A stretch of 42,415 nucleotides of DNA. Source: Lachnospiraceae bacterium. Lineage in GTDB: Bacteria; Bacillota; Clostridia; Lachnospirales; Lachnospiraceae. The translations under genes and the position numbers were made by a program. The notes under the pieces were generated by a model. It was not told the DNA's origin and ran no database searches. It saw only the letters and a list, made by a program, of their open reading frames with translations. The stretch is taken from assembly GCA_024681775.1 (NCBI GenBank), contig JAILAF010000074.1, positions 1 through 42,415 on the forward strand, read 5' to 3'. Positions 1-42,415 of the stretch are shown one piece after another (the first letter of the stretch is position 1; each line of letters begins with the position of its first letter).

Positions 1-1427
1 CCGTATCCCAGCAGGAAAGCGTGTGCGTACGGTTTTGCGTCATTGTAACAGTATAATGCAAGAGGGTTGATCCGTATTCCCACATTATCTAAATCTTTTA
101 TAAACTTTTTATCATTAAGGTCCCGCTTAATGAGAAGGATAAAGTGAAGTCCCGCACTGTCCCCCGTCAGTTCGGCATACCCGGAAAGGGCGGAAGCGGA
201 AAAAGCCTCCAGCACCTGCTCCCGTCTGGTGCGGTAAAAGGTCCGCATCCGGGAGATGTGGCGCTGATAGTACCCCTCCGAAAGAAAGGCCGCCAGGGTG
301 AACTGCTCCGGGGAGGAGACGGCGCCGGAGTAAAAGCTGAAGAGGGTCCGGTACCGCTCCATCAGTGCCTCCGGCAACACCATGTAGGCGATGCGGATGG
401 AGGGCGCCAGGGTCCTGGTGAAGGTGTTCATGTATATGACATTGGTGTCGTTACTCTCCGTCAGGGTAGCAATGGGCCTGCCGGAAAAGCGGAATTCACT
501 GTCGTAGTCGTCCTCAACGATGTAGGCATCCTCCGAAAGGGCCCACTTTACGAGCTGTTTTCTCCGCTCCGCACTCATAACGCAACCCGTGGGGAAATGG
601 TGGGAGGGAGAAGTGTGGACCAGCCTGACGCCGTTTTTCCTGAGGGGCTCGATGCAGATCCCCTCCCGGTCCACACGCACGTGAAAGGTGGGGCGGCCGG
701 TGCTCTCGTAGAGCAGCCCGATCTTGCTGTAGCCGGGATCCTCCACTGCCACGGGATCACTGCCGCCGATGAGACGCAGCAGGATGCTGTGCAGATACTC
801 CGTGCCGGGACCCACGATGATCCGGTCCGGAGAGACCGTCAGGTGTCTGGCATCCTGCAGATAGTCGGCGATGGCCTTCCGCAGGGGATAGACCCCTTCT
901 CTGGGAGGTGCGATAAGGAAATCCTCCTCCCGGTCCGTGAGGACCCTGCGCATGAGGCGGGCCCAGGCAGCGTAGGGGAAGGCATCACTGTGAATGCGGC
1001 CGGAGGTAAAGTCCACGAAGTATTCCTTTTTCGGCGTGGGGTCCCCGTTGCCTGTGCTGCGAGAGGTGCCATCGGAAGCGGCGCGGGAAGCCCTCGGAGT
1101 CCCTTCCCTGCCGGGGGCGTCCTCCGCGATCCGGTCACCTTCCCTGCCGGGGGCGTCCGCCGCGGACCCTGCCGTCTCCCGCTCCAGACCTTCCGTCACA
1201 TAAAAGCCGCTGCGGGGCCTGGTGTAGAGATAGCCTTCCGCCAGGAGCTGGGCATAGGCATTTTCCACCGTCACCACGGCCACGCCGTGATCCCTTGCCA
1301 TCTCCCGCTTGGAGGGGAGGCGCTGATTGCCCGGCAGAACGCCGCTGCGGATGTCGTTTTTCAGGCACTCATAGAGATATTCGTAGAGAGGCTTTTTCCC
1401 TCTTTTATCCAGCTGATAGGTAGGCAA
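1..1427 (-). CDS. MocR/PdxR-type GntR-aminotransferase regulator (3' end cut by window edge)
   Basis: Transcriptional regulator with an N-terminal GntR-type winged helix (about residues 1-75) and a fold-type I aminotransferase-like domain (from about 135), expected to sense pyridoxal phosphate. The start is TTG at 1427, preceded by AAGGAG; no ATG lies in a plausible place. 475 codons are visible and the frame is open to the edge. The PLP-ring Asp motif EDDYDSEFRF is present, but the usual lysine of the FSKTLAPS motif is Arg338 (codon AGG at 416-414). The linker between the domains carries a 36-bp tandem repeat. It is divergent from a pyridoxal/pyridoxamine kinase, which is the known context of PdxR/PtsJ-like regulators, so control of vitamin B6 salvage is inferred. 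Family assignment is firm; the effector is not, because of the Lys-to-Arg change. Confidence 0.9.
   Translation of the reverse strand, partial: MPTYQLDKRGKKPLYEYLYECLKNDIRSGVLPGNQRLPSKREMARDHGVAVVTVENAYAQLLAEGYLYTRPRSGFYVTEGLERETAGSAADAPGREGDRIAEDAPGREGTPRASRAASDGTSRSTGNGDPTPKKEYFVDFTSGRIHSDAFPYAAWARLMRRVLTDREEDFLIAPPREGVYPLRKAIADYLQDARHLTVSPDRIIVGPGTEYLHSILLRLIGGSDPVAVEDPGYSKIGLLYESTGRPTFHVRVDREGICIEPLRKNGVRLVHTSPSHHFPTGCVMSAERRKQLVKWALSEDAYIVEDDYDSEFRFSGRPIATLTESNDTNVIYMNTFTRTLAPSIRIAYMVLPEALMERYRTLFSFYSGAVSSPEQFTLAAFLSEGYYQRHISRMRTFYRTRREQVLEAFSASALSGYAELTGDSAGLHFILLIKRDLNDKKFIKDLDNVGIRINPLALYCYNDAKPYAHAFLLGY
1102..1158. repeat. 36-bp tandem repeat in the regulator's interdomain linker
   Basis: A 21-bp word (CCTTCCCTGCCGGGGGCGTC plus C) occurs at 1102-1122 and again at 1138-1158, exactly 36 bp (12 codons) apart, followed by similar but diverged bases. 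It encodes the repeated peptide DAPGREG in the linker between the winged helix and the aminotransferase-like domain. It probably arose by slippage and would only change linker length. Confidence 0.85.
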
Positions 1428-1489
1428 TTCCCGTTCTCCTTATCCGTTTCGTTCCATCTGGTCCTATCGATCCTGTAAAAAACTGGTAC

Positions 1490-1518
1490 TGGTAATAGGT
1501 TCAGTTTTGGATTATACT
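1490..1518 (+). promoter_or_regulatory. Weak promoter of the pyridoxal kinase gene
   Basis: TGGTAA (poor -35) and TATACT (1513-1518) are separated by 17 bp. The -10 element overlaps the -10 of the opposite promoter, so the two transcripts should compete. A weak -35 fits a promoter that needs an activator bound at the adjacent CTGGTA repeats. Confidence 0.45.
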
Positions 1519-1521
1519 GAA
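1500..1521. promoter_or_regulatory. Putative operator: inverted repeat over divergent -10 elements
   Basis: Perfect 6-bp inverted repeat TTCAGT-N10-ACTGAA between the divergent regulator and kinase genes. It covers the -10 elements of both promoters. A direct repeat of CTGGTA lies just beside it at 1483-1494. MocR regulators are known to bind direct or inverted repeats between themselves and their target. Assigning this site to the adjacent regulator is inference. Confidence 0.5.
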
Positions 1522-1539
1522 TAGCGCCGAAAAACGCAA
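1511..1539 (-). promoter_or_regulatory. Promoter of the MocR-type regulator
   Basis: On the minus strand TTGCGT is followed after 17 bp by a perfect TATAAT (1516-1511). The predicted transcript begins near 1504, about 75 nt upstream of the TTG start codon. Confidence 0.7.
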
Positions 1540-1580
1540 TAAATCCGAGGCATTTTAGAGTTTTCGGCATGGAGGATCTT

Positions 1581-2423
1581 ATGGTAAAACGCGTATTAAC
1601 GATCCAGGATCTGTCCTGCATCGGGAAGTGCTCCCTGACGGAGGTGATCCCGGTGCTGGCTGCGGCGGGTCTGGAGGTGGCGGCAGTGCCCACGGCAGTG
1701 CTCTCTACCCACACACAGTTCTCCGGTGTCCATATCCGGGATCTGACAGACGATCTGGCGCCCATCCGGCAGCATTTCGAGCGGGAGGGCTTCTCCTTTG
1801 CGGGGATCCTGACCGGGTATCTGGGCAGCATCCGGCAGGTGGATCTGGTGCTGGATTTCATCCACTCCTTCGGCACCGGCGAGGCGAAGGTCATCGTGGA
1901 TCCCGTCATGGCGGACCAGGGAAAGCTGTACCGGGGCTTTGACGAGGATTTCGTAAAGAAAATGCGGACGCTGTGCGGCGCGGCGGATGTGATCCTGCCC
2001 AATGTGTCGGAGGCGGCCCTGCTGACCGATCTCCCCTATCCCGGAGAAAACGCTTCGGAAGCGGAATTAAAATCGCTGCTGCAGGGGCTTCGCGGCCTGG
2101 GCGCCCCCTTGTGTGTCATCACGGGAGCCCATCTGGATGACGGCACCATCGGCTTTCTGGGATACGACGCGGAGCAGGACGCCTACCTGTGCTACGGCAC
2201 GCAGCCGGTGCCCTTTGTCTCCCACGGCACGGGGGACCTTTTTGCAGGCACCTTCACGGCCGGGCTGCTCAGTGACCACTCCTGCGAGGATGCGCTGCAG
2301 ATCGCATCGAAATACACTTCCGCCTGCATTCAGGCCACCTATGAAGACCCGGATCATGTGAATTACGGGGTGAACTTCGAGAGCCGGATCCCGTATCTGC
2401 TGCAGCTCCTGGGGCAGTCCTGA
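1581..2423 (+). CDS. pdxK: Pyridoxal/pyridoxamine kinase (PfkB/ribokinase family)
   Basis: Phosphorylates pyridoxal, pyridoxamine or pyridoxine at the 5' position using ATP, in the cytoplasmic salvage route to PLP. The N-terminal motif LTIQDLSCIGKCS and the C-terminal GTGDLFAG motif (anion hole and catalytic Asp) are typical of the PdxK/PdxY branch. I start at ATG 1581 because GGAGG at 1571-1575 is well spaced for it; the in-frame ATG at 1569 overlaps that Shine-Dalgarno. The protein is 280 residues, normal for the family. It is divergent from the MocR-type regulator and ends at a strong bidirectional terminator. The symbol could equally be pdxY; exact substrate preference cannot be read from sequence. 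Confidence 0.9.
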   Translation: MVKRVLTIQDLSCIGKCSLTEVIPVLAAAGLEVAAVPTAVLSTHTQFSGVHIRDLTDDLAPIRQHFEREGFSFAGILTGYLGSIRQVDLVLDFIHSFGTGEAKVIVDPVMADQGKLYRGFDEDFVKKMRTLCGAADVILPNVSEAALLTDLPYPGENASEAELKSLLQGLRGLGAPLCVITGAHLDDGTIGFLGYDAEQDAYLCYGTQPVPFVSHGTGDLFAGTFTAGLLSDHSCEDALQIASKYTSACIQATYEDPDHVNYGVNFESRIPYLLQLLGQS

Positions 2424-2444
2424 TCCGGAAGAAAACAGCGTACA

Positions 2445-2474
2445 AAAAAGCGAAGGGCATGCCCTTCGCTTTTT
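2445..2474. terminator. Bidirectional terminator between the kinase gene and deoC
   Basis: Perfect 30-bp palindrome made of an A-run, AAGCGAAGGGC, its complement and a T-run. It can terminate the kinase transcript from the left and the deoC transcript from the right. Confidence 0.9.
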
Positions 2475-2517
2475 CCATGTGACCCTTCGATCACCTTCTT
2501 ACCTGCTCGCTTCGCGC

Positions 2518-3183
2518 TCAATATCCGGTCGCCTGTTCCTGCTTGATGATCTTTACGATGCGGCTGGTTCCCAGTCTGGAAGCTCCCAGCTCCATGAAGC
2601 GCTCCGCATCCTCCAGGGAGGAGATGCCGCCGGCCGCCTTGATGCGGACACCGGGGCCGATGTGCTGCGCAAAGAGCTCCACATCCTCAAAGGTGGCTCC
2701 CGCGGTGGAAAAGCCGGTGGAAGTCTTGATGAAATCGGCGCCGGAAGCGGTGACGATCTCGCACATTTTGATCTTCTCTTCCTTCGTCAGAAGGCAGGTC
2801 TCGATGATGACCTTCAGGATGTGTCCCTCGCAGGCCTTGCGGATGGCCTTGATCTCGTCCAGCACGTAATCGTACTCGCCGGCCTTCAGCATGCCGATGT
2901 TGATGACCATGTCGATCTCGTCGGCACCCTTTTTCAGTGCATCCTCGGTCTCAAATACCTTGCTCTCGGTGGTCATGTTCCCGTTGGGGAAGCCGATAAC
3001 GGTGCAGATCTTCATACGATCGCCCATATACGCTCTGGCGCGGCTGATGTAGCAGGGGGGGATGCAGATGGATGCGGTCTGATACTTGATGGCATCATCG
3101 CAGATGACCTTGATTTCCTCCCAGGTAGCGCCCTGCAGCAGCAGGGTATGATCGCAGATCGATAAGATTTTTTTCTCGTCCAT
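2518..3183 (-). CDS. deoC: Deoxyribose-phosphate aldolase
   Basis: Splits 2-deoxy-D-ribose 5-phosphate into glyceraldehyde 3-phosphate and acetaldehyde in deoxynucleoside catabolism. Class I aldolase barrel of 221 residues. The Schiff-base lysine is K153 in [11 protein letters not shown], the second catalytic lysine is K182 in VRIKAAGGI, and the catalytic Asp is D91 in EIDMVIN. I start at ATG 3183: a good promoter lies at 3263-3291, so the longer open frame beginning near 3333 would start upstream of its own promoter. AAAGGA precedes this start, spaced somewhat widely. It is a single-gene unit here, without the deoA/deoD neighbours often seen. Confidence 0.95.
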
Positions 3184-3262
3184 AATACTGTCGTCCTTTC
3201 CTGTTTTCCCTTTTCCGGATCCGCGGGACGGTGCAGAAACGCGGATCTTGCATTGCTTTCTC

Positions 3263-3291
3263 ATTTTACCCGTTTTCCCACTGTTTTTCAA
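3263..3291 (-). promoter_or_regulatory. Promoter of deoC
   Basis: Minus-strand TTGAAA (3291-3286), 17 bp, TAAAAT (3268-3263). The leader to the ATG at 3183 is about 75 nt. Confidence 0.75.
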
Positions 3292-3352
3292 TTCCGCCGG
3301 TTTTTCCTGTTTTCTAAAAATTCGGAAAATCACGGCTTTTTGCGCAAATCCG

Positions 3353-3382
3353 TAGAAACTTTCCGCATTTGTATGTTATAAT
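3353..3382 (+). promoter_or_regulatory. Promoter of the diguanylate cyclase gene
   Basis: TAGAAA (3353-3358), 18 bp, perfect TATAAT (3377-3382). Transcription would start near 3389, which rules out the in-frame ATG at 3369 as start codon. Confidence 0.7.
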
Positions 3383-3431
3383 AATCAGACCTGTCCATTA
3401 TTTTATGGAAACGAGTGGAGGCATTTCCTGT

Positions 3432-4880
3432 ATGCAGACAAACAAGGCGAGAGAATTTATGCTGAAGAGCGTGGACTTCCCTGGGATCAGCGAAGAACTC
3501 CTCGATTCCTATAACGCGCGTCTCAAGGCTCTGGCGGATGTCTCCGTGGCTATGAGCAAAGAGTATCATACCGCCTGGCTGGTGAATCTGAAGGACCGCA
3601 GCCTGGAGCTGTTCCGCAACATCGGCGAAAACAACGTCGCTGCCGTGGAGCAGGGGCTAAAGTGCAGGAACTACGACTGTTTCATCAAGTCCTACCTGGA
3701 AAACAATGTGGTGGGACACACGGCGAAGCAGGAGGCGGACCTGTCCTTCGAAAACATCACCGAAATCATCAAAGACGGCGATCTTCACTCCTTCGACTAT
3801 GTGCGCAAGGGAGACGACGGCGTCCCCTCCTATTATCAGATCTGTTTCGCAGTGGCGGGGGAACCGGAAGATGCGGATTATTTTGTCATGGCATTCAAAG
3901 ATGTGGATGCCCTGACAAAGTCTCTCATCGCCGAGAAGCATACACTGCAGGATCAGCTGAACATCATGGCGGCTCTGGCCCGGGACTACTACAATGTCTT
4001 CCGGGTGGATCTCCTCACGGGAGAAGTGGTCATCCTGAAGCTGGACGGCTACGTCACCCAGGGTATGGAGGGCGCAGGAGAAAAGAAGTACTCCTACGAC
4101 GTACTCTACAAACAATATGTCAAGGATCGTGTCTATGTGGAGGATATCCCGGACATGATACAGGCCATGAGTCTGGAAACGGTGCGGCAGAAGATGCATG
4201 AAGCCGATACCTATGAAGGCAGCTACCGTGTCCATGACAAGGGCGAGATCCATTATTATCTCTTCACCTATCTGCCCATCAAGCTGGGATCTCCGGACGA
4301 AGGGATCCTGGCAGGCTTCAAAAATGCGGACGACATCGTGGCTTCCGCAAAGGAGCGCGAGGAGCTGGTGGCCAAGGCCGAGATGGATCTGATGACCGGC
4401 ATCCTGAACCGTGGCAGCGGCGAGAGCAAGGTGATCAGGCTCCTGAACGCCACCCAGAACGGCATGATGTGCATCATCGACATCGATAAGTTCAAGCATT
4501 TCAACGACACTTACGGGCATGACATCGGTGACAAGGTCATCATTGCCGTGGCAAATATCATCAACTCCGAATTCCGCGAGGACGACATCGTCTTCCGTCT
4601 GGGGGGCGATGAGTTTGCGGTCTATGCCAAGGGCATCCATAACGAAGCAGCCGGCAGGGCGGTGGTGGCGCGCATCTTTGACAAGCTCGCCAACCTGCGG
4701 ATCCCCGGGCTGGAGGATGCGAAAGTCAGCATCAGCGTGGGCGCAGCGATCTGGGATCCGGAAAACGACCGCACCTTCGAGGACATCTACCGGAAGGCCG
4801 ACGCTGGTGTCTTCCTCAGCAAAAAGACGGAAGGCTCCGCCCTTTCCTTCTACAAAGAGTCCGCGGAAGAGGTGTCATAA
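3432..4880 (+). CDS. Diguanylate cyclase with two PAS-like modules
   Basis: Makes cyclic di-GMP from two GTP. The C-terminal GGDEF domain spans about residues 315-478, with the active-site motif GGDEF at 391-395 and an intact inhibitory I-site REDD at 382-385, so product feedback is expected. The 300 residues before it look like a duplication: two PAS-like modules (about 45-160 and 185-303), each opening with a Y-x-x-x-x-x-x-x-L pattern (YHTAWLVNL, YYNVFRVDL) and closing with FKDVDAL or FKNADDI. There is no transmembrane segment, so it should be cytosolic and sense a soluble signal or partner. The start is taken at 3432, with GGAGG at 3417-3421; ATG 3405 is possible. It is a single gene between its own promoter and a terminator. 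Confidence 0.92.
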   Translation: MQTNKAREFMLKSVDFPGISEELLDSYNARLKALADVSVAMSKEYHTAWLVNLKDRSLELFRNIGENNVAAVEQGLKCRNYDCFIKSYLENNVVGHTAKQEADLSFENITEIIKDGDLHSFDYVRKGDDGVPSYYQICFAVAGEPEDADYFVMAFKDVDALTKSLIAEKHTLQDQLNIMAALARDYYNVFRVDLLTGEVVILKLDGYVTQGMEGAGEKKYSYDVLYKQYVKDRVYVEDIPDMIQAMSLETVRQKMHEADTYEGSYRVHDKGEIHYYLFTYLPIKLGSPDEGILAGFKNADDIVASAKEREELVAKAEMDLMTGILNRGSGESKVIRLLNATQNGMMCIIDIDKFKHFNDTYGHDIGDKVIIAVANIINSEFREDDIVFRLGGDEFAVYAKGIHNEAAGRAVVARIFDKLANLRIPGLEDAKVSISVGAAIWDPENDRTFEDIYRKADAGVFLSKKTEGSALSFYKESAEEVS

Positions 4881-4900
4881 GGATATCTGACAAAAGCAAA

Positions 4901-4933
4901 GGAACTGTCGCAGATCGCGACAGTTCCTTTTTT
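4901..4933. terminator. Terminator between the diguanylate cyclase gene and glpK
   Basis: 11-bp stem GGAACTGTCGC / GCGACAGTTCC with a 5-nt loop, followed by six T's. A-rich bases on the left make it plausible in the other direction for glpK as well. Confidence 0.85.
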
Positions 4934-4937
4934 GCGT

Positions 4938-6437
4938 TCATTCATCCTCGATGGCAAAGGCCATGGCACAGCGGACCGCCCGCTTCCAGCCTTTGAGCTT
5001 AGCGCTGCGGAGCTCCTCGCTCATGGCAGGGGCAAATGCCTTCCCCAGCTGCCAGTTCTCGCAGATCTCCTCCCTGCTCTTCCAGTAGCCCACCTGGAGG
5101 CCCGCCAGATAAGCGGCGCCCAGCGCGGTGGTTTCGATGCATTTGGGACGCTGTACGATGGTGCCGGTGATGTCGGACTGGAACTGCATCAAGAAATCGT
5201 TGGCGCTGGCACCGCCATCCACTTTCAGTTCTTTTAAGGGAACCCCCGCGTCCTTCTCCATGGCCCGCACCACATCCAGTGTCTGGTAGGCGATGGATTC
5301 CAGGGTCGCGCGGATGAAGTGCTCCTTGCTGCAGCCCCGGGTAATGCCCACCACGGTGCCTCTGGCGTGCTGCTGCCAGTAGGGCGCTCCCATGCCGGCA
5401 AAGGCAGGGACGATATACACGTCCGCGGTATCCTCCACCTCTTCCGCATATTCCTGAGACTGGGCCGCAGAGCGGATCATGCGCATCTCGTCCCGGAGCC
5501 ACTGGATGGCGGCACCCGCCACAAAGACAGAGCCTTCCAGCGCGTATTCCACGTCGTCGGTCTCGCTGGCAGCGATGGTGGTAAGGAGGCCGCTGCCGGA
5601 ATCAATGGCACGGTGTCCGGTGTTCATCAGCAGGAAGCATCCGGTGCCGTAGGTATTTTTCACCTGACCTTCCTTGAAGCAGCACTGGCCGAAGAGAGCC
5701 GCCTGCTGGTCTCCCGCCGCACCTGCGATGGGGATCTCCCCGCCCAGGACGGAGCTGTGGGTGTAACCGAAGAGATGGCTGGAAGGATAGACCTTCGGCA
5801 GCATGCACCTGGGGATGTCGAAGTACTCCAGGATCTCCTCGTCCCAGCATTTTCTGTGAATGTCAAATAGCATGGTGCGGGAGGCATTGGTATAGTCGGT
5901 GGCGTGGATCACCCCTTTGGTCAGATTCCAGATGAGCCAGGTGTCCACAGTGCCGAAGAGGATCTCCCCCTTTTTCGCCCGCTCTCTGGCCCCCTCCACA
6001 TGATCCAGGATCCATGCAATCTTGGTGGCGCTGAAGTAAGCGTCGGGGATGAGGCCGGTCTTGTCCCGGAACTTTTTCTCCAGCCCCTTCTCCATGAGCT
6101 CGTCGATGGCGCCGGCAGTGCGTCTGCACTGCCAGACGATGGCGTTGTAGATGGGCCGGCCCGTCTTTTTCTCCCAGAGGATGGTGGTCTCCCGCTGATT
6201 GGTGATGCCGATGGCGGCGATATCCTCGGGCTTTGCGCCGCTGATGGCCATGGCCTCCATGGCGACGGAGAGCTGGGAGGACCAGATCTCCATGGGATTG
6301 TGCTCCACCCAGCCGGGCTTCGGATAGATCTGGGAAAATTCCTTCTGCTCCATTGCGCAGATGTTTCCCTGCTTATCAAACAAAATACATCTGGAACTGG
6401 TGGTACCCTGATCCAGGGCCATGATATATTCGGACAT
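4938..6437 (-). CDS. glpK: Glycerol kinase
   Basis: ATP-dependent phosphorylation of glycerol to sn-glycerol 3-phosphate. FGGY-family kinase of 499 residues, the usual length, with the N-terminal phosphate-binding motif [11 protein letters not shown] and the motif [13 protein letters not shown] in the middle. The start is ATG 6437, preceded by AAGGAG; the longer frame to 6482 has no ribosome site. It is the last gene of a four-gene glycerol operon, separated from the DUF1667 gene by a 148-bp spacer of degenerate repeats. There is no glpF facilitator in the window. Confidence 0.96.
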
Positions 6438-6490
6438 ACCTGTCTTCTCCTTTATCCTGTACCGCTTCACCGAAATCCCCATTGTTTGCA

Positions 6491-6598
6491 GGGCTCCGGC
6501 GGCTACTTTACGCTTTTTGGGATGCCGGCTGCTTATTTCCGCTTAGGGCTCCCACGGCCTCCTTCCGTTTTGGGCGCCGGAGGCTTTATACCGCTTCC
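6491..6598. repeat. Four degenerate 26-28-bp tandem repeats before glpK
   Basis: Units begin with GGG at 6491, 6519, 6546 and 6572 (spacing 28, 27, 26). The plus-strand consensus is roughly GGGCTCCGGCGGCTT then ATTTCCGCTTTT. The unit at 6572-6598 contains the last codons and stop of the DUF1667 gene, so the array looks like a repeated duplication of that gene's 3' end. The GCC/GGC cores can form small hairpins in the mRNA between the two coding regions. Confidence 0.75.
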
Positions 6599-6960
6599 AC
6601 GTTGGCAGTGGCCACCACATCGATGCCGGTACCGCACACGTCCTTTAAGACCACATCCCCGATGCGGACAGGCGCGGAAACCACGGTCTCCTTCAAGGCC
6701 TTTGCGCAGTCAAACATCTCCCCCTTGGGGATGTCGGAAGCCGTCTTTACGCTGACCACGGGCAAGGCGCCGCCCTCCACACGGACCAGGCTGGTGACGA
6801 TGCGCCTGGGGTCCGTCAGCTCCTTGGTCACATAATCCGCACCTCTGGGGCAGGTGTTGCCGGTGATCTCCGTGATCTCACCGTCCGTCAGCGTCGCGGT
6901 GACATTGCAGCCCAGGGGGCAGCGGATACATACAAATTCTTTCTTTTCAATGTTTGCCAT
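6586..6960 (-). CDS. DUF1667 Cys-rich protein of the glycerol operon
   Basis: Small protein of 124 residues with four cysteines, C11, C14, C18 and C37 (pattern CIRCPLGC and NTCPRG), suggesting an iron-sulfur or metal site near the N-terminus. Proteins of this family occur beside GlpA-like and FAD/NAD oxidoreductase genes in clostridia, so it is probably the small electron-transfer subunit of the glycerol 3-phosphate dehydrogenase complex; that role is inference from context. The start is ATG 6960 with GAGGAG upstream. The gap to the preceding oxidoreductase gene is 90 bp. Confidence 0.85.
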   Translation of the reverse strand: MANIEKKEFVCIRCPLGCNVTATLTDGEITEITGNTCPRGADYVTKELTDPRRIVTSLVRVEGGALPVVSVKTASDIPKGEMFDCAKALKETVVSAPVRIGDVVLKDVCGTGIDVVATANVEAV

Positions 6961-7050
6961 AGTTATCTCCTCGGGAAAGCGCATCGCGTTTTCTTTCAAA
7001 CTTTTCCCCGTGAAAGAGGACCCGCACAGGCGGATTTTTGTCAAACCGCT

Positions 7051-8328
7051 TCACATCGCGATCTCAAAAACGATCTCGCTGCCTGCGGGGAGGGTCTCCA
7101 GATCCGCCTTTTTGAGGGTCAGCTGTTCCATCTCGCCGGGCGCAAGGACGTTCTTCTTCCGCTCCAACAGCACCCGGTCGCCTGCGGTGACGCGGATGGT
7201 GGCATTGCGGTAATTGCTGCCCACGCGGAAGCGGATCACCTGGCTGTCCTCCATATGGGACAGACGGATCGTGGCAGGGACCGTGTAGCGGACACCGTTT
7301 GTTCCCGTGAGGCGAAGGGGCGCTTCGTCATCGGCCGGCACACTTTCCGACACATTCGTCACATATTCCGCAGCCTTTCTTCCGGCTGCGGCCGCCTCCT
7401 CGGATACGTAGTCCACCAGGTCATGCACATGCAGCACATTGCCGCAGGCAAAAACGCCGGGCACTTCGGTCTCAAAGCTCTCATTGACCAGCGGGCCGCC
7501 GGTGACTCTGCTTAAGGGGACTCCCAGCTTCCCGGAGAGCTCGTTCTCCGGCAGGAGTCCGCAGGAGAGCAGCAGGGTGTCACATTCGTACTCGGTCTCG
7601 GTACCGGGGATGGGCTTTAAATGCTCATCCACCTGTGCGATGGTAACGGACTCCACCCGCTCCTTGCCCTTGATGTCCACCACGGTGTGGCTCAGGAGCA
7701 GGGGGATGTCAAAATCGTTCAGGCACTGGGCGATGTTGCGCTTCAGGCCGCCGGAGTAGGGCTGGAGTTCCGCAACGCAGCGGACCTTTGCTCCCTCCAG
7801 GGTCATGCGGCGGGCCATGATGAGGCCGATGTCGCCGGAGCCCAGGATCACTACGGTACGGCCGGGCATTCTGCCCTCGATGTTCACATAGCGCTGGGCC
7901 GTGCCCGCGGTATAGATGCCAGCGGGGCGCATGCCGGGAATGTTCAATGCACCTCTGGGGCGCTCCCTGCAGCCCATGGCAAGGATCACGGACTTTGCCC
8001 TGATCTGAAAAATGCCGCGCTCCCTGCTCATGGCAGTGACGATCTTGTCATTTCCGTCCCTGCCCAGATCCACCACCATGGTGCTGAGTTCATAGGGGAT
8101 CTGCAGCTCAGCCGCTTCCCGGATGAAGCGGTCCGCATACTCGGGGCCGGTAAGCTCCTCCTTGAAGGTGTGCAGTCCGAAGCCGTTGTGGATGCACTGG
8201 TTCAAAATCCCTCCCAGGCGGTTGTCCCGCTCCAGGATCAGCAGATCGTCTATTCCGGCTTTTTTCGCTGCCACCGCAGCTGCCAGTCCCGCGGGACCGC
8301 CGCCGATGATCACCAAATCTTTCGTCAT
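7051..8328 (-). CDS. FAD/NAD(P)-binding oxidoreductase of the glycerol operon
   Basis: Flavoprotein of 425 residues. The FAD dinucleotide-binding motif is VIIGGGPAGLAA at residues 6-17, and a second Rossmann motif (VVILGSGDIGL, near 180) should bind NAD(P)H. The motif ACGNVLHVHDLVD near the FAD-binding end is typical of pyridine-nucleotide disulfide oxidoreductase folds, and a beta-rich tail of about 95 residues follows it. Encoded 29 bp after the GlpA-like gene and before DUF1667, it probably passes electrons from the dehydrogenase flavin to NAD or another carrier. The start is ATG 8328, with AAAGGA upstream; the frame continues to 8490 but overlaps the upstream gene. Sometimes annotated GlpB-like; I leave the symbol empty. 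Confidence 0.88.
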   Translation of the reverse strand: MTKDLVIIGGGPAGLAAAVAAKKAGIDDLLILERDNRLGGILNQCIHNGFGLHTFKEELTGPEYADRFIREAAELQIPYELSTMVVDLGRDGNDKIVTAMSRERGIFQIRAKSVILAMGCRERPRGALNIPGMRPAGIYTAGTAQRYVNIEGRMPGRTVVILGSGDIGLIMARRMTLEGAKVRCVAELQPYSGGLKRNIAQCLNDFDIPLLLSHTVVDIKGKERVESVTIAQVDEHLKPIPGTETEYECDTLLLSCGLLPENELSGKLGVPLSRVTGGPLVNESFETEVPGVFACGNVLHVHDLVDYVSEEAAAAGRKAAEYVTNVSESVPADDEAPLRLTGTNGVRYTVPATIRLSHMEDSQVIRFRVGSNYRNATIRVTAGDRVLLERKKNVLAPGEMEQLTLKKADLETLPAGSEIVFEIAM

Positions 8329-8357
8329 GGCTTTATCCTTTCTGCGCAAGCGTTTTT

Positions 8358-9797
8358 CTAAATGTCCTCTTTGATATAGCCCGTCAGGAATTCCGATCCG
8401 GGATTGTTCTTTCTGATCTGTGCCGGATCCGTGCCCAGCTCTCTTGCCAGGATCTCCACCACCTTGGGGGAGCAGAATCCGGACTGGCATCTTCCCATGC
8501 CCGCTCTGGTGCGGCGCTTCACACCGTCCAGGGTCGTGGCACCCACCGGCCTATGGATGGCTTCCACGATCTCACCCTCGGTCACCAGCTCGCAGCGGCA
8601 GATCACGTTTGCGTAGCGGGGATCTGCGGCGATCAGGCGGGAGCGCTCCTCGGGGCCGGCCAGGGCCATGTTGGGGATTCCCTTACGGGTGGGGATAAAG
8701 TCGCTCTTTTTCTCTGCCTTCAGGTACGCTGCCACCTGCTCCGCCAGGACTTCCCCGATGGCGGGAGCACAGGTCAGGCCGGGAGACTCGATGCCGGCTG
8801 CGTCAAAGAAGCCGGGGAAGCCTTCCGGGGAACCGATGACAAAATCGTCCTTCTCCTCATGGGCACGGATGCCGGAGAAGGAGGTGATGACGGATCTGGA
8901 AGGAAGGGAACGGACACTGAGCGCCGCCTTGGCCGTCAGCTCCGCGATGCCTTCTGCGGTGGTGGCGGTATCCTCTCCGTCCGGAATATCCGTTGCGGTG
9001 GGGCCCGTCAGGAGATTTCCGTGAACGGTGGGCGTCACCAGAACGCCCTTCCCCAGTGCGGTGGGCAGCTGGAAAAGGGTGTGGCTCACCAGGTCTCCCA
9101 CATTTTTGTCCATGAGGCAGTACTCGCCGCGGCGGGGGATGATCTTCAGCTCTTCCTTCCCCACGACGCGGTTGTGGAAGAAATCGGAGTGGACGCCCGC
9201 GGCGTTGATGATGACCTTCGCCTGCATGGTGCCCTTGTCCGTGTCGATCTCATAACCGCCCGAAATGACACGGATGTCGGTTGCTTCGGTATTCAGCAGA
9301 AACTCCGCACCGTTGACCGCTGCATTTTCCGCCATGGCGATGGTCAGGAGGAAGGGACAGACGATGCCGCCGGTGGGCGCATGGAGGGCAGCCACCACGC
9401 TGTCACTCACTGCAGGCTCCAGCGCTCTTACCGCATCACCCTCCAGGATCTCCAGGCCCTTGACGCCATTGGCGACGCCCTGATCGTAGAGGCGCTGCAG
9501 TGTGGCCCTGCCGGACTCTTCAAAGCAGAGCACCAGGCTGCCGTTCCGTTTGAAGGGAATGTCCAGCTCCTCGGAGAGCCTGCCCATCATCTCGTTGCCG
9601 CGCACATTCAGTTTTGCCTTTAAGGTACCGGGTTTTGCGTCATATCCGGCATGAACGATCCCGCTGTTGGCCTTGGAAGTTCCCTCACAGACATCGGAAT
9701 TCTTCTCCAGCACCAGCAGGTCCAGCTTGTAGGCCGACAGTTCTCTCGCGATGCTGCAGCCGGTCACGCCTCCCCCCAGAATGATCACATCTCTCAT
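8358..9797 (-). CDS. glpA: Glycerol-3-phosphate dehydrogenase, GlpA-like, with BFD-type iron-sulfur domain
   Basis: FAD-dependent oxidation of sn-glycerol 3-phosphate to dihydroxyacetone phosphate. 479 residues: the FAD motif VIILGGGVTGCS is at the N-terminus, a DAO-type oxidoreductase fold runs to about 375, and a BFD-like [2Fe-2S] domain at the C-terminus has cysteines C400, C402, C437 and C442. The fused iron-sulfur domain separates it from plain GlpD. It is first in the operon with a clear promoter at 9869-9897. The other flavoprotein and DUF1667 are probable partners, so the complex would pass electrons away from oxygen, consistent with an anaerobe. Confidence 0.88.
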   Translation of the reverse strand: MRDVIILGGGVTGCSIARELSAYKLDLLVLEKNSDVCEGTSKANSGIVHAGYDAKPGTLKAKLNVRGNEMMGRLSEELDIPFKRNGSLVLCFEESGRATLQRLYDQGVANGVKGLEILEGDAVRALEPAVSDSVVAALHAPTGGIVCPFLLTIAMAENAAVNGAEFLLNTEATDIRVISGGYEIDTDKGTMQAKVIINAAGVHSDFFHNRVVGKEELKIIPRRGEYCLMDKNVGDLVSHTLFQLPTALGKGVLVTPTVHGNLLTGPTATDIPDGEDTATTAEGIAELTAKAALSVRSLPSRSVITSFSGIRAHEEKDDFVIGSPEGFPGFFDAAGIESPGLTCAPAIGEVLAEQVAAYLKAEKKSDFIPTRKGIPNMALAGPEERSRLIAADPRYANVICRCELVTEGEIVEAIHRPVGATTLDGVKRRTRAGMGRCQSGFCSPKVVEILARELGTDPAQIRKNNPGSEFLTGYIKEDI

Positions 9798-9868
9798 GGC
9801 TTTTCCCCTTTTTTCGGTTGATTCCCGCTCCCATGGGATGGGAAACGGAGTTGTCTCGTTATGGTTTC

Positions 9869-9897
9869 ATTGTAGTCTCAGGCGTATGGGAAATCAA
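9869..9897 (-). promoter_or_regulatory. Promoter of the glycerol operon
   Basis: Minus-strand TTGATT (9897-9892), 17 bp, TACAAT (9874-9869), about 65 nt upstream of the glpA start. Confidence 0.75.
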
Positions 9898-9905
9898 TGT
9901 GCATA

Positions 9906-9931
9906 GAAACTAATAATTAATATTCAGTTTC
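9906..9931. promoter_or_regulatory. Inverted repeat upstream of the glycerol promoter
   Basis: GAAACT and AGTTTC form the ends of a 26-bp, AT-rich, partly symmetric sequence lying 9 bp upstream of the -35 element. The position suits an activator or repressor site for the glycerol operon. No regulator in the window is an obvious partner. Confidence 0.45.
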
Positions 9932-9964
9932 CGACAAATTCACCAAAAATCATCCGGGGAGGAC

Positions 9965-9993
9965 AAAAAAATGCCCGCTCCGAAGAGCGGGCA
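9965..9993 (-). terminator. Terminator of the ftsEX-M23-ctpA operon
   Basis: Stem TGCCCGCTC / GAGCGGGCA with a 4-nt loop; a run of seven U follows on the minus strand. It lies about 25 nt after the ctpA stop. Confidence 0.9.
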
Positions 9994-10018
9994 CAGTCCC
10001 GATATTTCCTATATCCGG

Positions 10019-11344
10019 TTATTTGATCTTTTCCTTCAGATACTTGATGGCTTCCGCCTTCTGGTTATCGTAGGAATCATCGGCATAGTAGGAATCCGCG
10101 TCAAACTCCACCTCGATGTCCGGCGCGATGCCCTCGCCGTCGATGGCTCTGCCATGAGGGGTAAAATACTGGTCCGTGGTAAGCTTCAGGCCGGAGCCGT
10201 CTTTCAACTCCACGAAGCTCTGGACCACGCCCTTACCGTAGGTTTTGGTCCCCATGGAGACTGCCACGCCGTGATCCTGGAGTGCGCCCGTCAGGATCTC
10301 GGAAGCACTGGCGGTGAGGCCGTTGGTCAGCACCACCACGGGAACCGTGATCAAATCGCTGCCATAACTCTTAAAATCCGCCCGCTTGCCGTTTGCATCC
10401 TCAGTGTAGACCACCAGGCCGTCGGGAAGCATTTCATCCGCGATGGAGACCACGGCGCTGAGGAGCCCGCCGGTATTGCTGCGCAGATCGATGACCAGGC
10501 CCTTCATGCCCTGATCTTTCAGCTCCTCCAGTGCATCCGCAAACTGTTCCACGGTCACGTCCTCAAAGGTGGTGATCCGGATGTAGCCGATGCGGTCCTC
10601 CTCCATCTCATGCTCCACGGTGACTTCCTTGATCATGCCCCGGGTGCAGGTCAGATCCAGATAATCGTTAATCATTCCGCGGTAGACGGTGAGCTTGACC
10701 TCCGTACCCTCGGGGCCACGGATCTTGCTGACGATCTTGTCCAGGGTCAGCCCCAGCACGTCCTCGTCGTCCACCTTGGTGATGATATCCTCGCTCAGGA
10801 GGCCGGCCCGCTCTGCGGGACTGTCCGCATAGACGCTGCTGATGGTGGCATAGCCGTCATCGTTCAGGAAGAGCAGCGCGCCGATGCCGTAGAAGGTACC
10901 GCTCAGGGATTCGAAGGTATCATTCAGCTCCTCCTCGCTGTAATAGAGAGCGTATTTGTCTCCGGTGCCTGCCAGCATGCCGTCGATCATACCGCGCCGC
11001 AGGTCCTCTTCCTCGATGTCATAGATGGAATTGGCCTCGAAGAGATTGTAGATGTAATTGAGCTTCTCCTCGGTGGCATCATCCAGCAGGCCGGTATCCG
11101 CAGATCCCATCCCGCCGGTGAGGTAATTCTCCTGTCCTGTCGTGATCGCATCCGACACGGTCTCGGAAAGGCTGCGGGCCTTGAAGATCCCGGTAGCCAG
11201 CATCACGGCCATCAGGGTACCGGAGAGGAGCAGGGTGACTACCAGGCCGATGGCCAGGCCGATCCAGAATTCTTTTTGGTGAAACCGTTCTTTCTGCGCA
11301 GGCTGCTGCGCGGGGGAGACATTCATCAGGTCTCTGTCGTCCAT
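10019..11344 (-). CDS. ctpA: Carboxy-terminal processing protease (S41 family)
   Basis: Membrane-anchored serine protease of 441 residues. A cytoplasmic N-tail is followed by one membrane segment (about 27-52), a PDZ domain (about 150-235) and the S41 catalytic core. The catalytic dyad is Ser346 in LTASASEI and Lys371 in TYGKGVVQ; both are present. It cuts proteins near exposed C-termini outside the membrane. Its gene is the last in a run with ftsE, ftsX and an M23 hydrolase (10-bp gap), so it may process or clear the wall hydrolase at the division site; this is inference. GAGGA precedes the ATG. Confidence 0.93.
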   Translation of the reverse strand: MDDRDLMNVSPAQQPAQKERFHQKEFWIGLAIGLVVTLLLSGTLMAVMLATGIFKARSLSETVSDAITTGQENYLTGGMGSADTGLLDDATEEKLNYIYNLFEANSIYDIEEEDLRRGMIDGMLAGTGDKYALYYSEEELNDTFESLSGTFYGIGALLFLNDDGYATISSVYADSPAERAGLLSEDIITKVDDEDVLGLTLDKIVSKIRGPEGTEVKLTVYRGMINDYLDLTCTRGMIKEVTVEHEMEEDRIGYIRITTFEDVTVEQFADALEELKDQGMKGLVIDLRSNTGGLLSAVVSIADEMLPDGLVVYTEDANGKRADFKSYGSDLITVPVVVLTNGLTASASEILTGALQDHGVAVSMGTKTYGKGVVQSFVELKDGSGLKLTTDQYFTPHGRAIDGEGIAPDIEVEFDADSYYADDSYDNQKAEAIKYLKEKIK

Positions 11345-11354
11345 TGTACTGTCC

Positions 11355-12599
11355 TCATTTTTTCAGATAATTCCAGGGAGAAACGTACTCCCCGTTCAGC
11401 CGGACCCCGAAATGCAGGTGGGGGCCGGTGGAGCGTCCCGTGGATCCCACCGCCGCAATGGTATCTCCCTTGCTGACAGCGGTGCCGACGGTGGTGCTCA
11501 GTTTGGAAGCGTGCATGTAGATGGTATACAGGCCGCTGCCGTGATCGATCATCACATAGTTTCCCATGGAAGCGGAATAGCTTGCAGCCACCACGGTGCC
11601 GTCATAGGCTGCATAGATGGGTGTGCCGGAGGCCGCGGCAAAATCCACACCGTTGTGGAACTTCTCCACATGAAGGGTGGGATGCATCCGCCAGCCGAAG
11701 TCGTCGGAAATGCGGGTGTAGCTCTTTAAGGGCAAACAGAAGGTGCCGCCGTCATAGGTATCGCCGCCGTCCTCCCTGCGCCGTTTCTCATCCTCGATCT
11801 CCTTGATGAGGGCGTCGATCTCCGCCTCTCTCTCCCGGATGTTTTTCTCATACTCTTCGATGGAAGTCTCGGAGGCGATGATCTGGCGGTTGTACTCGTC
11901 CAGTTCCGCCTTCTTCTCGGCCATGAGAGCATCCATCTCCGCTTTCTGGTCCTCCACCGCCGCCTTCGTATCATCCAGCAGGGTCTTCTCCGCTTCCAGC
12001 TGCTGTTCGCAGAGCTCCACATACTTGCGGGTGTCCTGATAGTCCGACCAGAGCGCTCTGTCGTAGGCCACCACCTTCTCGATGTAATCGCTGCGGTTCA
12101 GGAAGTCCCGGATGCTGGTGGACTCCAGCAGGATGGTGATCATCTGCTTGGTGCCCTGCTCGTACATGACGCGCATGCGGGCCATCATATCCCGGTACTG
12201 CTGATCCTCCAGCGTCTTTGCCTCCTCCAGCTCCGCCTGGGTCGTCACGATCTCGGCTTCCTTCTCCGTGATCTGACCCGTAAGGCTCTCGATCTCCTCC
12301 TCCATGGCCGCCAGAGTGGCGTCCAGCTCGGTGATAAAAGCGTTCAGATCCTCCTTCAGATCCTTCAGCTTCTCCTTGCGCTTCTTCAGGTTCTTCAGCT
12401 CGTCTTCCAGCTTCTTGCGCTCGTCCTCGGCCTTATCCAGCTCCTTTTCCTTGTCCTCCAGGACATCGGCCCTCGCCACGATGGCAAAGGGGGAGAGGCT
12501 CGCCGCCACGGGCACAAAAACCAGGGCCATCAGCAGCAAAACGCCGATTGCCCCGGAAAGCGCAGTCCTTCTCTTTTTCCCGTGAAGCGTGTTTCTCAT
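11355..12599 (-). CDS. FtsEX-linked coiled-coil M23 peptidoglycan hydrolase
   Basis: Exported protein of 414 residues: signal peptide (about 1-44, ending VARA), long heptad-rich coiled coil (about 45-285), then an M23 LytM domain. Zinc and catalytic residues look intact: H315 and D319 (HNGVD), H363 (YMHAS), H394 and H396 (GPHLHF), so it should be an active endopeptidase, unlike degenerate LytM factors. The domain plan matches EnvC or PcsB/CwlO-type partners whose coiled coil binds FtsX and which FtsEX activates by ATP hydrolysis. The start codon overlaps the ftsX stop by 4 bp, giving translational coupling. Confidence 0.93.
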   Translation of the reverse strand: MRNTLHGKKRRTALSGAIGVLLLMALVFVPVAASLSPFAIVARADVLEDKEKELDKAEDERKKLEDELKNLKKRKEKLKDLKEDLNAFITELDATLAAMEEEIESLTGQITEKEAEIVTTQAELEEAKTLEDQQYRDMMARMRVMYEQGTKQMITILLESTSIRDFLNRSDYIEKVVAYDRALWSDYQDTRKYVELCEQQLEAEKTLLDDTKAAVEDQKAEMDALMAEKKAELDEYNRQIIASETSIEEYEKNIREREAEIDALIKEIEDEKRRREDGGDTYDGGTFCLPLKSYTRISDDFGWRMHPTLHVEKFHNGVDFAAASGTPIYAAYDGTVVAASYSASMGNYVMIDHGSGLYTIYMHASKLSTTVGTAVSKGDTIAAVGSTGRSTGPHLHFGVRLNGEYVSPWNYLKK

Positions 12600-13495
12600 A
12601 CTCTCAAATGCTTGTGTGCCGTTACAAAGCTTCCGATGAATCCGATGCCCACGCCCACGATCATGCAGACGGGAAGCAGGACAGAAATTACCTGATCAAG
12701 TGACAGGAATGTCAGAATGCTGCTGAGAACGGAAAACCTGCCGTTGATGTAATCCAGCACATAATCGTAGAGGTTGTAGGTCAGTGCCAGAGGAATGGCG
12801 GCGCCCAGGGCTCCGATGATCATACCTTCCAGCACGAAGGGGGCTCTGGCGAAGAAGTCCGTGGCACCCACATACTTCATGATGTTGATCTCCTCCGCGC
12901 GGACGGCGATGCCCACCCGGACGGTATTGTTGATGAGGAAGATACTGACGGCCAGCAGGATCACGATGATGCCGATGGAGATATAGGCGATGATCATGTT
13001 GACGCCGCTTAAGGTGGAGGCGGTGACCTCGGAATAGTTCACCTTGCGGACCTCGCTCATGGAGCTGAGCCAGGTGACCAGGGTGCTCTGCATGGAGACA
13101 TCACTGAGGAAGATCTCCAGATTGTGTTCGCCTGCCAGGGGATTTTCCGGGAACACATCCAGGTAATCCTCGCCCGCGTACTCGGGTCCGAAGGAAGCCC
13201 AGATCTCCTCGTCGGTGTGGTAGATCACGCGGGACACCTCCACACGGTTCTCCACTTCCTTGCGGATCTCCAGGATCCGCTCCTCGGTGACATCCTCGTT
13301 GAAGAAACACTGGACGGAGATGCCCTGCTCCACGTTGTTCAGAACGAAGCGCAGGTTGGCCACCACGGAATAGAAAATGCAAAACAGGAACAGGCAGGCA
13401 CTGATGGTGGCGATGGACGCCAGGGAGTACCAGCCGTTTTTGAACAGATTGCGAATGCCCTGAGAGAGGGTGTAGAAAAATGTCCTAATCTTCAT
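12596..13495 (-). CDS. ftsX: Cell-division ABC permease FtsX
   Basis: Membrane partner of FtsE, 299 residues. A first transmembrane helix (about 22-45) is followed by a roughly 120-residue extracellular domain and three more helices (about 170-195, 220-245, 265-290), the standard FtsX plan. The extracellular loop is expected to touch the coiled coil of the M23 hydrolase encoded next. The start overlaps the end of ftsE by 11 bp. Confidence 0.95.
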   Translation of the reverse strand: MKIRTFFYTLSQGIRNLFKNGWYSLASIATISACLFLFCIFYSVVANLRFVLNNVEQGISVQCFFNEDVTEERILEIRKEVENRVEVSRVIYHTDEEIWASFGPEYAGEDYLDVFPENPLAGEHNLEIFLSDVSMQSTLVTWLSSMSEVRKVNYSEVTASTLSGVNMIIAYISIGIIVILLAVSIFLINNTVRVGIAVRAEEINIMKYVGATDFFARAPFVLEGMIIGALGAAIPLALTYNLYDYVLDYINGRFSVLSSILTFLSLDQVISVLLPVCMIVGVGIGFIGSFVTAHKHLRV

Positions 13496-14231
13496 TTACG
13501 TAGGTCCCCTCCTCCTCATCGCTGACGATGATGCCTTTGCGCATGGCGATGACGCGTTTTTTCATGGCGTTGACGATCTCCGGGTTGTGGGTGACCACGA
13601 TGACGGTGGTACCCTGCTCGTTGATCTCCTCGAGGAGGTCCATGATCTCCCAGGCATTGTTGGGATCCAGATTACCGGTGGGCTCGTCCGCCAGCAGGAT
13701 CTCGGGCTTGTTCACCAGCGCTCTTGCCAGTGCCACGCGCTGCTGCTCACCGCCGGACAGGTCCGTGACGTTGTAGCGGTATCTGCCGGCCAGTCCCACC
13801 ATGGACAGGATGCCGGGGACGTTTTTCTTCATCTCCCGGGTGGGAACCTCGATGATCCGCTGTGCAAATGCCACATTCTCGTAGACATTGCGGTCCTTCA
13901 GGAGGCGGAAGTCCTGGAACACCACGCCGATGTTGCGGCGGAATTCCGGGATCTGACGATGGCGGAGCTTTTTGGTATTGTAGCCCATCACGCACACATC
14001 GCCGGAGGTGGGCACCAGCTCCCGGAGCAGGAGCTTGATGAGGGTGGTCTTGCCGGAGCCGCTGTCTCCCACCACAAATACAAACTCACCGGGATCGATG
14101 CGAAGGGTCACATCGTCCAGTGCGGGGGCGCCGTCCCCCTGATAACTCATGCTGACTTTGTTGAGCGCGATGATGCCGCGCTCGGCGATCGTCTCCTGTC
14201 TGCGCAGGGCTTTCGTCTGTTTGCTGGCCAT
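13485..14231 (-). CDS. ftsE: Cell-division ABC ATPase FtsE
   Basis: ATPase of the FtsEX complex, 248 residues. Walker A is GDSGSGKT at 55-62, the signature LSGGEQ is at 158-163, and Walker B ILLADEP is at 178-184. About 20 extra N-terminal residues (rich in Lys, Arg and Gln) precede the usual family start; AGGAG before ATG 14231 supports the long form. It is the first gene of the division operon, 45 bp after the PucR-type regulator, which may be co-transcribed. Confidence 0.95.
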   Translation of the reverse strand: MASKQTKALRRQETIAERGIIALNKVSMSYQGDGAPALDDVTLRIDPGEFVFVVGDSGSGKTTLIKLLLRELVPTSGDVCVMGYNTKKLRHRQIPEFRRNIGVVFQDFRLLKDRNVYENVAFAQRIIEVPTREMKKNVPGILSMVGLAGRYRYNVTDLSGGEQQRVALARALVNKPEILLADEPTGNLDPNNAWEIMDLLEEINEQGTTVIVVTHNPEIVNAMKKRVIAMRKGIIVSDEEEGTYVNED

Positions 14232-14276
14232 TGGAAAACACTCCTAATCGTATGATCTGGTTTTATGACAATTCTG

Positions 14277-15365
14277 TCAGAAGGAGTTGTTGGACTCCAT
14301 GTAGTTCATGTACTTCACCACCATCAGCGCGATCTTGAAGGTGATGGCATCCTCGAATACCCGAAGGTCCAGGCCGGTGCTCTTCTGGAGCTTGTCCAGG
14401 CGGTAGACCAGGGTGTTGCGGTGGATGAAGAGCTGCCTGGAGGTCTCGGAGACATTCAGGCTGTTCTCGAAGAATTTGTTGATGGTGGGCAGGGTCTCTT
14501 CATCGAAGTCCTCGGGATTCTTCGTACCGAAGATCTCCTTGATGAACATCTTGCAAAGCGGCAGGGGCAGCTGATAGATCAAACGGCCGATGCCCAGCTC
14601 GCTGTAGGCGATGATGGTCTTCTCGTCAAAAAAGATCTTGCCGACGTCCGCAGCCATCTTCGCTTCCTTGTAGGAGCGGCTCACGTCCTTGATATCGGAG
14701 ATAACTGTGCCGTACGCCACGCGCACATCCGTCACTTTTTCCTTGATGAGGTACTCGCTGAGGCTCTTGGCAGTGCGCTGGGTCTCCCGGACGGGATCCG
14801 TGCCGGAGAGGTCCTTCACCACCACCACGCTGAGCTCGTCCACGGCAGTGACAAAATCCTTGCCTGAGGTGCCGAAGAAGGTGCGAGTCAGCTCCAGGAT
14901 ATTGTTGTCCTTGGCATTGGAATCCTCCACCACAAAAACGATCCTGGGGGATTCGTTCTGGATGTGGAGCTTCTTGGAGCGGCTATAGATATCCACCAGG
15001 AGCAGATTGTCCAGAAGGAGGTTCTTGATAAAGTTGTCCTTATCGAAGCGCTCCTTGTAGGCAATGAGCAGGCCCTGGATCTGGAATGCCGCCATTTTGC
15101 CGATGGTATAGGTGTCCTCGCCGCCTCCGGCGATCACCAGGACATACTCCAGCTGCTGATCGTCAAAGATCTTGAAATACTGATAGCCCCCGGCCTCCTG
15201 GGAGTCAGCGGGTGAGCTGCCGAAGCCGGAAATGGCACCGAAAGCGGCGGAGATGTCGGCGGTGGATGCCACCTCTCTCCCATCCTGGTCCGTTACGGCG
15301 AAGTCCGCTCTGGTAATGTTTTTCAGTCCGTCTATGGTGTTCTGCAATACCTGATTAGAGATCAT
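14277..15365 (-). CDS. PucR/CdaR-type transcriptional regulator
   Basis: 362 residues. The C-terminal PucR helix-turn-helix (about 305-355) contains the typical stretch SETSRQLFIHRNTLVYRLDKL. The N-terminal and middle parts resemble the sensory and GGDEF-like regions of CdaR proteins (sugar-diacid regulators), but the ligand is not evident. I start at ATG 15365 behind GGGGGT; the upstream ATG at 15401 falls at the predicted transcription start and lacks a ribosome site. It lies upstream of ftsE on the same strand, so a role in setting the division operon is possible. A pair of 13-bp direct repeats lies upstream of its promoter. Confidence 0.87.
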   Translation of the reverse strand: MISNQVLQNTIDGLKNITRADFAVTDQDGREVASTADISAAFGAISGFGSSPADSQEAGGYQYFKIFDDQQLEYVLVIAGGGEDTYTIGKMAAFQIQGLLIAYKERFDKDNFIKNLLLDNLLLVDIYSRSKKLHIQNESPRIVFVVEDSNAKDNNILELTRTFFGTSGKDFVTAVDELSVVVVKDLSGTDPVRETQRTAKSLSEYLIKEKVTDVRVAYGTVISDIKDVSRSYKEAKMAADVGKIFFDEKTIIAYSELGIGRLIYQLPLPLCKMFIKEIFGTKNPEDFDEETLPTINKFFENSLNVSETSRQLFIHRNTLVYRLDKLQKSTGLDLRVFEDAITFKIALMVVKYMNYMESNNSF

Positions 15366-15404
15366 GGAATACCCCCGTATCTGTGCGTAGCCTTCCCCCA
15401 TTTC

Positions 15405-15433
15405 ACTTTACATAAAATGTCACAAAAAATCAA
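15405..15433 (-). promoter_or_regulatory. Promoter of the PucR-type regulator gene
   Basis: Minus-strand TTGATT (15433-15428), 17 bp, TAAAGT (15410-15405). Confidence 0.6.
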
Positions 15434-15439
15434 TCGTGT

Positions 15440-15493
15440 TTTTGTATATTTTTGGGGATTTTGGGGGATTTTTGATAAGGTTTTGTATATTTT
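15440..15493. repeat. Pair of 13-bp direct repeats upstream of the PucR-type promoter
   Basis: TTTTGTATATTTT occurs at 15440-15452 and 15481-15493, 41 bp apart, close to four helical turns, with G-rich blocks (GGGG, GGGGG) between. It sits directly upstream of the -35 element, so both copies face the same side of the helix. This suits binding of a dimeric regulator, perhaps autoregulation. Confidence 0.6.
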
Positions 15494-15561
15494 GAACAAA
15501 AGAGGCCGCCGGGGATGGACAAATGGCGCGGGGCGGGGGCGAGCAGGCCCCATCCGGGCAC

Positions 15562-15593
15562 AAAAAAGGGACCGCAGATTCCTCTGCGGTCCC
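15562..15593 (-). terminator. Terminator of the YjfB-like gene
   Basis: 11-bp perfect stem GGGACCGCAGA / TCTGCGGTCCC with loop TTCC, followed on the minus strand by six U. Confidence 0.92.
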
Positions 15594-15608
15594 GCTGTAG
15601 CGGGGATG

Positions 15609-15806
15609 TCAGACCGACATATCAAAATTACTGCCTACGGCAGGGTTCACGCTGCGCTCCATAGCGGCGGAATCGATCATCTCGACGATGCCCTGTCCGA
15701 TGGCTTCGTTGGTATCCATAGCCTTGTCAAGCATCTTGATACTGAAAGCGTTCAATGTTTCCTGTGTGTTAAAAGATACGGAAAGATCTGCAAATCCTAA
15801 ATTCAT
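15609..15806 (-). CDS. YjfB-family putative motility protein
   Basis: 65-residue protein resembling Bacillus YjfB: an N-terminal part, a central helix with a KMLDKAMDT pattern, and the closing motif VGSNFDMSV. The family is linked to motility by genomic association; its biochemical role is unknown. GGAGGT sits 5 nt before ATG 15806. It is a single gene with its own sigma-A-like promoter and strong terminator, not a flagellar sigma-28 promoter. Its presence and the diguanylate cyclase hint at a motile lifestyle. Confidence 0.75.
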   Translation of the reverse strand: MNLGFADLSVSFNTQETLNAFSIKMLDKAMDTNEAIGQGIVEMIDSAAMERSVNPAVGSNFDMSV

Positions 15807-15851
15807 GTGCACCTCCGATCTACCGGCGACATCCCTGTCTGTGGTAAATAC

Positions 15852-15879
15852 ATTATACATCAAGGCCCTGCAGATGCAA
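15852..15879 (-). promoter_or_regulatory. Promoter of the YjfB-like gene
   Basis: Minus-strand TTGCAT (15879-15874), 16 bp, perfect TATAAT (15857-15852). Confidence 0.7.
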
Positions 15880-15926
15880 GCAAAAACAGGGCTCTGAAAT
15901 ATTAAGTTTCTCTAACCTGCGGCGCC

Positions 15927-16766
15927 CTATTTTCTCCGGATGGTCTTTTCCCCGATCTCGATGCGGCCTTCCTTTAAGAGTTTACCCACGGCCCGCTTGA
16001 ACTGGGCCTTGCTCATGCCGGTCTCCCGCAGGATCACCTCGGGTGAGGCCTTGTCGCCAAAGGGAAGGGCGCCCTCGTAGGAATCCAGCAGATCCAGAAT
16101 GGCCTCCGCATCCTCCGTGCGCTGCGCTTCGCCGGTGTCCCGGACGGAGAGTTCCAGGCGGCCGTCCTCCAGCACTCTGCGGATCCTTGCGGTGATGTGA
16201 TCGCCCACCTTCACCTTCTGCGCATCCCCGTACATTTCCTTGCGGGGGATGAGGGCAGAGATCCGGTCGTCCACCGCCACAAAGGCGCCGAACCGGTCGC
16301 TGATGAGGTACACCTCGCCGGTGACGGTATCCCCGGGCCGTTGCCCTTCCGCGCTCTGCAGGGCTTCATAGACGTTCATGGTGGCGCAGAGCCGCTCGCT
16401 TTTATCGAGGTAGAGACTTACCAGCACCCGGTCGCCGGGAGCCACCTTCCGGGTCTGCTGCTTGAAGGGCAGGAAAAGGTCCTTCTCCAGCCCCCAGTCC
16501 AGGAAAGCGCCCACCTTCGTCACCTGGGCAACGGTGAGTCTGGCCACGGTCCCCATCACCAGAAGGGGCGTGCGGACAGTGGCGATCATGCGGTCCTCGG
16601 AGTCCCGGTAGAGGAAGACCTCCAGCTCCGTCCCCACCGCTGTGCCCTCCGGCACCTGCGCTCCGGGCAAAAGCACCCGCTCCGCATCGCCGCCTTCGGA
16701 CAGGTAGACGCCGAAATCCGTCTTTTTCACGATCTTCAGTTTCTGTTTTTCTCCAAGCTTTAACAT
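15927..16766 (-). CDS. cvfB: CvfB-type S1 RNA-binding protein
   Basis: 279 residues with several S1-like beta-barrel repeats (strongest at about 60-125 and 140-210, with VTKVGAFLDWG and SDRFGAFVAVD) and a C-terminal winged helix (about 225-279). This is the plan of CvfB/YitL, an RNA-binding regulator that affects virulence and transcript stability in Staphylococcus and Streptococcus. I start at ATG 16766 because GGAGAG precedes it; ATG 16778 lies on that site. It follows the acyl-ACP thioesterase gene on the same strand with a 46-bp gap. Confidence 0.88.
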   Translation of the reverse strand: MLKLGEKQKLKIVKKTDFGVYLSEGGDAERVLLPGAQVPEGTAVGTELEVFLYRDSEDRMIATVRTPLLVMGTVARLTVAQVTKVGAFLDWGLEKDLFLPFKQQTRKVAPGDRVLVSLYLDKSERLCATMNVYEALQSAEGQRPGDTVTGEVYLISDRFGAFVAVDDRISALIPRKEMYGDAQKVKVGDHITARIRRVLEDGRLELSVRDTGEAQRTEDAEAILDLLDSYEGALPFGDKASPEVILRETGMSKAQFKRAVGKLLKEGRIEIGEKTIRRK

Positions 16767-16812
16767 AGATCTCTCCATCGCCTGCGGAAGGCAGGGCAGG
16801 GAAACGGGGCAC

Positions 16813-17526
16813 TCAGGCGTGCTCCCCGCGAAACTCCACGACGCAGTATGCCTTCCCGTCGTCCGCGGTCCAGGTGAGGATATACCCTTCCGGGATCTCG
16901 GTCAGAACGGGGGTCATGCGGTCATTTAAAAAGGCCTGCTGCCGGTACTCGGTGCGCAGGGCCGTGGGATGAAAATCCTCCGGAAGATACCCCAAAGCCA
17001 GGGTAATGTACTGGCCGTTGTTGACATGATGATTGTGATCCAGGTGGCACTGCTGCACGGTCATAGCCGGGAAGGCCTCTCCGCCTTCCGGCACCCGGAT
17101 CTTGCGGGGGAGGTACTCCATCTCCACCTTGGGCTCCAGGGTGTATGCGTCCAGCACCTCCTGCGGGATCCCCACGGGATGGAAGGTCTCGGTGCCTATG
17201 AGACTCCAGATGGAGGATGCCTTCACCAAATACGCTCCCTGCTCGTCCAGGAGGACGAAATTACGCATGCCCAGGAAGCCTTTCAGATCATAGGGGGCAG
17301 TGCCCACCGTGATGTGCTCTCCCAGGGCAGGGTACCGGAGTACCTCGATCTGCCAGCTGTTGATGACCCAGACCATTCCCCGGGCCCGCAGGTAATCCAG
17401 ACCCACGCCCGCATCCTCCGACTGGAAGGTGGAACAGTCCTGAAAATAATTGACGACGCCCGCCATGGTCAGGAGCCCGTCGGCCCCCGCCTCACTGAAG
17501 CGGACTCTGGATGGAAATGTGTACAT
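16813..17526 (-). CDS. Acyl-ACP thioesterase
   Basis: 237-residue double hotdog-fold thioesterase of the acyl-[acyl-carrier-protein] type, releasing fatty acids from ACP. The N-terminal hotdog contains GVVNYFQDC and the second one ends with LDHNHHVNNGQY, the conserved Asp-x-Asn-x-His-x-N region of FatA/FatB-like enzymes. GGAGA precedes the ATG, overlapping the end of the CPBP gene region. It is likely co-transcribed with the CPBP protease and cvfB. Confidence 0.9.
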   Translation of the reverse strand: MYTFPSRVRFSEAGADGLLTMAGVVNYFQDCSTFQSEDAGVGLDYLRARGMVWVINSWQIEVLRYPALGEHITVGTAPYDLKGFLGMRNFVLLDEQGAYLVKASSIWSLIGTETFHPVGIPQEVLDAYTLEPKVEMEYLPRKIRVPEGGEAFPAMTVQQCHLDHNHHVNNGQYITLALGYLPEDFHPTALRTEYRQQAFLNDRMTPVLTEIPEGYILTWTADDGKAYCVVEFRGEHA

Positions 17527-17538
17527 GGCTTCTCCAAA

Positions 17539-18573
17539 CTAGATATTTAATCCGACCATCTCCGACACGATGACGAAGATCATGAGTACCAGGAACAGCA
17601 CCATACCCAGGTTCCCGATGACAGTCATGAAGCGCTGCCCCTTGGGGATCTGCAGCCTGCCGGGTCTGGGTGTCAGGGCCTTGCGGTTTACGATGAGCAG
17701 GATGATACCCGCAAAGACCATGGCGTAGAGGACCAGGGCATAGAGGGCAAAAATGAGAAGGCTGCGTCCGTGGGTCTGGAGGGCCTGCGCCATAAGCTCC
17801 AGATCGTCCATGTCGCCGAGGCTGTTAAAGAGATCCTCCGCACCCAGCTTGCGGATGAGGAGCACCCCCAGGATCCCGCCGATGAAATTCAATATCATAT
17901 GCAGGCAGATGGTGATGTAGATCTTGCCGGTGCGGGCATAGACCAGGGCGAAAAGAACGCCGATGACAAAGGCGTAGACGAACTGGGTCAGGTTCCCGTG
18001 GAAAAGGCCGAAAACCAGGCCGCTGAAGACGATGGCAACGCCCTCGCCGTACACAAGGGTCCGGTCCACCAGGAGCTTGCGGAAGATCAGCTCCTCCAGG
18101 ATGGGCGCACAGACCACCGCAAACAGGAAGGTGACAAACATATTTCCTTCCATCAGGATCCCCTGCACATCATTGGTGGATGCCACGGTGCCGGGAAATA
18201 CCTGCTCGATGATGACGCCCACAAGGGTGCCGATAAGATTGGCCACCACCATACAGCCGTAGGTCATCAGGAAAAACATGAAGAACCATTTGGCTCCCAG
18301 CTTCCCATTCCCGGGGGCCACCGCCGGCAGAGGCTTCAGCAGCAGATACATGGCAGGATATCCGACGAAGAGCATGGGAATGTAGGATACCACCAGCGCC
18401 AGGGTCGTATTTTCCGTGATCTGAGGCCAGATCTTCGCACAAAGGAGCGCGGTGCCGATGGAGACTGCGTGCATGATGATGACACCGAAAAAGAGGCGCA
18501 GACCGATGCGGGAAAAATGCTTTTTTGCATCCGCGGTGATGTTTTCCGACTGTATCACATTTGTTTCTTCCAT
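17539..18573 (-). CDS. CPBP-family intramembrane glutamic protease
   Basis: Polytopic membrane protein of 344 residues with about eight hydrophobic segments. The three CPBP (Abi, Rce1-like) motifs are all present: E160-E161-x-x-x-R165 (EELIFR), F188-x-x-x-H192 (FGLFH) and H225-x-x-x-N229 (HMILN), so it should be catalytically competent. Substrates are unknown. GAGGAA precedes ATG 18573. Just upstream is the terminator of the tRNA-Gln gene, so expression may rely partly on read-through; I see no strong promoter in the gap. Confidence 0.92.
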   Translation of the reverse strand: MEETNVIQSENITADAKKHFSRIGLRLFFGVIIMHAVSIGTALLCAKIWPQITENTTLALVVSYIPMLFVGYPAMYLLLKPLPAVAPGNGKLGAKWFFMFFLMTYGCMVVANLIGTLVGVIIEQVFPGTVASTNDVQGILMEGNMFVTFLFAVVCAPILEELIFRKLLVDRTLVYGEGVAIVFSGLVFGLFHGNLTQFVYAFVIGVLFALVYARTGKIYITICLHMILNFIGGILGVLLIRKLGAEDLFNSLGDMDDLELMAQALQTHGRSLLIFALYALVLYAMVFAGIILLIVNRKALTPRPGRLQIPKGQRFMTVIGNLGMVLFLVLMIFVIVSEMVGLNI

Positions 18574-18587
18574 AGTGTTTCCTCAAA

Positions 18588-18626
18588 AGAAAAAAATAAA
18601 ACCCCGTCTATAACCTAGACGGGGTT
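18588..18626 (-). terminator. Terminator after tRNA-Gln
   Basis: 11-bp stem AACCCCGTCTA / TAGACGGGGTT with a 5-nt loop, then U-rich sequence on the minus strand. It starts only 3 nt after the tRNA 3' end. Confidence 0.88.
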
Positions 18627-18628
18627 CG

Positions 18629-18701
18629 CAGGGATACTAGGATTCGAACCTAGAAAATGACGGAATCAGAATCCGCTGCCTTACCGTTTGGCTATATCCC
18701 T
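18629..18701 (-). tRNA. tRNA-Gln (anticodon CTG)
   Basis: 73 nt read on the minus strand. Acceptor AGGGATA pairs perfectly with TATCCCT, the D stem is GCC/GGC, the anticodon stem GCGGA/TCCGT carries loop TTCTGAT (anticodon CTG at 18669-18667), and the T arm CTAGG-TTCGAAT-CCTAG is perfect. The discriminator is G and CCA is not encoded. It reads CAG codons and lies directly downstream of glutamine synthetase. Confidence 0.97.
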
Positions 18702-18719
18702 ATGTGCGTCACTCGAAGA

Positions 18720-18748
18720 ATTATACTAAATGATTTTTCTTTTTGCAA
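18720..18748 (-). promoter_or_regulatory. Promoter of tRNA-Gln
   Basis: Minus-strand TTGCAA (18748-18743), 17 bp, perfect TATAAT (18725-18720), about 12 nt before the predicted transcript start and 20 nt before the mature 5' end. Confidence 0.85.
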
Positions 18749-18778
18749 GTACTTTTTCAAAAATTTTGAACTTCCCGC

Positions 18779-18811
18779 AAAAAATCCCGGGAGAGGGGCG
18801 CTCTCCCGGGA
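18779..18811 (-). terminator. Terminator of glutamine synthetase gene
   Basis: 11-bp stem TCCCGGGAGAG / CTCTCCCGGGA with a 5-nt loop, followed on the minus strand by six U. Confidence 0.9.
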
Positions 18812-18831
18812 ATCTGCGCAGTGCGACCTGT

Positions 18832-20943
18832 TTATACCTCGAAGATCAGCTCGCTGTAAGCGGGCACGGGCCAGGCTTCCTTGTCCACCAAAGTCTCCAG
18901 CGCATCCACGGGAGCGCGGAGCTTTTCCATGGCGGGCACCACCTTCTCGTGGAAGGCGAAGGCCTGCGTTTTGGGATCGGTCATGGCCTGGGAGGTGGCA
19001 CACACCTTCTCCAGTGCCTCTCTCGCCCGCTCCACCTTCTCCAGGAGACTCTCGATCTCTCTGAGGTGGGCCGCTTCCACGGCAGCTCTGCCGCCGGCTT
19101 CGCGGATGGCCAGGATGCTCTTGGCCAGCTGTCCGCTGTACTTCATGACAGCGGGGACATACTGCTTTTTCACCATGTCGATCATGGTGAGGGCCTCGAT
19201 GTTGATGCTCTTGGAATAGAGCTCATAGGTCACTTCCTCGCGGGACTCCAGCTCGGTTTTGGTAAAGATACCGAACTTTTGGAAGAGCTCCACGGACTTT
19301 TCGGTGGTGAGGGCCGCAGCGGACTCCACGGTGCTGCGGATGTTGGGCAGACCTCTGCGCGCCGCCTCGGCTTTCCACTCCTCGGAGTAGCCGTCGCCGT
19401 TAAAGATGATGCGCTCGTGCTCGGACAGATAGCGCTTGATGAGGTCGTGGACGGCCATCTCGAAATTCTCCGCACCCTCCAGCTCGTCCGCTGCCTCGCA
19501 GAAGGCCTCTGCCACGATAGCGTTCAGGGTGGTGTTGGCATCCGCGATGGAGTCGCTGGAGCCCACCATACGGAACTCAAATTTGTTGCCGGTGAAGGCG
19601 AAGGGGGAGGTACGGTTCCGATCCGTCGCATCCTTCTCGATGTCATTTAAGGTGGACACGCCGGTGCGCAGCTTACCGCCCTGCACGGAACGGGCTGCCT
19701 GTCCGGTCTCGATGAGCTGGCTCACCACATCGTCCAGCTGGGATCCCAGGAAGACGGAGATGATGGCCGGGGGCGCCTCATCCGCGCCGAGACGGTGATC
19801 ATTGCCCACGTCCGCAGCGCTCCAGCGCAGCAGATCAGCGTGCTCGTCCACAGCCTTCAAAATGCAGGCCAGCACCAGCAGGAACTGGATGTTCTCATTG
19901 GGAGTGCGGCCGGGATCCAGCAGATTGACACCATTGTCAGTTGAGAGGGACCAGTTGTCATGCTTACCGGAGCCGTTGACCCCAGCGAAGGGCTTCTCGT
20001 GGAGCAGGCAGGTAAGGCCATGGCGGCCTGCCACCTTCTTCATGGTCTCCATCACCAGCTGATTGTGATCCACGGCGATGTTTGCGGTCTCATAGATGGG
20101 CGCCAGCTCGTGCTGTGCGGGTGCCACCTCGTTGTGCTGGGTCTTGGCGGTAACGCCCAGCTTCCACAGCTCGATGTTCAGATCCTTCATGTAAGCGCCG
20201 ATGCGCTCGCGGATGGTGCCGAAATAGTGATCCTCCAGCTCCTGTCCCTTGGGTGCGGGGGCACCGAACAGGGACCTGCCGGCAAAGATCAGATCCTCTC
20301 TGCGGAGGTATTTTTCACGATCCACCAGGAAATACTCCTGCTCCGCACCGACACTGGCGGTGACCCGGGTCGCACCGGTATTGCCGAAGAGTCTGACGAT
20401 GCGCAGGGCCTGCTGGCTGACGGCCTCCATGGAGCGCAGGAGCGGGGTCTTTTTGTCCAGCGCCTCTCCGGTGTAGGAGCAGAACGCGGTGGGGATGCAA
20501 AGGATCACGCCGGTGGCGTCTTCCTTGAGGAATGCGGGGGAAGTGATGTCCCAAACGGTATAGCCTCTGGCCTCGAAGGTGGCGCGGAGTCCGCCGGAGG
20601 GGAAGGAGGAAGCGTCCGGCTCGCCCTTGATGAGCTCCTTGCCGGAAAATTCCATGATCATATGACCCTCGGCATCGGGGTGCGTCACGAAGGCATCATG
20701 CTTCTCCGCAGTGATCCCGGTGAGGGGCTGGAACCAGTGGGTATAATGGGTGGCGCCGTTCTCAACGGCCCAGTCCTTCATGGCCTTGGCCACCACGTCT
20801 GCGGATTCCTTGGAAAGCTCTCCGCCCTTTTCCATCACCCGCTGGACTTCCTTGAAGGTGGTCTTGGGCAGTCGCTCTCTCATTTTTCCGAGAGTAAATA
20901 CCTTGCTGGCAAAGATCTCTTCCACATTCAGTACTTCGCTCAT
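18832..20943 (-). CDS. glnN: Glutamine synthetase type III
   Basis: ATP-dependent ligation of ammonia to glutamate. At 703 residues it has the length of GSIII (GlnN), not GSI (about 440). Recognisable motifs include GAEQEYFLVD (substrate-binding beta strand), KTQHNEVAPAQHELAP and GVNGSGKHDNWSLST around the active site, followed by the GSIII-specific helical C-terminal region. I start at ATG 20943; the open frame reaches 20970 but AAAGGA fits the later ATG better. A tRNA-Gln gene lies directly downstream under its own promoter. No glnB/glnR-type regulator is in the window. Confidence 0.96.
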   Translation of the reverse strand: MSEVLNVEEIFASKVFTLGKMRERLPKTTFKEVQRVMEKGGELSKESADVVAKAMKDWAVENGATHYTHWFQPLTGITAEKHDAFVTHPDAEGHMIMEFSGKELIKGEPDASSFPSGGLRATFEARGYTVWDITSPAFLKEDATGVILCIPTAFCSYTGEALDKKTPLLRSMEAVSQQALRIVRLFGNTGATRVTASVGAEQEYFLVDREKYLRREDLIFAGRSLFGAPAPKGQELEDHYFGTIRERIGAYMKDLNIELWKLGVTAKTQHNEVAPAQHELAPIYETANIAVDHNQLVMETMKKVAGRHGLTCLLHEKPFAGVNGSGKHDNWSLSTDNGVNLLDPGRTPNENIQFLLVLACILKAVDEHADLLRWSAADVGNDHRLGADEAPPAIISVFLGSQLDDVVSQLIETGQAARSVQGGKLRTGVSTLNDIEKDATDRNRTSPFAFTGNKFEFRMVGSSDSIADANTTLNAIVAEAFCEAADELEGAENFEMAVHDLIKRYLSEHERIIFNGDGYSEEWKAEAARRGLPNIRSTVESAAALTTEKSVELFQKFGIFTKTELESREEVTYELYSKSINIEALTMIDMVKKQYVPAVMKYSGQLAKSILAIREAGGRAAVEAAHLREIESLLEKVERAREALEKVCATSQAMTDPKTQAFAFHEKVVPAMEKLRAPVDALETLVDKEAWPVPAYSELIFEV

Positions 20944-20999
20944 TTCACACGCATCCTTTCTGCCTGTCAAAAATTAGTACTACCTTACACTCCGAAGCG

Positions 21000-21034
21000 A
21001 AAAAAAGCAAGCCGGAGCCGTCACCCGGTGCCGG
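21000..21034 (-). terminator. Probable terminator of the ireB-trhP run
   Basis: Stem CCGGAGCCG / CGGTGCCGG with one mismatch and loop TCACC; on the minus strand seven U follow after 5 nt. Part of the stem comes from the duplicated 3' end of the U32 gene. Confidence 0.55.
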
Positions 21035-21086
21035 GACGCCGCGGGAATCTCTCTCACCTGGTACCGGGACGCCGCAGCAGATCTCC
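21021..21086. repeat. 33-bp tandem duplication of the U32 gene's 3' end, stop codon included
   Basis: Copy 21054-21086 holds the last codons and stop of the U32 gene; copy 21021-21053 follows directly. The first 22 bp differ at two positions. The second copy stays in frame and has its own TGA, so read-through would add 11 residues ending RRPGTG after the native RRPGTR. Confidence 0.8.
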
Positions 21087-22313
21087 CGCCTCCGGCATTT
21101 CGCTCAGCCTTACACGGATATGTTCTCCCGCATGGGGGCAGGACTCCACGGGGGCCCCGTCCTCTCCGAACATCTCCTCCACCCTGACGGTGATGTTCCT
21201 GCCGTCCGGCTTCATGATCTCGATGGACTCTCCCACGGAGAATTTATTTTTCTGCACAAAGAGGGCGCAGCCTCCCTCGACAGCGTCCACTGCCGCCAGG
21301 AATACCGCATCCGTCACATAGGTGCTGTTGTCGTAGATCTGGTCCTCCGGGCCGGGCTTTCCGAAGAAGAATCCGGTGGTAAAGCTCCGGTAAGTGCACA
21401 TGGCGATCTCCCGGCGGTAGACCTCCAGGCGGCTGCGGTAGAGCTCCTCGGACCGGGCGTAGTCGTCCAGGGCCATGCGATAGGTCCTGGCCACGGTGGC
21501 CACATAGAGGGCCGTCTTCATGCGGCCTTCGATCTTGAAGCTGTCGATGCCCGCCCGCACCAGCTCCGGGATGTGTTCGATCAAGCACAGATCCTTGGAG
21601 TTCATGATAAAGGTGCCCCGCTCCGTCTCCTCGATGGGGAAGTATTCCCCGGGTCTGGTCTCCTCCATAATGGCGTATTTCCATCTGCAGGGATGGGTGC
21701 AGGCGCCGCGGTTGGCGTCCCGTCCGGTGAGGGCGTTGGAAAGGAGGCATCTGCCGGAGTAGGAAATGCACATGGCACCGTGCACAAAGGTCTCGATCTC
21801 CATTTCATCCGGAATCTGTTTTCTGATTTCCGACAGTTCTGTCAGGCTCAGCTCCCTGGCACTGACCACCCGCTTTGCTCCCAGTTCCCACCAGAAGCGA
21901 TAGGTCTCGTAATTGGTATTGTTGGCCTGGGTGGAGATATGGATCTCCGCCTCGGGCCACTCCTGTCTGCAGACCCGGAGCATGCCGGGATCCGAGATGA
22001 TGAGGGCATCCGGCGGGTCGGGCTGCAGGTCCCGGAGCTGCGCAAAATACTTCCGGGCCTCCGCCAGATCCCCGTTGTGAGCCAGGATGTTGGCGGTGAT
22101 GTAGACCCGAACGCCCCGCTCATGGGCATAGGCAATGCCCTCCGCCATGGCTTTCGGCGGGAAATTGTCCGCTTTCGCCCGGAGGCTGAAGGCCTCTCCG
22201 CCGATGTACACCGCATCCGCACCGTAGTTTACCGCGATCTTCAGGACTTCCAGATTCGCGGCGGGGATCAGCAGCTCCGGTATGGAATTGTGGTTTTTCG
22301 TATTCGGGATCAT
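21054..22313 (-). CDS. U32-family protein, tRNA 5-hydroxyuridine hydroxylation (TrhP-like)
   Basis: 419 residues of the peptidase U32 family. The signature FVHGAMCISYSGRCLLS is followed by the cysteine-containing stretch RGACTHPCRW, which in this family holds an iron-sulfur cluster. Members called YrrN/YrrO or TrhP1/P2 make 5-hydroxyuridine at tRNA position 34 from prephenate-derived chemistry. The preceding gene encodes TrmR, which methylates that product, and the two overlap by 4 bp, so this function is favoured over collagenase-like activity. It is the last gene of the run. Confidence 0.88.
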   Translation of the reverse strand: MIPNTKNHNSIPELLIPAANLEVLKIAVNYGADAVYIGGEAFSLRAKADNFPPKAMAEGIAYAHERGVRVYITANILAHNGDLAEARKYFAQLRDLQPDPPDALIISDPGMLRVCRQEWPEAEIHISTQANNTNYETYRFWWELGAKRVVSARELSLTELSEIRKQIPDEMEIETFVHGAMCISYSGRCLLSNALTGRDANRGACTHPCRWKYAIMEETRPGEYFPIEETERGTFIMNSKDLCLIEHIPELVRAGIDSFKIEGRMKTALYVATVARTYRMALDDYARSEELYRSRLEVYRREIAMCTYRSFTTGFFFGKPGPEDQIYDNSTYVTDAVFLAAVDAVEGGCALFVQKNKFSVGESIEIMKPDGRNITVRVEEMFGEDGAPVESCPHAGEHIRVRLSEMPEAGDLLRRPGTR

Positions 22314-22960
22314 TTCTCTTCCTTCTTCACGCTGAGAGCCAGTCCGTCCCCCAGGTCCATCAGCACCGTCTCCAGTTCCGGGTCCTCCTTCAGGGCGAAG
22401 AGATACTCCCGCATCCTGCTGTGGATGGTGCGGTTCCGTCTGGTCACGGCAAAGCGGGATTCGATGAGCTCTCCGTCCCGCAGCATATTGTCGGAGATGA
22501 GGACGCTGCCCCCGGCCATCAGGCGCTTAACCTCCGGCAGAAAATGGATGTACTGGCCCTTGGCCGCATCCATAAAGATCAGATCATAGGTGCCGGAGAG
22601 ACCCTTTAAGAGCTCCGCTGCATCTCCCTCCAGCAGCGTGATGCGGTCCTGCGCCTGAAACTCCGCAAAGTGCGCCCGGGCCTCCGCAGCCCGCTCCGGG
22701 GATTTTTCCATGGTGGTGATGGTACACCCTTCCGGAGAAAAGCGGTCCATCCACAACGCAGAAAAGCCGACGGCGGTCCCCACTTCCAGAATCCGCCCCG
22801 GCTTTTTCACATTCAAAAAGAAGCGCAGAAAACTCTGCACAGGTCTGCGTATGATGGGCACTCCGTCCCCGAGCGCTTTTTCCTCCAGCGCCAGAAGGTC
22901 TGCGGGCACCTCGGGATTCATCAGTTCCAGAAAAGTCTCGAGCCTGACTTCCTCACTCAT
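22310..22960 (-). CDS. trmR: tRNA 5-hydroxyuridine(34) O-methyltransferase TrmR
   Basis: 216-residue SAM-dependent O-methyltransferase of the YrrM type. Motif I is ILEVGTAVGFSALWM and the metal-binding motif is LIFMDAAKGQY. It converts 5-hydroxyuridine to 5-methoxyuridine at the tRNA wobble position. I start at ATG 22960 with GGAGGG about 10 nt upstream; ATG 22978 overlaps that site. It overlaps the MltG-like gene by 8 bp upstream and the U32 gene by 4 bp downstream, the same order as yrrL-yrrM-yrrN/O in Bacillus. Confidence 0.9.
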   Translation of the reverse strand: MSEEVRLETFLELMNPEVPADLLALEEKALGDGVPIIRRPVQSFLRFFLNVKKPGRILEVGTAVGFSALWMDRFSPEGCTITTMEKSPERAAEARAHFAEFQAQDRITLLEGDAAELLKGLSGTYDLIFMDAAKGQYIHFLPEVKRLMAGGSVLISDNMLRDGELIESRFAVTRRNRTIHSRMREYLFALKEDPELETVLMDLGDGLALSVKKEEK

Positions 22961-23393
22961 TCGGAGACAGCCCTCCATTCGTCGTACTCTCGGAGATCGG
23001 CTCCGCGTCCTCCGAAATCTCCGGTCCTTCCCCTGCCATCACGGCGAACATCTCCTCCGCGGTCATGGCGGTATTGAAGGTATAGGAACCAAAGGTCACA
23101 TCGGCCTTGTACTCGGAGCAGTAGTATTGCAGCGTAAAAAGAAGTGCATCCCTAGTCAGGCCGTTGTCCTCAAAGATCTGGCCCAGCTCCTTCGGGGAGG
23201 TATCCACGGGGATGGTCACCTTCACATCCCGGCCGTAAGTCAGTGAGATGGGAGGCTCCGTATAAATGCGGTAGCCGTACTCATAGCAGCGGCCCGCATA
23301 GGTGTAGATCCCGTATATGATGACGGCCCAGAGGGTGATCCGGAAGATCACGTCCAGGATCCCGCCCAAAACGGACAGATACTTCGATCCCAT
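22953..23393 (-). CDS. Short MltG/YrrL-like membrane protein without the catalytic domain
   Basis: 146 residues: one transmembrane segment (about 8-32), then an extracellular part whose region 60-125 (VTIPVDTSPKELGQIFEDNG and SYTFNTAMTAEEMF) resembles the LysM-like N-terminal domain of the endolytic transglycosylase MltG. The catalytic Glu-containing domain is absent, and the gene ends with a Ser/Glu-rich tail directly into trmR. Its place matches yrrL (mltG) in Bacillus. It is intact, with AAGGAG before ATG 23393, so it is probably a reduced member that binds glycan or a partner without cutting. Confidence 0.75.
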   Translation of the reverse strand: MGSKYLSVLGGILDVIFRITLWAVIIYGIYTYAGRCYEYGYRIYTEPPISLTYGRDVKVTIPVDTSPKELGQIFEDNGLTRDALLFTLQYYCSEYKADVTFGSYTFNTAMTAEEMFAVMAGEGPEISEDAEPISESTTNGGLSPNE

Positions 23394-23407
23394 TTCGTTC
23401 TCCTTAA

Positions 23408-23731
23408 TCATTGAAAGTCCAAAGCGTCCACCAAATGCAGCTCCAGCTGCTGCATCATACGGCAAAAATCCAGCTCAGCAGCCAGGAAATCCTCCACCAG
23501 AGGGTCCTGGCGGAAGTCCCGGAATTCCTCCTGGAAACGTTCCATCCTGAGCAGATCCGTCGTCTCTGCCATGTTCAGCTCAAAGTTCCGGCGGCGGAAA
23601 TCATCGATCTGGGCCTTCAGAACAGGATCCCGGTTCACCAGCTCCAGCTGCCTGCGGTACTCCCGGTAGCATTCCGAGTCCCTGATGGCTGCGATCAACT
23701 CTTCATTTTTCGCTTCAACCTTGGCATCCAT
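23408..23731 (-). CDS. ylbF: YlbF/YmcA-family regulator
   Basis: 107-residue, all-helical protein of the Com_YlbF family, with the typical LAAIRDSECYREYRR-like first helix and FRRRNFEL in the second. In Bacillus, YlbF (RicF) acts with YmcA and YaaT on RNase Y-dependent mRNA maturation. Here it lies directly after the RNase J gene, with AGGAGG overlapping the rnjA stop, which fits a role in RNA turnover. Confidence 0.85.
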   Translation of the reverse strand: MDAKVEAKNEELIAAIRDSECYREYRRQLELVNRDPVLKAQIDDFRRRNFELNMAETTDLLRMERFQEEFRDFRQDPLVEDFLAAELDFCRMMQQLELHLVDALDFQ

Positions 23732-23738
23732 CGGGCGC

Positions 23739-25415
23739 TTACACCTCCTGAATGATGGGCAGGATCATGGGACGTCTCTTGGTCTTCTTCCAGATGAACT
23801 CGCTGAGGGCATCCTTCAGTGCGGACTTGATGCGGTTCCAGTCGGCGCCGCGCTCCAGGCAGTCCACCAGGCACTCCTCGGCTACCAGTCTGGCCTCCTC
23901 CATCAGGGCATCGGACTCCTTCACATAGACGAAGCCTCTGGATACCAGATCCGGGCCCGCCAGCAGCGCTCCGTTGTACTGCTGCAGGGTCATGACGATG
24001 ATCATGACGCCGTCCTCCGCCAGATGCTGGCGGTCACGCAGCACTACATTGCCCACGTCGCCCACGCCGAGGCCGTCCACCAGGATGTCGCCCACGGGGA
24101 CCTGTCCCGTAACGACAGCTTCCTCCTCGTTCAGCTCCAGCACGTCGCCGGACTTTAAGATGAGGACTCTCTCCTTGGGGATCCCCAGCTCTCTGGCCAG
24201 CTTGGCCTGCGCCATTAAATGCTTGTACTCTCCGTGAACGGGGATGGAATACCTGGGCTGCACCAGAGCGTAGATCAGCTTGATCTCTTCCTGACATGCG
24301 TGTCCGGAAACATGGACGTCCTGGAACACCACATCGGCACCCTTCTGCAGGAGCCTGTTGATGATCTTCGTCACGGACTTCTCATTGCCCGGAATGGGGT
24401 GGGAGGAGAAGATTACGGTGTCACCGGCGCCCACGCTGATCTTGCGATGGGTGCCCTCCGCCATACGGCTCAGAGCCGCCATGCTCTCGCCCTGGCTTCC
24501 GGTGGTGATGATGACCTGCTTTTCTCTGGGAACGGTCTTCAGAAGATCGGCATCCACCAGGGTATTCTCCGGGATCTTGATACAGCCGAGGCGCTGGGCA
24601 ACATCGATGATGTTCACCATGCTGCGCCCCTCCACGGCCACCTTGCGACCGAACTTGTATGCGCTGTTGATGATCTGCTGCACCCTGTCCACATTGGAGG
24701 CGAAGGTAGCCACCAGGATCCTGGTGTCCTTGTGCTCCTCGAAGAGGATGTCAAAGGTCTTACCCACGGTCTTCTCGGAAGGGGTAAAACCGGGGCGCTC
24801 CGCATTGGTGGAGTCGCACAGAAGCGCCAGCACGCCCTTTCTGCCCAGCTCCGCAAAGCGCTGCAGATCGATGGCATCGCCGAAGACGGGGGTATAGTCC
24901 ACCTTGAAGTCTCCGGTATGCACCACGACTCCTGCGGGAGAATAAATGGCCAGAGCCGCCGCATCCACGATACTGTGGTTGGTGCGGATAAACTCTACCC
25001 GGAAACTCCCCAGGGTGATGGTCTGGCCGAACTTCACCACCTTGCGGCGGACCACATCCATCATGGCATGCTCGGTCAGTTTGTTCTCAATGAGGCCCAT
25101 GGTCAGACGCGTCGCGTAGATGGGCACGTTCACATCCTTCAGGACATAGGGGATGGAGCCGATGTGGTCCTCGTGACCGTGGGTGATGACAAAGCCCTTC
25201 ACACGGTCGATATTTTCCTTCAGATAGGTGACATCGGGAATGACCAGATCGATGCCCAGCATATCATCCGCCGGGAAGGCCAGACCGCAGTCCACCACAA
25301 TGATACTGTCTTCGTATTCGAAGGCAGTGATATTCATGCCGATCTGCTCCAGACCTCCCAAAGGGATGATCTTCAGCTTCGATCCGGGCACAGTTACAGT
25401 TTTTTTCTTACTCAA
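23739..25415 (-). CDS. rnjA: Ribonuclease J
   Basis: 558-residue metallo-beta-lactamase/beta-CASP nuclease with 5'-exo and endonuclease activity on mRNA and rRNA precursors. The zinc motif HGHEDH is at residues 79-84, with further motifs HTGDFKVD and VSGHACQEE. The start codon is TTG at 25415, behind a strong GGAGGATAAT; no ATG is available nearby. It is embedded in a housekeeping run between DUF1292 and ylbF. Confidence 0.95.
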   Translation of the reverse strand: MSKKKTVTVPGSKLKIIPLGGLEQIGMNITAFEYEDSIIVVDCGLAFPADDMLGIDLVIPDVTYLKENIDRVKGFVITHGHEDHIGSIPYVLKDVNVPIYATRLTMGLIENKLTEHAMMDVVRRKVVKFGQTITLGSFRVEFIRTNHSIVDAAALAIYSPAGVVVHTGDFKVDYTPVFGDAIDLQRFAELGRKGVLALLCDSTNAERPGFTPSEKTVGKTFDILFEEHKDTRILVATFASNVDRVQQIINSAYKFGRKVAVEGRSMVNIIDVAQRLGCIKIPENTLVDADLLKTVPREKQVIITTGSQGESMAALSRMAEGTHRKISVGAGDTVIFSSHPIPGNEKSVTKIINRLLQKGADVVFQDVHVSGHACQEEIKLIYALVQPRYSIPVHGEYKHLMAQAKLARELGIPKERVLILKSGDVLELNEEEAVVTGQVPVGDILVDGLGVGDVGNVVLRDRQHLAEDGVMIIVMTLQQYNGALLAGPDLVSRGFVYVKESDALMEEARLVAEECLVDCLERGADWNRIKSALKDALSEFIWKKTKRRPMILPIIQEV

Positions 25416-25494
25416 ATTATCCTCCGTATTTCCGGCAGGTTCTCCTGCCTTCGGAAGATCACTTCCTTCCGGGAAGGGTCTGCAAAAGACCGGA

Positions 25495-25782
25495 CTATTC
25501 GTCCGCGGGATCTCTCACCAGCTCCACGTCCTCCAGAAGGTCTTCAAATACACCTGCGAGAGCGGCCAGCTCGTCATCGTCCGAAACGATCTCGTAACGG
25601 CTTTCCTCATCGCCCTCCTTACTCAGGTCCCGCAGGATCAGCGCTTCTCCGTCGCCTTCCTCAAAGTCGGTCACCAGGATGTAGTCGACGCCCCCGATCC
25701 TGGCCTGTTCCAACACGAAAAAATCGACGGGGTTGTCACCGTCCGGCTGAAATGTGATCTTCTCCAATTTAGTGTTATCCAT
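25495..25782 (-). CDS. DUF1292 protein (YrzB-like)
   Basis: 95-residue acidic protein. The conserved pattern FFVLEQARIGGVDYILV is typical of DUF1292, whose function is unknown. ATG 25782 follows GGAGG. The neighbours ireB and ruvX match the yrzL-yrrK-yrzB order of Bacillus, which supports the assignment. Confidence 0.9.
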   Translation of the reverse strand: MDNTKLEKITFQPDGDNPVDFFVLEQARIGGVDYILVTDFEEGDGEALILRDLSKEGDEESRYEIVSDDDELAALAGVFEDLLEDVELVRDPADE

Positions 25783-25852
25783 TATTTCATCCTCCGTGAA
25801 GAGAAAACGCCCGCGCGCTTTCCCGAGACGGAAAATCCCCCCACGGGGAATT

Positions 25853-26284
25853 TCATTCATGACCCACTTTTTGTGAATTCATGTAGTCCTGCAAAATGAG
25901 CTGCGCAGCGATCCGGTCCACATGCTTTTTGCGCTCGAAACGGTCCAGGCCGGCCTCCATCATCACCTCATCGGCCTCCACCGTGGTCAGGCGCTCGTCC
26001 ACCAGGATCACGGGCAATCCCGTTCTGCGCTCCAGCTTCTCCTTGAACTCCCGGGTAGCCTCTGCCCTGGGGCCCTCGGAATCGTCCATATTCAGGGGCA
26101 GACCCAGAACGATCCGGTCCACCTCATACGCCCCGATCAGCTCCTCGATCCGGGCGAGGGTACGACGCAGCGCGTTCTCCCGATCCCTGCGGATGATCTC
26201 CACACCCTGGGCGGTGAGCATCAGAGGATCGCTGACGGCCACCCCGACGGTGCGGGAGCCGTAGTCCAGTCCCAGGATACGCAT
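25853..26284 (-). CDS. ruvX: Putative pre-16S rRNA nuclease / Holliday junction resolvase RuvX
   Basis: 143-residue RNase H-fold YqgF protein. The first acidic motif is GLDYGSRTVGVAVSD, the second acidic region contains VDERLTTVEA, and the last Asp is in HVDRIAAQLIL. Family members trim pre-16S rRNA and were first proposed as Holliday junction resolvases. The start codon touches the ireB stop (1-bp overlap), indicating coupling. Confidence 0.94.
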   Translation of the reverse strand: MRILGLDYGSRTVGVAVSDPLMLTAQGVEIIRRDRENALRRTLARIEELIGAYEVDRIVLGLPLNMDDSEGPRAEATREFKEKLERRTGLPVILVDERLTTVEADEVMMEAGLDRFERKKHVDRIAAQLILQDYMNSQKVGHE

Positions 26285-26544
26285 CAGTTCCAGCCTCTGC
26301 CGGCGATGTACGCCTCCAGAAGCTCCTCCACCAGCTCGTCTCTCTCCACCTTCATGATGAGACTTCTGGCGCCCTTATGGCTGGTGATGTAGGTGGGATC
26401 TCCGCTCATGATGTATCCCACGATCTGGTTCACCGGGTTGTATCCTTTCTCCTGGAGCGACTGGTACACCGACTCCAGAACGGCTCCTGCCTCCACCTCG
26501 GAATCAACCACTTCGAAATATTGCGTATTCTCCAGCTTTTGCAT
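26284..26544 (-). CDS. ireB: IreB-family regulatory phosphoprotein (YrzL)
   Basis: 86-residue UPF0297 protein. In Enterococcus, IreB is phosphorylated on N-terminal threonines by the Ser/Thr kinase IreK and controls cephalosporin tolerance; Thr7 here is a candidate site. The conserved core [20 protein letters not shown] is clear. It is the first gene of an eight-gene run, behind its own promoter. Confidence 0.93.
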
Positions 26545-26637
26545 CGTTACCTCCGTGATGAGAAATCACTTTCAAGCTGTTTCCTCACATCGTTGCATTC
26601 CCACGGCTCATCTGCATAGATAGCCACACTACTCTAC

Positions 26638-26666
26638 ATCATACGCCACAATTTCCGATTATTCAA
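26638..26666 (-). promoter_or_regulatory. Promoter of the ireB operon
   Basis: Minus-strand TTGAAT (26666-26661), 17 bp, TATGAT (26643-26638). The -35 element overlaps the stop codon of mtaB, so the housekeeping run can be transcribed independently of mtaB. The leader to ireB is about 90 nt. Confidence 0.75.
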
Positions 26667-28125
26667 GGGTTCCCGCCATAAGATCGGATTCCAGAAACCC
26701 GGTGACGGCGACCCGGGAAACGGTCCCTGCGAGCCCCTCTTCCGCAGGCACGGCGATCCGCACATAATCCGGTGTATGGCCCACGGTCATGGGCTTTCCG
26801 CCGATGTTTACCTCCTCCTCCCAGAGGACGTCTGCAACCTGCCCCACATATTTTTCCCGGAAGGCTTTCGACTGATCCTCCGTCAGCTGCAGCAGGATGT
26901 CGCTCCTTTGATTTTTCACCTCAGAGGTGCACTGGTTCGGCAGACGGTCCGCCACGGTGCCCTTGCGCCTGGAGTATTTGAACACGTGAATCTCGTAGAA
27001 TGCGATCTGCCGCAGGAAATCCAGGGTCCGTGCGAACTCCTCCGGGGTTTCGCCCGGAAAACCGACGATCACGTCAGTTGTGATGGCGGGCCTGTCGAAA
27101 GCGGCGCGCAGGATCTCTACGCTGCGGGCAAAGTCCGCGGTCGTGTACTTCCGGTTCATGCGGTAAAGGGTATCGTCGCATCCGCTCTGCAGCGATAGAT
27201 GAAAATGGGGGCAAAGCTTGGGCAGCGCCGCCATGCGGCGCGCGGTTTCCTCCGTGATGAGACGGGGCTCCAGGGAGCTGATGCGGATCCGCTCCAGGCC
27301 TTCCACTTCACTGATGCACTCCAGCAGGTCCGTCAGCAGACTGCTGCCGCCGTAATCCCCAGCGCCGGAAGGGCCTTTCCTGGTGGGAACCGGCTCGCCG
27401 GAGAGCCAAGCGTCCCGATCAAAATCGATGCCGTAGGAGCTGATATGGATCCCGGTGAGGACAATCTCCCGGCAGCCGCTCTTCACCACGTCCCGGATCT
27501 CGGAAAGGATATCGTCCCGGCCCCGGCTGCGGACCCGCCCCCTGGCGTAGGGGATGGCGCAGTAGGTGCAGAACTGGTTGCAGCCGTCCTGGATCTTGAT
27601 GTAGGCTCTGGTGTGCTCCGAGGGACGCTGCAGATGCATTTCCTCATAGGAGCAGAGCTCCCCGCCGTCCTGCCGGACCATGCGGGCGGGGGCGTTCAGC
27701 CCGGGCGCGGCGCCTTCCGCCTGGGCACCCTCCTGCGCTGTCGCCGCGCAGGCAGCATCCCCGGCCGTCAGATCCCTTTTGTCCCGCAGCATCTCCTCAA
27801 TGAGGTCCAGGTATTCGCCCTTATGATTGTTACCGATGGCCAGGTCCACGGAAGGGTCCGCCTGCACCCCGGCAGGGTCTGTCTGTACATAGCAGCCCAC
27901 GGCCACCACCAGGGCCTCCGGGTTCTTTTGCTTCGCCCGATGCAGCATCTGGCGGCTCTTCCGGTCGGCGATATTGGTCACTGTGCACGTGTTGATGACA
28001 TAGATGTCGGCAATCTGCGTAAAATCCACGACAGAGTAACCTCTGGATTGGGCACTTTGTATCATACAATCCAGTTCATAGGAATTCACTTTGCAGCCGA
28101 GGTTGTGAAATGCGATAGTTTTCAT
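26659..28125 (-). CDS. mtaB: tRNA t6A37 methylthiotransferase MtaB
   Basis: Radical-SAM methylthiotransferase that adds 2-methylthio to N6-threonylcarbamoyl-A37. 488 residues. The N-terminal iron-sulfur cysteines are C11, C47 and C78, the radical-SAM triad is C182, C186 and C189 (GCNQFCTYC), and a C-terminal TRAM-like domain starts near 425. An Ala/Glu-rich insert at about 117-158 makes it longer than usual (about 440). The start is ATG 28125; the ribosome site is poor. It is divergent from the HPr-like gene. Confidence 0.92.
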   Translation of the reverse strand: MKTIAFHNLGCKVNSYELDCMIQSAQSRGYSVVDFTQIADIYVINTCTVTNIADRKSRQMLHRAKQKNPEALVVAVGCYVQTDPAGVQADPSVDLAIGNNHKGEYLDLIEEMLRDKRDLTAGDAACAATAQEGAQAEGAAPGLNAPARMVRQDGGELCSYEEMHLQRPSEHTRAYIKIQDGCNQFCTYCAIPYARGRVRSRGRDDILSEIRDVVKSGCREIVLTGIHISSYGIDFDRDAWLSGEPVPTRKGPSGAGDYGGSSLLTDLLECISEVEGLERIRISSLEPRLITEETARRMAALPKLCPHFHLSLQSGCDDTLYRMNRKYTTADFARSVEILRAAFDRPAITTDVIVGFPGETPEEFARTLDFLRQIAFYEIHVFKYSRRKGTVADRLPNQCTSEVKNQRSDILLQLTEDQSKAFREKYVGQVADVLWEEEVNIGGKPMTVGHTPDYVRIAVPAEEGLAGTVSRVAVTGFLESDLMAGTLE

Positions 28126-28133
28126 AATATTTC

Positions 28134-28162
28134 TTGACTTTTAAAAAAAACACTTATATGAT
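28134..28162 (+). promoter_or_regulatory. Promoter of the HPr-like gene
   Basis: TTGACT (28134-28139), 17 bp, TATGAT (28157-28162), close to consensus. It suggests strong constitutive expression. Confidence 0.85.
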
Positions 28163-28225
28163 GGGGGCGTAGCAAATGAATAGTGAAGAATAGCAAATAA
28201 GGAAACTCACAGGAGGTAACCGACT

Positions 28226-28456
28226 ATGAAGACTGTAAAAATTTCCCTGAATTCCATTGACAAGGTAAAGTCCTTCGTCAACGACGTAACCAAGTTTGAT
28301 TATGACTTCGACCTGGTATCCGGCCGTTATGTCATCGATGCAAAGTCCATCATGGGTATCTTCTCCCTGGATCTGTCCAAGCCCATCGACCTGAACATTC
28401 ACACCGAGGGTGGCGCTGAGGACGTTATGAAGGTTCTGGAGCAGTATATCGTATAA
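28226..28456 (+). CDS. HPr-like protein lacking the phosphocarrier histidine (Crh-like)
   Basis: 76-residue HPr-fold protein. The regulatory serine motif is intact (AKSIMGIFSL, Ser41, equivalent to Ser46 of HPr), but an ungapped alignment from that serine puts Ser10 where His15 should be, and the GIHARPA loop is replaced by SIDKVKS. The only His, H59, is far from this place. It therefore cannot relay phosphate in the PTS; a role like that of Bacillus Crh, a Ser-phosphorylated co-regulator of carbon catabolite repression, is inferred. AGGAGG precedes the ATG. It has a strong promoter and terminator and stands alone. Confidence 0.85.
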   Translation: MKTVKISLNSIDKVKSFVNDVTKFDYDFDLVSGRYVIDAKSIMGIFSLDLSKPIDLNIHTEGGAEDVMKVLEQYIV

Positions 28457-28470
28457 ATTGTTTGCTACGC

Positions 28471-28503
28471 AGAGCCCGGAGTGATCCGGGCTCTTATTTT
28501 TTT
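28471..28503 (+). terminator. Terminator of the HPr-like gene
   Basis: 10-bp stem AGAGCCCGGA / TCCGGGCTCT with a 4-nt loop and then a T-rich tail. It overlaps the stop codon of thiI on the other strand. Confidence 0.88.
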
Positions 28504-29719
28504 ACTCTTCTTCCGCACCCACCCGGATGATGCGGTCCGTTTCGAAGGCTGCCTCCAGCAGAGGCCCGATGACCTCATCCAGATTGTGCTCATGACGGCG
28601 GATCACATTGACATTGGGCTTGGTGACGGGATGCTTTGCCACAAAGATGGTGCAGCAGTCTTCGTAGGGCAGGATGCTGGTCTCGTAGGTGCCGATGCGC
28701 TCGGAGATCTCCACGATGTCCTGCTTGTCGAAAGCGATCAGTGGCCGGTACACGGGCAGGGTGCAGACTTCATTGGTCGCCACCAGGCTGGCCATGGTCT
28801 GGGATGCCACCTGGCCGATGCTCTCGCCGGTGACAAGGCCCAGCGCGCCGCAGTCCTGCGCCAGCTTTTCCGCGATCCGCATCATGTAGCGGCGCATGAT
28901 GATGGTCAGCTCCTCATGGGGGCAGAGCTCGTAGATCTTCAGCTGGATATCGGTGAAGTTGATGACATGGAGATTGATGGGGCCGGTGTATGCCGACACG
29001 ATCGTTGCCAGGTCCACCACTTTTTGCAGCGCCCGCTCACTGGTGTAGGGCGGCGCATTGAAATACACCGCATCCAGCGTGACGCCCCGCTTTGCGATCA
29101 TCCATCCCGCCACGGGGGAGTCGATACCGCCGGAAAGCAGGAGCATGGCCTTACCGCCGGTACCCACAGGCATGCCGCCGGGGCCGGGGAGAATCTCGGA
29201 ATAGACATAGATGCGGTCTCGGATCTCCACCTCCAGCAGGATCTCGGGCTTGTGCACATCCACTTTCAGCTGCGGATAGGCCTGCAGCAGCACTTCTCCC
29301 AGATCCGCATTGATCTCCATGGAATTCTTCGGATAGTTCTTCCGGTTTCTCCGGGCATTCACCTTAAAGGTCAGGGGTTTCTCCCCGTTCATCCTGTCGC
29401 CGTACATGTCGCCCCAATAGGAGACGACCTGCTGCGCCAGCGCGTCAAACCCCTCATCCTCCAGGCTCAAAGTCGGTGCGATGCCCACGGTGCCGAAGAC
29501 CTTGCCCAGGCGCTCCACCACCTCGTCGAAGTCAAAATCCTCCTTCATTTCCAGGAAGATCCTGCCAGGGGTCTTGCGCAGGTAAAAACTTCCCGCCATG
29601 TCCCGCAGGGCATTTTTCACCCTGTCAACCAGGGCATCCTCAAAGAGGAAGCGGTTCCGGCCTTTGATGCCGATCTCCGCGTATTTGATGATAAAAGTGC
29701 GAAAGAGTGATTTTTTCAA
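28502..29719 (-). CDS. thiI: tRNA 4-thiouridine synthase ThiI
   Basis: 405 residues: ferredoxin-like and THUMP domains (to about 165), then a PP-loop ATPase with SGGIDSP near 195. It adenylates U8 of tRNA and inserts sulfur; it can also feed thiamine thiazole synthesis. The rhodanese domain of the enterobacterial protein is absent, as usual in Firmicutes; a cysteine of YEDCCTIF is the likely catalytic residue, with sulfur supplied by the desulfurase encoded upstream (4-bp overlap). Confidence 0.95.
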   Translation of the reverse strand: MKKSLFRTFIIKYAEIGIKGRNRFLFEDALVDRVKNALRDMAGSFYLRKTPGRIFLEMKEDFDFDEVVERLGKVFGTVGIAPTLSLEDEGFDALAQQVVSYWGDMYGDRMNGEKPLTFKVNARRNRKNYPKNSMEINADLGEVLLQAYPQLKVDVHKPEILLEVEIRDRIYVYSEILPGPGGMPVGTGGKAMLLLSGGIDSPVAGWMIAKRGVTLDAVYFNAPPYTSERALQKVVDLATIVSAYTGPINLHVINFTDIQLKIYELCPHEELTIIMRRYMMRIAEKLAQDCGALGLVTGESIGQVASQTMASLVATNEVCTLPVYRPLIAFDKQDIVEISERIGTYETSILPYEDCCTIFVAKHPVTKPNVNVIRRHEHNLDEVIGPLLEAAFETDRIIRVGAEEE

Positions 29720-30936
29720 TTTCTCGTATACCTCTGAAGTACCGGAAGCCTGGTCCGGATCGCATTGACTGCCGCATCAATCTCCTCCGGCGTCGTGTAC
29801 ACGGAGGTGGAAAACCGCAGCGTAGATCCCGCAAGACTCTCATTTAAGCCGATGGCTGCAAGGGTTGCGGATGTGGTCTTTTTGTGGGTGGAGCAGGCGC
29901 TGCCGGCGGATACATAAATGCCGTCCTCCTCCAGCGCGTGGAGCAGCACCTCGCTGCGGACGCCGGCGAAGGAAACGGAGATCACATGGGGCGCCGTGCC
30001 CAGCACCGTCAGGTCTTCCTCCCGCACGCGCACGCACCGGTCCCCGGGCAGATCCCGGTCAGAAACGGGGATGAGGCCGTTTACCCGGACCCCCGTCAGG
30101 TCCGCAACGCCGCGGATCAGCCGCACCTTCAGGTCATAAAGGCGCTGCGTATCCTCCTCGAGATGCTCGTAGAGGAGCCCTGCCGCCATGGCCATGCCCA
30201 CAATTCCGGGGACATTTTCCGTGCCGTTTTGCAGTCCGCCCTGCTGCCCGCCGCCGTAGGAGATGGGCAGGAGCCTGACTCCCTCGCCCACATAGAGAAA
30301 TCCCACGCCCTTGGGCCCGTGGATCTTGTGTCCGCTGGCAGAGAGCAGATCGATGTGCTGCCGCTTGGGCAGGATCACTGCCTTGCCGAAGCCCTGCACC
30401 GCATCCACATGAAAAAGGGTCTGCGGATTCCGGGACTTGATGAGTTCGCCGATGGCGGAAAGGTCCTGTACGGCACCGATCTCGTTGTTGGTGTGCATGA
30501 TCGACACAAGTGTCGTTTCCGGAGTGATGGCTTCGGACAGCGCATCAAGGCTGATGTGACCGCAGGCATCCACGTCCAGGCAGGTCACGGTAAAGCCTTC
30601 CTCCTCCAGGCACTTCATGGATTGCAGCACCGCGGGGTGTTCGATCCGGGTGGTGATGAGGTGCCTGCCGCTGCGGGCCTTTGCCCTGGCAGCTCCCAGG
30701 ATGGCCAGATTGTCGGCGCCGGTGCCGCCCGAAGTGTAGATGATCTGCTTTTCATTGCACTTCAGGATTCCCGCCAGGGTCCGGGAAGCCTCCCGGATGA
30801 GGCGCTCCGCCTCCACGCCCTTGCTGTGCATACTGGAGGGATTCCCGTAATACGAGGTCATCACCTCCGCCATGCGATCCGCCACCGCCGGCGCCACCAT
30901 GGTGGTAGCGGAATTGTCCAAATAGATTTCCGTCAT
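29716..30936 (-). CDS. Cysteine desulfurase (NifS/IscS class)
   Basis: PLP enzyme of 406 residues that takes sulfur from cysteine as a persulfide. The PLP lysine is K204 (SGHKIHGPKG), the stacking histidine is H100, and the persulfide cysteine is C348 (SAGSACSTHKK). Encoded with 4-bp overlap before thiI, it is most likely the dedicated sulfur donor for tRNA thiolation rather than the general Fe-S enzyme. No iscU/sufU gene is adjacent. The ribosome site is weak; the gene follows rsmE by 6 bp. Confidence 0.94.
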   Translation of the reverse strand: MTEIYLDNSATTMVAPAVADRMAEVMTSYYGNPSSMHSKGVEAERLIREASRTLAGILKCNEKQIIYTSGGTGADNLAILGAARAKARSGRHLITTRIEHPAVLQSMKCLEEEGFTVTCLDVDACGHISLDALSEAITPETTLVSIMHTNNEIGAVQDLSAIGELIKSRNPQTLFHVDAVQGFGKAVILPKRQHIDLLSASGHKIHGPKGVGFLYVGEGVRLLPISYGGGQQGGLQNGTENVPGIVGMAMAAGLLYEHLEEDTQRLYDLKVRLIRGVADLTGVRVNGLIPVSDRDLPGDRCVRVREEDLTVLGTAPHVISVSFAGVRSEVLLHALEEDGIYVSAGSACSTHKKTTSATLAAIGLNESLAGSTLRFSTSVYTTPEEIDAAVNAIRTRLPVLQRYTRN

Positions 30937-30942
30937 TGCTTT

Positions 30943-31695
30943 CTAAACTTTCCCTTCCGTCAGATAGCCCAGCCAGGACAGGACTACCATTCCCGCAGTC
31001 TCGGTGCGCAAAATGCGCTTCCCCAGCGTGATGGCCTGCGCACCGGCAGATGCCGCACGCTCCACCTCTCCGGGATCAAAGCCCCCTTCGGGGCCGATGA
31101 AAACAGCCACCCGCTCTCCCGGCCGGATGCTTTCCAGAAGCTCTCTGGTGTGCTCCATATCCTCTGCCATCTCATAGGGGAGCAGGAAATGATCAAAGGT
31201 CCGCGCTTCCTCCACTGCCTGAGCAAAGGGCAGCACATTTCCCACCTCGGGGATGATCCCCCGCTTGCTCTGCTTGGCCGCCGCTTCCGCAATGCTCTGC
31301 CAGCGGGCGATGCGGGAAGCTTCCTTTTTGGGGTCCAGCTTCATGACACAGCGCTTCATGGAGACGGGCACCACACGGGACGCTCCCAGCTCCACGCATT
31401 TTTGCAGGATGAGCTCCATCTTGTCGGACTTGGGCAGGCCCTGGTAGAGCACCACTTCAATGGGGAGTTCATTGTCCGCTTCCCGGATGAAGCGCAGCTC
31501 GCAGAGGACCTCATTCTCCGTCATCTCCAGGATACCGCAGCGGTAGTCCCTTCCGTCGATCCCGTTCATGACGCTGATCTCATCCCCCGGCTGCATCCGC
31601 AGCACGGAACGGATGTGGTTCACATCTTTTCCGGTGAGGATGACCCGTTTTTCTTCCACATGGATCTGACTGTCATCTGTAAAAAATCGGTACAT
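30943..31695 (-). CDS. rsmE: 16S rRNA m3U1498 methyltransferase RsmE
   Basis: 250-residue SPOUT methyltransferase with an N-terminal PUA-like domain. C-terminal knot motifs include FIGPEGGFDPGEVE and ITLGKRILRTETA. It methylates U1498 of 16S rRNA. The start is 1 bp after the prmA stop; the pair prmA-rsmE is conserved across Firmicutes. Confidence 0.95.
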   Translation of the reverse strand: MYRFFTDDSQIHVEEKRVILTGKDVNHIRSVLRMQPGDEISVMNGIDGRDYRCGILEMTENEVLCELRFIREADNELPIEVVLYQGLPKSDKMELILQKCVELGASRVVPVSMKRCVMKLDPKKEASRIARWQSIAEAAAKQSKRGIIPEVGNVLPFAQAVEEARTFDHFLLPYEMAEDMEHTRELLESIRPGERVAVFIGPEGGFDPGEVERAASAGAQAITLGKRILRTETAGMVVLSWLGYLTEGKV

Positions 31696-31696
31696 A

Positions 31697-32701
31697 TCAA
31701 TTCTCCGGACGTCTCGCCGTGATGCTGCGCCACTCGCCCTGAGCGGTGACTTCCAGCACTTCCAGGCCCGCTGCTTCCACTGCCTCCCGCACCATCTGCT
31801 CGCGAATGTCCAGGATGCCGGAAGTGATGTAGATGCCGCCGGGCTTTAAGCACTTCACCGCAGCGGGGGTCAGGACCACCAGCACCTCTGCCAGGATGTT
31901 TGCGACGACGATGTCATATTTCTCACATCCCACGCGCTCCTGCACCGCAGGGTCGTCGATGAGGTTGCCGATGATGAGTTCGAAATCCGCAGGGTCAATG
32001 CCGTTGTCCCTGCAGTTCTGAGCCACCGCCTCAATGGCGCAGGGATCCAGATCCGTGCCCACCGCATGACCCGCGCCGAACTTCAGGCCCAGGATGGAAA
32101 GGATGCCGCTGCCGGTGCCCAGATCCAGGATCTGCGCGTCCTCCGTCATGTGTTTACGAATGGAGCGGATGCAGAGCTGGGTGGTCTCGTGCATGCCGGT
32201 ACCGAAAGCGGTGCCGGGATCGATGTGCAGGGTCATGGAAGGTGCAGGATCCGCATTTGCGCTTTCCGGCTCCTCCCAGGAAGGAATGACAAGAATGTCA
32301 TCTATCCGAAACTGATGGAAGTACTGCTTCCAGTTGTTGATCCAGTCGATGTCCTCGGTCTCATCCACCGTGACGGTGCCCTCTCCGATGTCCAGGTTAA
32401 AATCCCGGAGTTCAGAGAGCTCCGCATCGATGCGAGAAAGAAGTTCCTCACGGGAGATCTCCTCTCCCTCCAGCAGGACCTGTCCATTCTCCCGAAGCTC
32501 CACGAAAAAGCTGAGGTAAGCCATGCCGTCGTCCTCCCCGGTGTCGGGCAGGATGTCCACAAACATCTGCTCCTTCTCCAGGGCGGTGAGGGGGATCTTG
32601 TCCTCGATCTGCGCCCCCTCCAGGCCGATATCATAAAGGGTGCTGATGATGATGTCCTCCGCTCCCGTTACGGTTTTGATCCGGTATCTGACCCATTTCA
32701 T
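31697..32701 (-). CDS. prmA: Ribosomal protein L11 methyltransferase
   Basis: 334-residue SAM-dependent methyltransferase acting on lysines of ribosomal protein L11. Motif I is LDLGTGSGILSI; the motifs IDPGTAFGTGMHETT and VANILAEVL are diagnostic. GGAGG sits before ATG 32701. It begins the prmA-rsmE-desulfurase-thiI run; the 232 bp upstream contain a structured repeat element rather than an obvious promoter, so co-transcription with cysE is possible. Confidence 0.95.
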   Translation of the reverse strand: MKWVRYRIKTVTGAEDIIISTLYDIGLEGAQIEDKIPLTALEKEQMFVDILPDTGEDDGMAYLSFFVELRENGQVLLEGEEISREELLSRIDAELSELRDFNLDIGEGTVTVDETEDIDWINNWKQYFHQFRIDDILVIPSWEEPESANADPAPSMTLHIDPGTAFGTGMHETTQLCIRSIRKHMTEDAQILDLGTGSGILSILGLKFGAGHAVGTDLDPCAIEAVAQNCRDNGIDPADFELIIGNLIDDPAVQERVGCEKYDIVVANILAEVLVVLTPAAVKCLKPGGIYITSGILDIREQMVREAVEAAGLEVLEVTAQGEWRSITARRPEN

Positions 32702-32721
32702 AATTTCTTACCTCCGTTTAG

Positions 32722-32935
32722 GATTGATACTACGGATCGCTTCGCTGCTCTGCAGCTCTCGCAATCCTACACTACAACAGACCGCTTTGCGCTCTGTTGT
32801 CATGCATTCACAATCCGGCGGCATCCCAAAGAGCAGGGATACCGCCTGCTTGCTCGTGTTTGTTCGGGCTCCTGACAGATTCCCCTCAGCAAGCAAGCTT
32901 GCCCGGGGAATCTGCCTTGAACCCTTGTATCAATC
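32722..32935. repeat. 214-bp element with inverted ends and four consecutive hairpins
   Basis: The gene-free gap between cysE and prmA is bounded by GATTGATAC (32722-32730) and its complement GTATCAATC (32927-32935, overlapping the cysE stop). Inside are four stem-loops in a row. A is GGATTG/CAATCC (32721-32767) with inner GCTGC/GCAGC. B is ACAACAGA/TCTGTTGT (32774-32800) with inner CGC/GCG. C is GGCGGCATCCC/GGGATACCGCC (32817-32846). D is CAGATTCCCC/GGGGAATCTG (32876-32914). Stem A uses the same bases as the left end repeat, so the two foldings exclude each other. It could be a small non-autonomous mobile element or a structured leader RNA; no coding frame in it has a ribosome site. Confidence 0.7.
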
Positions 32936-33923
32936 AAATGATGTAAAACCAATTGGTATCTGTCTCTCTGTCGCTGGCGGTGACACTGTCGCCGGCGGTG
33001 ACGCCGTCGATGGCATCATGGTCGCGGCCGTTTTTGATCTGCAGCTCCTGGCTCTTACTGCTGATGCGGGCGCCTGCGTCCACGGAAGAGGTGATGAATA
33101 CATTGGAGCCGATGACCGCATCGTGGCCCACCACAGTCTCGCCGCCCAGGATGGACGCACCGGCATAGATGGTAACCCGGTCCTCGATGGTGGGATGGCG
33201 TTTCACGCCCCGGAGGCTCTGTCCGCCTCTGGTGGAAAGCGCGCCGATGGTAACACCCTGATAGATCTTCACATAATCGCCGATGATGGTGGTCTCACCG
33301 ATGACGATGCCGGTGCCGTGGTCGATGAAGAAATGCCGGCCCAGGGTGGCGCCGGGATGAATGTCGATACCGGTGCGGGAATGGGCTTCCTCCGTCATCA
33401 TGCGGGGGATCAGGGGCACGCCCAGAAGATAGAGTTCATGAGCCAGGCGGGCGGTGACGATAGCGCGCAGCCCGGGGTAGCAGAGGATGACCTCATTGTG
33501 ATTGTACGCAGCGGGGTCCCCATCATAGAAGGCCTGCACATCCGTCTCTACCAGCTCGCGGACCTTACTCAGGCGCAGGATGAACTGCCCGGAGATATCG
33601 CAGGCGATCTCCTCCCGCTCTTCCGGAGACATCTCCGCATATTCCGGAGACTGCTTTAAGGCGATGGTGATCTGCTTGTTCAGCAGGTAGAGCACATCCT
33701 CGATCATGACGGTGAGGCGGCTGTTGAAATTGTAAAAGCGGTAAGATTTCTCACGGAAAAAGCCGGGGAAGACGATCTTGATCAGCTTCTCCAGGACTTC
33801 CGAAACCTCCTCCCGATCCGGCTGATCGAAGAGATCCACACGGTTGATGATCCGGTCTGTTTTAAAATCCTCCAGCAACGTATTTACCAGCGCTTCCGGC
33901 GTGCAGGTCTGTTTTTCGCTCAT
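32934..33923 (-). CDS. cysE: Serine O-acetyltransferase (EpsC/SrpH type)
   Basis: Makes O-acetylserine, the first step of cysteine synthesis. 329 residues: a long helical N-terminal domain (to about 165), then the left-handed parallel beta-helix of hexapeptide repeats with HFFIDHGTGIVIGET carrying the catalytic His. The size and N-domain match the SrpH/EpsC subtype. The C-terminus ends with a short duplicated stretch (GVTAGDSVTAS). AGGGAGG precedes the ATG. A promoter and a 10-bp inverted repeat lie upstream. The thiI and desulfurase genes downstream use cysteine, giving functional context. Confidence 0.93.
   Translation of the reverse strand: MSEKQTCTPEALVNTLLEDFKTDRIINRVDLFDQPDREEVSEVLEKLIKIVFPGFFREKSYRFYNFNSRLTVMIEDVLYLLNKQITIALKQSPEYAEMSPEEREEIACDISGQFILRLSKVRELVETDVQAFYDGDPAAYNHNEVILCYPGLRAIVTARLAHELYLLGVPLIPRMMTEEAHSRTGIDIHPGATLGRHFFIDHGTGIVIGETTIIGDYVKIYQGVTIGALSTRGGQSLRGVKRHPTIEDRVTIYAGASILGGETVVGHDAVIGSNVFITSSVDAGARISSKSQELQIKNGRDHDAIDGVTAGDSVTASDRETDTNWFYII
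32976..33010. repeat. 18-bp tandem repeat at the 3' end of cysE
   Basis: GGCGGTGAC(A/G)C(T/C)GTCG occurs at 32976 and 32994, exactly 18 bp apart, encoding GVTAGD and SVTASD near the protein C-terminus, outside the beta-helix core. Confidence 0.7.
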
Positions 33924-34011
33924 ATCAGGTCCTCCCTAATGTGCTTCAAGCTCCCGTTTGCAGCGGGGTTTCGGGGAAAATCCCCTGTCCCGGCGCAGAT
34001 TCTAACATCTT

Positions 34012-34040
34012 AATATAACCGATTTTTCCCGAATAATCAA
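34012..34040 (-). promoter_or_regulatory. Promoter of cysE
   Basis: Minus-strand TTGATT (34040-34035), 17 bp, TATATT (34017-34012). The leader to the ATG is about 80 nt, too short for a T-box. Confidence 0.75.
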
Positions 34041-34059
34041 TTTTTCCGTGAAAAATCGG
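34019..34059. promoter_or_regulatory. Putative operator between cysE and tadA promoters
   Basis: Perfect 10-bp inverted repeat CCGATTTTTC / GAAAAATCGG with a 21-bp spacer. The spacer contains the cysE -35 element, and the right arm ends 5 bp before the tadA -35 element. A dimeric protein bound here would block cysE and could affect tadA. Confidence 0.55.
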
Positions 34060-34064
34060 CATTC

Positions 34065-34094
34065 TTGACGAAAGAAAGCTCCCCTGCCTATACT
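34065..34094 (+). promoter_or_regulatory. Promoter of tadA
   Basis: TTGACG (34065-34070), 18 bp, TATACT (34089-34094). Confidence 0.75.
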
Positions 34095-34152
34095 GAAAGC
34101 AGTCCCGGAAAGCAAGGCAGCGCTTCCGCTGACGGGAGGAGAAAGGTACCCT

Positions 34153-34692
34153 ATGGAGATCACATCCGTCCACGAAAAATACATGAAGGAAGCCTATAAG
34201 CAGGCGCTGAAGGCGTACGCCCTGGGGGAGGTTCCCATCGGCTGCGTCATCGTTCATGAAGGGAAGATCATCGGCAGGGGCTACAACCGGCGCAACACGG
34301 ATCACTGCACCCTGTCCCACGCGGAGATCACTGCCATCCGCAAGGCCAGCAAAGCGCTGGGGGACTGGCGGCTGGAGGAATGCACCCTCTATGTGACCTT
34401 AGAGCCCTGCCAGATGTGCGCGGGCGCCATCGTCCAGGCCAGGATCCCGGAGGTGGTGATGGCCAGCGAGAGCCCCAAGTCCGGCTGCAGCGGCTCCGTC
34501 CTGGACATCCTGAACAATCCGGAGTTCAACCACCAGGTGGCGGTGACCAAAGGAATCCTGGCAGAGGAATGCAGCACTCTTCTGAAACAGTTTTTCGCGG
34601 AGCTGCGGGGCAGACTCAAGGAAGAAAAAGAAGAGCGGAAAAGACAGGCGGAAGGCGGAAACGACGAAGACGCGGGTCCAAAGGATCCATAA
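34153..34692 (+). CDS. tadA: tRNA-specific adenosine(34) deaminase
   Basis: Deaminates A34 to inosine in tRNA-Arg(ACG). Zinc site: H56 (LSHAEITA), C86 and C89 (EPCQMC); the catalytic Glu is E58. The 179 residues exceed the usual 150-160 because of a charged Lys/Glu-rich tail after about residue 150. GAAAGG precedes ATG 34153. It stands alone between its promoter and a bidirectional terminator. Confidence 0.95.
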   Translation: MEITSVHEKYMKEAYKQALKAYALGEVPIGCVIVHEGKIIGRGYNRRNTDHCTLSHAEITAIRKASKALGDWRLEECTLYVTLEPCQMCAGAIVQARIPEVVMASESPKSGCSGSVLDILNNPEFNHQVAVTKGILAEECSTLLKQFFAELRGRLKEEKEERKRQAEGGNDEDAGPKDP

Positions 34693-34693
34693 G

Positions 34694-34727
34694 AAAATCC
34701 GGGGGCACAAGCCCCCGGATCTTTTAT
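34694..34727. terminator. Bidirectional terminator between tadA and the AAA+ protease gene
   Basis: 9-bp stem ATCCGGGGG / CCCCCGGAT with a 6-nt loop; a T-rich tail follows on the plus side and an A-rich stretch on the other, so it can serve both genes. Confidence 0.85.
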
Positions 34728-37700
34728 TGCGTTTTTCGGCTTTCCCCTTCGGCGGCAGCTCCTTCCGGCGGGAGCTCGCCCGTCTCCATGAGGCTCTCGA
34801 ACTCCTTGCCGGTGAGGCGGTTTTCCTTCACCAGGACATCGGCGATCTTTTTGATCCTGTCCTTGTTTTCCTCGATGATACGGATGGTCTCCGCCATCTG
34901 GTCCGCCAGGATCCGGTTGACCTTCGCCACATAGTCGTCTGCCAGCGCGGAGGAAAGGATCTCCTTCCTGCCCAGGACGATAAGGCTGTTCTCATCCATA
35001 CCGTAGGTGCTGATGATGCGGAAGGCCACGTTGGTAGCCTGCTCCAGATCGCTGGATGCACCGGTGTTCAGCGCCACATCCTTGCCATAAAAGACCTGCT
35101 CGGCCGCACGGCCAGCCAGGCTGGTACGGATCCGGGCCAGGAGTTCCTCCTTCGTGTAGCTGGGGGTCTCCTCCTGGTTGGCATGCTGCATGTAGCCGCC
35201 AAAGTTTCCTCTGGACTCGATGGTGATGTAGGAAGGCTTGTCCCCGCTAATGTAGGACAGGAAAGCGTGTCCGGTCTCATGGATGGCCACCCGTCTGTAA
35301 TACTCGGGGGTGTGCTCCTTCTTCTCACCGTAGTTGTACTCTTCCAGTGCGGAGAGCAGATCATCGTCCGTCATGGCACGCTCTGCTCTGGTGGCGGCAC
35401 GGAACGCCAGGTCGATGACATTCTGCAGCACGGCAAGGCTCTGACCCGTGGTACGCTCAGCGATGCTCTGGGCCGTATTTTCCGACACGGTCGTCACACC
35501 CTTGTTTTCCAGTACGCGGAGGATGTACAGCTTCCGCTCACTTTCCTTCGGCAGATCCACATAGATCTTGTTGTCGAAGCGGCGGATCAGGGCATCGTCC
35601 AGGGAGGAGATGCCGTCGGACTCGGCGCCCACACCGAAATTGGTGGCTGCCAGGACGAAGACCGGCTTGTTGGGGTCGCTTCCGGAGAAGCCGTCCATCT
35701 CGGTGAGCAGGGTGTTGAGCATGCTCTCATTGCCGCTGGTAAATTCGCTGCCGGTACGCTTCTTGCCGATGGCGTCGATCTCATCGATGAAGATGATGGC
35801 GGGAGCATATTTCCGCGCTCTGGCAAAGAGCTTCCGGATATTCTCCTCGCTGACGCCCACGTATTTGTTCTTGAACTCTGCGGCGCTGGTCTGGAGGAAG
35901 GTCACATCCGACTCTCCTGCCATGGCCTTGGCCAGCATGGTCTTACCGGTTCCGGGAGGGCCGTAGAGCAGCACGCCCTTCGGCGGCTTTCCGCCGTTCA
36001 TGAGGAACTTCTTGGGATTCGTCAGGTATTTGACGAAATAAGCCAGCTCTTCCTTGGCATTCTCCGCACCGATGACATCTCCGAAGCGCACATTGGGGCG
36101 CTCTGCATCGGAGAGGATGGAGCCTCTGCTCTCCACATCCACCGCCATACGCTTGCGGATGTTGTAGATGGTGATCTTCACATCACTGCCGCTGATCTCC
36201 TGCTTGGTGTTGAAGTCCACGATCCAGCCCCTCTGGGTGAAGGCCTGGCTCTCTTTTTCCATGTAGAGCTCTTCCAGAGTCTGCTCGAACATTCTCCGGA
36301 AGCTCTCGATGCGGGCCGGCTTCAGATCCACGGTACCCACCGCACCTTCCTGAATAAAGGTCTGCTTGTCCACATCGGAGAGGGAATGATCGGTCTCCAG
36401 CAGATAGATGGGCAGGCCGGACTGGTTCTCTGCCAGCTCGTGGAAGAGGCGGACGCCGTCGGTGTTGTAATCGGAGATGGACAGCACGGTCTCGCTGTTT
36501 GCATTTTTGCCGAAGAAGGGATCGATGTAGGCTACAGCCAGATCTCCCTGCACCAGCTCCCGGGCATCCTCGATGGTGGCTGCGCGATGCACGTGGTACT
36601 GGTCGGAGGAGAGGGCCTCGGACACATCGTACTCCTCAGAGGTAAAGAACAGGATATCCGCGGATTCCTCGTTCCGGAACAGGTGCATCAGCTCGGGATC
36701 GATGCCGTCCCAGTCCACGTCGATGTTGATGGAGGTGATCTTCTCCCCGCCGGTGTTTTTCTGCATCTGGCGCAGGAGTTCAAAGATCTCGTTCTTCAGG
36801 AACTTGCCGCTCTGGCCCGTAGCGACACGCGCGTCAATATCTCCGCCGCGGTTGTAGAGGAACATCAGCGGCAGGAAATTGGAATATGTGATGCGGATGC
36901 CGTACTCACTCTCCATGTCGGTGACGATCCGCTCGAAATTGGTATTCACCATGTCCGTCAGATGCCGGATGGAGAGGTGGTTGAACATGATGGTGTTGCC
37001 GGAGGCGATACGGGAACAGATCTCGGGAGGCAGTGCAGGCTCCCCGGAGGGATCCTTCTCCTTGGCGATGCTGTCGATCAGCACCTTCTCCGGCAGAGTG
37101 GTGAGGTTGACACTCCTGTCAGCATACAGTTCTCTGCCCACGTTGGAGGTAAAGATGATGGTAACATCGGAGAAGCTCACATCCTCATCCCGGTAGACAT
37201 TGTTCAGCTTGCCGGCACCCAGGATCTGCAGGAAGAGCCGGATCACGTTGATGTGTGCCTTCTCGATCTCGTCAAAGACCAGCAGGCACTCGGGATTCTC
37301 CCGGACATATTTCACCAGGCTGCCTTCCTTGGCCGTGTTGTAGATCTTGGAGATACCGATGAGCTCCTCGTGGGACTGGTGGGAGGAATACTCACTCATA
37401 TTGAAGATCTTGAAGGGCATGCCCAGGGCTTCCGCAGCGGTCTCCGCCAGCAGGGTCTTGCCCACGCCGGGAGGGCCGAAGAAGAAGAAATAGGAGCGGG
37501 GACGCTTGCCTCTTTCCGCGTGTTTCAGGAGCTCACCCTGATTGATGCCCTGGACGAACTTCAGGACGGCATGGTCCTGACCCTTGACCACATCCAGCAA
37601 AGCGGAATTCAGTGCGCGGTAGCGCTCGGAGAGTTTCTCCAGATCGGGGATCTCATCGTTATTTTCGGAGCGGCCTTCGGAAGTCTCCTTCTTCTCATCC

Positions 37701-38314
37701 TTCTCCCCGGCGTCACTTTCCTTTTTGTAGGACCTCTTCCCGGATTCTTCGGTGTGCTTTTCTTCTTCGCTCTCCGCAGGGGCACCCTCCTGCTTCTGGG
37801 GTCTGGGCGCCTTTTCGTCCTTTGCTTTCTTCTCTTCCTCAGCCGCCTTCTCATCCGCATGTGCTTCGGCGTACTTTTTGGAAGCTTCCTTCATGTCCTC
37901 CTGAACATTGAAGATATGAGTCATCTCCCTGCCGTCGGCAAATACTTTACGGAAGTCGATGGCGGAAAGTGACAGCGCCTTGTCCAGAATGTCGGGAGAG
38001 GAGACCTTTCCGTCCCTGTCCAGATAGTTCCGGAACTCCTCCAGATCCGCCTTCCGTTCATCGTCCCTGATGATCAGCGGGCTCAGGATCATAAGGCCGG
38101 ATTTGATCAGCTTCAGATCCATTTTTTTGTCGGAAAACCACCTGCGGGCGGCATCCAGGTCTCCCATGTCCTCATCGGTGATGAGGTTCCGGATCTGGGT
38201 CTCGTCCATCAAAAGCAGCTTCGCGTAGCCGAAGATCACGGCCTCCGGCGTGACAGGATCAAAATTCCTGCAAAGCTGCAGGACCGTGGTTAAAACCTGT
38301 GAGTCGATCGCCAT
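34724..38314 (-). CDS. Soluble double-AAA+ metalloprotease: ClpB-like AAA+, receiver-like domain, FtsH-type AAA+ and M41 protease
   Basis: 1196 residues. An N-terminal helical domain (1-145) is followed by a Lys/Glu-rich linker (about 145-222) and a Clp/HSP100-like AAA+ module with Walker A GPPGVGKT (280-287) and Walker B LLVFDEIEKAH (344-354). Next comes a response-regulator-like domain (about 552-685) with D598, T641 and K665 in the conserved places but no N-terminal acidic pair. The end is an FtsH-type AAA+ module, Walker A GPPGTGKT (785-792) and Walker B IIFIDEID (840-847), and an M41 protease with HETGH (1012-1016) and third zinc ligand D1089. FtsH's transmembrane segments are missing, so it should be cytosolic. 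AGGGGGT precedes ATG 38314. Probably an unfolding and degrading machine; substrates are unknown. Confidence 0.9.
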   Translation of the reverse strand: MAIDSQVLTTVLQLCRNFDPVTPEAVIFGYAKLLLMDETQIRNLITDEDMGDLDAARRWFSDKKMDLKLIKSGLMILSPLIIRDDERKADLEEFRNYLDRDGKVSSPDILDKALSLSAIDFRKVFADGREMTHIFNVQEDMKEASKKYAEAHADEKAAEEEKKAKDEKAPRPQKQEGAPAESEEEKHTEESGKRSYKKESDAGEKDEKKETSEGRSENNDEIPDLEKLSERYRALNSALLDVVKGQDHAVLKFVQGINQGELLKHAERGKRPRSYFFFFGPPGVGKTLLAETAAEALGMPFKIFNMSEYSSHQSHEELIGISKIYNTAKEGSLVKYVRENPECLLVFDEIEKAHINVIRLFLQILGAGKLNNVYRDEDVSFSDVTIIFTSNVGRELYADRSVNLTTLPEKVLIDSIAKEKDPSGEPALPPEICSRIASGNTIMFNHLSIRHLTDMVNTNFERIVTDMESEYGIRITYSNFLPLMFLYNRGGDIDARVATGQSGKFLKNEIFELLRQMQKNTGGEKITSINIDVDWDGIDPELMHLFRNEESADILFFTSEEYDVSEALSSDQYHVHRAATIEDARELVQGDLAVAYIDPFFGKNANSETVLSISDYNTDGVRLFHELAENQSGLPIYLLETDHSLSDVDKQTFIQEGAVGTVDLKPARIESFRRMFEQTLEELYMEKESQAFTQRGWIVDFNTKQEISGSDVKITIYNIRKRMAVDVESRGSILSDAERPNVRFGDVIGAENAKEELAYFVKYLTNPKKFLMNGGKPPKGVLLYGPPGTGKTMLAKAMAGESDVTFLQTSAAEFKNKYVGVSEENIRKLFARARKYAPAIIFIDEIDAIGKKRTGSEFTSGNESMLNTLLTEMDGFSGSDPNKPVFVLAATNFGVGAESDGISSLDDALIRRFDNKIYVDLPKESERKLYILRVLENKGVTTVSENTAQSIAERTTGQSLAVLQNVIDLAFRAATRAERAMTDDDLLSALEEYNYGEKKEHTPEYYRRVAIHETGHAFLSYISGDKPSYITIESRGNFGGYMQHANQEETPSYTKEELLARIRTSLAGRAAEQVFYGKDVALNTGASSDLEQATNVAFRIISTYGMDENSLIVLGRKEILSSALADDYVAKVNRILADQMAETIRIIEENKDRIKKIADVLVKENRLTGKEFESLMETGELPPEGAAAEGESRKTQ

Positions 38315-38351
38315 AGATTTACCCCCTTGATAGTAGATTTAACACTCTGTC

Positions 38352-38357
38352 ATTATA
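38352..38357 (-). promoter_or_regulatory. -10 element of the AAA+ protease gene
   Basis: Perfect minus-strand TATAAT about 40 nt before the ATG. No good -35 lies 16-18 bp upstream, which suggests activation. A small palindrome AACTGACAGTT (38395-38405) lies further upstream. Confidence 0.5.
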
Positions 38358-38429
38358 GCACCGCTCTTCGCCAAAAATCGAGAGCCGGAGATTGAACTGA
38401 CAGTTGCTTGCCTTCGGTCGGGCGGTGCG

Positions 38430-39926
38430 TCAGACCGTTCCGTCTTCCTTCTCCTCCCCGGAGGGAGCCCGTTTTCCATGCAGATGGTACAGGCCGGTCA
38501 GCTCCTTGCGGCTGCTGCAGCCGGTCTTTTTGTAGATGTTCTTGATGTGGTACTTCACGGTGTTTTCCGAGATGACCATGCGCTCCGCGATCTCCTTGTT
38601 GATCTCCCCCTCCAGAAGACGCCGCAGCACCTCCGTCTCTCTGGAGGAAAACCCGTACCCTGCGGCGAAAGTCTGCAAGGGGTCGGACGCGGGGACCGCT
38701 CCTTCGGGCTGTGCGTGAGCCTTCTCCGGTTCACCGGCGAAGGCCGCTCCGATGGCGGAAGCATCCACGGAAGCAAAGAGCATGAACAACAATACCAGGG
38801 CGACGGCAAAGGAGACGGACAGGACCGTGATGTGCAGCGCCCTGCTCCCGGAAAGCTCCACGCCGAGAAAGATCCCAAAGGCCTCTCCCGCACGGCCGAA
38901 CATCATACCGTAGGAAGCGATAAACAGCAGGGAAGGCGCCGTGCCCGCCAGGTCGGCGAAAAGGAGCGCCCGGGTCACAGCGAAAAATCCCAGGATCACG
39001 TAGGCCAGGATCCAGACGGTCAGGCCTGCCGCCAGGTTGTCCAGAAGGACCAGCGATACAAAAGGAAAGATCAGCGTGGTGCTGCTGATGATGAAGCCCA
39101 GCTTGCGGTTCCGGTCGTGAAGGAGTCCCGCGCCGATCAGCCCCACGGAATAGAAGGCACGGGAAAGCTCATGGGGGATCCCCGCCCGGGTGATGTCCAC
39201 GGAAGGAAAATAAAAACCCATGTTCTGCACCATGTCCACCAGGAGGATGGTGACCGCCATCAGGAGAAAGAACCGAAAGCCCTCGGTGATGCGGCCGTCA
39301 GCCGTGCGAAGCCCCGGAAGCTGCTGTACGTCTCCCGAAGCACGCTCTTCCCGCAGGGCGCACAGGAGCGGCGCACCGAAGAAAAAGGCGAGGATCGCCA
39401 GGATCCCATATACGATCCAGACCCCCTTCGTGACGATGAAGGTCCCGCCCACAGGAAGGGACAGAAGATAGGTGGCAATGCTGGCAAAGGCACCTCCCAG
39501 GCCAAAAGCGATGCCCCGCCTCCCCTTCGGCACGCAGGCGGAAAGAGTGGTGAGATAGTAGCCAAAAAGGGGCCCGATGAGGAAATTGGCCAGAAGACCC
39601 AACGCTAAGACAGCCGCGCTGGCGGTGGCAAAAACGGACCCCGCACAGAGCAAAAACCAGGCGGCCAGGATCGCGGCCAGGGCCGCGGGGCGCAGGATCA
39701 GGCCCGGCTTTCTCCTGACCAGAACGGAAAAGAGAATCATTCCCAGAATATGGATGATATAGACACCGGATTCTGCCAGCAGATCCACCCATTTTCCCGA
39801 CATAAAGCCCGCCAGGCGATAGTACCAGGTAAGGAAGGCGCAGCTGGTCACCAGGAAGGTCAGGCCGAGAAAGAGGGATCCAAAGAGGACAGGTGCCGAT
39901 TTGTGTGCTGTGAGATAGTTTTTCAT
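38430..39926 (-). CDS. Membrane-embedded LuxR-type regulator (polytopic sensor plus HTH)
   Basis: 498 residues: about twelve hydrophobic segments spread over residues 10-390, like an MFS-type permease, then a cytosolic linker and a LuxR/FixJ helix-turn-helix (about 425-485; SSRETEVLRRLLEGEINKEIAERM, ISENTVKYHIKNIYKKTG). Such one-component membrane regulators are common in Coriobacteria and occur in some clostridia; the ligand is unknown. The start is ATG 39926, since the first membrane helix begins about ten residues later. There is no Shine-Dalgarno, and the -10 element ends 7 bp before the ATG, so the mRNA may be leaderless. It is divergent from a secreted protein gene and upstream of the AAA+ protease on the same strand. 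Confidence 0.88.
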   Translation of the reverse strand: MKNYLTAHKSAPVLFGSLFLGLTFLVTSCAFLTWYYRLAGFMSGKWVDLLAESGVYIIHILGMILFSVLVRRKPGLILRPAALAAILAAWFLLCAGSVFATASAAVLALGLLANFLIGPLFGYYLTTLSACVPKGRRGIAFGLGGAFASIATYLLSLPVGGTFIVTKGVWIVYGILAILAFFFGAPLLCALREERASGDVQQLPGLRTADGRITEGFRFFLLMAVTILLVDMVQNMGFYFPSVDITRAGIPHELSRAFYSVGLIGAGLLHDRNRKLGFIISSTTLIFPFVSLVLLDNLAAGLTVWILAYVILGFFAVTRALLFADLAGTAPSLLFIASYGMMFGRAGEAFGIFLGVELSGSRALHITVLSVSFAVALVLLFMLFASVDASAIGAAFAGEPEKAHAQPEGAVPASDPLQTFAAGYGFSSRETEVLRRLLEGEINKEIAERMVISENTVKYHIKNIYKKTGCSSRKELTGLYHLHGKRAPSGEEKEDGTV

Positions 39927-39933
39927 AAGAAAA

Positions 39934-39962
39934 ATAGTACCACAAAAAGGGGGCACTTGGAA
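39934..39962 (-). promoter_or_regulatory. Promoter of the membrane LuxR gene
   Basis: Minus-strand TTCCAA (39962-39957, weak), 17 bp, TACTAT (39939-39934). The predicted transcription start falls at or next to the ATG. Confidence 0.55.
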
Positions 39963-39965
39963 TGC

Positions 39966-39984
39966 ACTACCCGTTTACTACCCG
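39966..39984. promoter_or_regulatory. Putative LuxR operator: 8-bp direct repeat, 11-bp period
   Basis: ACTACCCG at 39966-39973 and 39977-39984, one helical turn apart, directly upstream of the weak -35 of the membrane LuxR gene and within the divergent gap to the secreted protein gene. The arrangement fits an activator dimer touching polymerase; autoregulation or control of the secreted gene is inferred. Confidence 0.6.
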
Positions 39985-40003
39985 CCCCGAAGATATTTTT
40001 TTC

Positions 40004-40032
40004 TTTTCTGCCCACTCCCCGTGGATTAAAAT
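40004..40032 (+). promoter_or_regulatory. Candidate promoter of the secreted DUF4214 gene
   Basis: TTTTCT (poor), 17 bp, TAAAAT (40027-40032), giving a leader of about 85 nt. The -35 is weak, so activation is likely if this is the promoter. Confidence 0.4.
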
Positions 40033-40124
40033 GAAAATACGCTTACGGAGGGGGGCTTCGGGAGAACCTGATCCGGCAGGGATCTGTTAATTGTATCCGG
40101 AAAACCACAAAAGGAGACATGCTT

Positions 40125-42415
40125 ATGGTACACATCAAGAAAAGGTTCCTGTTACTGTTGGCTGCTACCGCTCTGTTTACGGCCTTCCTGCTGGCGGTGG
40201 TACTCCCCGGAAACGAACTTCGGGCCGAAGCAATGGCACCGGAGATCACCTTTACCATCAGGCTCACCGGTGAGCAGGAGGAAAACACCACGGTGTGGGT
40301 TTCCTATGCGAACACCCCGTCGACCGCAGACAGCGGCAATGAACTGCATAACGGTGACGAGTTTGGTGCAGTTCGCGGATCGGGTTTTCATATCTGGGTC
40401 CGTGTTCCCTACGGCTATGAACTGGCTGACGGCAGCGTTTCCGTGACCAAGGACGGAAGTCAGGATGATTATAACGATGTTTTCGACGGCGCATGGAACA
40501 TCGATGTTTCCAACGATGCTCCCTCCGAGGGATTGTGGTATCCCATCACAGTTAGGGACGATTATGACCTGAACAGAGGCACGGCGCTGGATCTGAACCT
40601 GTACGTCACCGCCAAGGATGACCCGGCACGCAGCTGGACGGAATGGGCGAACCCCGGACTGGCAAGCTCCTTCTCTGTCCAGGCAGACAGTCTGGAACTC
40701 ATCTCTTTCTTCTGGTATGAGGACAGTAACGGAGACCGGGTACTGGACGGATCGGAGACGGAAAACGGCGAGGACTATTTTAACGGATTCCCGGAAGGCT
40801 CCAACGTCATCAATGCCCGGAACAGATGTCTGGCTTTCAACATCATCATCGATCCCGGCTTTGTCATGGACGAGAGTGCCACCATCACCATCACGGCTGA
40901 TTCCGGGGACCCCGATGACTTTAACTACAACGGTCGTCTGAAAGACTTCATGAGCGATATGGGACCGTGGTTTTCCCTCCCCGGCAGCAACAATCCCGCT
41001 GTCCATCCTACCTATACCATCTCCATCCAACATATGAAGGTCAGAGAGATGGCACCGGAAGAGTATCTGGGCACCTACCTGGTCGATGTGATAAGTGTGG
41101 ACTACGACATTCAGGATTACGTGGATTTCGGTACCAAAAAAGCGAACGGGGACGAGATTCCGGGCACCTATGCCAATCAGGACACCATTGTCTGGACGGC
41201 TTTCCCCGATGACGCAACGGAGCTCTTTATCAGCATTATCAATGACTCCGACCGGTATCATTTCGAGACCGGATGGGTAGAAGAGTTCGACATTGACGAC
41301 AATCTCATCAGCACCCAGTACATTGACAACGCTGTGATCCGGGATGAACGGACCGCTTCCGTTTCCATCGACTCGGACCACAAATATGTTTTCCATGTGA
41401 TCTTCTCTCCCAACAAACGGGTCTACTGGGAGTACGGTGAGGGTGCGGACAAAGTGGAGCATGCCACCATCGAGCTGCTGGAAGCAGAAGGCAACGACCC
41501 CGTGGATCCTTCCGCCGTGCGGAACGGGGAAGATTTCTCGCTGCCCGTGGGCACCAAATACTATTTCCGCATGATCCCCGATTACGGGTACCAGGTGGCA
41601 GGCCTCGTCATCAACAACACAGAACTGACCCCCATTGACGGCGATGCCAATATGGGCATCTTCTCCTTTACCCTGGGAAACGCAGACTTCTGTCTGACTC
41701 CTTCCCTTGCCACTTCCGAAGATGAACTGAATGCAGACAGCGATGTGGTGGACGGCCTGACCATCTCGGACGGCGCGCAGGGCGGCATCGGCGGCAACTT
41801 CGCCATGACGGTTTCCGACACGGAGACGGATGGAGATGCAGCTGATCACACGGGAACCGGTTTTATCGCTACACCTCTGGCTACCCTGAACCTGTCTCTG
41901 GAGCAGGTGGTGAGCAAAGGTAACGGCGATGACTGGCGCAAAAACCTGACAGAGCTGGAAGGCCCCATCACGGTAGGCATGGCCCTGGATGCGGAGCTGG
42001 TCCCGGAGGGCTCCACCCTGACTGTGGTGCAAAACATCGGCGGCATCTACACGGAGCTGGAAACCACTTATGATGCCGAAAACGGGGAGGTACGCTTCCC
42101 TGCAGACCGTTTCTCCGCACCCGCACCGGCTTCCAAAGCAGCCGGGAAGAGGACTGCAGCAATCGGAGGCGATGAGATCTTCGCTTCCTATACACTCCTT
42201 CTGGTTCCCGACAATGCAGGAGGAGAAGCAGCGATCGTTCACTACTACGAGATCATTCTCGGAAGAACGCCCACCGAGGAAGAAGTGGCCGCATGGGCAC
42301 AAGGGCTGGAGGATAAATCCTTAAGCATGGCCAACATCCTGGCAGGATTCTTCTACAGTCCCGAGTTCGCAGATAACGGATATACCTCGGAAGAGATCAT
42401 TGCAAAGATGTATCT
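40125..42415 (+). CDS. Large secreted protein with C-terminal DUF4214 domain (3' end cut by window edge)
   Basis: 763 codons visible, frame open at the right edge. A signal peptide (about 1-37) has a KKR start, a hydrophobic core and probable cleavage after AEA. The body is acidic, rich in Asp, Asn, Gly and aromatic residues, with several beta-rich stretches resembling extracellular surface or adhesion modules, for instance FHIWVRVPYGYEL and DHKYVFHVIFSPNKRV. Near residue 703 begins a DUF4214-like region (HYYEIILGRTPTEEEV, then GFFYSPEF), a domain found in many clostridial surface proteins. ATG 40125 is preferred (GGAG at 40113, 8-nt spacing) over ATG 40119. Target and function are not recognisable. 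Confidence 0.85.
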   Translation, partial: MVHIKKRFLLLLAATALFTAFLLAVVLPGNELRAEAMAPEITFTIRLTGEQEENTTVWVSYANTPSTADSGNELHNGDEFGAVRGSGFHIWVRVPYGYELADGSVSVTKDGSQDDYNDVFDGAWNIDVSNDAPSEGLWYPITVRDDYDLNRGTALDLNLYVTAKDDPARSWTEWANPGLASSFSVQADSLELISFFWYEDSNGDRVLDGSETENGEDYFNGFPEGSNVINARNRCLAFNIIIDPGFVMDESATITITADSGDPDDFNYNGRLKDFMSDMGPWFSLPGSNNPAVHPTYTISIQHMKVREMAPEEYLGTYLVDVISVDYDIQDYVDFGTKKANGDEIPGTYANQDTIVWTAFPDDATELFISIINDSDRYHFETGWVEEFDIDDNLISTQYIDNAVIRDERTASVSIDSDHKYVFHVIFSPNKRVYWEYGEGADKVEHATIELLEAEGNDPVDPSAVRNGEDFSLPVGTKYYFRMIPDYGYQVAGLVINNTELTPIDGDANMGIFSFTLGNADFCLTPSLATSEDELNADSDVVDGLTISDGAQGGIGGNFAMTVSDTETDGDAADHTGTGFIATPLATLNLSLEQVVSKGNGDDWRKNLTELEGPITVGMALDAELVPEGSTLTVVQNIGGIYTELETTYDAENGEVRFPADRFSAPAPASKAAGKRTAAIGGDEIFASYTLLLVPDNAGGEAAIVHYYEIILGRTPTEEEVAAWAQGLEDKSLSMANILAGFFYSPEFADNGYTSEEIIAKMY

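Follow-up and report, generated by a model that had tools for sequence, protein, structure and literature searches.

Among AAA+ machines, Clp and FtsH are textbook cases and are regarded as separate; Clp proteins are soluble and have a detachable peptidase, and FtsH is anchored in the membrane. Hsp100 class 1 proteins (ClpA, ClpB and ClpC) carry both a D1 and a D2 domain, and FtsH (TIGR01241) joins an AAA+ domain to an M41 module with HExxH and a third Asp ligand. According to excerpts of PMC8290217, the tLST loci bring together a Clp motor, ClpK (ClpG), and an FtsH protease, both as accessory protein-quality genes. In the MoxR-vWA ternary systems described in section 21 of PMC7159879, FtsH-type ATPases occur in accessory gene sets, some with ClpN repeats.

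Here we describe a gene in a window of 42,415 nucleotides (contig JAILAF010000074.1 of the Lachnospiraceae assembly GCA_024681775.1) whose product contains a Clp-type module, an FtsH-type module and an M41 protease. The literature that we searched contained no description of such a Clp-FtsH domain order, in line with an earlier note on this DNA, whose author knew of no described system with it. As in ClpC/ClpA-ClpP, the fusion has a D2-type AAA+ domain with pore aromatic, Arg finger and sensor 2, and perhaps a Clp-type N-domain. However, it lacks the D1 ring and the [ILV]G[FL] motif, and its protease, a metalloprotease, is part of the same covalent chain; in contrast to Hsp100 class 1, the only Clp ATPase domain that it has is D2-like. 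It shares the AAA+ and M41 modules of FtsH but has no membrane segments, as judged by hydropathy, and a Clp module and a receiver-fold domain precede them. The excerpts of PMC8290217 place the tLST proteins in separate genes, with a membrane-bound FtsH and sHsp20 chaperones, whereas the fusion is often accompanied by the gene of a small YbjN protein. In section 21 of PMC7159879, the ATPases differ in having two FtsH-type domains, the first inactive, and MoxR and vWA partners; M41 and Clp D2 go unmentioned in that section. The YbjN partner has the same fold class as DR1245 (PMC3575483) and AmyR (PMC5398634), and the abstracts of those papers mention no AAA+ partner.

The fusion gene and its features

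The features are as follows, with the evidence in parentheses.

34724..38314, minus strand: fusion gene, 1196 aa, P0001 (ORF, translation, Pfam, homologues in 20 genomes)
37895..38314, minus strand: helical N-domain, residues about 1-140 (AlphaFold2 pLDDT 87)
37649..37894, minus strand: charged low-complexity linker, residues 141-222 (translation)
36725..37639, minus strand: Clp-type AAA+ (AAA_2), residues 226-530, nearest ClpC D2 (Pfam, phmmer, motif table)
36245..36667, minus strand: receiver-fold domain, residues 550-690 (AlphaFold2 model, Foldseek, conservation columns)
36143..36226, minus strand: predicted beta hairpin between the receiver-like domain and the FtsH module, residues 697-724 (model secondary structure)
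35315..36106, minus strand: FtsH-type AAA+, residues 737-1000 (Pfam, motif table, phmmer)
34790..35299, minus strand: M41 metalloprotease, residues 1006-1175 (Pfam, motif table)
38322..38328, minus strand: AAGGGGG, likely ribosome-binding site (sequence)
38352..38357, minus strand: TATAAT, possible -10 box (sequence only)

The gene runs on the minus strand from an ATG at 38314 to a stop at 34724; the coordinates and length given in the earlier note were exact, and the strand was absent from it. The sequence AAGGGGGT precedes the ATG in L050 and L056 as well. A long antisense ORF on the plus strand (34727-37972) overlaps the fusion gene and is presumably its shadow; the L056 fusion is likewise overlapped by an antisense ORF, which is longer than the fusion ORF. 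We found no clear CtsR or CIRCE site in 15 upstream regions, using what we take to be the consensus sequences: the best candidates had 4-6 and 6-9 mismatches, respectively, within the shuffle range, and the ClpC control also had neither site.

Two AAA+ motors and a metalloprotease in one soluble chain

From the N-terminus, the protein consists of a helical N-domain, a charged linker, a Clp-type AAA+ module, a receiver-fold domain, an FtsH-type AAA+ module and M41. AAA_2 (114 bits), AAA (172 bits) and Peptidase_M41 (105 bits) all scored above the Pfam cut-offs. The Clp-type motor has Walker A (GPPGVGKT, 280-287) and Walker B (D348-E349), and we assume that Y325 is its pore aromatic, R435 its Arg finger and R496 its sensor 2. 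This module had been called ClpB-like; the assignment to the Clp type stood, but phmmer placed it nearest to the D2 of ClpC rather than to ClpB (E 3.4e-24, with the match starting at ClpC residue 504). The ClpA model aligned from model position 445 on, and only a D2-like domain is present. The FtsH-type motor has Walker A (GPPGTGKT, 785-792), pore residue Y818 and Walker B (D844/E845), and matched FtsH 4ww0 at E 6.6e-74 (phmmer); the M41 site consists of HETGH (1012-1016) and the third ligand D1089. TIGR01241 matched at 341.8 bits, against a family cut-off of 600, over residues 729-1171 only. Pfam, the motif table and hydropathy thus bore out the claim of two engines of different clades and an intact M41 site in one soluble chain.

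We compared the maximum 19-residue Kyte-Doolittle mean of the fusion proteins with that of ordinary FtsHs (25 loci tried, 20 of which yielded an ORF passing the motif filter). The value was 1.16 for the window protein and 0.91-1.70 for all fusion sequences (21/21), compared with 2.05-3.17 for the 20 FtsHs, which supports the earlier observation that the protein, unlike FtsH, has no membrane segments.

Among aligned fusion sequences, the AAA_2 Walker A was present in 17 of 18 and the pore aromatic in 16 of 18; the FtsH Walker A and B motifs were intact in 19/19 and the FtsH pore aromatic in 16/19. HExxH was found in all sequences that reached it (18/18), and the third ligand was Asp in 17/17. 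The [ILV]G[FL] motif after sensor 1, which we take to be the ClpP-docking motif, was found in none of 20 fusion sequences (L063 and L069 show AGL there), whereas all four control Clp proteins of the ClpP-partner type were positive; the ClpB control was negative. Because the motif is absent throughout, M41 probably replaces ClpP.

The dN/dS values against a 90%-identical relative were 0.040 (AAA_2), 0.084 (receiver-like domain), 0.080 (FtsH AAA) and 0.075 (M41), and 0.25 for both the linker and the hairpin; the linker was 53% identical to that of the nearest relative (dN/dS 0.25). Both motors and M41 are therefore under purifying selection in close pairs. We considered whether one ring is the true motor and the other a scaffold or regulator; on this reading, the FtsH ring would be the working one in most members, with the Clp half used for assembly, substrate recruitment and allostery. 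Several relatives fit it. L005 lacks Walker A, the pore loop, the Arg finger and sensor 2 of AAA_2 and retains the FtsH motifs and HESGH; L006 and L007 keep AAA_2 and miss the FtsH pore-loop segment; and the FtsH pore aromatic is replaced by H in both L041 copies and by A in the second copy of Butyrivibrio sp. FCS014. These losses suggest that some lineages can do without a second working ring. However, the checked motifs are kept in both motors of the window protein and of most aligned relatives, and dN/dS is low in both; as a general account, a single working motor appears rather unlikely.

Distribution of the fusion

The architecture was found in 21 genes from 20 genomes in the samples searched, 18 of them Lachnospiraceae. 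Because it recurs in this way, and with dN/dS low, both chance and an assembly chimera were ruled out. In a tree of fusions (without L050, L051, L053, L058 and L069, and with L041 included twice) and 20 local FtsHs, all of the same order, 17 fusion sequences formed one side of a branch (100/100); the FtsH module of the fusion is about 40% identical to the local FtsHs. A plasmid or phage origin was considered and rejected. None of 72,556 plasmid records had one place covering 80% of the fusion query; 3808 matched in part, and the ten listed among these were FtsH or Clp genes.

The spread is patchy: the fusion was found in 7 of 31 genomes of the genus, and 299 genomes of the family gave four matches at E<=1e-5. 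One of these four was rejected (G187, E 6e-6), since it lies in a 196-residue frame with an internal stop, and no ORF of at least 250 residues there looked fusion-like by eye. A match in G1205 (5.2e-6) lies in a 465-residue frame. Such a distribution would fit a conflict or defence system, in which an accessory chaperone-protease activates or degrades an effector or a phage protein. In L062, a TPR protein encoded 16 bases after the fusion has NACHT and HEPN matches below the Pfam cut-offs and matches the PADLOC Avs2 model at 4.1e-5, and section 21 of PMC7159879 proposes a conflict role for the MoxR-vWA systems that include FtsH-type ATPases. However, no effector-like gene recurs beside the fusion in 22 clustered stretches, and the PADLOC matches on the fusion itself sit over its ATPase modules. 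Moreover, the middle, receiver-like domain had no match in 50,697 phage records, and none of its 152 pattern matches in viral contigs was confirmed. We therefore regard a defence role as improbable.

The N-domain and the YbjN gene

The N-domain is perhaps a divergent Clp N-domain, and the signals are weak and mixed. The top Foldseek match in the window protein was the ClpB N-domain (E 1.8), and the PDB matches of the L069 relative were Clp subunits (best E 0.0064); however, the L063 N-domain was not recovered by the family profile (E 0.99). Pfam Clp_N fell under its cut-off in L063 and L069 and was not listed for the window protein.

A YbjN gene lies directly upstream of the fusion in eight genomes, and its tail end does so in a ninth (L055, at a contig start); in three further genomes it is unlinked. 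It is thus present in 12 of the 13 genomes with this N-domain, the sole miss being at a contig end. PF10722 (YbjN) scored 31-47 bits against a cut-off of 22 in three upstream proteins checked, and the cut-off was exceeded in 7/12 genomes. Among the 31 genomes of the genus, YbjN matches occurred in 4/4 with this fusion subtype and in 1/27 others, and by eye the YbjN of this single case was of another kind. No YbjN match came from G018, whose N-domain match is weak. YbjN was also the only neighbour family found in more than five of the 22 clustered stretches, for which ORFs were picked by length, so that the L056 fusion was dropped and the L051 YbjN gene missed.

An N-domain of the same family also heads a CbbX-like ATPase, in an arrangement of a YbjN gene followed by the CbbX-like gene; two of three CbbX-like partners of YbjN lack the shared N-domain. 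The YbjN subfamily was matched in 13 of 299 family genomes, 11 of them without a detected fusion, and its members also have CbbX-like ATPases as direct neighbours or Hsp70-like genes in their vicinity. A specific docking tag in the YbjN tail was rejected, as the conserved tail is common to YbjN proteins near Hsp70-like genes. From the co-occurrence we infer that YbjN probably serves as an adaptor that presents or holds substrate for the fusion.

The receiver-fold domain

The earlier note had placed a receiver-like domain between the engines and named structure prediction of region 552-685 as its test. The AlphaFold2 model (pLDDT 80, pTM 0.73) gave 112 PDB matches at E<=1e-3 in Foldseek, the best 50 of which by E-value were receiver-domain proteins, which supports a receiver fold. 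The note had also pointed to Asp598, Thr641 and Lys665 and suggested gating through this domain. All three residues are present in the window protein, and D598 is conserved (D in 18/19 fusion sequences); however, K665 is K in only 2/19 (N in the 90%-identical relative), T641 is T in only 3/15, and the usual acidic pair of receivers is not conserved. Since Thr641 and Lys665 are not conserved, gating by phosphorylation is unlikely. A switch controlling transfer between the engines would draw on the predicted fold, on D598 and on kinase genes near some relatives (in L063 a Ser/Thr-kinase gene immediately precedes the fusion, and in L052 and L061 kinase genes lie no more than about 10 kb away). 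Ser/Thr kinases are not known as the usual partners of receivers, and no kinase was found among the Pfam-scanned minus-strand neighbours of the window gene. With the Asp the only phosphotransfer residue conserved, we consider such a phospho-switch highly improbable.

Proposed machine and implications

On balance, we lean towards a cytosolic machine that unfolds and degrades proteins at the expense of ATP and is complete in itself, with one ATPase ring stacked on another and YbjN as its adaptor. Six fusion chains would form a hexamer with the two ATPase rings above one protease ring. The ring of N-domains and Clp D2 modules would engage the substrate, and the receiver-fold domains might form a collar between the Clp ring and the FtsH ring. 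The substrate would then be threaded from the Clp ring through the FtsH ring into the M41 chamber, which would take the place of ClpP, and a YbjN-type protein (type III-chaperone fold), encoded adjacently or elsewhere, may present or hold it. The function would presumably lie in quality control. More tentatively, and short of calling it probable, we suggest that the fusion represents a class of AAA+ protease new to the cytosol, in which YbjN feeds a D1-less Clp ring, followed by a collar of phospho-dead receivers and by the FtsH ring and M41; its relatives would include some with one motor disabled.

A natural covalent stack of Clp and FtsH motors would raise the question of how a single substrate is handled by two motors from different clades. 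The relatives with partial loss of one motor offer ready comparisons and, if this reading is true, would be natural single-motor versions of a two-motor machine. The pairing with YbjN may likewise provide a testable role for a family whose fold resembles that of chaperones and whose function is poorly understood.

The fusion gene and its surroundings

The fusion gene encodes a protein with three Pfam domains above their cut-offs, and a large ORF of the same strand lies upstream of it, as follows.

34724-38314, minus strand: fusion gene, 1196 residues by translation
Residues 272-436 of the protein: AAA_2
Residues 781-920 of the protein: AAA
Residues 1006-1175 of the protein: Peptidase_M41
38430-39956, minus strand: nearest large same-strand upstream ORF, a hydrophobic half (MFS match under the cut-off) followed by a LuxR-type DNA-binding domain

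The sequence AAGGGGG precedes the ATG of the fusion, and TATAAT is found 43 bases upstream. The downstream genes are one that resembles serine acetyltransferase (under the NCBIfam cut-off) and those for PrmA, an RNA methyltransferase and a class V aminotransferase; none of these neighbours is obviously connected to the fusion. The window also contains a long ORF (40119-42413, plus strand) with no Pfam match and a start that appears signal-peptide-like by eye, and a 716-residue ORF opposite it looks like its shadow. Because two FtsH-like matches and one Clp protein are encoded elsewhere in the same genome, the fusion is an extra machine.

Distribution among genomes

A whole-protein search matched 59/59 relatives, and most matches listed were ordinary FtsH or Clp proteins; the spread was counted with a profile built on the middle region, between the two motors. 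This profile matched 7 of the 31 genus genomes and 4/299 family genomes, namely those of the window, G341, G067 and G187; the last was rejected as a fusion carrier. At the phylum level, 2/299 genomes matched (the window's own and G495), and in the order of G495 only G495 itself (1/4). For the genome of the Tannerellaceae locus L063, the corresponding counts were 1/296 in its phylum (itself) and 2/295 in its order (itself and one weak match).

A scan of genome contigs yielded 14 fusion loci, 13 from Lachnospiraceae or Butyrivibrio and one from a Tannerellaceae MAG. Twelve of the 13 were MAGs (two titled Sheep_Rumen), Butyrivibrio sp. FCS014 being the sole one not so marked. With each genome counted once (L050=G003, L056=G019, L057=G024, L060=G341), 20 genomes carry the fusion, of which 18 belong to Lachnospiraceae; they have 21 fusion genes, since FCS014 carries two, at a distance from each other. 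At L051, L058 and L069 the contig stops in or before M41, and for this reason M41 is unseen in L058 and L069; the N-terminus is cut or unclear in L055 and L062. The G024 gene (L004 1492-4985) is split between two overlapping frames, which may reflect decay, a frameshift or a sequencing error.

We compared the window gene with its counterpart at L050 and found a dN/dS of 0.10 overall; the main domains lie at 0.04-0.08, the linker and hairpin at 0.25. For the more distant pair of window and L056, values ranged from 0.14 to 0.51 by domain, at dS 0.7-1.4. In a tree with 20 FtsHs of the same order, a branch with 100/100 support separated the 17 fusion FtsH rows from these; the program flagged L063, L005 and L070 as having long branches.

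Several fusions have close neighbours of other kinds. At L063 (5069-14853), the fusion is preceded at 6 bases by the end of a kinase-WD40 gene and followed at 62 bases by the start of a full ClpB ORF. At L062 (3400-6630), 16 bases separate the fusion from a following TPR protein, which shows NACHT and HEPN similarity short of the cut-offs and matches PADLOC Avs2 at 4.1e-5. At L061 (12136-14638), a 181-residue protein without a Pfam match and a CbbX-like AAA+ lie directly after a fusion that lacks the N-domain.

Conservation of the two motors and the protease

Motifs were counted in 19 aligned fusion rows. Walker A and B of the FtsH-type motor were intact in 19/19, HExxH was present in all 18 rows reaching that region, and the third ligand Asp in 17/17. 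The AAA_2 Walker A was intact in 17 of 18 rows, a count made without L057, of which only a C-terminal piece is available. The exception, L005, also lacks the AAA_2 pore loop, Arg finger and sensor 2 and keeps the FtsH motifs and HESGH; conversely, L006 and L007 keep the AAA_2 motifs and miss the FtsH pore-loop segment. These losses argue that one motor can be dispensable. The AAA_2 pore aromatic is missing in L063, and the second FCS014 fusion (L070 5650-9069) has A at the FtsH pore aromatic.

The fusion at L041 (3127-7968; genome G067) has 1613 residues and comprises an RNase H1 N-terminal domain, AAA_2, the receiver-like part, two FtsH-type ATPases and M41. Both ATPases read H at the pore aromatic, and they pair in the tree (support 100/100), so an internal duplication is the most likely origin. 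The gene after it (7958-8722) encodes an RNase H that shares this RNase H1 N-terminal domain.

The best match of residues 222-534 was ClpC (E 3.4e-24), followed by ClpE, Hsp101 and ClpB. The motif [ILV]G[FL], which we take to be the one docking ClpP, was present in four comparison Clp proteins and absent from all 20 fusion rows covering that region, L063 and L069 reading AGL; it was also absent from the ClpB beside L063. The earlier note's claim that the chain has no membrane segments was borne out across the fusions, in which no membrane-like stretch was found (highest 19-residue Kyte-Doolittle mean at most 1.70 in 21/21 rows). As judged from its sequence, the window protein keeps the motifs of both motors and the protease, is predicted to be soluble, is conserved and is without the ClpP motif.

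A predicted receiver fold between the motors

The AlphaFold2 model of residues 536-742, built from 15 sequences (pLDDT 80, pTM 0.73), has the strand-helix order of a receiver, and Foldseek against PDB returned 112 matches at E<=1e-3, with NtrX and PhoP on top. By sequence alone, matches were weak (YycF, E 0.0055; Pfam Response_reg, 15.5 bits vs 30.2). We took D598, T641 and K665 to be the site-defining phosphotransfer residues of a receiver. The first is D in 18/19 rows and E in L063. The receiver-like domain proposed in the earlier note stands as a predicted fold, but its Thr641 and Lys665 are not conserved, being T in 3/15 rows and K in 2/19 (one row gapped). Given the model and these columns, the middle domain is a predicted receiver fold in which the phosphotransfer set is not kept.

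The N-domain and its YbjN partner

Residues 1-150 were predicted to be all-helical (pLDDT 87). No Foldseek match to this model reached E<=1e-3; ClpB N-domains ranked first and third (E 1.8 and 2.8), with an unrelated viral protein second. An N-domain profile gave no convincing hit in PDB. For the N-terminal counterpart in L069, each of the 24 PDB hits with E<=1 was a Clp subunit (E 0.0064 for the best), and Pfam Clp_N appeared below cut-off in L063 (E 0.022) and L069 (E 0.11) and was not listed for the window. A profile of Lachnospiraceae N-domains failed to recover those of L063 (E 0.99), L006 and L007, which speaks against a Clp N-domain. We propose with modest confidence that this is a divergent Clp N-domain.

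A small YbjN gene (PF10722) ends 2-22 bases before the fusion in L051, L052, L053, L054, L057, L058, L059 and L060, the last holding two copies. At L055 (1-180), the contig opens inside a YbjN gene and retains its final ten codons (ending FMKALWA) with the stop; the genome search missed this tail, and the fusion frame shows none of the usual start codons where one would be expected. YbjN is on another contig in G000, G003 and G019. Overall, 12 of 13 genomes with the window-type N-domain have YbjN; for the thirteenth, that of L062, whose contig begins inside the fusion gene, the genome search gave no hit. No adjacent YbjN was seen in members with other N-termini (L006, L007, L041, L061, L063 and the second FCS014 copy). 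Genome searches returned no YbjN for G018 (a weak N-domain match), G002, G020, G067 and G646, and none of the fusion-partner type for L061; three hits in G495 were of another type by eye.

Within the genus, YbjN was hit in 5/31 genomes, namely every one of the four carrying the window's fusion subtype, plus G021, where the protein differs by eye from the partner type (hypergeometric p about 1.6e-4 for co-occurrence, with relatedness ignored). The partner-type subfamily occurred in 13 of 299 family genomes (E<=1e-8), 11 of which showed no fusion in the middle-region profile search. We read the neighbours in eight such regions. In three of them (L094, L098, L099), YbjN immediately precedes a CbbX-like AAA+ gene. 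In L096 (902-6540) it is divergent from an Hsp70-like gene and from one for a metallo-beta-lactamase protein whose end resembles GrpE, and in L097 an Hsp70-like gene lies about 3 kb away; no neighbour of these kinds was next to it in L095, L100 and L101. The L094 ATPase carries the fusion N-domain (E 1.5e-9, set of 14 proteins), and those of L098 and L099 do not. L094 is one case in which N-domain and YbjN stay together alongside a different motor.

Proposed mechanism

The full-text literature search covered the architecture and its partners, as well as conflict systems, TY-Chap, YbjN and the ClpK-FtsH locus (PMC7159879 and PMC8290217 included); subscription papers and domain-architecture databases were mostly outside this scope. 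Among the papers listed, none described the architecture by title or start of abstract; an uncommented listing of it may exist somewhere. The fold of YbjN proteins is that of a type III chaperone (PMC5398634, PMC3575483).

We suggest that the fusion would form hexameric stacked rings with the receiver domains as a collar, and that substrate would thread from the Clp ring into the FtsH ring. YbjN could act as an adaptor, and the machine may have a role in protein quality control.
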